Source of the DNA: Methylobacter sp.
GTDB taxonomy: Bacteria; Pseudomonadota; Gammaproteobacteria; Methylococcales; Methylomonadaceae
NCBI RefSeq assembly: GCF_030680395.1
Contig: NZ_JAUXVR010000037.1
Span: forward strand, 1 to 46,006
Direction: 5' to 3'
Length of the DNA stretch: 46,006 nt
Shown: in pieces, positions 1 to 46,006 of the stretch
Layout: every line of letters starts with the position of its first letter
Numbering within the stretch: the stretch's first letter is position 1
Made by a program: the position numbers and the translations under genes
The notes under the pieces: generated by a model
Database searches by the model: none
Told to the model about the DNA's origin: nothing
What the model saw: the letters and a program-made list of their open reading frames with translations, nothing else

Positions 1-204
1 CTCGTCGTTATACACAAGTCTGTTCAAGACCGTCATTTAGGCATGAAAGCTGAAATGGCGGCCCTGGATGTAGGCCGGAATAAGTCCGCCCGGCGTCAGC
101 AAGGGCGGATGTTTCCGGCAATCGGAGCGCCGGAAACACCAGTCCTGCGCTTAACGCGCGGACAGGCTTATTCCGGCCTACGTCGAGATGTGTATAACGA
201 CGAG
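1..204. repeat. Composite dispersed element with 15-bp terminal inverted repeats
   Basis: The first 15 bases (CTCGTCGTTATACAC) are the exact reverse complement of bases 190-204. The element they bound contains a second, nested palindrome with its own arms (70-84 and 167-181). No coding sequence inside resembles a transposase, so this looks like a non-autonomous repeat. The left end coincides with the window edge, so the true boundary may lie outside. The short open frames across it are not credible genes. Confidence 0.6.
70..181. repeat. Palindromic repeat, family A copy 1
   Basis: The outer arms GTAGGCCGGAATAAG (70-84) and CTTATTCCGGCCTAC (167-181) are perfect complements. Inside is a second pair around TTTCCGGCA and GCCGGAAA. 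The same layout recurs at 6931-7046, so this is a dispersed family. It is intergenic here, upstream of the cobalamin operon. Confidence 0.7.
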
Positions 205-353
205 CGCGCTGCGTGGGAACCCATGCAGGACGCGCTACGTCCTGAAATACTACAACCACAGTCCGAATCGCGCACTAAGGCTTTACGCGGCGTAGCGCGC
301 CTTGACTGCATTCCCACACAGCGCATGGGAACGAGATAAATGAAAATACCATC

Positions 354-458
354 GTTCCCACGCTCCCGCGTGAGAATGCAGTTAGCGACGCTCCGGCGTC
401 GCGTTTGGCAACGCTGGAGCGTTGCCGGATGCGTTCCCACGCTGGAACGTGGGAACGC
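354..458. repeat. Four consecutive hairpin repeats abutting the cobS start
   Basis: Four palindromes follow one another: an imperfect one at about 354-379 (CGTTCCCACGC pairing with GCGTGAGAATG), perfect ones at 385-402 and 407-426, and one at 431-458 with 11-bp arms. The last ends 4 bases before the cobS ATG, so its right arm, containing GTGGGAACG, takes the place where a ribosome-binding site would lie. Related partial copies lie at about 208-225 and 309-336. Bases 205-353 hold only such repeat debris and no gene. Confidence 0.65.
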
Positions 459-462
459 TAAG

Positions 463-1299
463 ATGCTATTTTTTCTAGCCCTCAGCTTTTACACCCGCCT
501 GCCAGGGACGGCGACCGCGACTGCTCCCGGCAGTCGGCGGCATTTTCTCCATCCATGGAGGTCAGAAGTGTCGCAATCGGTAGGGAACCGATGCGACCGC
601 CTGCCCCATCCTCCAGCCTTGGATTACAAACGGCTGCCTCAGGCAGCGGTTTACTTGCCGTTGGTCGGTTGGCTGGTCGGCGGCATCTGCGCTTTGGTAT
701 TTTATCTGGCTGGTTTGCTTTGGCCTCAAGCTACGGCGGTGATCCTGGCGCTAACCGCCGGCATTTTGCTGACCGGCGCATTGCATGAAGACGGCTTTGC
801 CGATGTCTGCGACGGTTTCGGCGGCGGCATGAATAAACAACGCATTCTGGAGATCATGAAAGATTCCCATATCGGGGTTTACGGATTTATCGGACTGCTG
901 TTGATACTGTTGTTGAAGATCAGCGTGCTAATCGCAATGCCTACAACCATAGTGCCTTTAGCGTTGCTGGCCGGACACAGCATCAGCCGCTTGTCGCCGC
1001 TGTTGCTGATGCAGCGTTATACTTATGCGCGTGGCAATGACAGCAAAGCATCGGGCGCGGTTTATCAACCCAACTTCCGGGAATTGACTTTTGCCGCAGT
1101 TATCGCGTTGTTGCCGCTGGCGTTGCTGCCTGCAGTATGCGCGTTGGCAATCATTCCGGCACTGCTTGCGACCGTACTGCTGGGACATTATTTTTACCGC
1201 CGCATCGACGGCTACACCGGCGATTGCCTGGGCGCAAGCCAACAAGTTGCCGAGACTATTTTTTATTTAAGCATGAGTGCCTTATGGATATTTATTTAA
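463..1299 (+). CDS. cobS: Adenosylcobinamide-GDP ribazoletransferase (cobalamin synthase)
   Basis: CobS is a membrane enzyme that joins adenosylcobinamide-GDP to alpha-ribazole (or its phosphate) in the last step of cobalamin synthesis. The start at 463 gives 278 residues beginning MLFFLALSFYTRLP, the usual CobS N-terminus; an earlier in-frame ATG at 340 would only translate hairpin repeats. Family marks visible are TRLP, the PLVGWLVG membrane segment, the acidic metal-binding run HEDGFADVCDGFGGG, and DSHIGVYG. The body is strongly hydrophobic. Between TRLP and LPLVG there are 50 residues where about 20 are usual; the extra stretch is rich in R, P, S and H and matches a dispersed repeat in layout (about 513-620). 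Without it the length would be about 248, the family norm. The stop overlaps cobC by 16 bases. Confidence 0.93.
   Translation: MLFFLALSFYTRLPGTATATAPGSRRHFLHPWRSEVSQSVGNRCDRLPHPPALDYKRLPQAAVYLPLVGWLVGGICALVFYLAGLLWPQATAVILALTAGILLTGALHEDGFADVCDGFGGGMNKQRILEIMKDSHIGVYGFIGLLLILLLKISVLIAMPTTIVPLALLAGHSISRLSPLLLMQRYTYARGNDSKASGAVYQPNFRELTFAAVIALLPLALLPAVCALAIIPALLATVLLGHYFYRRIDGYTGDCLGASQQVAETIFYLSMSALWIFI
513..620 (+). repeat. Diverged dispersed repeat (family B) inside cobS, in frame
   Basis: ACTGCTCCC (520-528) followed 20 bases later by CCATCCATGGAG (549-560) mirrors the non-coding repeat at 17218-17279, where the same two blocks are 18 bases apart. The segment coincides with the extra, non-conserved loop of CobS and keeps the reading frame. 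The boundaries are approximate, and the match outside the two blocks is weak. Confidence 0.5.
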
Positions 1300-1847
1300 T
1301 TCGCCACACCCAAACCGCTACCGATCCGGGTCTATGTTACGGCCAAAGCGATATTGCCCTGGCGGACAGTTTTCCCGACGAGATGGCAAGCCTGCATGAC
1401 AAACTGCCCGAGTTTGACGATGACTGCACCGTTTTCAGCAGCCCCTTAACTCGCTGCCTGCAACTGGCAGAAACATTTTCAGACACCGTAATCACCGATG
1501 CCCGCTTACAGGAGCTTGATTTCGGCGAATGGGAAGGCAAGCGTTTTAACGACATTGACGCCGCTGTGTTGCAGCATTGGACGAATAATTTTGTGACCGC
1601 CGCACCGCCCAAAGGCGAAAATTTTGAAGATTTGTATCAGCGTACGGGTAGCTTTTGGCAGGATTTGTTAACCACTGAAGCAAAACAGGTTTTGGTGATA
1701 ACCCATGCGGGCGTCATCCGCGCTTTGCTGGCGCGCGCTTTAAACCTGCCCTTGGCCAATTCGTTTCAACTGCGGATCGATTCGGGTTCCGCGCATAAAC
1801 TGCGGCAGGCTGACGATTACCTTTACATCGAGTACATCAATTTATAA
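1284..1847 (+). CDS. cobC: Alpha-ribazole phosphatase / histidine phosphatase family protein
   Basis: A member of the histidine phosphatase (phosphoglycerate-mutase-like) superfamily, 187 residues. In the cobalamin pathway it removes phosphate from alpha-ribazole-5'-phosphate or from the final cobalamin phosphate. The phospho-accepting histidine sits in LIRHT at residues 4-8. Further marks are FSSPLTRCLQLAE, the acidic QELDFGEWEG, and the second histidine in VITHAGVIRALLA. The ATG at 1284 is chosen because the phosphohistidine motif normally lies at the extreme N-terminus; the longer open frame upstream only shadows cobS. It overlaps the cobS end by 16 bases, which suggests coupled translation. 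Confidence 0.9.
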   Translation: MDIYLIRHTQTATDPGLCYGQSDIALADSFPDEMASLHDKLPEFDDDCTVFSSPLTRCLQLAETFSDTVITDARLQELDFGEWEGKRFNDIDAAVLQHWTNNFVTAAPPKGENFEDLYQRTGSFWQDLLTTEAKQVLVITHAGVIRALLARALNLPLANSFQLRIDSGSAHKLRQADDYLYIEYINL

Positions 1848-1902
1848 TGAACCGCATTGGTACTCGTTACAAAGTTCGCGTTGGCAAATACTTAAGTTAT
1901 AA

Positions 1903-2922
1903 ATGAACCACGGCGGCAATATTTATCAGTTCGCCCAGAAACTCGGCTGCCTGCCGGAACAGGTGCTGGATTTTTCGGCCAACATTAACCCGGTACAGGC
2001 GGTCGACTTAAGTTGTCTGCAAAATGTTCAGCTTACACCGTATGCCGATCCCGATTACGGCTTGTTAAAGCAGGCAATCGATCAGCGCTATCCTGTTCCT
2101 GTGGACGTTGATCTTGAACTGTTTAACGGTGCGAGTGCCGCCATCTTCGCCTTGCTGCGCGGCTTGCAGCCGAAAGACCTGGTTTTATATACGCCTTTGT
2201 ATGGCGAATATGCGCATATTGCCGGGGAACTGGGTTGCAATGTGTATAACATCGACCGGTTCAGCCAACTGATGGCGGACATTCCCAAACACAGCACGGT
2301 GATTTTTGTTAATCCATCGACGCCGGACGGCCAACTTTACGACCTGCACGCGTTGTTGGACAAATGGCAGGCCGCAGATTGCACTATTATTATTGATGAG
2401 TCGTTTCTTGATTTTTGTCCAGCCGGTTCGGTGGCAAAACACATCACATATTACGATAAACTTTATGTGATCAAATCGTTAAGCAAGTTTTACGGCTGCG
2501 CCGGCATCCGCATCGGCTTTATTCTGGCGGCAACAGCGGCGATAAAGAAACTGCAACGCTTTGAACCTGCGTGGAAACTGTCCAGCCTGGACATGGCCTA
2601 TATGCAGCAGGCGCTGGCGAATACCGCTTTTATTGAGCAGACCCGTCAACAGACCGCGCATTTACGCGATTTGCTGTATCAAACGCTGCAAGATTCCGGT
2701 TTGTTCGACAAGATTTATCCGGGACAGGCCAATTTTTTGCTGGCTCGCATGGCGAGCGGCGGTGATGGTTACCGGTTGCAGGCGCAATTGGAACCGTCGC
2801 GGATTTTAATTCGCGTCTGCGACAACTTCGAGGGGCTGGATAAAAGCCATGTGCGTTTTGCGGTCAAGGATGAGCAAGCAATTGCCCAACTTGCTCACAG
2901 TTTTAAAAATGTTAAAAAATAA
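1903..2922 (+). CDS. cobD: Threonine-phosphate decarboxylase (aminotransferase class I/II fold)
   Basis: A PLP-dependent enzyme of 339 residues. It makes (R)-1-amino-2-propanol O-2-phosphate, the nucleotide-loop linker of cobalamin, from L-threonine phosphate. The N-terminus MNHGGNIYQFAQKLG followed by LDFSANINP is typical of the CobD/CobC decarboxylase branch rather than HisC. The PLP lysine lies in VIKSLSKFYGCAGIRIG, and IIIDESFLDFCP carries the cofactor-binding aspartate. The place in the cob operon between cobC and cobQ supports the role. The 55 bases upstream hold nothing recognisable and the ribosome-binding site is weak. Naming is confusing: this is cobD of Salmonella and cobC of Pseudomonas denitrificans. 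Confidence 0.9.
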   Translation: MNHGGNIYQFAQKLGCLPEQVLDFSANINPVQAVDLSCLQNVQLTPYADPDYGLLKQAIDQRYPVPVDVDLELFNGASAAIFALLRGLQPKDLVLYTPLYGEYAHIAGELGCNVYNIDRFSQLMADIPKHSTVIFVNPSTPDGQLYDLHALLDKWQAADCTIIIDESFLDFCPAGSVAKHITYYDKLYVIKSLSKFYGCAGIRIGFILAATAAIKKLQRFEPAWKLSSLDMAYMQQALANTAFIEQTRQQTAHLRDLLYQTLQDSGLFDKIYPGQANFLLARMASGGDGYRLQAQLEPSRILIRVCDNFEGLDKSHVRFAVKDEQAIAQLAHSFKNVKK

Positions 2923-2928
2923 AAAATT

Positions 2929-2996
2929 CACCACGAAGACACGAAGAGCACGAAGTTTTATATTTTTTTCTTCGTGTCCTTCGTGTCTTCGTGGTG
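2929..2996. repeat. Long CACGAAG-type inverted repeat between cobD and cobQ
   Basis: The left arm (2929-2955) and right arm (2970-2996) are 27 bases each and complementary except for two positions, with a T-rich loop of 14 bases. It is built from tandem CACGAAGA-like words. It would form a very stable stem in the cob operon transcript 31 bases before cobQ. Spurious open frames on both strands run through this element. Confidence 0.8.
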
Positions 2997-3027
2997 CAAA
3001 GCTCTTCTCATTTAACAAAAACTATCA

Positions 3028-4428
3028 ATGAAACCATTAGCCGTATTCGGCACCAGTTCGGACGCCGGAAAAACCACGCTAGTCATGGCCTTGTGCCGGA
3101 TTTTTGCCGATCGTGGCTTAAAGGTCGCACCGTTCAAGGCGCAAAACGTCTCCAATAACTCTGCGGTCACTAAAGAGGGTCGGGAGATTTCCAGGGCTCA
3201 ATGCCTGCAAGCCGAAGCCGCGCGGGTGGAGCCAAGTTACCTGTTCAACCCGGTGCTGCTTAAATCGCATGGCAACGGTTCGGTACAAGTGATTGTTAAC
3301 GGCTTGGTTTATCAAAACCAGTCGATTGTTGCCTATTATGCTGAAATCGACAATTTGAAGCAGCAGGTCAAGCAGGCCTTTTCAGTGCTTAAGCAGAACT
3401 ATGACTTGGTCGTTGCAGAAGGCGCCGGTTCCCCGGTCGAGTTGAATTTGCTGAACAAGGACTTGTCCAACACCTTTGTCGCCAACAGCTTCAATACCAA
3501 AAACATTCTGGTGGCGGACATCGAGCGCGGCGGCGTGTTTGCGTCGATTCACGGCACACTGGAACTGATGGACCCGGTCATGCGCAGCAATCTGATCGGG
3601 GTAGTGATCAACAAGTTTCGCGGCGACCGGCGTTTTTTCGATGAAGGCGAAAAGATTATCACCGAGCGCTTCGGCGTTCCCGTTTTAGGCGTGCTGCCGT
3701 TTAAGCCGCTGAATATCGACATGGAAGATTCCCAATCGTTGCGCAATTATCAGCAGCGCCTGGACGATGCCAAAATCCGCATCGCAGTTATCGCCTATCC
3801 GGGCCTGAGTAATTATAACGATCTCGATGTGCTGATGGGCGACACTGAACTTTATGTCGAACTGATCCACGCCTACCGCCCGCTGGAAGGTTTCGACATG
3901 GTGCTGTTGCCGGGCAGTAAAACCGTAATCCGCGATTTGCAATGGCTAAAAAATCAGGGCTTGTTCAAGGAGATTTTACAATTCAACAAGCCGGTGTTCG
4001 GCATCTGCGGCGGCTATCAAATGCTGTGTCAAAGTTTGCACGATCCTGATGCACTTGAGCATGAAGTCGCTTCAGTGGAAATAGGCTTTGGTTTTATTGA
4101 CGAAACAGTGCTCTATCAAAATCCTAAAATACTTGCACGCGGACAGTATCAGCTATTTTCATATCCCGCGATCAGCGGCTATGAAATCCATTGCGGCCGC
4201 ATAGACAAGTATCCGCTGTATTATCAGAGCGACCTGTTCTGTGGAACCCATGTGCATGGGATTTTTGATGACGATGCGTTTCGGACCGATTACTTTAACG
4301 CCATCAATCCGCAATATCAGGGCTATGTCTATTCGCATTATCGCGAGGCTGAAATTCAGGACTTTGCCGATATGGTCGCGGAAAACCTGGATATAGCCGC
4401 CATTTTGCAAGCGTTACAGGCGGACTGA
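3028..4428 (+). CDS. cobQ: Cobyric acid synthase (amidotransferase)
   Basis: CobQ (CbiP) is an ATP- and glutamine-dependent enzyme that amidates four side-chain carboxylates of adenosylcobyrinic a,c-diamide. The 466-residue product has the dethiobiotin-synthetase-like ATPase half: GTSSDAGKTT at residues 8-17, then FKAQNVSNNSAVT and RAQCLQAEAA, and DIERGGVFAS near 165. The class I glutaminase half follows: LLPGSKTV near 293, the nucleophile Cys327 in GICGGYQM, and the histidine in GTHVHGIF (408-410). It is a little shorter than the roughly 500-residue Salmonella enzyme, with no key motif missing. The stop and the cbiB start share one base in TGATG, so translation is probably coupled. Confidence 0.95.
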   Translation: MKPLAVFGTSSDAGKTTLVMALCRIFADRGLKVAPFKAQNVSNNSAVTKEGREISRAQCLQAEAARVEPSYLFNPVLLKSHGNGSVQVIVNGLVYQNQSIVAYYAEIDNLKQQVKQAFSVLKQNYDLVVAEGAGSPVELNLLNKDLSNTFVANSFNTKNILVADIERGGVFASIHGTLELMDPVMRSNLIGVVINKFRGDRRFFDEGEKIITERFGVPVLGVLPFKPLNIDMEDSQSLRNYQQRLDDAKIRIAVIAYPGLSNYNDLDVLMGDTELYVELIHAYRPLEGFDMVLLPGSKTVIRDLQWLKNQGLFKEILQFNKPVFGICGGYQMLCQSLHDPDALEHEVASVEIGFGFIDETVLYQNPKILARGQYQLFSYPAISGYEIHCGRIDKYPLYYQSDLFCGTHVHGIFDDDAFRTDYFNAINPQYQGYVYSHYREAEIQDFADMVAENLDIAAILQALQAD

Positions 4429-5324
4429 TGTTTTTTGAATTGGCGGCTTTGGCTTATCTTATTGATATGGTTTTTGGCGAACTTCCCTGCAAACACCCGG
4501 TGGTATTGATGGGTGATTTTATTAATGCGTTTGAGCGACGTTTTTACAGTGACCGGATTTTGCCCGGTGCGTTATTGGTGAGCGGATTAATATCACTGAC
4601 CTTATTGATAAGCGTCACTCTGGTTTATTTGTGCGGCCTTTTGCCGGGCTGGTTGTCGCTGATGGTTTTGGCGGTGCTCGCCTCCACCGGCCTGGCCATG
4701 AACATGCTGCACGAAAGTGTCGCCGCACTGTTAACCGCCGAACAACCCAAACAGGCCTTAAGCTATCTGGTAAGCCGCGATACCAAGGATATGACCGAAA
4801 CCGAAATCTATAAAGCCGGACTGGAAACCTGGGCGGAAAACCTCAGCGACGGCGTTATCGCACCGCTGTTCTACCTGTTGCTGTTCGGCGTGCCGGGGAT
4901 TGCCGTATATAAAGCCATCAACACTATGGATTCGATGATTGCCTACAAAACCGAACGTTATTTTTATTTTGGAAAAACGGCGGCCATAGTCGATGATATT
5001 GCCAATTACATTCCTGCCCGACTGACCGCATTGCTAATCGTTTTATTGGCACAAGACAAACAACGCGCTTGGCGATGTTTATGGCGCGACGGCAATAAAC
5101 TGGAAAGCCCCAATGCCGGCTACCCTATTGCGGCGATGGCCGGTGCCTTGGGCATTGCGTTGGGCGGCGATGCCAGTTATCACGGCCAAATCAAACACAA
5201 ACCGATGCTGGGCTTGCCCGTCAATCCGGTCGATAAATCCGCATTAACCAAAGCATTGCAAATGAAAGCCGGCATTAATCTAATCGTTCTAAGCCTTTTA
5301 ACCGCCGGAGCCCTGCTGTCATGA
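4428..5324 (+). CDS. cbiB: Adenosylcobinamide-phosphate synthase, membrane protein
   Basis: CbiB (CobD in the P. denitrificans naming) attaches the aminopropanol phosphate arm to adenosylcobyric acid, giving adenosylcobinamide phosphate. The 298-residue protein has several hydrophobic segments (about residues 45-70, 75-95, 140-160, 200-215 and 280-297). Family marks are LIDMVFGELP near the N-terminus, HPVVLMGDFI, the conserved LVSRDTKDMTETEIYKAGLE, ETWAENLSDGVIAPLFY, KAINTMDSMIAYK, and the late SPNAGYPIAAMAGAL. It overlaps both neighbours by one and four bases, so it sits in a tightly coupled operon. Confidence 0.95.
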   Translation: MFFELAALAYLIDMVFGELPCKHPVVLMGDFINAFERRFYSDRILPGALLVSGLISLTLLISVTLVYLCGLLPGWLSLMVLAVLASTGLAMNMLHESVAALLTAEQPKQALSYLVSRDTKDMTETEIYKAGLETWAENLSDGVIAPLFYLLLFGVPGIAVYKAINTMDSMIAYKTERYFYFGKTAAIVDDIANYIPARLTALLIVLLAQDKQRAWRCLWRDGNKLESPNAGYPIAAMAGALGIALGGDASYHGQIKHKPMLGLPVNPVDKSALTKALQMKAGINLIVLSLLTAGALLS

Positions 5325-5818
5325 AAACACTGTTTACAGGCGGCATCAAAAGCGGCAAGTCCCGGCTGGCGGAAGCGTATATTTTGGAACAAGCTATAAC
5401 AGGTAAACCGTATTATCTGGCGACTACCGAGTTTTTTGATGATGAGATGCAGGCACGAATACTCATTCATCAACAACGCCGCCAAGATTTATTTGTCACT
5501 ATCGAAGAACCCGTTAAACTGTTTGAAGTATTACAAAAATGCCGGGGACCGGTATTGATCGAATGCGTGTCGATGTGGCTGAACAACCAGCTTTATCACC
5601 AAATCCCCGAAGCGGACATCTTGCAAGAACTCGAAGCAGTGCTACAGTTATCTTGCGACATGGTGCTGGTGCACAATGAAGTCGGACTGAGCGTCATTGC
5701 CGACAACCGCTTGGCCAGGCAGTTTGTTGACTTGTCAGGCAAAGCCGCTCAATTAATGGGACAGCATTGCGATCGGGTGTTTTTTTGCAGTGCCGGCTTA
5801 ACGATGAAAATGAAATAG
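5321..5818 (+). CDS. cobU: Adenosylcobinamide kinase / adenosylcobinamide-phosphate guanylyltransferase
   Basis: CobU phosphorylates adenosylcobinamide and transfers GMP to form adenosylcobinamide-GDP, the substrate of CobS. The 165-residue protein has the N-terminal P-loop TGGIKSGKSR, a YYLATTEFFDDEM stretch, the ECVSMWLNNQL motif, and NEVGLSVIADNRLARQFVDLSG near the end. It is slightly shorter than the usual 180 or so residues but keeps the recognised motifs. The start overlaps the cbiB stop in ATGA. It is the last gene of the cobalamin operon; no cobT or riboswitch is seen in the window. Confidence 0.93.
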   Translation: MKTLFTGGIKSGKSRLAEAYILEQAITGKPYYLATTEFFDDEMQARILIHQQRRQDLFVTIEEPVKLFEVLQKCRGPVLIECVSMWLNNQLYHQIPEADILQELEAVLQLSCDMVLVHNEVGLSVIADNRLARQFVDLSGKAAQLMGQHCDRVFFCSAGLTMKMK

Positions 5819-5885
5819 ATGCTCGTGATGCAAAAGATAAATAAATTCCGTATCGATAATATATTTAACTACTAAAGAGACCACC

Positions 5886-6875
5886 GTGAACAACACAGGC
5901 TATAAACGCTTATTTAAACTGGCTTTAACACTGACTCTTACCGGATGTGCCAACAATCCGGCAATTAAAACCGACGTACCTTATCACAATACTGTCACCA
6001 TCCCTGCTCATGTCACTGAACATCAAGCTCAGGGTTTAACCGGGACTTACGCCAACTCATTGGCTGTGCGGAACTTTATCCGGCACATGGTGCTTGAACA
6101 CAGCTTTTCGGAAAGCTATTTAAACAACTTGTTTTCCAAGGCCCAACGCCTGGATTACGTTGTTCGTCTGGAAAATCCACCGCAATACCACGGCCCTAAA
6201 CCTGCCCACCCCAAGACTGGGGGCTGGACACGCTACCGCCAGCAATTTATTACCGAGGCACATATCAATAATGGCGTAGCCTTTTGGAGTAACAATGCGG
6301 ATTCTATCCAAAAAGCCAGCGTTACTTATGGTGTTGACCCCGAATATATTGTTGCGATTATCGGCGTGGAAACTTTTTTTGGCCGCAATATCGGCAAAAC
6401 GCGTATTTTTGATGCCCTGACTACATTGGCATTCGACACCCAACGACGCGCCAAATTTTTTACCACGGAGCTGGAAAATTACTTGCTGATGACCCGCGAG
6501 GAAGGTTACGAGCCGTTTCAGCCGGTCGGTTCCTGGGCCGGAGCAATGGGGTTAGGTCAATTTATGCCCAGCAGTTTCCGTACTTTGGCGGTTGATTTCA
6601 ACAACGATGGACACCGTAATCTTTGGGATCAGTGCGATGCAATCGGCAGCGTAGCGCATTATTTTTCGCGTAACGGTTGGCAAAACAACATGCCGGTAGC
6701 GGATCAAACCAAAAGCTATAACGGCGGATCGACCATTGAACTGGGTACAACTAACGGCAGTGAATACTGGCGCGTCCACCCCAATTTTAAGGTGATCAAG
6801 AAATACAATAACAGCGATAAGTATGCGATGGCGGTGCATCAATTGGCGCAGGCTATTAAGCAGCGGCGTTTGTAA
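5886..6875 (+). CDS. mltB: Membrane-bound lytic murein transglycosylase B
   Basis: MltB cleaves the glycan strand of peptidoglycan, releasing 1,6-anhydromuramyl products, while anchored in the outer membrane. The GTG start at 5886 follows an AAAGAG ribosome-binding site 7 bases upstream. The protein begins with a lipoprotein signal whose lipobox LTGC places the acylated cysteine at residue 21. The SLT_2 domain is complete: the catalytic glutamate is Glu162 in GVETFFG, followed by GSWAGAMGLGQFMPSSF and the FNNDGHRNLWD segment. The length of 329 is usual. It stands alone between the cobalamin operon and the convergent beta-propeller gene. Confidence 0.94.
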   Translation: MNNTGYKRLFKLALTLTLTGCANNPAIKTDVPYHNTVTIPAHVTEHQAQGLTGTYANSLAVRNFIRHMVLEHSFSESYLNNLFSKAQRLDYVVRLENPPQYHGPKPAHPKTGGWTRYRQQFITEAHINNGVAFWSNNADSIQKASVTYGVDPEYIVAIIGVETFFGRNIGKTRIFDALTTLAFDTQRRAKFFTTELENYLLMTREEGYEPFQPVGSWAGAMGLGQFMPSSFRTLAVDFNNDGHRNLWDQCDAIGSVAHYFSRNGWQNNMPVADQTKSYNGGSTIELGTTNGSEYWRVHPNFKVIKKYNNSDKYAMAVHQLAQAIKQRRL

Positions 6876-6930
6876 GTTGCAAATGGTGAGTAAAAGCAGA
6901 CCCTCTTCTCACGGTTAATATGCCGCCGCA

Positions 6931-7046
6931 GGCCGGAATAAACCTGTTCGAACGCCAGCAAGAGCTGGCGTTTCCGGCAATACACTGCTCAACAAGCCGG
7001 AAACGCGACCTCGCGCTACGCTTGGGTAGCCTTATTCCGGGCTACG
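6931..7046. repeat. Palindromic repeat, family A copy 2
   Basis: The outer arms GGCCGGAATAA (6931-6941) and TTATTCCGG (7032-7040) frame an inner pair, GCGTTTCCGGC (6968-6978) and its exact complement GCCGGAAACGC (6996-7006). The layout and most words match the copy at 70-181. It lies between two convergent genes, mltB and the beta-propeller gene, and may act as a transcription stop for both. Confidence 0.7.
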
Positions 7047-7052
7047 CCGTTT

Positions 7053-8228
7053 TTAATGCGCAACATCATGATGCCATCTCGGCATCATGATAATACTGTT
7101 AGGGTTAAGCCCTTGTTTTTTCAGCGTATCGATAGTGGCCTTTACTTCCTGTTTATTCAGGTCGATTACGGTAATTGAGCCGTCACTCATATCAGGCAGG
7201 TTTAAAAAGCTGTTCTGTACGAAAGCATATTGTTCATCGGGCGAAAGTACCACATGGTGAGCGCCGCCCGCAGTGGGTATGGCCTTTATTAAGGTCGGTT
7301 TCAGCCCGGATTCGCTGATGTCGAAGATATTGAAATAGCCGGGATTTGCGGTGGTGATGTACATGCGGTCGTGCTTGTCATTGAAGTAGATTTCCAATGG
7401 TACGCTCTGTTTGACGGAATTAAAGTCGAATACTTGCTGGAAATCGAAGTTCTTGTTGCCCGCATCCCATGTGGCCGTCCAAAGCGCGCCGCCAAACATC
7501 GTATCTATATAAGCCATTGGCGGATTCGATTCGGGTAGGAAAACCGCCTCTACGGGCGACACGCCGGAAGGAGAGGGTTTATCGGACAGTTTATGGCTGG
7601 ACAACACTTTGCCGCTGGAAGCCTCGATAACGGTCACGGTTTCGCCCGCATCGCCGAGATCCGACGGGCGCACAGTGCTGGTGACGATGATGCGGTCGAT
7701 GTCGTCATTGATGCTGATGCCGTGCGGATAACGGATGAAAGCGTTTTCCGCATCGGCGGCAATCACCTTGATCTGCTTATCGGTTTGCGCATCGCCGACG
7801 ATCACGTTGCTTGAACCCATGCAGGTCATGTACCAAGTCTTGTTGTCTTTTGAGAAGACCACGTCTTCAGCGACCTTACAGTCAGGCACATCGATTTTTT
7901 TGGGTCGATAAGGAACATGCGTCATATCCATTACATGAAGCGCGCCGTTGCCCAAAGAGGTGATGTAAGCTTTACTCAGGTCTTTGTTGTAGAAAATATG
8001 ATGGGCGACTAAATCGGCAGGCAGCGGAATGTCATTGAGGACTTTTGCAAAGTTTTTCGATGCAGGATCAACATCGATAATCGCGATGCCTTCACGTCTT
8101 GGAGTTTGGCCCGGCTTGCTTTCATAATTCACCATCGCCAATATTTCCGCGTATCCCAGCGCAGGGCTAAGCAGTGCGGTACAAACAAACACGGAGCGAA
8201 CAGCTCTTATTGCATTTTTTAATTTCAT
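7053..8228 (-). CDS. Secreted YVTN/YncE-type beta-propeller protein
   Basis: The product of 391 residues starts with a Sec signal peptide (MKLKNAIRAV, then a hydrophobic run, cut after about ALGYA at residue 27), so it is exported to the periplasm. The rest is a set of roughly 45-residue blades typical of the YVTN/YncE propeller: KAYITSLGNGALHVMD, WYMTCMGSSNVIVGD, RMYITTANPGYFNIFD and YAFVQNSFLN followed by ITVID. It ends in a histidine-rich tail, WHHDVAH, which might bind metal. There is no CXXCH haem motif. An AGAGGA ribosome-binding site precedes the ATG. DUF4242 and TetR genes lie upstream on the same strand. The substrate is unknown. Confidence 0.8.
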   Translation of the reverse strand: MKLKNAIRAVRSVFVCTALLSPALGYAEILAMVNYESKPGQTPRREGIAIIDVDPASKNFAKVLNDIPLPADLVAHHIFYNKDLSKAYITSLGNGALHVMDMTHVPYRPKKIDVPDCKVAEDVVFSKDNKTWYMTCMGSSNVIVGDAQTDKQIKVIAADAENAFIRYPHGISINDDIDRIIVTSTVRPSDLGDAGETVTVIEASSGKVLSSHKLSDKPSPSGVSPVEAVFLPESNPPMAYIDTMFGGALWTATWDAGNKNFDFQQVFDFNSVKQSVPLEIYFNDKHDRMYITTANPGYFNIFDISESGLKPTLIKAIPTAGGAHHVVLSPDEQYAFVQNSFLNLPDMSDGSITVIDLNKQEVKATIDTLKKQGLNPNSIIMMPRWHHDVAH

Positions 8229-8330
8229 CGTAATTCCTCTGATTATTTGTTAGCTGACGGACCGAGGGCCTGTGAGCGACCCGATCCGGCCTTTTTCTTG
8301 TCGCCTCAAGTGCTTACGACAGGCGTCGGA

Positions 8331-8603
8331 TCATTCTGCGGTGATGGGATCAATGATGGTTCTGATTTGCGAAATCCGATTAGCCGGGAATCCACCTTTT
8401 TCGGCATGCTCTCTAACCGTTTCTTCATCCGGCGCGATATAGACACAATAGACTTTATCGTCAGTCACATAGCTTTCCACCCATTGAATTTTTGGCCCCA
8501 TTTCGCAAAGAACGCCGCATGATTTTTGCGAAATGTCTTGTAACTCGCGATAAGCTAATGAACCTGCGCCGGGAATTTCGCGTTCAATAATATATTTTGG
8601 CAT
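8331..8603 (-). CDS. DUF4242 domain-containing small protein
   Basis: A 90-residue soluble protein that spans the whole DUF4242 family (SCO4226-like, ferredoxin-like fold; a Streptomyces member is reported to bind nickel). It begins MPKYIIEREIPGAG and ends with the common FPANRISQIRTIIDPITAE-type tail; ISQKSCGVL and KIQWVESYVTDDKVYCVY are strongly family-like. An AGGAG ribosome-binding site lies 7 bases before the ATG. It sits between the TetR gene and the beta-propeller gene, all on the minus strand, so the three may be co-regulated. No reaction is known. Confidence 0.85.
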   Translation of the reverse strand: MPKYIIEREIPGAGSLAYRELQDISQKSCGVLCEMGPKIQWVESYVTDDKVYCVYIAPDEETVREHAEKGGFPANRISQIRTIIDPITAE

Positions 8604-8661
8604 GTGTGTCTCCTGGTTGATTGTTAAAGTGATGGGTCGGCTTTTTAAAACGCAATCAAAA

Positions 8662-9258
8662 TTACGCTTTAAAAAAATCCCCTAATAAATCCTGACAACA
8701 CTGTTTAAGCGGTGCGGAGGATTTTTCAATTTTCATTCTTAACAAGGCTCCCTGCCAAGTATTTACCAGCAGGTCGGCCATGTCTTCAGCCGATTTGTCG
8801 ACTCTAACCGTACCTTGCTGCTGTGCCTTAGCCAAGCCTAATTGCAACAAATCCCGGTAACGGTTGACGGCGGATTGCAGCGATTTTTGACAAAGATCGC
8901 TGGTATCGCCGATTTCTCCCATTAAATTACCCAGCAGACAGCCGCCTTTGAAGTCCGCTTTCTCAAGCTCTGCAATTCCCTCATTAAAATAGCGCTGTAG
9001 CGCGCCAAGCGCGTCACCCTCAGACTGTTGCAAATGCGCGGTCAATTGCTTAATAAACGGCTCGATATAGTGCTGAATGACTTCCGCACCGAAATTTTCT
9101 TTGCTGCCGAAGTAATTATAAAAAGAGCCTTTTGGAATCTGCACCGCATCCAGAATCTCTTTCAGTCCGGTGCCGTGATAGCCCTGCTCCATAAGCAAGG
9201 TTACACCCTGATTTAACAAGTTTTCCCGGTTAATTTGTTTTTTTGTGATGATTAACAT
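8662..9258 (-). CDS. TetR/AcrR family transcriptional regulator
   Basis: A 198-residue repressor. The N-terminal helix-turn-helix spans about residues 12-58, with GYHGTGLKEILDAVQIPKGSFYNYFGSKENF, a very typical TetR recognition region. The C-terminal ligand domain contains GGCLLGNLMGEIGD and a TWQGALLRMK stretch, as in the LmrA/YxaF-like branch. The neighbours downstream on the same strand are the DUF4242 and beta-propeller genes, which are plausible targets together with its own promoter. The divergent membrane-protein gene starts 235 bases away. No operator was identified by eye. The ligand is unknown. Confidence 0.9.
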   Translation of the reverse strand: MLIITKKQINRENLLNQGVTLLMEQGYHGTGLKEILDAVQIPKGSFYNYFGSKENFGAEVIQHYIEPFIKQLTAHLQQSEGDALGALQRYFNEGIAELEKADFKGGCLLGNLMGEIGDTSDLCQKSLQSAVNRYRDLLQLGLAKAQQQGTVRVDKSAEDMADLLVNTWQGALLRMKIEKSSAPLKQCCQDLLGDFFKA

Positions 9259-9493
9259 GGTGGAAATAATACGACCGGTTGTCTCATATTGTCAAAATAT
9301 TTTATGTTTAAACCGGCAAAAGGCAATCAAGTCGCCGGAATTTAAAGTCTGTTTTTCGCCCTTCGCCGATATATTTTTGATAGATTTTCGTGCCCTTCCC
9401 GAGTCAGGCAATTTTTCAGGCCCAACAAATTCAAGCCCCATAGCAACAGGGTTTGGTATCATAGACCGTTATATCCACTTAACAGGAAACAAC

Positions 9494-10087
9494 ATGGGAA
9501 ACCAGGTTGAACGCGAACATTTAAAGTCTGATCTTATCCTGCCTTGGGTCATTGTAGGCATGATGCTTGCGATGCTGGCAGCTTATATTATTATCTGTCA
9601 TATCTTGAACGAACAGCTGAAACAGCCGTTGCCCGAAGCTCAGCGGGTGCTGCTCAGAACGATATTTTATGTTATTGCCATTGTTACTTTTCCGCTGACC
9701 AACCTGATCCGGCACATTCAGCTTCGGTTGAATCAGACCATGCCAAGTTCCTACGCATCCCATGGAACAGTTGCCGACGACTGCACGGATGCAGGAGGTA
9801 CGACTCCATGGATGGGGGAGGTAGAGCAACGCATGGAGCAGTTGCCGAGAGCAATGCAGGGAGCAATTGCCGAGGCAAAAATCCGCTATCTGGTGACTAT
9901 CATCGTCTCCATGTCGTTGATTGAAGTTATCGGCATTTTTGGCCTGGTCATGTTTGTACTGGGCGATGGTTTCAACACCCTACATATATTCACCGGCCTA
10001 TCGGCGCTGGGGCTGTTTTTATATCGACCCAAAACCGACGAATATTCCGAAATAATTGACGCAATCTCCGCACAAAAACATGAATAA
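9494..10087 (+). CDS. Membrane protein with four predicted helices and an in-frame repeat insertion
   Basis: A 197-residue product not assigned to a named family. The ATG at 9494 has a CAGGAAAC ribosome-binding site and gives a sensible N-terminus; the open frame extends upstream but without a start signal. Hydrophobic segments lie at about residues 17-37, 53-70, 130-150 and 157-175, with IRHIQLRLNQTMP after the second. A hydrophilic stretch of about 43 residues (about 86-128) between helices two and three is encoded by a dispersed repeat (61/62 identical to non-coding DNA at 17218-17279) with partial internal duplications. The segment is rich in E, Q, A, G and R and looks foreign to the protein. 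The 3' end overlaps the Fe-S oxidoreductase gene by 8 bases, so the pair is probably co-translated; a membrane partner role is an inference. Confidence 0.75.
   Translation: MGNQVEREHLKSDLILPWVIVGMMLAMLAAYIIICHILNEQLKQPLPEAQRVLLRTIFYVIAIVTFPLTNLIRHIQLRLNQTMPSSYASHGTVADDCTDAGGTTPWMGEVEQRMEQLPRAMQGAIAEAKIRYLVTIIVSMSLIEVIGIFGLVMFVLGDGFNTLHIFTGLSALGLFLYRPKTDEYSEIIDAISAQKHE
9761..9873 (+). repeat. Dispersed repeat (family B) inside a coding sequence
   Basis: Bases 9791-9852 match the reverse complement of 17218-17279 at 61 of 62 positions, with one T/G difference. Around this core the motif CATGGARCAGTTGCCGA occurs at 9761-9777 and 9832-9848, and a third version, CAGGGAGCAATTGCCGA, at 9857-9873. 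Units two and three are exactly 25 bases apart, so the element has grown by duplication. It is fully translated without a stop in the frame of the host gene. Confidence 0.85.
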
Positions 10088-11297
10088 TTTATTAGCCGAC
10101 GCTGATCTTTGCGTTAAATGCGGCTTATGTCTGCCGCACTGCCCCACCTACAATAAAACCCAAAACGAGAACGAATCGCCTCGCGGCCGCATCGCGTTGA
10201 TTCAAGCTTGGGCAGGCAGGCACCTGGAAACATCAAAAAATCTGGTTGAGCATATCGACAACTGTTTGTTATGCCGCTCCTGTGAGCGGGTTTGTCCTGC
10301 GGTAGTGCCTTATGGACGGCTGGTTAACGATTTTCGTGAACAAATAAAGGGCGAACGGGATACTACGCTGGCAGTGTCGCTGCTGAAAAGAGTATCCCAT
10401 AATAAAACCGCCGGTCGTCTGGCACAGTCGGGTTTAAAGCTCTATCAAACCACGGCCTTGCAAAAAACGGCGCGATTCCTAAAATTACCTAAATTATTAA
10501 GACTCGACAAAATTGATCGCCTATTACCCGGGTATCATGAGCCGACACCTTTGGCGTCGCATTACCCGGCAACTACCGAAGCGAGGGGCAATGTAGGCTT
10601 GTTTATAGGCTGCATGGGGTCATTGCTGGACCATGAGACCGTCAATGCGGCAATCGAGGTGTTAACCGCGGCGGGATTTAATGTATCCATACCCAAACAG
10701 CAGACCTGTTGCGGCGCGCTGGATTTGCATGCCGGCGATAATGAAATGTCCGGGCAGTTGGCTGCAACCAATTGCAGCGCTTTTGCCGATAAAAACCTGG
10801 ATGCGATAGTGACTATCGCCAGCGGTTGCGGCAGTCAGATGCAGGAATACCAGCAGGCTGAGTTTGCAGGAAAGGTAGTTGATATCAGTCAGTTTTTAAT
10901 CAAATCAGGTTGCGATCTCAGCGACCGACTGATGCCATTAGCCGCCTCGGTGTGCCTGCATACGCCGTGCTCGTTAAAAAACGTCATGCGCGAGGAGCAA
11001 GGGGCCTTAAAGCTGCTGCAACAAATCCCTGGCATTAAAATAACCTCACTACCTGCGGCGATTCAATGCTGCGGTTCGGCGGGCAGTTATATGCTGGATC
11101 ATCCGCAAATGGCGCAAGCGTTGTTAAGTGACTTATTGGGAGCAGCTTTAGAGCATCCCCCAGAGTATCTGGTTAGCTCCAACATAGGCTGCGCATTGCA
11201 TATCTCGGCGGGATTAAGAGAACGGGGAGTAGCGTTGGAAGTACTTCATCCGATTACTTTAATTGCGCGGCAATTAAAATGTGAAGAATCTGACTAA
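10080..11297 (+). CDS. GlcF-like (Fe-S)-binding oxidoreductase subunit
   Basis: A 405-residue protein of the glycolate oxidase iron-sulfur subunit / heterodisulfide-reductase CCG family. It carries two 4Fe-4S motifs, CVKCGLCLPHCP near residue 11 and CLLCRSCERVCP near residue 63, followed by two CCG domains (TCCGALDLHAG and QCCGSAGSY). The ATG at 10080 is preferred to the upstream in-frame start because it puts the first cluster at the usual place and overlaps the previous gene by 8 bases. GlcD and GlcE flavoprotein partners are not in the window. It could equally serve a lactate or other hydroxyacid dehydrogenase, so no gene symbol is given. Confidence 0.85.
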   Translation: MNNLLADADLCVKCGLCLPHCPTYNKTQNENESPRGRIALIQAWAGRHLETSKNLVEHIDNCLLCRSCERVCPAVVPYGRLVNDFREQIKGERDTTLAVSLLKRVSHNKTAGRLAQSGLKLYQTTALQKTARFLKLPKLLRLDKIDRLLPGYHEPTPLASHYPATTEARGNVGLFIGCMGSLLDHETVNAAIEVLTAAGFNVSIPKQQTCCGALDLHAGDNEMSGQLAATNCSAFADKNLDAIVTIASGCGSQMQEYQQAEFAGKVVDISQFLIKSGCDLSDRLMPLAASVCLHTPCSLKNVMREEQGALKLLQQIPGIKITSLPAAIQCCGSAGSYMLDHPQMAQALLSDLLGAALEHPPEYLVSSNIGCALHISAGLRERGVALEVLHPITLIARQLKCEESD

Positions 11298-11312
11298 TAA
11301 ACCACAAAACCA

Positions 11313-11336
11313 GAGGGCGACCAGAAAGTCGCCCTC
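11313..11336. terminator. Bidirectional hairpin terminator between convergent genes
   Basis: The perfect 9-bp arms GAGGGCGAC (11313-11321) and GTCGCCCTC (11328-11336) enclose a 6-base loop. It lies between the convergent Fe-S protein gene and speD. There is no long T tract, so rho-independent strength is uncertain. Confidence 0.65.
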
Positions 11337-11349
11337 GCTCGATCAAGAA

Positions 11350-12156
11350 TTAAGCCTTAACTTCTTCATAACGCTGACGATAGTTGTGACCGTAAAAAAT
11401 TTCAGTCACTTCCTTATGCAGCTTACTTTCTATTTCCGCTTTTTGATCGGCGGACAAGTCGCATTCCTTTTCGAATAAATAGTTTTCCAGCTCGGTTTCT
11501 TTCAGCATCATTTTGGTGTGGAAAATATTTTCCTGATACACATTCACATCAATCATTTGATAGCTTTCTTGCGTATCCAAGGCAATATAGTCTTGAATAG
11601 ACGTGATTTTATGATCGATATAATGCTTTCTGCCTGAAATGTCACGGGTAAAACCACGCACTTTATAGTCCATGGTCACTACATCGGATTCAAAACTGTG
11701 AATCAAATAATTGAGCGCTTTCAACGGCGAAATCCGGCCGCAGGTTGAAACGTCAATATCGGCGCGAAAGGTACTGATACCGTTATCGGGATGACTTTCA
11801 GGATAAGTGTGGACAGTAATATGGCTCTTATCCAGATGCCCCAATACCGTTTCAGGCAATGGGCCCGGCGATTGGCTATTCATGCTGGGCGGCGGCGGCG
11901 CTTCGCCCTCGGAGATCAGCATGGTAACGCTGGCGCCTTGCGGCTCATAGTCCTGACGGGCGATATTAAGAACTTGTGCACCGATGATCTCGGCAACGTC
12001 TTTAAGGATTTGGGTCAGTTTATCGGCATTATAAGCTTCATCGATATACTCGATATAAGCCTGTTGCTGTTCAGCCGGTGCGTAACAGATGTCATAGATA
12101 TTGAAACTGAGCGACTTTGTTAAATTGTTAAAGCCGTGTAATTGCAATTTATTCAA
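11350..12156 (-). CDS. speD: S-adenosylmethionine decarboxylase proenzyme
   Basis: SpeD supplies decarboxylated S-adenosylmethionine for spermidine synthesis. The 268-residue proenzyme closely follows the E. coli type (264 residues): [18 protein letters not shown] at the start, then [17 protein letters not shown] and [15 protein letters not shown]. Self-cleavage should occur between Lys110 and Ser111 in [14 protein letters not shown], creating the pyruvoyl group. The late [16 protein letters not shown] segment and a GHNY tail are intact. A GAGG ribosome-binding site lies upstream. The osmC-like gene ends 6 bases upstream on the same strand, so the two are likely one transcript. No spermidine synthase gene is adjacent. 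Confidence 0.97.
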
Positions 12157-12161
12157 AATAG

Positions 12162-12578
12162 TTAAACCTCGATAACTTCAAAATCATGGGTGATTTCCAC
12201 CGCTTTGCTTAGCATGATGGATGCAGAGCAGTATTTTTCTGCGGATAACTTTACCGCTCTTTCAACAGCCGATGCCTTTAAATTATGGCCGGTAACAATA
12301 AAATGCAGATGGATCTTGCTAAACACGCTCGGGATGGCATCAACCCGTTCGGCGGTGACCTCAGCCACACAGTTAACAATGTTATTCCTGCCTTTTTGTA
12401 AAATCTGCACCACATCAAAAGACGAACAACCACCGACGCCCAGCAAAAGCATTTCCATGGGACGCATACCGATATTACGACCGCCGTGGTCGGGAGGACC
12501 ATCCATAACTACAGCATGCCCGCTGCCGGTTTCTCCGACGAACATCACACCATCGACCCATTTAACTGTTACTTGCAT
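12162..12578 (-). CDS. yhfA: OsmC family protein (YhfA type)
   Basis: A 138-residue member of the OsmC/Ohr fold, of the YhfA branch known beside crp in E. coli. Marks are [47 protein letters not shown] with the first reactive-type cysteine, and [24 protein letters not shown] with the second. OsmC relatives reduce organic hydroperoxides, but the role of YhfA itself is not settled. It is divergent from the crp-like gene with 137 bases between, the same arrangement as in E. coli, which supports both calls. Transcription probably continues into speD. Confidence 0.88.
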
Positions 12579-12715
12579 TTTTTTTCCCGGTTAAAAATGA
12601 CGCATAGAGTAGCATAAAAACCCTTAGTATCAGAGTAAGAATGTTGATTTTTTTGTTAAAATCCTGCATTGTTAGATGATCTTACTACAGCACTGATAAC
12701 AAATGAATTGTTGCT

Positions 12716-13372
12716 ATGACACTTAAAGTCCAGGAAAACCACAATAAAGAAGCGCTGGAGCATTTCTTACGCTTTTGCCATATAAAAAAATATCCGGCCA
12801 AAACCACTATTATTCGGCCTGGCGATATAGGCGACCGCTTGTATTTTATCATAAACGGATCGGTCAGCGTTTGCGTGGACGACGCTGAAGGTGGGCATGA
12901 ACTGATTCTCGCTTACTTAAATAAGAATGAATTTATCGGTGAAATTGGCGTTTTTAAAGCGACTGAAACGCGAAAAGTCAGCGTTAAAACACGTGGTGAG
13001 TGTCATTTGGCGGAAATAAGCTACGACCGACTTCGTCAAATCTTGAAAAAAGACCTCATGGAGCATGGACATGACATATTTTTCATGATTGGTGAGCAAT
13101 TATCGACACGATTATTAAATACCAGCCGTAATTTACGTGACCTGGCGTTTATGGATGTAGAAGGGCGAATCGCCCGAACCTTGCTCGATTTGTGTAAAAG
13201 TCCCGAGGCAATAACACACCCTGATGGTATGCAACTGCATATCTCCAGACAAGAAATCGGTCGCATGGTCAGTTGTTCAAGAGAAATGGCCGGGCGCGTT
13301 TTAAAAGAACTGGAAAATAAAAAACTGATTACCGCGCACGGCAAAACCATTGTGGTGTTTGGTACAAGGTAA
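12716..13372 (+). CDS. crp: Crp/Clp-type cyclic-nucleotide-responsive transcription regulator
   Basis: A 218-residue CRP-family regulator. The N-terminal cyclic-nucleotide domain covers about residues 20-115 with PGDIGDRLYFIINGSV and the phosphate cassette GEIGVFKATETRKVSV; the C-terminal winged helix has ISRQEIGRMVSCSREMAGRVLKEL (about 176-199) and ends AHGKTIVVFGTR as in E. coli Crp. Compared with E. coli (from memory), Glu72, Arg82, Thr127 and Ser128 have counterparts (Glu76, Arg86, Thr136, Ser137), but Ser83 is replaced by Lys87. The cassette and the MAGRVLK helix look more like Xanthomonas Clp, which responds to cyclic di-GMP. The ligand is therefore open. The gene stands beside yhfA, as in enterobacteria. 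Confidence 0.88.
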   Translation: MTLKVQENHNKEALEHFLRFCHIKKYPAKTTIIRPGDIGDRLYFIINGSVSVCVDDAEGGHELILAYLNKNEFIGEIGVFKATETRKVSVKTRGECHLAEISYDRLRQILKKDLMEHGHDIFFMIGEQLSTRLLNTSRNLRDLAFMDVEGRIARTLLDLCKSPEAITHPDGMQLHISRQEIGRMVSCSREMAGRVLKELENKKLITAHGKTIVVFGTR

Positions 13373-13511
13373 CAACTGAAAACTCCCCTTACCCGGGAGC
13401 GCTAACTCCATAGTTAATGCTTGTCTCAGCAACTTGCTCCTGATCTAAAGCAACTGTTTTTTGCGCCTCCGGCGATCCGCCTTAGGTAGCGTAGCCACTC
13501 AAGCCATAAAA

Positions 13512-14399
13512 TTACTCTTTTAGATTAACCAAGCCAGCAACAAACAATCGCAACTTATTTTGGATGATGCGGGTATTATCCGGCCCCATGCGTAGCATCT
13601 GTTTATGTACCGGGTTTAATGCCTCAAGTTGTTGATCGGCAAATTTATAGTGTACCGAATGCCTTTCCAATGCAATTTGCCCGTCTCTAACAGGTGCGGC
13701 AAGAATTACCGCCGCCGCTTTGGTAAAAATATCTTCCAGACTGTGTTCATCCGGATAACTAAACTCCCTAAAAACCTGTAACAATAACGGCCTGAACTTT
13801 TTATACACTGCCAACGTTGCCTGTATATCCAGCGCATTTATTCCCGCCGCCAATTGGTTATAGCGCCGATAACTTTTGATGGCGATAAATAGGTTCTCAT
13901 TATCCTGATCGACTGCAAACGGCTGATCCGGTTTAAGAAAGCGCAAATGTTTTTCAAGCCGCAATCCCTGCGAAAAGTCGTTAAAAATAACAACGTATTT
14001 TCTGATCAGCTGGTCAGTATTCAGCCACCCGGCAAGCGCTGGAGAAAGACCGGTCATTTCCTCTCGCAACAATGAATCACTATGATCAAGATCGGGCAAA
14101 ATAAATGAGGTGTCCTGATTTAGCTCTACAATATTATCAGTCGCTACTCCAGAAGCGGCTTCTGTCGTAGCCGGTCCATCTATCGCTTCACTGACAGCCA
14201 GAGGATCAATTGTCCTCGTCTCTCCTGAGCCGGAAGGAAGCGCTAAAATTCGTGTTTCAGGTTCTGTTACGGCATCGCTTTGCAGATGCTTAAAGTAAAA
14301 CCATCCTGCGCTCGTCAAAACGATCAACATAATCGCCGCCAGGATCACGCCCCCGCCGATTTTTTTATCTTTAACCTGCTCGTATCGATTCATGTGCAA
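13512..14399 (-). CDS. DUF3014 domain-containing membrane-anchored protein
   Basis: A 295-residue protein with a short cytoplasmic N-terminus, one transmembrane helix at about residues 16-36 and a large periplasmic part. A linker rich in E, T, S and A (about 40-95) leads into the DUF3014 domain, marked by LPDLDHSDSLLREEMTGLSPALAGWLNTDQLIRK and a C-terminal segment with LNPVHKQMLRMGPDN and QNKLRLFVAGL. The function of DUF3014 is not known. It is convergent with crp; the 139 bases between contain no obvious gene. A plausible envelope role follows only from topology. Confidence 0.8.
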   Translation of the reverse strand: MHMNRYEQVKDKKIGGGVILAAIMLIVLTSAGWFYFKHLQSDAVTEPETRILALPSGSGETRTIDPLAVSEAIDGPATTEAASGVATDNIVELNQDTSFILPDLDHSDSLLREEMTGLSPALAGWLNTDQLIRKYVVIFNDFSQGLRLEKHLRFLKPDQPFAVDQDNENLFIAIKSYRRYNQLAAGINALDIQATLAVYKKFRPLLLQVFREFSYPDEHSLEDIFTKAAAVILAAPVRDGQIALERHSVHYKFADQQLEALNPVHKQMLRMGPDNTRIIQNKLRLFVAGLVNLKE

Positions 14400-14801
14400 A
14401 ACCTCATGCGTATAATTTCACGCGATTATATACCTATGTGAACGGGCTCGTTATGCGTGTAATAACAAAAAAATCGTTGAAAATCCTCTGCTTTGATGAA
14501 TCTTTCGCATTAAAAGCTATTAAAATACTGTGCTTGCTGGATGAGAGAAAGGCGGAAATCGAAATTTTTTCGCGCTTATACTGAACATTTGTGACGGGAT
14601 GAAGCTCAACTGAATTATTAGGCTTATGAGTTGAAGTCGCCCAAAGAATTCAGGCTGATTTGACATTCAAAGTTACCTTTACAATCCAAGGCGGACATAA
14701 AGGGTGCACCGGCAGGTTACCTGTGTTTACTGATATTTTTTAATTCAAAATTAAGTGTTGGCTTGCCCGGTCAGGCAAGCCAACACGACTAGACCTTTGC
14801 C
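14400..14801. other. Intergenic region with one doubtful small open frame
   Basis: This 402-base gap between the DUF3014 start and the typA end contains the typA terminator (14755-14786) and little else. A plus-strand open frame of 43 codons runs 14453-14584 (beginning MRVITKKSLKILC, ending FSRLY). It has no clear ribosome-binding site and no recognised family, so it is noted but not called as a gene. Confidence 0.5.
14755..14786 (-). terminator. Terminator hairpin downstream of typA
   Basis: The perfect 13-bp arms GTGTTGGCTTGCC (14755-14767) and GGCAAGCCAACAC (14774-14786) have a 6-base loop and lie 15 bases after the typA stop. On the minus strand the stem is followed by an AT-rich stretch (TTAATTTTGAATTAA), consistent with rho-independent termination. 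Confidence 0.85.
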
Positions 14802-16613
14802 TTATCCCTTGGACGCTCTTTTACGCTCATTTTCAGTTAAAAACTTTTTGCGCAAGCGTATTGATTTTGGCGTGACCTCAACCAATTCATCTTCAGCAAT
14901 AAATTCCAGCGCTTGCTCCAGGGTCATTTTTTGAATTCTGGCCAGCACCAAACTTTCATCGGTACCCGATGCGCGAACGTTAGTCAGTGGTTTTGGTTTG
15001 CAGGGATTAACCGTTAAGTCATTGGTACGTGAATGCAGGCCAACTAACATGCCCTCATAAACTTCATCACCATTCACCAACAACAACTCGCCACGCTCCT
15101 GTAGCGGATGCAATGAATAAGTAACGGCTTTACCTGCAACCATTGAAATCAGCACGCCGCGCGAACGACTACCGACTTCGCCCGGTTTCATCGGACCGTA
15201 ATGATCGAATACATGGTACAACAGACCGGAACCGGAAGTAGCGGTCATAAACTCGGTTTGGAAACCGATCAAACCACGTGACGGCATCATGTATTCCAAA
15301 CGGATACGCCCCTTGCCGTCAGGAACCATATTGGTTAAATCACCTTTACGCTCACCCAGTTTTTCCATAATCGTACCCTGATGGATTTCTTCCACTTCAA
15401 TGGTGACCATTTCAAACGGTTCGCACTTTTTACCATCAATTTCTTTAAGAATAACTTCAGGACGCGATACGCCCATTTCAAAGCCTTCGCGGCGCATGTT
15501 TTCAATCAATACCGACAAATGCAACTCACCACGGCCTGATACTTTGAATTTATCAGGGTCTCCAGTATCTTCAACTTTTAGCGCGACGTTATGTTGCAAT
15601 TCTTTGTCTAATCTGTCGCGAATTTGGCGCGTAGTAACAAATTTACCTTCGCGTCCGGCAAACGGCGAGTTATTGACCTGAAAAGTCATGGTTACCGTCG
15701 GTTCATCAACCGACAGAGGTGTCATTGCTTCTACGCTATCGGGATGGCAGATGGTATCTGATATTTCGAGCTTCTCGATACCGGCAAAGGCAATAATATC
15801 GCCGGCGCGGGCCTCTTGAACTTCAACGCGATCCAAACCATGAAAGCCGTAAACCTGCAGCATACGACCTTTACGCTCGACACCTTCCCGATTGACAATA
15901 ACCAGCGGCATGTTGGGCTTTATAGTGCCGCGCTGAATCCGACCGATACCGATAACGCCAGTGTAGGTGTTGTAATCCAGACTGGACACCTGCATTTGGA
16001 AAGGGCCGTCCATATCGACGGCAGGCGGACTGACTTTGGAAACAATCGTCTCAAATAGCGGAGTCATATCGCCGCCGGTGATAGTGTGCTCTAAACCGGC
16101 ATAGCCATTGATTGCCGAGGCAAATACAATAGGAAAATCCAATTGTTCATCGGTTGCGCCCAAACGGTCGAATAAATCGAAAGTTTGATCGACAACCCAG
16201 TCCGGACGCGCGCCCGGACGGTCAATTTTATTAATAACTACAATCGGTTTCAAGCCCAAAGCAAACGCTTTTTGGGTCACAAATCGGGTTTGCGGCATAG
16301 GGCCGTCCACCGCATCGACCAGTAACAATACCGAATCAACCATCGATAATACCCGCTCCACTTCGCCGCCAAAGTCGGCATGGCCCGGGGTGTCGACGAT
16401 ATTGATATGATAGCCGTTCCAATCCAGTGCCGTATTTTTGGCCAGAATGGTAATGCCGCGCTCTTTTTCAATATCGTTAGAGTCCATAATGCGCTCAGTC
16501 ACTTTAGTATGAGCGGCAAACGTGCCTGACTGTTGCAATAATTTATCGACCAGGGTCGTTTTACCATGGTCAACGTGCGCAATAATTGCAATATTTCTTA
16601 ATTTTTCGATCAC
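14802..16613 (-). CDS. typA: Ribosome-associated translational GTPase TypA/BipA
   Basis: TypA (BipA) is an EF-G-like GTPase that binds 70S ribosomes and helps 50S assembly and stress growth. The 603-residue product matches the family length (607 in E. coli). The G domain carries [15 protein letters not shown], the switch region with [32 protein letters not shown], and [13 protein letters not shown]; domain III/V features include [21 protein letters not shown], and the C-terminal domain has [15 protein letters not shown] and [23 protein letters not shown]. The 183 bases upstream contain a GAATGCG hairpin (16650-16668) and probably the promoter. Confidence 0.97.
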
Positions 16614-16649
16614 TTTTATGTACTCTAAAGGTTTAAATAAACAAATGTA

Positions 16650-16668
16650 GAATGCGTTGTGCGCATTC
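16650..16668. promoter_or_regulatory. Small hairpin upstream of typA
   Basis: GAATGCG (16650-16656) pairs perfectly with CGCATTC (16662-16668) around a 5-base loop, followed on the plus strand by TTTT. It lies 37 bases before the typA start on the minus strand, so it would be in the leader of typA or at the end of the rhodanese transcript. The role is uncertain. Confidence 0.35.
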
Positions 16669-16796
16669 TTTTAAGCATGATGAGTGCGAAAGCACCCTAA
16701 TGGGTTAATTGCGGGGAAAGAAAGGACGACATGCCGTCATGACTGCTGTTTAGATTTTGTTGGACGCACCCTGCTTGGTCCAATTTGAATATAAGA

Positions 16797-17189
16797 TTAA
16801 CTCTGCTCCCAAGGCAAACCCTGAAAGCGCCAACCGCCAAGATTGCCCCGATGTTTGTGTTCATCCAAGGCTCCTTCAAAACCGTCGACAATATTAATCA
16901 GCAATTGATAACCGGCTTCTTCCAGCGCTTTTGCCGCATCCAACGAACGTTGGCCGCTACGACAAAGCAATAAAACAGGCGCATTACGATCGATTACAAT
17001 TTTTTTAACTTCGGCAACAAACTGTGAATTAACCTGCCAATCAGGCGCTTCCTTCCAGGGAATTGATATTGCTCCTGGAGGATGGCCTACAAAGGAATGT
17101 TCAACTTTTGTTCTTACATCCACTAATACGGCATCGGAATTATTTTGTAACAAATCCCATGCCTGTTGTGGATCCAAATTTTCTATCAT
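16797..17189 (-). CDS. Rhodanese-like domain protein
   Basis: A single-domain rhodanese of 130 residues, probably cytoplasmic, of the type that moves sulfane sulfur. The catalytic loop is LLLCRSGQRS with the persulfide cysteine at residue 76; a CR(S/T)GxR loop is typical of active members. Other marks are AVLVDVRTKVEHSFVGHPPGAISIPW and the C-terminal GGWRFQGLPWEQS found in this branch. It stands upstream of typA on the same strand; 28 bases before its start lies a dispersed repeat, and beyond that a broken methyltransferase gene in the same orientation, which may have been its operon partner. Confidence 0.9.
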   Translation of the reverse strand: MIENLDPQQAWDLLQNNSDAVLVDVRTKVEHSFVGHPPGAISIPWKEAPDWQVNSQFVAEVKKIVIDRNAPVLLLCRSGQRSLDAAKALEEAGYQLLINIVDGFEGALDEHKHRGNLGGWRFQGLPWEQS

Positions 17190-17217
17190 TTTGTTTAATC
17201 TCTAGGTGCGTTTTGGC

Positions 17218-17279
17218 GCTCTCGGCAACTGCTCCCTGCGTTGCTCTACCTCCCCCATCCATGGAGTCGTACCTCCTGC
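17218..17279. repeat. Dispersed repeat (family B), non-coding copy
   Basis: This 62-base block is the reverse complement of 9791-9852 with a single mismatch. It contains ACTGCTCCC (17228-17236) and CCATCCATGGAG (17255-17266), which also occur in cobS with nearly the same spacing. Here it sits between the rhodanese start and the methyltransferase relic and is not translated. Confidence 0.85.
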
Positions 17280-17364
17280 GTCCATGCGTCAAGGCTATTA
17301 GGTTACGGGCACGAAGCGCATCACTGTGATAAAACTATCAGCATCACTCTACGTTCAGTTCATT

Positions 17365-17545
17365 CTACGCCTCTGCTTTTTCTCGCATAAAAGTCCGATA
17401 AACCAACAATCCATCCGGCTTGTATTTGCCTATTATCTCATCCCCTAGGCCACGGTCAAGAAACCGACTCATGACAATGACGTCAAAACTGATTTTATAA
17501 ACCAACAATGGGTAAGTTTTTCTTGTCAGGTATTGATGCTTAGCC
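17365..17545 (-). pseudogene. Relic of a class I SAM-dependent methyltransferase
   Basis: On the minus strand an open stretch of about 60 codons ends in TAG at 17365-17367. It contains FDVIVMSRFLDRGLGDEII and then KPDGLLVYRTFMREK, which resembles the post-I region of TehB-like methyltransferases (pattern FDVIVVSxFLxR, PGGLLxYQTFT). The SAM-binding N-terminal half and the C-terminal part are missing; upstream frames are closed by stops. The rest of the gap 17190-17680 holds the family B repeat and unrecognised sequence. The call rests on one motif region and should be treated as likely, not certain. Confidence 0.55.
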
Positions 17546-17680
17546 CTTATCTACAGGGATGCGAGTGGGACATGAGCAGAAACGGAAGCATTACCTAAGC
17601 CGCATAAGCCGTTATATAACTCATCACAATAAATAAAATATCAGGCAATCACCGCCAAAATGCTCTGCCAATCGACTCTG

Positions 17681-18595
17681 TCATTCCATTACCGGCGGCA
17701 CAACACTAACCCGATGCTCCAGCCATTCCTGCAAAAAATCCATAAAGCTCCTCACTTTAGCGGACAAATACTTTCGATGCGGATATACCGCATGAACGTC
17801 CAAAGGCGGCGACGTATAATCTTCCAAAACAACTTGCAGCCTGCCCTTTTCAATATCCCGGCCCACGATATAAGTGGGTAACATCACCAGCCCTAAGCCG
17901 CTAATTGCCGCGATTCGTATCGGGTCCGCAACATTGGCCTGCATCCTTCCGGAAACATTTATCCCTGTGTATCCGGCTTCGCCTTTGAAAAGCCATTTAT
18001 TTCTCGGCGCAATGGCCCAATTAACCAGGCAGCTGTGATTTTCCAAATCTTCCGGGGTCTCGGGAATACCGTATTTGGCAAAATATTCCGGCGATCCGCA
18101 AACAACCAACGACGAACTGGCTAATTTCCGGGCAAACATACTGGTATCGTCCAAAGCCCCCAGAAAAATAGCAACATCAATCCCCTCATCGACCAAATCG
18201 CCGGGGCTGCTTTGTATAATCATCTCTATGGTTAAATCGGAATGTATTTTCAGAAATTCAGACACTGCATGAGCGATATGAGTCGAGCCGATTACCGGCG
18301 GTGCGCTGATTCTTAAAATTCCTCTGGGCTCAGTCTGCAGATGCGTTACCGCGGCTTCCATTTCATCAACCTCAAGCAATACTTGCTGACATCGCTCCAG
18401 ATAGGATGCACCCACGTCTGTCAGGCTTAAGCTGCGCGTAGTTCGGTTGAATAATCGCGTACCCAGCACACCCTCAAGATGCATGATATGTTTGGTTGCC
18501 ATGGCTCTGGAAATATCCAGGTCACGCGCACCGCCAGCAAAGCTTCCGGCCTTTGCGACGCGAACGAAAACGTTCATGCTGGTTAATTTATCCAT
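17681..18595 (-). CDS. LysR family transcriptional regulator
   Basis: A 304-residue LysR-type regulator. The N-terminal winged helix-turn-helix covers about residues 1-60, with MNVFVRVAKAGSFAGGARDLDISRAMATKHI and LGTRLFNRTTRSLSLTDVG. The co-inducer domain follows from about residue 90 (GILRISAPPVIG, then GSPEYFAKYG and GLGLVMLPTYIVG). It resembles the large branch with DsdC/PecT-like and CrgA-like members, but the effector cannot be guessed. No divergent target gene lies next to it; downstream is the methyltransferase relic, upstream the end of the polysaccharide locus. Confidence 0.92.
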   Translation of the reverse strand: MDKLTSMNVFVRVAKAGSFAGGARDLDISRAMATKHIMHLEGVLGTRLFNRTTRSLSLTDVGASYLERCQQVLLEVDEMEAAVTHLQTEPRGILRISAPPVIGSTHIAHAVSEFLKIHSDLTIEMIIQSSPGDLVDEGIDVAIFLGALDDTSMFARKLASSSLVVCGSPEYFAKYGIPETPEDLENHSCLVNWAIAPRNKWLFKGEAGYTGINVSGRMQANVADPIRIAAISGLGLVMLPTYIVGRDIEKGRLQVVLEDYTSPPLDVHAVYPHRKYLSAKVRSFMDFLQEWLEHRVSVVPPVME

Positions 18596-18733
18596 TGGGT
18601 TTTCTCTTTAAATCCTGAAAAGGATGACCGCTTTAACAAAGCCGATTGTTTCTTACAATTAAAATAATAAATTGATTATACGTCATATTGTATCCAACAA
18701 ATATCCTTGCATAGTTGACTACATAAATCGCTT

Positions 18734-20743
18734 TTATCCATTCACAAGCCGTCTATCTTCTTTCCACAACACGTCTTCAATTTCACACTGCGGTATAAAA
18801 CCTGTAACAGCATCGGCCAAAATACCCCTGACCCGCTCAAAATCATCGTCTTCTGTTGCTTGTTCCAGTATTGCCAGCATTTTCTCCAACTCGGCCCAGG
18901 GAATAACGTGCTCTTGTGCGCGCATAATTCTTGCATGATCGGTCTTTGAAACATTATCGCCAATCAATAGCTCTTCATACAGCTTTTCTCCAGGCCTTAA
19001 ACCTGTAAAGCTAATCTCGATATCGCCGTCGGGATGCTCTGCATCTTTGATTTCCAAGCCGCTCAAATGGATCATTCTCTTGGCTAAATCAACAATACGA
19101 ATAGCCTCACCCATATCCAGCACAAACACATCGCCGCCATGGCCCATTGCCCCCGCCTGAATAACCAACTGCGACGCTTCAGGTATGGTCATAAAATAGC
19201 GGATGATTCTTTCGTCGGTAACCGTTACCGGCCCGCCTCTTGCTATCTGCTCTTTAAACAACGGCACAACGGATCCGGAGGATCCTAGCACATTACCAAA
19301 CCGCACCATAGTAAAACGGGTTTTAGGATTATTAACAGCATTTAAACTGAGTGCCTGCAAAATCAGTTCAGCAAAGCGCTTGGTCGCGCCCATGGTATTG
19401 GTTGGTCTGACGGCCTTATCCGTTGAAATCAGCACAAAGGTTTCAACTTCAGCCTTTATCGCTGCTTGTGCCGCATACAAAGTTCCAAAGATATTGTTCC
19501 AGATCGCTTCGCCCGGGTTTCTTTCGACCATCGGCACATGTTTATAAGCCGCCGCATGATAGATTGTTTGCACCTTGAAAGTATTGCATATTTTTTCGCA
19601 ACGCTTAGCGTTCGTGACCGAACCTAATACAGGAATAAGCTTTATTTCCTCAGCAATGTTTATATCGCCGGCGATGGTGTGCATGCCGTCAGCCAGTCGG
19701 GAACCGGCGCGGCGTTTGGTTAACAGATGCTGCAACTCCTTTTCTATCGCATAAAGCGCAAACTCGCTTATTTCAAAAAGAATCAGCGAATTCGGCTGCA
19801 AGCGGATAATTTGCCGACAAAGCTCGGAGCCGATAGACCCTCCTGCGCCGGTTACCATCACCACTTTTCCGGCAATATTGGCATGCAGCAGCGATTGATC
19901 GGGCGCCACAGCGTCGCGCCCCAACAGGTCGGCAATATCAACCTCCTGTAATGCATCAACGGTGACTTTACCTTGGGCAATATCAGACAAACCGGGCATA
20001 GACATCACGTGAATGGCAAAAGGCTCTAATAACCGAATAATTTCACTTTTACGCGCCCGATTAGCCGATGGCATGGCCAGCAGAACATCAGAAACCTGAT
20101 GCCTTTCTATCAAGTACCTCAACGAGCCAAGGGGATAAATCCGAAGGCCGTTGACCTTTTGTTTTTGCAGCAATACGTCATCATCAATGAAAGCAATCGG
20201 CCTGAATTCACGCCCGTAGCTTAGGGCGGAAGCTAATTGTACGCCGGCGTTTCCCGCCCCATAAATCACCACATTTCTTTTGCTGTGGCTTTTTACACCC
20301 CGGCCTCCTCCCAGGTTTAAATAAACCTCTCCCAACCACCATCGCGCAAAAAAACGACTGCTGCCAACCAGTAGCATTATATTCAACCAGTTTAGCGGCA
20401 ACACCGTCCGGGGAACGCCTTTGATACCGGATTCATATAAGACAAACGCAAAAACCAGCGCATAAAGCGTAGTCGCCTGAATTATGGTCCATAACGCCCT
20501 GACCTCTATGTAACGAATAATCGCGCGATACAAACCCAGCTTAACAAAAATCGGTACTGCGATGGCAGGTGCCGCAGCAAACAGATACCATTCGTCGTCT
20601 TTAGGGATATACAGCTCTCCCCAGCGCAAAGAAAAAGCGGCCCAAAGGGCAAATATGGCAAAAAATACATCCGCACTAATAAGGATAAAGGCCTTCTTTT
20701 GTCGCGGAAGGAGGATAAACCAAGTGCGCGTGTGTGATCTCAT
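18734..20743 (-). CDS. WbpM/CapD-type nucleotide-sugar 4,6-dehydratase, membrane-bound
   Basis: A 669-residue enzyme of the WbpM/FlaA1-long family, which converts UDP-GlcNAc to the 4-keto-6-deoxy sugar used for QuiNAc or FucNAc. The N-terminal part (about 1-130) has four membrane helices; a CoA-binding-like Rossmann domain follows with VVIYGAGNAGVQLASAL near 165; the catalytic SDR half begins at VMVTGAGGSIGSELCRQI (about 295). The catalytic tyrosine is replaced by methionine in TMGATKR, the usual state of the long WbpM group. LISTDKAVRPTN and RPGEKLYEELL are intact. With the next two genes it forms the classic wbpM-wbpL-wbpV set that starts a lipid-linked O-antigen unit. Confidence 0.93.
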   Translation of the reverse strand: MRSHTRTWFILLPRQKKAFILISADVFFAIFALWAAFSLRWGELYIPKDDEWYLFAAAPAIAVPIFVKLGLYRAIIRYIEVRALWTIIQATTLYALVFAFVLYESGIKGVPRTVLPLNWLNIMLLVGSSRFFARWWLGEVYLNLGGGRGVKSHSKRNVVIYGAGNAGVQLASALSYGREFRPIAFIDDDVLLQKQKVNGLRIYPLGSLRYLIERHQVSDVLLAMPSANRARKSEIIRLLEPFAIHVMSMPGLSDIAQGKVTVDALQEVDIADLLGRDAVAPDQSLLHANIAGKVVMVTGAGGSIGSELCRQIIRLQPNSLILFEISEFALYAIEKELQHLLTKRRAGSRLADGMHTIAGDINIAEEIKLIPVLGSVTNAKRCEKICNTFKVQTIYHAAAYKHVPMVERNPGEAIWNNIFGTLYAAQAAIKAEVETFVLISTDKAVRPTNTMGATKRFAELILQALSLNAVNNPKTRFTMVRFGNVLGSSGSVVPLFKEQIARGGPVTVTDERIIRYFMTIPEASQLVIQAGAMGHGGDVFVLDMGEAIRIVDLAKRMIHLSGLEIKDAEHPDGDIEISFTGLRPGEKLYEELLIGDNVSKTDHARIMRAQEHVIPWAELEKMLAILEQATEDDDFERVRGILADAVTGFIPQCEIEDVLWKEDRRLVNG

Positions 20744-20848
20744 GAAACAATCCTGTCGTTTATCGCAATAATCAATTTTATTATACTCGATTGTGTAAGG
20801 ACTGATTTACCTGCACTCTGTGGATACTCGTCCTACATTTCAATAAGT

Positions 20849-21868
20849 TTATTGAGCCTGCCGATCACCCGCTTTATAACGATATGCCAACAACAATAAT
20901 GGAAAATACGCCACCATGAGACCCACAATGCCGTCCACTTTAGCCAATGCAACCAAGATGGCGACCGGCATCAACCAAAAAACATTAATAGCGCATACTG
21001 CCAATGTAACAGGACGATGAGCACCCAGGATGCGAGACGCATATTGGTAGGCATGGCTACGATGCGCCTCATAAAACTTCTCTCCCCGTAATACGCGGCG
21101 GCACAAGGTAACGGTTGCATCAACAATGAATACGCCCAGTAAAATCAACCACACCCACAATAACCGGGGCTCAATCCATGCCGCTTGCACAGAAAGCAGC
21201 GCCAGCATAATGCCCAAAAAACCGCTACCTGCATCTCCCATAAAAATACGGGCAGGCGGAAGATTCCAAAAAAGGAAGCCCAAAACGGCTACAGCCAGAA
21301 AAACCGGCGGCATCCAAGCGGTTGAATCCGGCGCAACCAGCCAGACCGCCAAAGCGCCGCTGCAACACACCGTAATCGCCTCAATACCGGCAAGGCCATC
21401 AATGCCATCCATGAAATTGTACAGATTGAGCAACCAAACTATATAAACCGCCGCACACACATACCCAAGCCATCCCAAATCCAGCAAATACCCAAAAGCA
21501 GTGAGCGGAGGAAAGCCACCCAGCCAATAAAGCCCCCAAACCGCAGCACCAAAATGTACCAATAAGCGCCGGCGCGCGGCAATATGTCCATGATCATCCA
21601 GAAAACCGGTTACCGCAACGGCGAATCCGGCGCCCCACAAGGCCAAACACGCCGGGGTAAAAAGCAAATCAAACTTGTTTAACAGGGGCAGAACAGCCAG
21701 AAGTGACACCACAATAGCGACACCGCCGCCGCGAGGCGTTGGCACCGAGTGTGAGCTGCGCTCATTAGGAATATCGATTAAGTTCTTCGCCAAGGCGTAC
21801 CGGCGCAAAAAACCGGTGAGCGCCCAAGACGCTACACTCGTTAGCAAAAGAAACCACCAAAAAATCAT
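20849..21868 (-). CDS. WbpL/WecA-type polyprenyl-phosphate sugar-1-phosphate transferase
   Basis: A 339-residue member of glycosyltransferase family 4 in the MraY/WecA sense, with about ten membrane helices. It transfers a HexNAc-1-phosphate (QuiNAc or FucNAc in WbpL) to undecaprenyl phosphate, starting repeat-unit assembly on the inner face of the cytoplasmic membrane. Marks are NERSSHSVPTPRGGG, the Mg-binding FLDDHGHIAARRRL, NLYNFMDGIDGLAG, FMGDAGSGFLG and the HRSHAYQ loop. It lies between the WbpM-like and the epimerase/reductase genes. Confidence 0.93.
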   Translation of the reverse strand: MIFWWFLLLTSVASWALTGFLRRYALAKNLIDIPNERSSHSVPTPRGGGVAIVVSLLAVLPLLNKFDLLFTPACLALWGAGFAVAVTGFLDDHGHIAARRRLLVHFGAAVWGLYWLGGFPPLTAFGYLLDLGWLGYVCAAVYIVWLLNLYNFMDGIDGLAGIEAITVCCSGALAVWLVAPDSTAWMPPVFLAVAVLGFLFWNLPPARIFMGDAGSGFLGIMLALLSVQAAWIEPRLLWVWLILLGVFIVDATVTLCRRVLRGEKFYEAHRSHAYQYASRILGAHRPVTLAVCAINVFWLMPVAILVALAKVDGIVGLMVAYFPLLLLAYRYKAGDRQAQ

Positions 21869-22058
21869 TTGTACCTCGTTTAGTAATTGACGACTGTATG
21901 AGTATTGATGCTGGAGCTATCGCCGAGACGACTCAGGATTAGTCGTCAAAACCGAAAATCCGATAATGCAGATTATTTCCGTGCGTTTACTGAGAATGGA
22001 TCCCGCAGGAAAGCATCGGAGTGAGAAACTGAATGCCTTAACTTGAATATTACAAAAA

Positions 22059-23027
22059 TTAAACAGCCTTTAATTTTTGTAAAAAATCTGCTGCCGTTCT
22101 CTTCAATGCATCATCGACACTCACAGGAGGCTGCCAACCCAACAGATCGCAGGTCTTGCTAATATCAACTTGAAGCGAATTACACAAACGTTGCGCCATA
22201 TCACGCCTACCCAACAATATAGCGGCGGCTTTTAGCACCCCGATAGGCATAGGAAACAGTTTGGCGGGCTTGCCCAATGCTTTACTCATACGTTGCAACA
22301 GTTCGGTAGTAGACAGATCCTCACCGTCCCCTGCCAAAAATGTCCGGTTAGCCGCTGCCGGATGCTCAATGCAGGTTACAATCAAATCGACCAAATTATC
22401 CAATGCAACAAAACTGCGCTTATTGTAAATCGCACCCAAAGGCAACGGGACACCTTTCTCAAGCCAACGCATCATGTCGTAAAAATTGGCTTTCACACCC
22501 GGCCCGTAGACCAGAGGGGGACGAATGATCACCACCTCCATGCCGGTTTCATCGGCCAATTGCCGTAACGACTCTTCGGCTTCGAGCTTTGAAATGCCGT
22601 AAGGATCAACCGGTACGGGTTGATCCTCAGTGGTATAAGGCCGCCCCAACGACGTACTTTCTCCATTTACCTTGATCGAACTGATAAAAATGAAGCGCTG
22701 CACACCTGCTTCAGCTGCTTGCCGGGCAAGATTCCAAGTACCTTCAACATTTACCTTATGCATCTCATCCAGCGGATCAACTGCATTATGTTTTGTTAAA
22801 TGCACACGTGCAGCAAGATGAACAACCACGTTTATATCGAGCAATGCATGGGTCCAGTCCGTTTCGCCATCTATAACGCCGATTGATGTGGTCTCAACAT
22901 TTTCGATTGGTAAATTATCAAAGCGCATCAATCGCACCGCCGCGCGAACGAATTGTCCTTGCCGAAGCAGCTCAGCGCAGAGCGATTTGCCAATAAAACC
23001 GTTAGCTCCCGATATCAAAACATTCAT
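22059..23027 (-). CDS. NAD-dependent epimerase/dehydratase, WbpV-like UDP-4-ketosugar reductase
   Basis: A 322-residue extended SDR. The nucleotide site GANGFIGKSL lies at residues 8-17, VVHLAARVH follows, and the catalytic pair is in SSIKVNG ... PYGISKLEAE (YxxxK). In similar clusters such enzymes (WbpV, WbpK) reduce the WbpM product to UDP-QuiNAc or UDP-FucNAc. The gap of 190 bases to the WbpL-type gene includes a GACGACT/AGTCGTC hairpin (21927-21947) but no gene. The exact stereochemistry of the product is not visible in sequence. Confidence 0.87.
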   Translation of the reverse strand: MNVLISGANGFIGKSLCAELLRQGQFVRAAVRLMRFDNLPIENVETTSIGVIDGETDWTHALLDINVVVHLAARVHLTKHNAVDPLDEMHKVNVEGTWNLARQAAEAGVQRFIFISSIKVNGESTSLGRPYTTEDQPVPVDPYGISKLEAEESLRQLADETGMEVVIIRPPLVYGPGVKANFYDMMRWLEKGVPLPLGAIYNKRSFVALDNLVDLIVTCIEHPAAANRTFLAGDGEDLSTTELLQRMSKALGKPAKLFPMPIGVLKAAAILLGRRDMAQRLCNSLQVDISKTCDLLGWQPPVSVDDALKRTAADFLQKLKAV

Positions 23028-23037
23028 ACGCCCGAAC

Positions 23038-23925
23038 TCACCGTATTAACTCTAACAATCGGATAGGGAGTTTCAACGCCAGAAATAACAAGTTGGTATA
23101 CAATCCATTCTCTTTGCAGGCCCTGACAATTTCACAATTCAGCTTTACACCCGTTATAAATCCGCTATTACTCAGCCCACCGGAACGCATAGTCACCATG
23201 ACCTTATCAATAAATGACCACGATATTTTTTGTTTGATTAGCAACCTGACCAGCATCTCAAAATCGGCAGCAATTTTATAGTTCGTTTTATACATCCCAC
23301 CTTCTTCATAACAAGACTTTTTACAATAAAAAGTAGGATGGGGAGGCATTACACCGATCCGCAGTAATACAGAATTAAGCTTGGCAACCCGATATTTCCT
23401 TAGTATTTTTTTAATATTTTTTTTGTCGACGATATTCAGGCCGGAAAAAACCGCATCTACTTTCGCCATACAAAACCTGTCTGCTATGACCTGCAAGGCA
23501 TTTTCATCGGAGAACATATCATCTGAATTTAGCATACCGACATACTCTCCCGAACAAAGCGATATGCCTTTGTTCATCGCATCGTAGATTCCGCCATCTT
23601 TCTCGCTAACCCAATAATCAATAATATGATCATGCTGCTTCAAAATATCAACCGTTGCATCACTGGAGCCACCATCAATAACGATATGTTCAATATTGTT
23701 ATAGCTCTGCTTCATGACGCTTTCTATTGTGTCCCGCAGCGTTTCCGCACCATTAAACACGACGGTAATCACCGTGATTAACGGCTTACCCGGCAATGAA
23801 TGTTTATAGATGCCTTGGGATCGTAACCCGCCCTCTTCCTTATGCGGTTGAGATGGACAGTTAAGTTTGCAGTCAGGATCATTGTTTATCGCAGAGTGTA
23901 CTGAAGCTGCAATTATCGTTTTCAA
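23038..23925 (-). CDS. Glycosyltransferase family 2
   Basis: A 295-residue GT-A enzyme that probably adds one sugar of the surface glycan on the cytoplasmic side. The domain starts near residue 50 with LITVITVVFNGAETL, followed by VIDGGSSDATVDILK, YDAMNKGISLCSGEYVGMLNSDD (the DXD equivalent being SDD) and a later PHPTFYCKKSCYEEGG. The 45-residue N-terminal extension before the domain is unusual, but the ATG overlaps the stop of the previous gene in ATGA, which supports this start. The lower GC content resembles other transferase genes in the locus. Confidence 0.88.
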   Translation of the reverse strand: MKTIIAASVHSAINNDPDCKLNCPSQPHKEEGGLRSQGIYKHSLPGKPLITVITVVFNGAETLRDTIESVMKQSYNNIEHIVIDGGSSDATVDILKQHDHIIDYWVSEKDGGIYDAMNKGISLCSGEYVGMLNSDDMFSDENALQVIADRFCMAKVDAVFSGLNIVDKKNIKKILRKYRVAKLNSVLLRIGVMPPHPTFYCKKSCYEEGGMYKTNYKIAADFEMLVRLLIKQKISWSFIDKVMVTMRSGGLSNSGFITGVKLNCEIVRACKENGLYTNLLFLALKLPIRLLELIR

Positions 23926-25034
23926 GCCGTCTCTCCTTCAGCCGTCGCAAGACTCAACATCGCAGCAGCAACTTCCGTCCAGTTTCGCGGTATTGCCTTA
24001 AGGTTTTCTGACCACTCCGGCCACCATCCTGAATCAAGACGCTTGCTTAAATCCACCATAGCGACATATAGCGAATTCACATCCTCAGGATTAAAGTAAA
24101 TTGCCTGATTCCCGCAAAGCGTTCGGGCGTAAGGCAGGTCAGGGCAAATAATCGGCAGGCCTATCCACATTGCTTCGACAAGCGGAAATCCGAAACTCTC
24201 GGAAAGAGAAAGAAATAACAGTGCATCTGCATTTTCATACGCCTTTATAACTTTATTTGGGGCGAGCCTGTCAACACAATGTATCCATGCTATTGCAGGG
24301 CTTGGATTCAAGTTTTCCGGAATGGTAAGCAACAATTCGGATACAGGCCATGTATTTGCCTGATCAGCTCGAATTGCACCCAATAGCTGATGATTTTTGT
24401 GCGGGTAAACTGCAGCCGGATAAAAAAGCCGCAAACCGGAGTCCGTACGAATATTTTTTTGAGTGCGTTTAAGCTGAGACTCAAGTAGCCAGCTTGGAGC
24501 AGGCTGTGCAATGACATGTACCCGCTCTCTGATTTTGGGATAAGTTTCAATAAGAGCCGCTTTCATGGCCTCCGTTTGAACAATGAACACCGAAACATAG
24601 TCTATATTAAGTCGGAACAACCAACGCGCTATCCAATACTTGATAGCGCCAAGTTGCCTGCCTGTACTTGCACCGTCCGTCAGCAGGGTGGTTTGAACAA
24701 AAACCGTCTGTTTCGTTTTAGTCCTGACCGGTATATCGCCCAGCACCAGCAACGGCGTAGCGCCGTCAAACTTGCTGCCGAATAGCGTGCATTCCAGCAA
24801 TCTTGAAATTGAATTGGGTAAATAGCGTTTGTAGCATATCAATTTGGTTTCATGACAAGCGGTTTCATAATTGGAAAGCTCGCCCCGAGACGGCAGGTGA
24901 ACCGCTTCCAATTTGTAACCCGGCAGCCGCTCAAAATTCGGCAGCAAAGACTGGAGAAGTTGCACGGCGCCAAGCCCGGCAATATTGGTAAGATGAAGAC
25001 GAACCGCCTTTCTTTCCCTGACGTGCTCAGTCAT
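23922..25034 (-). CDS. Glycosyltransferase, GT4/GT1-like (GT-B fold)
   Basis: A product of 370 residues from the ATG at 25034, chosen because it overlaps the upstream gene's stop by 8 bases; the longer frame runs into that gene. The C-terminal donor domain is recognisable: FYPAAVYPHKNHQLLGAI near 220, YENADALLFLSLSESFGFPLVEAMWIGLPIICPDLPYARTLCGNQAIYFNPED with the EX7E motif. This pattern is common for mannosyl- or rhamnosyltransferases of O-antigen loci. The acceptor and donor are unknown. It is coupled to the GT2 gene downstream by an ATGA overlap. Confidence 0.87.
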   Translation of the reverse strand: MTEHVRERKAVRLHLTNIAGLGAVQLLQSLLPNFERLPGYKLEAVHLPSRGELSNYETACHETKLICYKRYLPNSISRLLECTLFGSKFDGATPLLVLGDIPVRTKTKQTVFVQTTLLTDGASTGRQLGAIKYWIARWLFRLNIDYVSVFIVQTEAMKAALIETYPKIRERVHVIAQPAPSWLLESQLKRTQKNIRTDSGLRLFYPAAVYPHKNHQLLGAIRADQANTWPVSELLLTIPENLNPSPAIAWIHCVDRLAPNKVIKAYENADALLFLSLSESFGFPLVEAMWIGLPIICPDLPYARTLCGNQAIYFNPEDVNSLYVAMVDLSKRLDSGWWPEWSENLKAIPRNWTEVAAAMLSLATAEGETA

Positions 25035-26187
25035 AATCATACCAAGGACAAGAAGGCTTCGGTTGCATTGCGTTAGACAAATCATCTCTGAGCACATCGA
25101 ACATATAACGACCGGCCACGTCAGGCTCAAGCGCCGCACCAGCATTCCGGGCCGCAAGACGCATTTTTGCCCAATATTCCGGCGCATTGATCACATCATT
25201 CAATTTACACGCCAGATCAGACACATCTTCACTGGTAAAAATCACGCCGCATCGCCACTTTTCAATGACTGCTCCCGCGCCCACCCGGTCGCTGCAAATA
25301 ACCGGAACTCCCGCCATCAGTGCCTCATTAACGACGACTCCCCAACCATCATATCGGCTCGGCAGCACTAGAGCGTCATAATCGGCAATAACGGCTTGCG
25401 ATTCTCCGAAAGGAATCAAGCCGCAATACCGAACGGTAGACTGGTCGAAATCGAATTGATGGGAATCGCCATAACCGTAAGCATCAACTGTGACCGCGGC
25501 TCCATTTCCATTCAGGTTTCTAACCGCCTCGATCAATACATCCAACCCCTTGGTTGTAATCAATGTCCCGATAAAAATCAGTCTTAAACCGGTCTTTTTC
25601 GAATCGGTCGCCGGCGGTTCTGAACGAAGGCGTTCAGAACGCGGCACAAAGTACCCAAAGGGAAAGATTTTTTCCTTGGCTATGCCGATACTTCGATATT
25701 GCGATGCCGCAAGTGGTGAAATAGCGAAGACGCCGGCGATACGGCGGCTCAGCATCGCACCATAAAAACGGTATAAAATCGGGCGCAGTAATGCTTTAGC
25801 CCGATTAATGAGTTTATGCTTATCGGTTAGATAACCGGCAGAAATTGGAGAATAAGACTCCGAGATTAGAAACACTCTTAGCCCCATTGCTATGGCCAGC
25901 AATAACGTAACAATCAACCTCGGTTGTTCAAATGGACTGCCAAAAAGATGGACAGCATCTCGATGCGCCCGAAGCTGCTGAATAATATACTTGACCCACC
26001 CTTTTTGCGGAATCAGCTGGGGGGAAAGCGATGCCGCATGTCGATTCACCCAGCCTTGTAATTGCCGCGATGGATGTTCAGTCTTGGCGACATACACTGT
26101 TAGAGGGCATTTTGCCGCCTGTTGCAGCGCTTCCAACGTATATGACTGATGATCCGTTAAAATAGGATGCCAACTGACCACTTTCAA
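25027..26187 (-). CDS. Glycosyltransferase family 4
   Basis: A 386-residue GT-B enzyme. The N-terminal acceptor half is variable; the donor half contains RLIFIGTLITTKGLDVLIEAV near 200, then ADYDALVLPSRYDGWGVVVNEALMAGVPVICSDRVGAG, with the family 4 EX7E arrangement. The start and stop overlap both neighbouring transferase genes by a few bases, so 23038-27374 reads as one translationally coupled block of four transferases. No membrane segment is evident beyond a possible amphipathic stretch near residue 95. Confidence 0.88.
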   Translation of the reverse strand: MKVVSWHPILTDHQSYTLEALQQAAKCPLTVYVAKTEHPSRQLQGWVNRHAASLSPQLIPQKGWVKYIIQQLRAHRDAVHLFGSPFEQPRLIVTLLLAIAMGLRVFLISESYSPISAGYLTDKHKLINRAKALLRPILYRFYGAMLSRRIAGVFAISPLAASQYRSIGIAKEKIFPFGYFVPRSERLRSEPPATDSKKTGLRLIFIGTLITTKGLDVLIEAVRNLNGNGAAVTVDAYGYGDSHQFDFDQSTVRYCGLIPFGESQAVIADYDALVLPSRYDGWGVVVNEALMAGVPVICSDRVGAGAVIEKWRCGVIFTSEDVSDLACKLNDVINAPEYWAKMRLAARNAGAALEPDVAGRYMFDVLRDDLSNAMQPKPSCPWYDYD

Positions 26188-27374
26188 TGTTGCGCTCCAG
26201 TTGAAGACTCAAACAGGAACTCGCTCAGCATTTGACCCACTCTTTCCGGTGCGCAGATTGCCGATACGGCTTGCACGCCATTTAACGACAACGCCCTTGC
26301 TGCATCACGATTTTCTACAATCCAACGCAGCTTCTCGATCAACAGAGTTGAATCATTCATTTCCAGGTAGATGGCGCCCTCAGCAAGCACTTCTCGAACA
26401 TCGCTAATGTCCGTCGTGACGACGAGTATGCCTTGACTGGCGAATTCAATAACCTTGGACGGAAATGTCGTGTCTGCCTGTACACCTGAAATTGGCTTAA
26501 GGGATAGACCAATATGTGTATCCGTGAGTATCTGCCTGTATTCTTCGTCTGTTGTGCGGCCATACACAATGACTTCAGGGCTTCCAGTGTCATCAGCCAA
26601 CGCTTTAAACTGCTCAATACAATCGCCCTTGCCGGTAATCGTAAACCTTATATTTTTTGCCCAAGATGGGGATTTCTTACGTAATATACGGATTGCGTCA
26701 ATTAGCAACTGTGCACCGGTATCGTATGAAACCGTTCCACCAAGAAGAACGGTGATTGGCAATAAACCCCAGTTCGGCATTGTAGACGGTGCTTCCGAAG
26801 TTCCGTAACAACATAGAGTCGGCCGCAGTTTAGTCGCGCTTTCAAGCGCCTGACATGCAAGCAGTGCGCCTCCCGAGCACAGCGTATCGTAAAGCCCGCT
26901 TAAGATGCGTGACTTGATGCCTGATAAAGACCAATGGGTTAAATCTGTCTCACCATCCTCTAAATCCAATGCAGTCTCAATCCGAAGGATTTTTGTAAAA
27001 ACCAGGACGAACAAATAGGCCGGTATACGATTATAAAAAAGGACTGTTTTCGTGTTTATTTTTTTATGTAAGCGCCATAGCAGAGGAACGGAAGAAAATA
27101 ATGTCAGCAACTCGGAAAGAACGGGTAAGTGAAAAAAAGGCAAATAAATAACAGGCACCCCATCTAATCGACACACCTTGCTGCGAAAATACCGACCAGA
27201 GCCATCCTGCTTGCCGCGCCCCAAGCTGATCACTAATACACGGACTCCGGCTTTACGAGTAGCCTTAGATATATTAAAGACTTTGCGAGATGCAGCAGGG
27301 CTATCTGTCACGATGCCTCTTTCGAGGCGCGTTATATCATCAAGAGCATTACACATAAAAAAAAGATTATGCAT
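26184..27374 (-). CDS. Glycosyltransferase, GT4-like
   Basis: A 396-residue putative GT-B enzyme. The C-terminal half shows ITVLLGGTVSYDTGAQLLIDAI, FTITGKGDCIEQFKAL, then VQADTTFPSKVIEFASQGILVVTTDISDVREVL, a family 4 donor-site pattern with a divergent EX7E. An alternative start at the Met eight residues in is possible. It follows the acyltransferase gene by 2 bases and overlaps the next transferase in ATGA. The sugar specificity cannot be read from sequence. Confidence 0.82.
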   Translation of the reverse strand: MHNLFFMCNALDDITRLERGIVTDSPAASRKVFNISKATRKAGVRVLVISLGRGKQDGSGRYFRSKVCRLDGVPVIYLPFFHLPVLSELLTLFSSVPLLWRLHKKINTKTVLFYNRIPAYLFVLVFTKILRIETALDLEDGETDLTHWSLSGIKSRILSGLYDTLCSGGALLACQALESATKLRPTLCCYGTSEAPSTMPNWGLLPITVLLGGTVSYDTGAQLLIDAIRILRKKSPSWAKNIRFTITGKGDCIEQFKALADDTGSPEVIVYGRTTDEEYRQILTDTHIGLSLKPISGVQADTTFPSKVIEFASQGILVVTTDISDVREVLAEGAIYLEMNDSTLLIEKLRWIVENRDAARALSLNGVQAVSAICAPERVGQMLSEFLFESSTGAQH

Positions 27375-27376
27375 GT

Positions 27377-27865
27377 TTAAGTGAACTTCTTTTTGAATAC
27401 GGCAGACACACCAGCTATGAGTACGTTGGCCTGTACATCATGTTTGACCACCGAACCTACTGCGACAGATCCCGCCTCAGTATTGACGTCACTCAATATT
27501 CGGGAACCCGCGCCAATCACACAATCATCATTAATCATTATAGGTTTTATTGTTCCAGTACCGACTCGACGCGATGCCTTACCGATGCTATGCCCGTACT
27601 TAATAAACTCAATGGCCGGACCTATGTCACAGCATTCACCGATCAAAATAGGAACTTCCGTATGTGTGTAAAAAATCACACCAGGACTCAGCCAGGTATC
27701 GCGGCCAATACGAAGTTGGCCGCGACCATATATCCAGCCTCGGCCACATACCGAGACATTCTCGCCAATCTCAACATCACTTAATTTAAGGCATAGCCGC
27801 CTAAACCAGAAACACCGAGATGGCGGCAATATAAGCAGCAGAAAGTTTAATAAATGTCTAAGCAT
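27377..27865 (-). CDS. Acyltransferase with left-handed beta-helix (hexapeptide repeats)
   Basis: A 162-residue transferase of the WcaF/serine acetyltransferase-like group. After a hydrophobic start (MLRHLLNFLLLILPP) come hexapeptide repeats such as VEIGENVSVCGRG, LRIGRDTWLSPGVIF, then IMINDDCVIGAGSRILSDVNTEAGSVAVGSVVKHDV. The likely catalytic histidine lies in YGHSIGK. It probably adds an acetyl group to a sugar of the glycan, judging by its place at the head of a block of glycosyltransferase genes. Confidence 0.85.
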   Translation of the reverse strand: MLRHLLNFLLLILPPSRCFWFRRLCLKLSDVEIGENVSVCGRGWIYGRGQLRIGRDTWLSPGVIFYTHTEVPILIGECCDIGPAIEFIKYGHSIGKASRRVGTGTIKPIMINDDCVIGAGSRILSDVNTEAGSVAVGSVVKHDVQANVLIAGVSAVFKKKFT

Positions 27866-28397
27866 TTTTTATAGCCATAACAAACTGAAAAGCCACAGAT
27901 GGATTCGACCATGCTTTAATGCTTTTCCCTTGTTGAAAGCCCAACCGTCGACTATCTGTAGAAAATTTTCGTCCATTTAACACTATGATTTAAAATCGAT
28001 TTGGATATTCGAAGAATGTTCATTTCTCAACTTCATCATATAATTTAAGATTTTTATATTAAATATTGCCGATTTTAACCAATACCTTCCGTACCATACC
28101 GCCATGCGGCACTACCAATACGTTCTTATACTATTTAGTGCTTTTGAAAACGGGGGGCAACGATAATGGAAATAAAGAGGCGGACTTATGACTCATGGTT
28201 ATTAACCATAAAGAATCTATTTACATATTTTATCATTTTACGCACACCATGACGCATTTTAAACTTGTCTGCCAGCCTGATTTACTGAATGCCTTGAACG
28301 CATTTGCTCCCAAACCAAGTTGATCGGACGAAGCATTACGGGGGTTGAGCTCGCATAATCACACCAATCGGGCACTACATTCCTATACATAAATGTA
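27866..28397. other. AT-rich 532-base gap separating two halves of the polysaccharide locus
   Basis: No convincing gene is seen. The AT-rich middle (about 27950-28250) could hold the promoter for the downstream transferase block on the minus strand. Near 28260-28340 a minus-strand frame gives GLGANAFKAFSKSGW before a stop; it looks like decayed coding sequence but matches no family that I recognise. Confidence 0.4.
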
Positions 28398-29387
28398 TTA
28401 TGCAGCCACATCCTCCGCCGACAGCACGAACGCCCTAGGCTTAAATTCCAAGTCTCGCGTCGCCTCAGCGTGATCAAACACCAAATCATGGTTCATACGC
28501 TCGGCCATGGCAGCCGACCACTGCCGATAGCGCTGCAAGCGGCGTAACATAGCCACCGCCAGACGGAAAGTCCAAAGCGGGACAGTCAGCAAGCGCCGAC
28601 GGCGGCAGAGGGCGGAAAAAACACGAGCGACCATATTGCGATAAGTGAGCGTCTCGCCACCGGAAATGTTATACGCTCTGTTCGCCGCGCAAGGCGCCTG
28701 CAAAGCGGCCAGACATGCACCTGCTACATCCGCGACATGAATAGGCTGACGCAGGCCGTTTGCCTGACCAAATAAGGGAAAGAAGCCAAACCGCCGGATG
28801 AAGCGCGCAATCTCGGCGATATTTTTGTCCCTCCCCAAACCATAAATCAGCGTAGGACGCAGAATCACCCACTCCACTCCGCGGTTTTCCGCCCACTCCC
28901 GCACACGTGTTTCCGCATCAGCAAGCCGACGTGCTATGGCCTGCTCCTCCTGATCGGTAGAATCATCCTTGGTGAACCGACTGGTAGAAGACAATACCAC
29001 CACACGCTTCGCACCCTGCGCATCGAGCCAGGCAAAATAGTCCGGCAGCACCCAAATAGGTGCGGCACAAATCCAAAACGAAACACTCGCCTCGCCTGCA
29101 CGAGGTAGATCCAGCGACGCAGTGGTTGCCATTTGATGGCTTGGCTGAATGGCTACCGGTTTTGTCAGAGGAGATGATAAAGAGGCGGCAAGCTGTCGCC
29201 ACTCCACCTTATCATCAAGCAGTCCAACCGCGTTCCGCGAGAACGCCGCCACCCGCCATCCTGCTTGCGTCAGCATCGGCAGCAAACAGACTCCCACCGA
29301 ACTGGTTGCACCAAGAACTCCTACGAGGTTTAGTTGTAACTCATCACCCTCTGGGTGAGAGGCAATGGAAATCGCATTATTCGTCAC
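28398..29387 (-). CDS. NAD-dependent epimerase/dehydratase family protein
   Basis: A 329-residue extended SDR-like protein. The GTG at 29387 is chosen as start: it lies just before the nucleotide-binding strand LVGVLGATSSVG and overlaps the previous gene by 11 bases, while the longer frame only shadows that gene. Other marks are VVVLSSTSRF, VEWVILRPTLIYGLGRDKNIAEI and QPIHVADVAGACLAAL; the usual YxxxK pair is not obvious, so catalytic activity is uncertain. It resembles the WbpV-like reductases of lipopolysaccharide loci, here paired with a GT2 gene. Confidence 0.78.
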   Translation of the reverse strand: MTNNAISIASHPEGDELQLNLVGVLGATSSVGVCLLPMLTQAGWRVAAFSRNAVGLLDDKVEWRQLAASLSSPLTKPVAIQPSHQMATTASLDLPRAGEASVSFWICAAPIWVLPDYFAWLDAQGAKRVVVLSSTSRFTKDDSTDQEEQAIARRLADAETRVREWAENRGVEWVILRPTLIYGLGRDKNIAEIARFIRRFGFFPLFGQANGLRQPIHVADVAGACLAALQAPCAANRAYNISGGETLTYRNMVARVFSALCRRRRLLTVPLWTFRLAVAMLRRLQRYRQWSAAMAERMNHDLVFDHAEATRDLEFKPRAFVLSAEDVAA

Positions 29388-30273
29388 AGCCAAACCCCAA
29401 CGCCCGACCGGCACGCCTGGCCGAGTAGTAAGTAGCCATAAGGCCAAACCGCAGCCACACGCCGACTACAACCAACCCCATCAGCACCCCCGGATACTGG
29501 TGCCGAAAGAATTTCTTGTAAAACCGTATCATTCCCTTATGCTTGTGCCACTCAACAAACACCGGACGGCTTCTTCCGCAAACGCCTAATGCATGGATGA
29601 TTTGCGCCGACGGAACGAACAGAATCTTCCATCCTTTTTGTCGAAAGCGCATGCACCAGTCCAGATCTTCGCAATGTAAAAAATAACCTTCGTCCCATTC
29701 GCCAACATCCTGCATCGCCTCACGCTTGACCATCATGCAAGCACCGGAGATTGCCTCCACCTCAATGGGACAATCCGGCAGCGGTTGACTGTGCAAGTGA
29801 AAATCAAAGAATAGGCGCGGCCACCGATCCGAAAAACGCCCCAACCCAAATACTCGCACAAAAGAACGCCAAGGCGTGGGGACGGCCCTGCGACTACCCG
29901 CTTGTTCGGTTCCATCCAAATTGGTAATAAAGCCTCCTGTCATACCCACGCTCTGATCTTCATTCATCGCGTCCAATAGTCCGGCCAAGGCGCCCGGTTT
30001 GAAAGAACAGTCAGGATTAAGGAACAATAAAAATTGTGCAGAAGCAACACGCGCGCCAATATTACAAGCCGTAGCGAAACCAACGTTGGTTGTATTTCTA
30101 ATAATCCGTACGCACGGCAAGCCCTGCAAGGCATCCAAACTACCATCCCTTGATGCATTATCAATCACGATAATTTCGATTTCCAAGGGGCAATTGAGCA
30201 AAGAATCGACACAGCTACGCAATAACTCCCCTGCGTTATAATTGACAATGATTGTTGAGATGACGACTCTCAT
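29377..30273 (-). CDS. Glycosyltransferase family 2, rhamnosyltransferase-like
   Basis: A 298-residue GT-A enzyme. It opens with STIIVNYNAGELLRSCVDSLL, then IDNASRDGSLDAL, NTTNVGFATACNIGA, LFLNPDC as the metal-site DXD equivalent, and ISGACMMVKREAM ... DEGYFLHCEDLDWCMRFRQKGW, which is typical of WbbL/RfbF-like rhamnosyltransferases. A hydrophobic segment near residues 262-280 suggests membrane association. The 287 bases upstream (30274-30560) hold no gene that I recognise, although a minus-strand frame ending 2 bases before the ATG may be the tail of a lost gene. Confidence 0.9.
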   Translation of the reverse strand: MRVVISTIIVNYNAGELLRSCVDSLLNCPLEIEIIVIDNASRDGSLDALQGLPCVRIIRNTTNVGFATACNIGARVASAQFLLFLNPDCSFKPGALAGLLDAMNEDQSVGMTGGFITNLDGTEQAGSRRAVPTPWRSFVRVFGLGRFSDRWPRLFFDFHLHSQPLPDCPIEVEAISGACMMVKREAMQDVGEWDEGYFLHCEDLDWCMRFRQKGWKILFVPSAQIIHALGVCGRSRPVFVEWHKHKGMIRFYKKFFRHQYPGVLMGLVVVGVWLRFGLMATYYSARRAGRALGFGCDE

Positions 30274-30560
30274 ATTTATTTTCTACCAAGTTTTGTTTTA
30301 ATCATCAACTTCTCCAACTGCCGCCAAACTTCATTAATTGAAGCGGCGGACACATAACAGTATTCCTGAATAATAATACAGATACACAAACTATAATCAC
30401 TTTCTCAAGCAGTGTATCCATTGTCAATACAAAAAATGAACAACAACTTCGTACGGACAAGTCAGCAGCGAATCAACACAGATAGAGTGGATAACACATT
30501 CGGCGAGATTCTGGCTTTTCCTCAGTTTGTGTAAACGCATCCCAACAGATTAAATGGTCT

Positions 30561-31026
30561 TTACCTCAGCCACTTTCTAAGTTTCCGGCAGCCGGAAAAC
30601 GCTTTCCAAGTTCGGGAAGCTCTTAAAGCGGGTTTTTCCGGCAACAGCTCATGTATTGCCGCGATGTGAAAGCAATAATTCGGCGTTTTACGCCATAGCG
30701 CAATTTGTTGAATCGGTTGGCATAGGCTCGATAAAAGCTTCTGCTGCCTGTGGCGGTATCGAAACATCCATCCCGATCCAGCATCCGGATAAACTACCTT
30801 TATCGATTCCAAAATCGGGCCATGTGGGCGCATCCGGTGGGAAATCTGAAGTTGCATCGACGAATCTCTCGGGGAAAATTTCCGAAGATTCTAACCCTCT
30901 GCCGTATAGCGCTAAAAATTCAGTTTCCGGAGGAATCGCAAGCCCGGGATGGGCGTCCGGCATAAGACGCAATAATGTGGTACCTGATCGAGGGGCGCCG
31001 ACAATGACAGGCATGGGAAATAACAT
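30561..31026 (-). pseudogene. Sulfotransferase pseudogene with two frameshifts
   Basis: The N-terminus MPVIVGAPRSGTTLLRLM carries the PAPS 5'-phosphosulfate-binding motif of the sulfotransferase family, followed by DAHPGLAIPPETEFL. The frame then breaks twice: after QAAEAF the family-like sequence continues in a second frame as YRAYANRFNKLRYG (one T missing in a T run), then in a third as KTPNYCFHIAAIHELLPE. After that the sequence turns into a palindromic GCCGGAAAA ... TTTTCCGGC segment and ends at TAA 30561. The normal length is nearly 300 residues, so the C-terminal half, including the 3'-phosphate site, is lost. Confidence 0.85.
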
Positions 31027-31154
31027 CTAAATACTCATTAATAAAAACGGGGCATTCAGATGTCCGGAATGCATATAATTTTTCTACGCTACGCCTGCCT
31101 AAGAGGCCAATCCGTCATCCGGAACCGCAAGCCCAGATTTAATATTTGTGTAAT

Positions 31155-32093
31155 TCACAAGCCATTGCGTTTACCGTTTATGCCCCTCAAGCCATCAATC
31201 ACACCTAGAGACATCATTTTTAGGCATGTCAAACGATTTTCTGCTGTCCAGCTAAAGAAAACCGCCATTTTTAAACATCTGGCAATATCGGCAATTTTCC
31301 AGTTCAACGGCATATACCTCCGACGGTACAGTAATACGCTGTTGCGAAACATATAGTAATACCGAAAAGGTTTGTGAAAAGGCACCGTCCGCTTACGCAA
31401 AAACCAAACTTCCCTTCGCTGCTCTCCAAGCGCATGTGTCATCACCGCGCCACATAGCCCGAATATTTGCAATCCTTTGGATTTTGCACGAAAGCACCAT
31501 TCCGTATCCACATGATCAATAAACAGGCTTTCATCCATTAGCCCAACAGTTTCCAGTACTGCAATTGGCAGTAATGACCCGGAAGAAACCAAAAAATCCG
31601 CATCCACAATGGATGTATTATTCTCGCATCCACAATGAATAAAACGAAACATCCCGACTTTTACAAATCGGGATAACACACCATTCTCTGCATCGCGGTA
31701 TTGAGGACCAATTGCCGCGACCTGAATACCTTTTTCATTCAATGCGGCACAGGCGGATCGCAATCGAATCACCATATCCACCCCTACCTGACTGTCCTGG
31801 TCCAGCAACAATACAAATTTTGAGCTTTGCTCAATTGCGCGCCTAATCCCGATATTATGGGCAGCACCGATCCCCAAATTTTCTTCCTGCTGGAGCAGGT
31901 GCAATTTTGCATTTGCCTGATCTTCAAGTTTATCGAACCAGCTAGGTGAAAAATTTGACGAAGCATTATCTACAATAAAAATATCAGATACTTGATCAGA
32001 AACGGCTTGAATTGCAGCACGAAGAGCTTCGGTGTCGGGATTGTAGGTAACCAACACTGCAGACACATCGTGACAATAATTTTCATTTACCAT
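31155..32093 (-). CDS. Glycosyltransferase family 2, rhamnosyltransferase (RfbF-like)
   Basis: A 312-residue GT-A enzyme of the dTDP-rhamnosyl transferase type: VSAVLVTYNPDTEALRAAI, IFIVDNASSN, ENLGIGAAHNIGI, FVLLLDQDSQVG (DQDS metal site), and LFIDHVDTEWCFRAKSKGLQIFG. These features fit rhamnosyltransferases, although a rhamnose supply would need the rml genes, of which only a decayed rfbC end is seen in the window. A 70-base gap separates it from gtrA upstream on the minus strand. Confidence 0.88.
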   Translation of the reverse strand: MVNENYCHDVSAVLVTYNPDTEALRAAIQAVSDQVSDIFIVDNASSNFSPSWFDKLEDQANAKLHLLQQEENLGIGAAHNIGIRRAIEQSSKFVLLLDQDSQVGVDMVIRLRSACAALNEKGIQVAAIGPQYRDAENGVLSRFVKVGMFRFIHCGCENNTSIVDADFLVSSGSLLPIAVLETVGLMDESLFIDHVDTEWCFRAKSKGLQIFGLCGAVMTHALGEQRREVWFLRKRTVPFHKPFRYYYMFRNSVLLYRRRYMPLNWKIADIARCLKMAVFFSWTAENRLTCLKMMSLGVIDGLRGINGKRNGL

Positions 32094-32163
32094 GATTCGT
32101 TCGAAATTTAAAAGAGACGAAATAGTTCTTGTCTAAGAACACCTGACGTCTTTTGGTAACCTA

Positions 32164-32565
32164 TCATCGAAATGACCAACGCTTATGGCCGATATAACTG
32201 GTGAACACGGGCACAGCCACACCGGTTGCATGGGCTATTTCCCGCACGTACAATCTTACCCCCAGCGATGGCAAGAGGTAATGCGCCAAGCCCATACTAA
32301 TGCCCCAGGTTTGTAATATGGCAACCAGATTCACAAGAACAAAGAACAAAGCAGAACGACGTATTGATTGCTGACTCTTTTTGAATACAAAGAGCTTGGC
32401 TAGCACAAAAGCCGTAATCATCCCTGTAAGATAGGCAAAAATCACGGCTGAAGAAAAATCAAAATGCTGACTGTAAAGAATTCTGGAGCTAAAGTTTACG
32501 GCGGCAGCAGTCCCTCCAGTCAACAAAAAAATCATGAACTGTTTTGAGAAGAAGTGCTTAATCAC
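32164..32565 (-). CDS. GtrA family membrane protein
   Basis: A 133-residue protein with four hydrophobic helices (about residues 9-28, 37-55, 72-92 and 103-124), the standard GtrA topology. The start is GTG at 32565, overlapping the TGA of the upstream gene in GTGA; the longer frame would be a shadow. Marks are [43 protein letters not shown] and the end YIGHKRWSF. GtrA proteins are linked to moving polyprenyl-phosphate sugars across the membrane; in Mycobacterium tuberculosis the GtrA protein Rv3789 is encoded beside DprE1. Here it is four genes from DprE1, so the same partnership is plausible. Confidence 0.88.
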
Positions 32566-33851
32566 ACCATCGCGTCCTTGGCCATTTTCCGCCCGAAACC
32601 AATACTTTCGGATATCCCTCTGTCTTCCGGATAATAATAAGACGTATCGGCAACCCATAAACCTTTAACCGGCAGTGCAACTGGAGGCAGCTTATCAAGA
32701 TAACCGGGATCACAGATAGGTTGCGCATAACGGTAACGACTCGACCGCAGCTCAATAAAGTCTTCGTCGGACAGCTCTGGATTAATCTTTTTCAAGTAGC
32801 TGCGCACTTTGTCGAGGAAGACTTGATCCGATTCAGCAAATTTCGGGTGCTCACCGGGCATATAAAAAGGGACATAAACGATGTGCTGATCCAACGGCCG
32901 CAAATTGCTGTATTCCACCAAGCCTGGGATGTCCATTTCAGGGTCATTGGTGTTTAACCAGAAGTTCCCGGTCAATGCTTTACGCAGCTTGACGATCACG
33001 CAGACCACTGCGATATTATTAATCAACCGGAAGCTATCCAGGATGTCGGCCGGCAAATCGGGCATCAGTCTTGGCACATAGGGCAGCGGAATGGTACTGA
33101 TCACCTTGTCGAACATTTCGATGTGTCCTGCCACCTCAACGCCCCGCACTTGCCCTTCTTCGATGACAACTTTGCTAATCGCTGATTTAAGTCGAATCTC
33201 GCCGCCGTGCGCTTCAATATCAGCGCGCATTGCTTGAAGCAGTGTTTCCGATCCGCCTTCCAAGTAGCCCAGCTTTTCGCGGAACAGACTGTAGCGCGAC
33301 CTACCGATACGCCGAATCCGGCTCCAGATCCATGCTGCCGACAGGTTATCGGTGTAATCGTAGAACTTGTAGTCAAACAGCCTGCGCCACAAGACTTCAT
33401 AAGCTTCCGCGCCCACCCAGCGTTTGATCCAACCACTCGCTTCGACATGATCCAGCGGCTTCCAGTCGTTGCGTTTGGTGCACAGGAAAGCGTGGAGACC
33501 ATAGCGGAATTTAGCAGCCAGACTTAAACCTTTAAACTTTAAAAGTGCAACCGGATTGCCCCACGGCTGCAAGCGCCCCTGATACCAGTAGCCCATTTTT
33601 GTTTCTACCCAGTGCATCTTGTCGGCCAAAGCCAGTTCGTCCAACATCATCAGGAAAGCATGGTCGGAGATGCAATGAAAATGGTAGTAACGTTCAATGG
33701 ACAGGCCGGAGAAATCGAACGCAGCGGTCATCCCGCCTATTCTGTCATCCGCTTCAAAAACCGTCGGATGATAGCCGTCACGCGCCAATTGATAAGCCAC
33801 AGCCAAACCCATCGGCCCTGCACCTAAAACCGCAATACGTTGCTTATTCAT
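32562..33851 (-). CDS. NAD(P)/FAD-dependent oxidoreductase (amine oxidase / UDP-Galp mutase-like)
   Basis: A 429-residue flavoprotein. The N-terminal dinucleotide motif is [21 protein letters not shown] at residues 6-26, ending its fold in [15 protein letters not shown]; the C-terminal FAD contact region is [27 protein letters not shown]. The fold resembles protoporphyrinogen oxidase and UDP-galactopyranose mutase. Genes of this sort are frequent in polysaccharide loci beside gtrA and an epimerase, but their reaction is not established. It starts 2 bases after the epimerase gene and is coupled to gtrA. Confidence 0.85.
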
Positions 33852-33853
33852 AC

Positions 33854-34792
33854 TTAAAATTCCAGAACCACTTTGCTGTACGCCGGGTCGTTAAAGGTTT
33901 CATTAATCGCTTTGGCAAAAGGCGTATAAGGCACGCCAAAAATACCCGGCCAGTCGATTACCTCAAACTCATCTTTGGCACTCAGTGCAGCAAGCTGTTG
34001 GGTGGTGAACGGAGGATTTTTGTCAAAAAGTCCCCAGACCCAAATCAACGAATAAAATAAGCCATATGGAATTTTGATGATTAGCGCTCTTGCACCGGTC
34101 GCATTTTTTATCTCTCTAATCATATCAATGTAATCAACTTTCTCGTGACCGGAGATGTTGTAAACGCCCTCGGTAATTTTGTTTTCAATGCAACTGATAA
34201 TAATGTTGCAAAAATCGCCAACATAAAGAGGCTGGCGCATATAGCGGCCGTGCCCGGGTATGGGGAAAACCGGCACCTTCTTCATGAAGCGCGATAGCCA
34301 GCCCAGATGCTTGCGATCAAACCAGCCGAACATCAAAGTCGGGCGCAATACGGGGCAAGGAATACCGCTCTCCAACACCATGAGTTCCTGATCTATCTTG
34401 GTTTTGGTGTAGAAGTCATCCGCCACCGATTCCACGACCGAAGAACTGATGTGAACGAGATAGGGCACATTGTTGGCTTTAACAGCATCCAGAATCAGAC
34501 GTGTGGCGTCCACATTATTGCGGACAAACTCCTGATAATCATTGCCGCCGATCTGGGCCTGTAACATCACAACCACTTCAGCATCTTGAAAATATCGCTG
34601 CCAATCGCCAGGTTCTGCCAGATCTGCATACTCGACCGTAATATCGGGCTGAACCTCTTTGAGGACGGCCAAATTGGCGCGATGCTTATCCAGGACAACG
34701 ATATTGCTATATCCTTTGGCTTTCAGGCGAGCGACGAGGTTTTGACCAACAAGACCAGCACCGCCGGGGAGAATAATTCGTTTTTCTTTCAT
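33854..34792 (-). CDS. NAD-dependent epimerase/dehydratase
   Basis: A 312-residue extended SDR from the ATG at 34792, which has a GAAGTGAG ribosome-binding site; a longer frame starts inside the preceding gene. The binding motif is [16 protein letters not shown] at residues 5-20. [10 protein letters not shown] and the following [10 protein letters not shown] give a YxxxK pair, and [19 protein letters not shown] follows. The C-terminal half has [15 protein letters not shown] and [13 protein letters not shown]. It lies in the run with the FAD oxidoreductase and GtrA genes. The substrate is probably a nucleotide- or lipid-linked sugar, but is not known. Confidence 0.85.
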
Positions 34793-34802
34793 CTCACTTC
34801 CA

Positions 34803-36617
34803 TCAATTAACTTTAAGAGCGATTGCAGACCATTCGCCCCACTTAGTACCCGCATCAATCAGCGTGACATCGAACTCATCGGGTAATTGAGTATTGGAAA
34901 ATTCCAATACAGACCACTCCAGAGCAAGCGGGAGTATAGTGTGAAATTTTCCCGCCCCGCCGTTATTCACAAGTACGAATTGCTCCGCCACCCTCGGCCC
35001 GGAACGATAAAGAATCCGATCATCTCGCCGTAGATGAAGTGTAACCATTCCAGTATCGTTTTCCGACTTGATCAACGATCCAATAACCCGAAACCCTGGA
35101 ATACTGCTCTTGAAATAATCGGTACCCTGCCACCCATTATTGCTGATCGAAGCGACCGCTACGAGACCCGTTGTATTGTCGATATTCTTCCACTCCCGGA
35201 CTTCAAAAGCCCGAACCAAAGAGCCTGGATCACAAAACGGTTCGCCATCGGGTCCGATGGGATAACGAGAATTTAGCTCGTAGATATTACCGGGAAGGAT
35301 GCTGCGAATTAAGCGGTTGTCGAGCAAATGTTTGAGACGTTCCGGATTGGGATAAGGTGTGAACAGGAAGGGTTTATTCTGTAAATGTGCAATATCTCCA
35401 CTGCACAGGTAGGCGCGCACATTTTTTTCTTGCTCCAACCCCTCCCGAGCTTTGATTTGCAAATCTGCTGACAATTTTCCGGCGGACATGTTAAATCCAA
35501 TAGCAACAGTCGCCAGCCAAACCGCAATACCCAACCCATAACGGAGCTTATGTTGTGTTTTGGCGTGGTTTAACAGAACTATCAGCACCGAAAAATTAAG
35601 CACAAGACCAATTGCAAAGAGATCCAGATAGCGCGACGACGTTATTCCTGCCGCTCGACCATAGGCAATGCTTACAAACTGCCCGAATAACCACAGCGTC
35701 ATCACCACAATAAAGAAACAGGGGGGTGTTTGATATTCCCTGTTACGCAAAACTCGCAGCCCGAGCAGCAATAGCGGCATTTGGACAATCACAACCCCTA
35801 TACCCGTTTTATTAGCGGGCCACGAAACCACCGTAGCCAGGGCAAATAAAAACTGAGTCGGGGATTGAGCCTTCAATACAGCGTGCCCGGGAATACTTGG
35901 AGTTAAGCCGATCGCTAACACAACCATTGCTATCAACAGCAGAATGGCCGAACTGGCAACACCCTCTTTATCTTTTGCAACCACTCTTCTAATCACTAAA
36001 ATCAAGCTGCCTGCCAGTATGGTAAGTGCGCCCGATGCCAAGGTGACCAGGCACAATCCTCCTGCCGCGACTCCCATCCACCACTTCATGCTATAGGTCT
36101 TGTAAGCAGACATAGCCCACAAGTAAAAAAAGCTGAACAGCAATAAAAAGTAAAACTGTGATTGAAAGCCGGCCAAGGTGTTTTCCCAGCCGAACGGAAT
36201 AGAAAACAACACCGCGGAGAAGACAAACAAAGCAGTTTTACTGCCGGGGGAGAGGAGCGTCTTGCTCAAATAGAACAGCAGTACAGATAAGCTCGCAACG
36301 TGCAGGACGGCATTGACCCGCATCTGCAAAATGGGATCCCATATTTTGCCGTTCAACTCCAGCAGGCCTAGTGCCAGCAAACGTGTAGTCAGGATGCGAT
36401 GCTCATTATGGGCCGCGAACAAATCCATCCAATGCAACGATCCTTCAAGCCAGGGACGATATAGATGATCCGCCTCGGCGTCCCATTGATCCCAGTAGGG
36501 CGTTGCATTGCCGTAAATCGCGATTAGCGCAAATTTTATACCAAGCACAAATGCCGCAAAACTGAGATAAGGTAGTATTTCTATAGTTTGGAGGCGTTTC
36601 AAAAGATCGTTTTTCAT
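34803..36617 (-). CDS. Multi-spanning membrane protein, GT-C-like (candidate lipid-linked sugar transferase)
   Basis: A 604-residue protein with about ten to twelve predicted helices in the first 400 residues and a soluble C-terminal domain of about 200 residues. The first loop after helix one has ATPYWDQWDAEADHLYRPWLEG, an acidic arrangement like the catalytic loop of GT-C enzymes that use polyprenyl-phosphate sugars. A further loop has FAAHNEHRILTTRLLAL. No family could be named with certainty. It lies directly downstream of the DprE2/DprE1/UbiA genes, so a role as arabinofuranosyl (or related pentosyl) transferase acting outside the membrane is a reasoned guess. Confidence 0.7.
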   Translation of the reverse strand: MKNDLLKRLQTIEILPYLSFAAFVLGIKFALIAIYGNATPYWDQWDAEADHLYRPWLEGSLHWMDLFAAHNEHRILTTRLLALGLLELNGKIWDPILQMRVNAVLHVASLSVLLFYLSKTLLSPGSKTALFVFSAVLFSIPFGWENTLAGFQSQFYFLLLFSFFYLWAMSAYKTYSMKWWMGVAAGGLCLVTLASGALTILAGSLILVIRRVVAKDKEGVASSAILLLIAMVVLAIGLTPSIPGHAVLKAQSPTQFLFALATVVSWPANKTGIGVVIVQMPLLLLGLRVLRNREYQTPPCFFIVVMTLWLFGQFVSIAYGRAAGITSSRYLDLFAIGLVLNFSVLIVLLNHAKTQHKLRYGLGIAVWLATVAIGFNMSAGKLSADLQIKAREGLEQEKNVRAYLCSGDIAHLQNKPFLFTPYPNPERLKHLLDNRLIRSILPGNIYELNSRYPIGPDGEPFCDPGSLVRAFEVREWKNIDNTTGLVAVASISNNGWQGTDYFKSSIPGFRVIGSLIKSENDTGMVTLHLRRDDRILYRSGPRVAEQFVLVNNGGAGKFHTILPLALEWSVLEFSNTQLPDEFDVTLIDAGTKWGEWSAIALKVN

Positions 36618-36677
36618 AACTTCATTGTGTTTGATTTTTCTATTTTTATTGGAAATAGTAGTCGCTCTTTCCCCTGG

Positions 36678-37430
36678 TTAGATGTCTAGCTTGTTAAAAA
36701 TAAAACGTGGCAAATGCCGAATTATCATCATGATCAATGCCCATTTAGCCGGCGCATACGTAACTGGCGTGCCTTGATTTATTGCTTTAACGATTAATTG
36801 TGCAACGTCTTCTACATTAGCAAGACCACCTTGTTGTTTCAGATGTGCCGTCATAGGGGTGTCTGTTGGACCCGGTTTGATCAGAACCACTTTGACGCCG
36901 GTATTTGCCAAGCGATGTTGAAGACCCTGCGCATATCGCGTAACCAGCCCCTTGGCTGCACCATACACATAATTTGACTTGCGCCCCCTGTCCCCAGCGA
37001 CAGAGCCAATGATTGCCAGAGTGCCCTGGTTGGCTTTTTGCATGTGAGAGACAAAAGCCTCTGCAAATAGCACGGGAGAGATTCCATTCACTGTTAGCGC
37101 CTCATGGCATGTAGTCAAATCCTGCTGGCAGGCGGCTTGATCCGGCAAAGAACCGTGGGCAATCAGTACGGTGTGGACCGGAGCTTCAGCAACAATTTTA
37201 TCAACCAGTTGCTGAATCGCGAGCGGATCAATAAAGTCTGCCTCGAGTACACATACGGCAGACTGTGGACTGCGTACGCGCAAGTCGGCTGCCACACGCT
37301 CTGTTTTTTCCGAATCACGACCGACCAGCGTCAAATCGATTACGTCATCCTTGACCCACAGGCGTGCGCAATGTTCAGCGATAGCCGAGGTTGCACCGAT
37401 GATGACGATTTTTTTTTTGTTGTTTGACAT
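36678..37430 (-). CDS. dprE2: SDR reductase, DprE2-like (decaprenylphosphoryl-2-keto-ribose reductase)
   Basis: A 250-residue classical SDR. The cofactor motif is IVIIGATSAIAEHCARLW at residues 8-25, the catalytic serine lies in IIGSVAGDRGR, and the YxxxK pair in NYVYGAAKGLVTRYAQGL. KPGPTDTPMT and the C-terminal hydrophobic stretch (PAKWALIMMIIRHLPRFIF) match DprE2, where the end associates with the membrane. In mycobacteria DprE2 reduces the 2-keto intermediate from DprE1 to decaprenylphosphoryl-arabinose. It starts 3 bases after the DprE1 gene, as expected of the pair. Confidence 0.85.
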   Translation of the reverse strand: MSNNKKKIVIIGATSAIAEHCARLWVKDDVIDLTLVGRDSEKTERVAADLRVRSPQSAVCVLEADFIDPLAIQQLVDKIVAEAPVHTVLIAHGSLPDQAACQQDLTTCHEALTVNGISPVLFAEAFVSHMQKANQGTLAIIGSVAGDRGRKSNYVYGAAKGLVTRYAQGLQHRLANTGVKVVLIKPGPTDTPMTAHLKQQGGLANVEDVAQLIVKAINQGTPVTYAPAKWALIMMIIRHLPRFIFNKLDI

Positions 37431-37433
37431 TAT

Positions 37434-38735
37434 TTAATAGCCTATTAAGCGACGCGACATTGCCGAGCTAATGCCCGGATCACGGTATTGCAGAAATTCG
37501 GCAAGGCGTGGGTAGCCTGCCTTGAATAAATCGCGCGGCATACGCGCATCTTTGGCGAGATAAATTCGCCCACCCGCTCCGCGCACAATAGAGTCCAGCC
37601 GTTCCAAGAGCTTCAGCGTCCGATCACCCTTGTTCGGAAAATCCAGCGCCAAGGTCACGCCGGGTTGGGGAAAGCTCATCATGCCTACGGCTTGGCGGTT
37701 GCCAAAGGTTTTCAGTACTGCCAGGAATGATCCCTCCCCGGAACGGGCGATTTCAGCCAACATCGCCTGCACCGCGTCACGTCCGACTTCACGCGGCACC
37801 ACACTCTGATATTGAAAAAAGCCCTTGGGGCCATACATCCGGTTCCATTCCATCAGGTTGTCGAGCGGGTAAAAGAAAGACTCATAATGAGCCGGGCTTC
37901 TACCTGCTTGCCATTTTTTGAGATTGAAATAGGCCATGTTGAACGGCTTCAGCGACAGGCTGTTAACTAGGGATATAGGCGGCACGAAAGGCATAGTTAG
38001 CTTTCGATTTTTTGGTTCGGGACATAAACCGGTATTTGCCGGATTTCCTCGCATGAATATTCCACGTCCCCCACCGGAAATACAATCGATCCATGAAACG
38101 GTATGCTCCCAGTCCGCTTCTGAAGTATCAGCCAGATGGAAAAACTCGTCCAGATTGTTATAAGGCACAGTCTCGGCGTCGAGCCATGGGCCAGCCACCC
38201 GGCGCAGCTGAATTTCGGCTTCGGTGATTACACCGGTCAAGCCAAGTCCGCCCACTGTGGCAGCAAACCAATCGGGCTTAACCTGTGGATCGCACTCAAT
38301 AATCTCGCCGTCGGTTCGCACCAGCCTGATCCGGTGAATGTGATCGCCAAAGGAACCTAAAACGTGGTGGTTTTTACCGTGCACATCGTTAGCAATGGCG
38401 CCGCCCACCGTCACCAGTTGTGTACCCGGCGTAACTGGCAAAATCCAGCCACGCGGGATCATCAATCGCTGGATGTCACGCAACCGCATACCGGCTTCAC
38501 ACACCAGTCGACCGGTAATCTCATCAAAGCTAATGAAGCGATCCAGGCTCGTCGTCTGCCACAACACACCATCCGGGTTTAGGCAAACATCACCGTAACT
38601 ACGCCCCATGCCGTGAGCAATACCTGACCGACTGCTTTTCAGCTGCTGGATGACTTGATTCCGATCGGACAGAACCATAACTTCATGCTCCGAGTTCCCC
38701 AGCCTTCCCCACGATGACACGGCTACCATGGCCAA
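37434..38735 (-). CDS. dprE1: FAD-dependent decaprenylphosphoryl-ribose 2-oxidase, DprE1-like
   Basis: A 433-residue flavoprotein of the vanillyl-alcohol oxidase fold. SSWGRLG at the start, GIAHGMGRSYGD (39-49), TPGTQLVTVGGAIANDVHGKNHH (102-124) with the FAD-contacting histidine pair, and ATVGGLGLTGVI follow the mycobacterial DprE1 closely. The catalytic lysine (Lys418 in M. tuberculosis) is Lys395 in YLAKDAR. The position of the benzothiazinone-reactive Cys387 is Ala363 here, in GVTLALDFPNK. It would oxidise polyprenylphosphoryl-ribose at C2. It overlaps the UbiA gene by 13 bases, and the DprE2-like gene follows after 3. Confidence 0.9.
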   Translation of the reverse strand: MAMVAVSSWGRLGNSEHEVMVLSDRNQVIQQLKSSRSGIAHGMGRSYGDVCLNPDGVLWQTTSLDRFISFDEITGRLVCEAGMRLRDIQRLMIPRGWILPVTPGTQLVTVGGAIANDVHGKNHHVLGSFGDHIHRIRLVRTDGEIIECDPQVKPDWFAATVGGLGLTGVITEAEIQLRRVAGPWLDAETVPYNNLDEFFHLADTSEADWEHTVSWIDCISGGGRGIFMRGNPANTGLCPEPKNRKLTMPFVPPISLVNSLSLKPFNMAYFNLKKWQAGRSPAHYESFFYPLDNLMEWNRMYGPKGFFQYQSVVPREVGRDAVQAMLAEIARSGEGSFLAVLKTFGNRQAVGMMSFPQPGVTLALDFPNKGDRTLKLLERLDSIVRGAGGRIYLAKDARMPRDLFKAGYPRLAEFLQYRDPGISSAMSRRLIGY

Positions 38736-40156
38736 CCCACCGTACCAATTACCAAAATAGCCGCAAATGCTCCCCCTGCCAGCAGACTCGCTTTATCTTT
38801 TACTGCAAAGACCAGTGGGTCATCATGCATTTCACCACGATGTGCTTTCATCCACATCCAACTGATCCAAAACAACATAACCGGCACCGTGCCCCATATA
38901 AATTCCGGGGTTTGATACAGATGAATGACTACGTCGCTATTGAGATAAAACGCCAATACCAGAACCGCAGCGTAGCCGGACGTTATGCCCATCGTCTGCA
39001 ACAATGGCGCATCTGAAGTGTAATACCCGCGCCCATGCGCCTTTTGCTTTCCATTTAATAACTGTACCTCTAATTCCGCATAGCGTTTGACAAAAGCAAG
39101 CGACAAAAACAAGAAAACAGAAAATGCAAGCAGCCAGAAAGACAACTCCATACTCATAGCGGCAGCACCAGCAACGATGCGCAAGGTGTAAAGCATCGCC
39201 AAAGTCAGACAATCCAACAGCATTAGACGCTTGAGACTCCAGGAGTAAGCGCAAGTCAACACAAAATAAAACAGTAGCCATGGCAGAAAACTGCCGCCTA
39301 CATGCTGAGCTAAGGCTAAACTACCGAGCAATAATAATGGGGCCAGCACAACGCCCATTGCTGCAGGGACAAGGCCCGAGGCAAAGGGTCGGTTACACTT
39401 ACGCGGATGCTGTCGGTCGCTCTCCAAATCCAGCAGATCATTGACAATATAAACTGATGAGGCGCATAGGCTAAACGAAAAAAAAGCCAGAATGAGGTAT
39501 AGCCAGGCATCCATATTGGTGATCTGATGCGCAGCTAACAAGGGGATAAACAGCAGTAAATTTTTCATCCACTGGTGCACACGTAGAACCCGACTCCAGC
39601 CTGCAAAGTCTAAAGAGGCTGAAGGAAAAACTCTTTCCACTTCACAAAAAGCCCCCGCTTTTTTGACCAAGTCCGCAGAGGCATTGACAACTATCCCCCG
39701 ACGAGCGGATTGCCATACTTCCAGATCGGCGCGCGAATTACCCGCGTAATCAAAACCGGCATGACCAAAACGCTGTTCAAGCGCCTCAGCCTTGTGCTTT
39801 CCAGCCAGGTTTGTCTCGCCATCACTCGCCATTACCTCGTCAAAAATACCTAAGTACTCAGATATAGAGATTGCGATGGAGTGATCAGAAGCAGTGCACA
39901 AGATCAGCTTTCGACCTTGAGTTTGTTGTTGTTTTAACCACGCCAATAAATCGCGGTTATAAGGCAGAGAATTTGGATCGAAGTCGGTACGATTGGACAA
40001 ATTCCGCTTGAGTACAGCCTTTCCTTGCGATAACCAATAGGGGATAAATAATATATCGAAGGGGTTATCGCGCAAGACTCTCAATGCAGATTCGTGGAGC
40101 ATATCCGTGCGAATCAGCGTTCCATCGAGGTCAACCACAAGGGGATGCAAGTTCAA
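38723..40156 (-). CDS. HAD phosphatase - UbiA prenyltransferase fusion (DPPR synthase-like)
   Basis: A 477-residue two-domain protein. Residues 1-190 form a HAD domain with all motifs: DLDGT (9-13), CTAS (87-90), a lysine near 120-122, and DYAGNSRAD (136-144). Residues 190-477 form a UbiA-type membrane prenyltransferase with about eight helices and the metal-diphosphate motif NDLLDLESDRQHPRK (239-253), as in decaprenyl-phosphate phosphoribosyltransferase Rv3806c. The UbiA half would put 5-phosphoribose on polyprenyl phosphate; the HAD half is a good candidate to remove the 5-phosphate. The start is TTG at 40156, overlapping the stop of the upstream fragment in TTGA. With DprE1 and DprE2 it completes the pathway. 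Confidence 0.87.
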   Translation of the reverse strand: MNLHPLVVDLDGTLIRTDMLHESALRVLRDNPFDILFIPYWLSQGKAVLKRNLSNRTDFDPNSLPYNRDLLAWLKQQQTQGRKLILCTASDHSIAISISEYLGIFDEVMASDGETNLAGKHKAEALEQRFGHAGFDYAGNSRADLEVWQSARRGIVVNASADLVKKAGAFCEVERVFPSASLDFAGWSRVLRVHQWMKNLLLFIPLLAAHQITNMDAWLYLILAFFSFSLCASSVYIVNDLLDLESDRQHPRKCNRPFASGLVPAAMGVVLAPLLLLGSLALAQHVGGSFLPWLLFYFVLTCAYSWSLKRLMLLDCLTLAMLYTLRIVAGAAAMSMELSFWLLAFSVFLFLSLAFVKRYAELEVQLLNGKQKAHGRGYYTSDAPLLQTMGITSGYAAVLVLAFYLNSDVVIHLYQTPEFIWGTVPVMLFWISWMWMKAHRGEMHDDPLVFAVKDKASLLAGGAFAAILVIGTVGWPW

Positions 40157-40398
40157 AATCGCCCCATGCCAAAGCCACGTTCCAGCGCCAACGCATTGAG
40201 CTTCTTAGCCGCCGGCAAACCATCGTAATTCACTAGACGATCATTACAACCGATTTCCATGCCGAACAAGCTCAATACCTTGTTCACGGCCTCATAGCGC
40301 CATTTTTTCACGTTAATTAATACATCGTCTATATCTAACAGGATTGCCGATACAGGCAATAGTTGTCGTTTCATTCGGATCACCGCAGCTTCAGGCAT
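40153..40398 (-). pseudogene. Truncated HAD-superfamily hydrolase (N-terminal fragment)
   Basis: An 81-codon frame from ATG 40398 (or 40374) with AILLDIDDVLIN carrying HAD motif I, then WRYEAVNKVLSLFGMEI and NYDGLPAAKKLNALALERG, a pattern found at the start of complete HAD phosphatases of about 230 residues. Motifs II-IV are missing and the frame ends in ERGFGMGRF and a stop exactly at the UbiA gene. It overlaps the methyltransferase relic by 8 bases. The likely cause is a deletion of the 3' part of the gene. Confidence 0.7.
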
Positions 40399-41046
40399 TA
40401 CCAAGCCCACTCGCTTGCAGAGCGGTAAGACGATTAACTTCCATGGAAGCATCACTATTCTTACCTGGCGACACATAAAATTCGCAGCCCATCGTATCAA
40501 ACTCTGCCTTGATTTCCAAACTGATCAAGCCGAGATTCAGTAAATCTGATACCAGAAGACCAAACGATGCTGCTGTGGACCGCCGGCAATGCCCATTAAT
40601 ATAATCTGTCGTAGATATTGATCTCGCCCAATACGCTTGTGCCTCAGCAAATGTATACGCTAGCTGACCCACCCCGTCCAGTCTCTCAGATGACCGCGCA
40701 ATGCTGCATTTTCTCTTGCATACGTCGGCGATGCGATCCAGGTTGTCATCACGCCCATGATATTTGTTTCGCAATTCTGCCGCACTAACACGATCAAGGG
40801 CATGCTCGTCAAATCCTTTCTTTTTAGGCGTAATCGGGTTGTGGCCAAGGTCTTTTTCTTCAAGACGATGGAATACCTTCTGCTCACGCGAAGATTTGCC
40901 AAATAATCGTCCTAGCATGCGTCCCTCTTTTTGTCATACTTTTCATAATACTCATATCCACTGCAAAACTTCCTTTCTTTGCCCGCAGCCGCAACATCCG
41001 GATTTGAGGCCGGATATTCGGTCTCATTAAATATTAAATTACTCAT
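40391..41046 (-). pseudogene. Methyltransferase-domain protein relic: frameshift plus internal deletion
   Basis: The reading starts at ATG 41046 with MSNLIFNETEYPASNPDVAAAG and a SGYEYYEKY segment, resembling the NPDVAAAV...SGxEHY module that precedes some methyltransferase domains. TAG at 40912-40914 stops it, but the next frame, beginning ATG 40918, continues as LGRLFGKSSREQKVFHRLEE; one missing base explains the break. The following HNPITPKKKGFDEHALD jumps after NLDRIADV to KRKCSIARSS, so the SAM-binding core with its DFVWRG-type and later motifs appears deleted. The tail LLVSDLLNLGLISLEIKAEF is well kept. The comparison is from memory of the family; the 175-residue second frame might be annotated elsewhere as a hypothetical protein. 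Confidence 0.7.
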
Positions 41047-41057
41047 AAAAACTCTTG

Positions 41058-44000
41058 TCAGACCCGGTTAATACGTGGCGGCCACGCATAAGAAAAATCT
41101 TCATGCTCCAATGTCAAATTAGGATTGTAGGCAGGATCATTCTTGAGTAAATGCCCCCAACGCTTTTGCATGTATAGCACCTCCGCTTTAAACCGCGCTT
41201 TCTTTTCCGGGGTGTCTTCATACCCGCGCGTCGCAGATTCGTGATGATAAAGCTCGGCATAAGGAGTCCAAATATTACGATAACCTGCTTCTCGAACACG
41301 CAAACAAAAATCCACATCGTTAAAAGCTACCTTAAGATTGGTTTCATCCAGCCCTCTAACTTCTTCGTAGATACTTTTCTTAATAACTAAACAGGCAGCC
41401 GTAACGACAGATACAGTTTGGATAAGTTGCGCTCTCGCAAAATAGCCAAACTGGCCTCGTGGCAGGTGTTTATGGGAATGCCCTGCCACGCCCCCGACCC
41501 CGGTAATGCAGCCTCCATGCTGCAAAGTATCATTTGGATACCAAAGCCGAGCGCCCACAGCCCCAACGCCAAACTGGATAGCCAGGCCTATCATTTCATC
41601 CAACCACTCGGGTGAAATCACCTCGATATCATTATTGATCAACCCAAGATATTCCCCCCGCGCTTGCTGAACAGCTGCGTTGTTCAAGGCTGAGTAATTG
41701 AACGGGCGTTCATCGCGGAGAACTCGAATCTTTTCATTATCAGCAAAGCTCGCGAAATAATCCAAGGTCTCGGGATCATCTGAATTGTTATCAACTATAA
41801 GAATTTCAAAATTCTTATAGGTCGTTTTGGCGAACAGACTTTCGATGCACTGCTTAATCAGACTAAGTCCATTGCGCGTTGGAATAATCAGACTGACTAA
41901 AGGAGCTGACTTTGGAATGGCATATTGTGCGCGATACATACCAAAATCCAGCAACTCAGCCTGTGCAGGAATTTGAATCCGCGCAAAATGATCGTTCAAA
42001 GCGCGTTCGCCAGCCAACAACGCATAGTTCTTTTCGCTTCCTGCTTGCGCAGTGCTCCCAGGATGGCTACGCCAGTGGTAAAGTACCCGGGGGATATGCA
42101 CGATTTGCGCTGGCGCAAGTTGTTCGCTGCAACGCAAAGCCAAGTCGTAATCCTGCGCGCCTTCGTAACCTTCTCTAAAGCCGCCAATCTCTTTGACCAA
42201 TTCAGTACGATATGCACCCAAATGGCAAATCATATTATGGGAAAGAAACAGATCGGGGTTCCAGTCCGGCTTGAAATACGGATCGTAGCGCAGCCCTGCT
42301 TGATCTATCTTATCTTCATCGGAGTAAATCAGCCCGGCATCAGGATGACTAACAATCGCATCTGCAATCCAAAACAAAGCGTGTTCACGCAACAAGTCAT
42401 CATTGTCAAGCAGCGCAACATATTCGCCATTGACCAGATCCAATGCAGAGTTTGATGCCGCAGATATATGGCCATTTTTTTCTCTGAACACTACTTTAAT
42501 ACGCGAATCATTATCCATGTAGCGCTGAAGTAACTTGTGCACTTCCACATCGGTCGATGCGTCGTCGGCAATGCATAACTCCCAGTTCGGGTAAAGTTGG
42601 CCTTGAACGGAAAGAATTGCATCCTCAAGCATATTCAGGGGCGGGTTATACACAGGCATCACCACCGAAATGAGCGGGGGTTTGTGTAACTGACGTATTT
42701 GAGTTTTAATTTTCTTCCGATCTTGATCTGTCAGTAAGTCGTAACGACGCACCCACTCTCTATAATCGTTGTGTTTAGGTTGCGCATAGTCAATTACGGG
42801 GGATGCTGCGCCAGGCGAAGCTGAGAAAAGTATACGTCGTTTGATACCGTTGATGCCTTCGCTTTTGTAGGTACGCCACGCATGCTTAACTAATCCTCGA
42901 TACCCACCGCACGTCGACAACGCATAAGGCGAGGCTCTTAGAACTATCTTGATTCGTAATAACTGACTGCCAACGAATCTAATGGGACTCGTCAATCGCC
43001 AACGGCTTGATCCCCGAATCTCGGTAGCCTGAATATGACCGCCAATCTGCTCTTCGTGCTCAACTAAAACACGCTTGAGGTTACCGATATAGGCCTCTCT
43101 ATCATCCCCGGCTTGAACCAATCCAGTAATCGGCCCATCGCGCTCGACCTTAGTTTGGATCCATACATCAACTTCACTCGTTTGCCGCTGAAACCAGGCG
43201 TCATCTATCCCGTACTGACTAATCATTAAATCTTGGTAAATCGGGCTATGTAATAACTCATACATTTTTAACAAGCCGACAATTTTATAGGGCGCTCCCA
43301 GATACTGATTCTCAACAAAAAAAAGTCTGGCTTTTTCAATATCAAGATGCTGCTCGCTCGGTATCTCTTTAATCTCCAGCAAATCTGAAAAACCTTCAAT
43401 AAGTTGCTCACGAGTGACGTTCTCAAAGAAGCTTTCTGCAATTAGAAAGTGCTCGTTAATAGTTTTTATCCAGCTTGCTCTTGTTTCCCTGCTTGTATTT
43501 TCGCTGGGTATAAATCTGAGACCGATCAACTCGCGATCGGAAATAAAGATTTCGTAATGCTTAACGAAGCGAATCCACATATCAAAGTCAGCTAATTGCC
43601 TAAGCCGATTGTTATACCCACCTAGCTCCACATAGCAAGATTTACGAATCAGCGCTGCGGGATAACGAGTACAATGACCTAAATCAAAAAATCGTCTTAA
43701 CCACTGCCCCTGTGAACAGTTTTCCTGGTTAAAATCGGGGGCGAAAGAGAGCAATTCCTTATCAATATCCAGTCCGTCTTTATCGACCAGCCTTGCTCTG
43801 CCGAAGCAGGCGCCAACACTAGGCTTTTCTCGCATAACCTGAACCTGACAGGCTAGTTTGCCCTGGTCGATCCAATAGTCGTTCGGGTTAATTAATGCAA
43901 TAAATTCGCCCAAAGCATGCTCAATTAACTCGTTTACGACAACGCAGGCTCTCCGATTATTCATATCCGGAAAGAACCGGATCCTTTCGTCCTTAATTGA

Positions 44001-44156
44001 AGAAACAATCTCTCTCGTTCGATCAGTAGATCCATCATCCGCAATCAAAAACTCAAAATCTACCTCCTTTTGCGCCAGCACGCTCTCCATTGCTTGCTTG
44101 ACGAAATCAGCATGATTGTAAGTTGTCATAATGACGGAAACTGTTGGCAATTTCAT
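41058..44156 (-). CDS. Large glycosyltransferase with three GT2 domains
   Basis: A 1032-residue protein with three GT-A domains. The first (about 1-270) begins VSVIMTTYNHADFVKQAMESVL with ADDGSTDRTREIV. A linker follows, including ATEIRGSSRWRLTSPIRFVG, the tail typical of such transferases. The second (about 525-745) has LISVVMPVYNPPLNMLEDAI, ADDASTDVEVHKLL and YVALLDNDDLL. The third (about 770-1020) has VSLIIPTRNGLSLIKQCI, NFEILIVDNNSDD and LGLINNDIEVI, ending with DFCLRVREAGYRNIWTPYAELYHHES. Domains two and three are the common WsaE-like pair; the first is an addition. It could build several linkages of the glycan in turn. The ATG overlaps the previous frame in ATGA. Confidence 0.9.
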   Translation of the reverse strand: MKLPTVSVIMTTYNHADFVKQAMESVLAQKEVDFEFLIADDGSTDRTREIVSSIKDERIRFFPDMNNRRACVVVNELIEHALGEFIALINPNDYWIDQGKLACQVQVMREKPSVGACFGRARLVDKDGLDIDKELLSFAPDFNQENCSQGQWLRRFFDLGHCTRYPAALIRKSCYVELGGYNNRLRQLADFDMWIRFVKHYEIFISDRELIGLRFIPSENTSRETRASWIKTINEHFLIAESFFENVTREQLIEGFSDLLEIKEIPSEQHLDIEKARLFFVENQYLGAPYKIVGLLKMYELLHSPIYQDLMISQYGIDDAWFQRQTSEVDVWIQTKVERDGPITGLVQAGDDREAYIGNLKRVLVEHEEQIGGHIQATEIRGSSRWRLTSPIRFVGSQLLRIKIVLRASPYALSTCGGYRGLVKHAWRTYKSEGINGIKRRILFSASPGAASPVIDYAQPKHNDYREWVRRYDLLTDQDRKKIKTQIRQLHKPPLISVVMPVYNPPLNMLEDAILSVQGQLYPNWELCIADDASTDVEVHKLLQRYMDNDSRIKVVFREKNGHISAASNSALDLVNGEYVALLDNDDLLREHALFWIADAIVSHPDAGLIYSDEDKIDQAGLRYDPYFKPDWNPDLFLSHNMICHLGAYRTELVKEIGGFREGYEGAQDYDLALRCSEQLAPAQIVHIPRVLYHWRSHPGSTAQAGSEKNYALLAGERALNDHFARIQIPAQAELLDFGMYRAQYAIPKSAPLVSLIIPTRNGLSLIKQCIESLFAKTTYKNFEILIVDNNSDDPETLDYFASFADNEKIRVLRDERPFNYSALNNAAVQQARGEYLGLINNDIEVISPEWLDEMIGLAIQFGVGAVGARLWYPNDTLQHGGCITGVGGVAGHSHKHLPRGQFGYFARAQLIQTVSVVTAACLVIKKSIYEEVRGLDETNLKVAFNDVDFCLRVREAGYRNIWTPYAELYHHESATRGYEDTPEKKARFKAEVLYMQKRWGHLLKNDPAYNPNLTLEHEDFSYAWPPRINRV

Positions 44157-44545
44157 GCAGCATCTCGGTAAAGAACTCTGACGATAAAACGCTTGAGTTT
44201 AAGTGGAATTAAGGCGCTAGCTATCCCCAATAATATTGGAAATAAGCAATCAGCAATGTGAGTAAGGTTGGACATAAAGATCACTTGCCCAAAAAGAGCA
44301 TCAAGAGTTTGACGAATATAACTTTCATGGTTGTAAGTCAACAGAAAGATACTGATCTGGCTTGAGCTTTGATTGTCATTTTTTAACCTTAGATATTTAG
44401 TATTGTGGTGCGATATTTTTTGATGAAAAAGCAGCAATGTCCTTGGATAGATATATTTCAGCCCAATTCGAGAAAGGCTCACTCGCCCATTGATCCCGAC
44501 CGTTCCCCTGGTGAGGCCAAGGTACCGCAGAAAATTTTTGCACAA
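44153..44545 (-). pseudogene. Chimeric open frame made of Wzt, GT2 and membrane-protein fragments
   Basis: The frame of 130 codons is a patchwork. Codons 5-35 (LRYLGLTRGTVGINGRVS) are the post-Walker A part of a Wzt-like ATPase. Codons 64-87 (44285-44356) give ISIFLLTYNHESYIRQTL, the first strand and helix of a GT2 domain. Codons 94-130 end in a hydrophobic segment (ADCLFPILLGIASALIPLKL) of unknown origin and overlap the next gene in ATGA, so the tail may be the genuine end of a lost gene. It probably makes no functional protein. Confidence 0.7.
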
Positions 44546-44645
44546 ATAATTTGCCTACGCCATTGCACCCAATGAAGCCAGCATTCTGTCCCTTTTTGAC
44601 GTCAAACGAAAACATCTTTGAGTGCCGCAAATTCGCTGAGACATT
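44430..44645 (-). pseudogene. Relic of the O-antigen ABC transporter ATPase Wzt
   Basis: Directly downstream of wzm, minus-strand frames show FAALKDV, then after one extra T, SFDVKKGQNAGFIGCNGVGK (a Walker A P-loop lacking the final S/T and with changed residues), then in another frame LTRGTVGINGRVS. These match the first 100 or so residues of Wzt ATPases in order. At least two frameshifts separate them, and the signature, Walker B and C-terminal carbohydrate-binding parts are absent from the window. Confidence 0.8.
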
Positions 44646-44741
44646 GTTTCTGGGCTTTATACCCTACGGTTTAAGCCGGCGTGGGGAGTGTCGTAGATTT
44701 CCTAATGTTTGTTGCGATTGTTGACGCAGATAGCGATATCG

Positions 44742-45596
44742 TTAGAGAACATCGGCAAACCCTTTTCTGGTTTTTTGGAACCAGGCATAGCCTACCCACG
44801 CGATCACAGTGGCAGCTAGAGTGTAAATGCCCAATCCGGCCCAATCTGGCTGGGATCCCCAGATCAGCACTTCACGCGCCTGTTCGATGATGAAAGTGAG
44901 CGGGTTGGCCATGATAAACGGACGAAACCTTTCCGGCACTGCGGTCACAGGGTAAAAGACAGGAGAAAGGAACATCAGCACAGTGGTAATGATACCGATG
45001 GTTTGCCCGACGTCCCGCAGAAATACGCCTAGAGATGAAAGCATCCAAGCCAAGCCAAGCGTGAGAATGACGAGCGGCAGCAATACCAGTGGGATAAAAA
45101 CCGCCGTCCAGTTCAAGTAGCCGTTAAAAAGAGCAAAGGCGGACAATAGTACCCCTAGACTGATGAGGCTGTGAAAGAGCGCCGCACCCAAGGCAGTAAC
45201 CGGCAGTATTTCAATCGGAAACACCACTTTCTTAACGTAATTGACGTTGGAAACGATTAATCCTGGGGCACGATTGAGCACTTCGCTAAACAGGTTTAGC
45301 ACGATCATGCCCACAAAAAGAACTACCGCAAATTGCGTTTTGCTATCATCACCACCAACCCCACCCCAGCGGGATTTGAAAATCTCGGAAAATACGAAAG
45401 TGTATACCACCAGCATGAACACCGGATTGAAAAACGACCACGCCAAACCCATGACAGAGCCTTTATAGCGCCCGACCACTTCGCGCTTGGTCATTTGCAC
45501 GATGAGTTGGCGGTTGCGCCAGAAGCTTTTGCCCAGCACCACAAGGGATACGGACTGGGCGGCGTGGGGGTTGACCGCGGTTGCCGGATGGGTCAT
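44742..45596 (-). CDS. wzm: ABC-2 type polysaccharide export permease
   Basis: A 284-residue inner-membrane protein with six predicted helices, of the Wzm/TagG family that exports completed lipid-linked O-polysaccharide. The cytoplasmic start VQMTKREVVGRYKGSVMGLAWSFFNPVFML is characteristic; later GMIVLNLFSEVLNRAPGLIVSNVNYVKKVVFPIEILPV and LSPVFYPVTAVPERFRPFIMANPLTFIIE are highly typical. The frame is intact. Its ATPase partner Wzt should follow, but only a broken relic is present, so this permease may be an orphan unless a second wzt exists elsewhere. It overlaps the rfbC stop by 4 bases. Confidence 0.93.
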   Translation of the reverse strand: MTHPATAVNPHAAQSVSLVVLGKSFWRNRQLIVQMTKREVVGRYKGSVMGLAWSFFNPVFMLVVYTFVFSEIFKSRWGGVGGDDSKTQFAVVLFVGMIVLNLFSEVLNRAPGLIVSNVNYVKKVVFPIEILPVTALGAALFHSLISLGVLLSAFALFNGYLNWTAVFIPLVLLPLVILTLGLAWMLSSLGVFLRDVGQTIGIITTVLMFLSPVFYPVTAVPERFRPFIMANPLTFIIEQAREVLIWGSQPDWAGLGIYTLAATVIAWVGYAWFQKTRKGFADVL

Positions 45597-46006
45597 GCGA
45601 AGTGCTCCGCGTCAACCAATGAGGTGCCCAGTTGGTCTTTTGCGGACAACGCGGGCTCGCCTTCAATCGGCCAGTGGATGCCGATGGCCGGATCGTTCCA
45701 GGCAATGCTGCGCTCGAACTCGGGAGCCCAGTAGTCGGTGGTTTTGTACAGAAACTCTGCGGTATCCGACAGCACTACAAAGCCATGCGCGAAGCCTTCG
45801 GGTATCCACAACATGCGTTTGTTTTCGGCCGACAGTTCCAGCCCAACATGCCGCCCAAAGGTGGGCGAACTGCGCCGTATGTCCACGGCCACGTCAAAGA
45901 CCGCGCCTTGCACCACGCGCACCAGCTTGCCTTGCGGCTGCCGGATTTGGTAATTCAGTCTGCGGATTTATTTTTTTGCCGATAGGGTGTTGTTGTACTG
46001 CAATAT
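45593..46006 (-). pseudogene. rfbC: dTDP-4-dehydrorhamnose 3,5-epimerase remnant, cut by the window end
   Basis: From codon 45922 downstream the frame reads VVQGAVFDVAVDIRRSSPTFG, ENKRMLWIPEGFAHGF and EFLYKTTDYWAPEFERSIAWNDP, a clear RmlC C-terminal part. Upstream, in the same frame, family sequence continues as QYNNTLSAKK, then an in-frame TAA at 45968-45970, then IRRLNYQIRQPQGKLVR. In intact enzymes these are QDNHSxSxKGVLRGLHYQ; both conserved histidines are asparagine here, including the catalytic one in LHYQ. The copy therefore seems inactive. The 5' end lies beyond the window. Confidence 0.75.

Follow-up and report, generated by a model that had tools for sequence, protein, structure and literature searches.

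A dispersed 48-bp two-hairpin repeat, probably mobile, lies in frame within conserved genes of Methylobacter

Palindromic elements inserted in frame in protein-coding genes are best known from Rickettsia, and intragenic REPs are reported in some free-living bacteria in the main text of PMC3733652. The Rickettsia palindromic elements (RPEs) are described as being about 100–150 bp long (PMC2229807, PMC3767692), with a CGTC tag at one end in the case of those of R. conorii (PMC3733652). In that same text, the intragenic GTAG/CGTC REPs of free-living bacteria are reported from open reading frames, including helicase and tRNA synthetase genes, where they encode 20 to more than 30 residues; no word beginning with "Methylo" occurs in the main text of that paper. 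Among open-licence PubMed Central texts, we found no paper containing short strings of the repeat described below or of its peptide, and a prior description elsewhere is possible. Here, we describe a non-autonomous repeat that has very probably moved, in frame, into a membrane-protein gene of Methylobacter sp.

The window analysed, i.e. the whole stretch of 46,006 nucleotides of contig NZ_JAUXVR010000037.1, contains an open frame (9494..10087, forward strand) that encodes a conserved helical membrane protein, upstream of a gene for a GlcF-like iron-sulfur protein (10080..11297, forward strand; NF008434, 197 bits for a curated cut-off of 333). As proposed in a preliminary description made from the sequence alone, the host frame and its downstream part are intact: the frame comprises 197 codons (9494-10084) and its stop codon (10085-10087) is overlapped by the next gene, whose ATG starts at 10080. 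A Pfam search of the host protein gave nothing over the cut-off and gene-family searches yielded no name. The protein found matches in 39 of 61 genomes; in two of these, G012 and G015, only the insert segment is matched, so that host homologues are present in 37 of the 61. Among the 14 named loci, 13 belong to Methylobacter and the remaining one to a Methylococcales symbiont, which places the organism near Methylobacter. The structure predicted for the window protein was poor, with a mean pLDDT of 54.8, a pTM of 0.28 and residues 79-104 among the segments below 50, and no Rfam match was obtained for window positions 9700-9900 at E ≤ 1. In one relative (G019, locus L035), the translated DNA upstream of the host gene contains several copies of a short tandem repeat, FAFRLSP.

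The insertion in this gene is 96 bp long (9778-9873) and corresponds to 32 residues. Its basic unit, 48 bp or 16 codons with two hairpins, consists of an A half of 23 nt (hairpin CTGCAT-GG-ATGCAG) followed by a B half of 25 nt (hairpin GCAAC...GTTGC), and the window copy is ordered as A, complete A'B, B, which amounts to one 48-bp unit nested within another. All on the forward strand, the A half of the outer unit occupies 9778..9800 (nhmmer match L002:1496-1518), the nested A'B unit 9801..9848 (L002:1519-1566; R1 match at 9798-9850, 81 bits) and the B half of the outer unit 9849..9873 (L002:1566-1591). The left flank of the insertion, in the host linker (9753..9777, forward strand), is likely a decayed and older B half-unit (B-half profile, 21.1 bits). 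The insertion is thus shorter than the segment of about 43 residues given in the preliminary description. That description had also matched 9791-9852 to the reverse complement of non-coding DNA at 17218-17279; we found the same 61 of 62 identical bases and an extended match of 67 of 70 nt. This second copy (17218..17287, reverse strand; A'B at 17222-17269, with an A half before it) is indeed intergenic, upstream of a rhodanese gene.

The consensus unit starts with CGAC, ends with GCCGA and is open in five of its six frames, both alone and in tandem. The sequence GTAG was invariant (23 out of the 23 aligned units) and lies within the unit, one base ahead of hairpin B. Direct and nested composites were seen, with sizes of 96-192 bp, and tandem 48-bp arrays also exist. 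Both hairpins covary strongly. Across 82 distinct aligned copies (from 87 matches in 66 loci of the own genome and nine loci of relatives), 11 of the 13 base pairs were changed on both sides and 96.1% of cells were paired, a result favoured by the fitting of this alignment to the covariance model, versus 14-52% in slid controls; the covariation score was 0.305 versus 0.155 for shuffled alignments, none of the 500 shuffles being as high. An independent alignment of 23 units exhibited changes on both sides in three of the 13 pairs, and a paired change in hairpin A distinguishes the rep copy from its counterpart in the relative G021.

The repeat is dispersed far beyond chance in its own genome, as had been suspected, with at least 43 BLAST matches (E ≤ 0.01; scoring covered 40 of the 91 first-look candidates) and at least 134 covariance-model matches (E ≤ 1; scoring covered 150 of 3155). 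Seventy loci with matches down to about 44 bits were fetched, leaving out C12:45508, C40:50726 and weaker matches; 65 of them gave 74 distinct sites, and of the remaining five, four were overlaps and L120 gave no hit with the profile. The preliminary description had proposed a count of in-frame coding copies: according to open frames and a codon-usage score, a rough rule under which the internal copy L010 may be spurious and the copies in the homology-supported genes L008 and L103 were scored as lying outside genes, 15 of the 74 sites are in frame inside genes, 12 are terminal (8 near the start and 4 near the end) and 47 lie outside predicted genes. Among the 15 internal copies, ten use the sense strand and five the opposite one. 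Single complete copies measured 48 bp in all 11 cases inside genes, a result which is partly circular, as an open frame is required for a copy to count as internal; the gap sizes in relatives given below are free of this circularity. Those outside genes (n = 32) measured 48 bp in 15 cases, 47 bp in 16 and 69 bp in one, and those at gene ends (n = 7) 48 bp in three and 47 bp in four. Copies of 47 bp were thus found outside genes or at gene ends; one of them (L016:1283-1329) seems to break or shift the frame of an ORF, presumably that of an IS21-type transposase. A common peptide motif or shared protein domain, arising without DNA movement, is refuted as a source of these copies and keeps practically no probability, as the same DNA is read in different frames and on different strands across hosts and the identity at the DNA level reaches non-coding copies.

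Two further composites were observed. Four copies in the own genome (L096-L099) have near-identical flanks, TTGCA...GGAGC, and the unit may therefore have entered another hairpin repeat, the composite spreading afterwards. The second composite, GGGGCG.GAGCA...GGAGCGGA, was found at L018, L026, L104 and L112, outside genes and in two predicted reading frames.

Sixteen in-frame host genes were picked and searched for in six relatives, and homologues of every gene were found in one relative or more. Fourteen matched NCBIfam families (FlgJ, FadB-like, LeuS, CobJ/CbiJ, AcnB, AmgK, Rep, HypF, MurB, prolyl aminopeptidase, FliH, GlmU, DapA and RpoS), the FadB-like, AmgK, Rep and FliH matches falling below the curated cut-off. 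The remaining two, L089 and L104, had no NCBIfam hit at 1e-20; we take them to be methyltransferase-like and LtaS-like, respectively. For 10 of the 16 genes, the site was empty in at least one relative, with an exact gap of 48, 96, 102 or 192 bp. The gap was 48 bp in five relatives for LeuS, CobJ/CbiJ and prolyl aminopeptidase, in four for Rep and in three for L089 (drawn as 18+30); 96 bp in four relatives for the FadB-like gene and AcnB, and in one for RpoS, with 48 bp missing in three more; 102 bp in two relatives for HypF; and 192 bp in two for AmgK. In the rpoS gene of G021, the outer unit stands by itself, and in that of the own genome an inner 48 bp separates the outer halves. The FlgJ copy was present in both aligned relatives, and L104, MurB, GlmU, FliH and DapA gave more complex alignments, several with repeats in the relatives as well. 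Judged by sequence comparison, these empty sites show that the repeat is mobile. They also extend to 10 further genes the earlier suggestion that new protein segments arise without loss of the host frame.

The linker was compared across an alignment of 19 sequences, comprising the window protein itself, 13 of the 14 named loci (L074, an insert match only, was excluded) and five further homologues. In this linker, the window protein has 32 extra residues and L061 has 16, i.e. one unit, and no full unit was present in the other 17 of the 19. Absence from orthologues, proposed earlier as a check, is thus the rule, and the five homologues from beyond the named loci lack the segment, whose presence in distant genera would have spoken against an insertion. 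Most of the aligned Methylobacter linkers exceed those of other genera by some residues; the linker of L044, also from Methylobacter, is of the short form. When the B-half profile was applied to the 17 linkers, L062, L063 and L067 scored 15.9, 14.3 and 11.4 bits, respectively, at the same offset as the window half-unit, versus a null (6,666 windows) in which 99.9% of scores were at or below 6.3 bits and the 99% level was -1.3. Weaker scores were obtained for L064 (3.4), L069 (2.7), L066 (-1.1), L065 (-4.4) and, at a different offset, L070 (-3.9); the remaining nine linkers scored no higher than -14. Since B-like sequence occurs at the same offset in several homologues, repeat DNA seems to have entered this loop on more than one occasion. 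In another Methylobacter subgroup (L068, L071 and L072), the same linker contains unrelated residues, FDR..QDSYR, which we considered as a second dispersed repeat and rejected: the corresponding DNA pattern was found once in G022, once in G020 and once, with one mismatch, in G000, and was absent from G005, and is therefore not a dispersed repeat in these four genomes.

These B-like linkers are what would be expected if the window copy had grown from a half-unit by local slippage, or by template switching or exchange with other copies, rather than by transposition; the linker of L061, which is exactly B-A-B, and the tandem 48-bp arrays elsewhere point the same way. Because the window insertion abuts the older half-unit, part of it may stem from local expansion. 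As a general account, however, we consider such expansion unlikely, given the exact insertions, such as those in leuS, acnB, cobJ/cbiJ and rpoS, at sites where no half-unit is visible by eye.

Complete left ends are preceded by A at 46 of 52 sites, or at 35 of 41 once nested and ACGAA contexts are set aside, and complete right ends are followed by G at 53 of 66. Insertion thus prefers A^G. In nine of the 52 cases, the left flank terminates in ACGAA, which is part of another dispersed repeat, CACGAAG; an inverted repeat of this type, with 27-nt arms, is present in the window at 2929-2996. No target duplication was found at the exact gaps in relatives. A one-base duplication does not account for the terminal A of the unit, as the unit still ends in A at five of the six sites with a different left base. 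We propose that the 48-bp unit enters cleanly, mostly between A and G, without target duplication. The unit itself has A^G sites in its middle and at its 3' junction, through which further units can come to lie within it or directly after it, in 48-bp steps; this very probably explains the 96-bp window copy. As both the length and the frames of the unit are tolerated by genes, insertions in loops, linkers and protein ends would survive as 16, 32 or more added residues. The six left bases other than A and the four 47-bp copies at gene ends are exceptions to this explanation.

The repeat behaves like RPEs and intragenic REPs but fits neither family in the features compared. Like the palindromic elements of Wolbachia and those of Rickettsia, to the latter of which the preliminary description had likened it, it is a short hairpin repeat found both between genes and in frame in conserved genes, with no obvious gene loss. 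This likeness holds for behaviour and not for membership: here, a two-hairpin unit of 48 bp rather than 100–150 bp forms composites and nests in 48-bp steps, targets A^G, lacks a CGTC end tag and is carried by free-living Gammaproteobacteria. With the intragenic REPs it shares copies in ORFs of free-living bacteria and a GTAG beside a hairpin (main text of PMC3733652); in GTAG REPs, GTAG is unpaired at one end of a 20-40 nt hairpin and inverted (head-head, tail-tail) dimers prevail, whereas here two dissimilar hairpins follow each other in direct order. The features of MITEs, namely terminal inverted repeats and target-site duplication, were not observed, as the ends differ (CGAC and CCGA) and the gaps are exact.

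That the unit is nevertheless a GTAG-tagged REP, mobilised by a genome-encoded Y1 transposase as in RAYT/REP systems, is doubtful. The constant GTAG ahead of hairpin B, the absence of target duplication and the 10 Y1_Tnp matches in the own genome agree with it, but the internal position of GTAG and the direct or nested composites do not, and the repeat-flanked RAYT that it predicts was not found: none of the 39 Y1_Tnp loci fetched (10 from the own genome, 19 from the genus and 10 from other families of the order, one locus per relative) has a copy of the repeat in the surrounding 1.5 kb or so. Flanking by the repeat would not be required of an enzyme that acts in trans.

IS200/IS605 elements have hairpins near both ends and insert cleanly beside a short fixed sequence, without target duplication. 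The 48-bp repeat shares these terminal hairpins, short target and lack of duplication, and this combination suggests an element that is recognised by its hairpins and is perhaps single-stranded. In none of the 39 loci did these ends enclose a Y1 transposase, as they would in an autonomous copy. A lagging-strand mechanism might have given an orientation bias, and none was seen relative to GC skew in G019 (24:26 versus 23:19, p = 0.54; 92 copies, with 12 on contig C3 left out and a noisy sampled skew). We suggest only tentatively that the repeat moves as hairpin-recognised, probably single-stranded DNA through an enzyme acting in trans.

The inserted peptides are presumably translated within their host proteins, and selfish tolerance by the host, not benefit, is the likeliest reason for their persistence. 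The alternative of a useful module, whose hairpin is kept for RNA regulation or whose peptide is beneficial, appears improbable. The strong hairpin covariation could be read in its favour, as could the FlgJ copy (L021, L137 and L144), identical at 48 of 48 positions in three species with flanks 81-87% identical, a single site picked after the fact. The Rep copy, by comparison, is identical at 45 of 48 positions, no better than its own flanks; moreover, the host genes are unrelated, several frames and both strands are used, and most sites lie outside predicted genes.

Within the genus, matches were found in 23 of the 23 genomes searched (4 to at least 98 each), and in 8 of 14 other genomes of the family; G019, which matches Methylobacter tundripaludum SV96, had at least 141 at E ≤ 1e-5. 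In a scan of the class, the repeat was present, patchily, in at least 36 of 185 Gammaproteobacteria genomes, the own genome included. Besides the own locus, 11 class loci were inspected: in a distant gammaproteobacterium, three tandem 48-bp units lie in frame in a 649-codon ORF (L258:1503-1646), apparently between what we take to be receiver and HPt-like parts, and the copies of L259, L261 and L264 lie within open frames that may be coding. Five Pseudoalteromonas plasmid records of 0.8-0.9 Mb carry the repeat, with the two copies inspected outside listed genes, as do three viral contigs, where it is apparently intergenic although short open frames span it; it was not found in the phage records searched. 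The repeat may be a class-wide gammaproteobacterial element whose two-hairpin unit is built to be gene-neutral (its length is divisible by three, five of its frames are open and it brings A^G targets for nesting). It would then act as a movable 16-residue module in core genes and be mobilised by a trans-acting enzyme other than a repeat-flanked RAYT; this broader reading is possible rather than established.

Here, such in-frame insertions occur in a free-living methanotroph with a large genome, in leuS, acnB, rpoS, rep, hypF and other genes, with exact before and after sites in sister species. As a cultured relative, M. tundripaludum SV96, carries the repeat, it would be possible to test whether the peptides are translated and tolerated, which enzyme mobilises the unit without target duplication, and how frequently protein loops acquire new sequence from mobile DNA.
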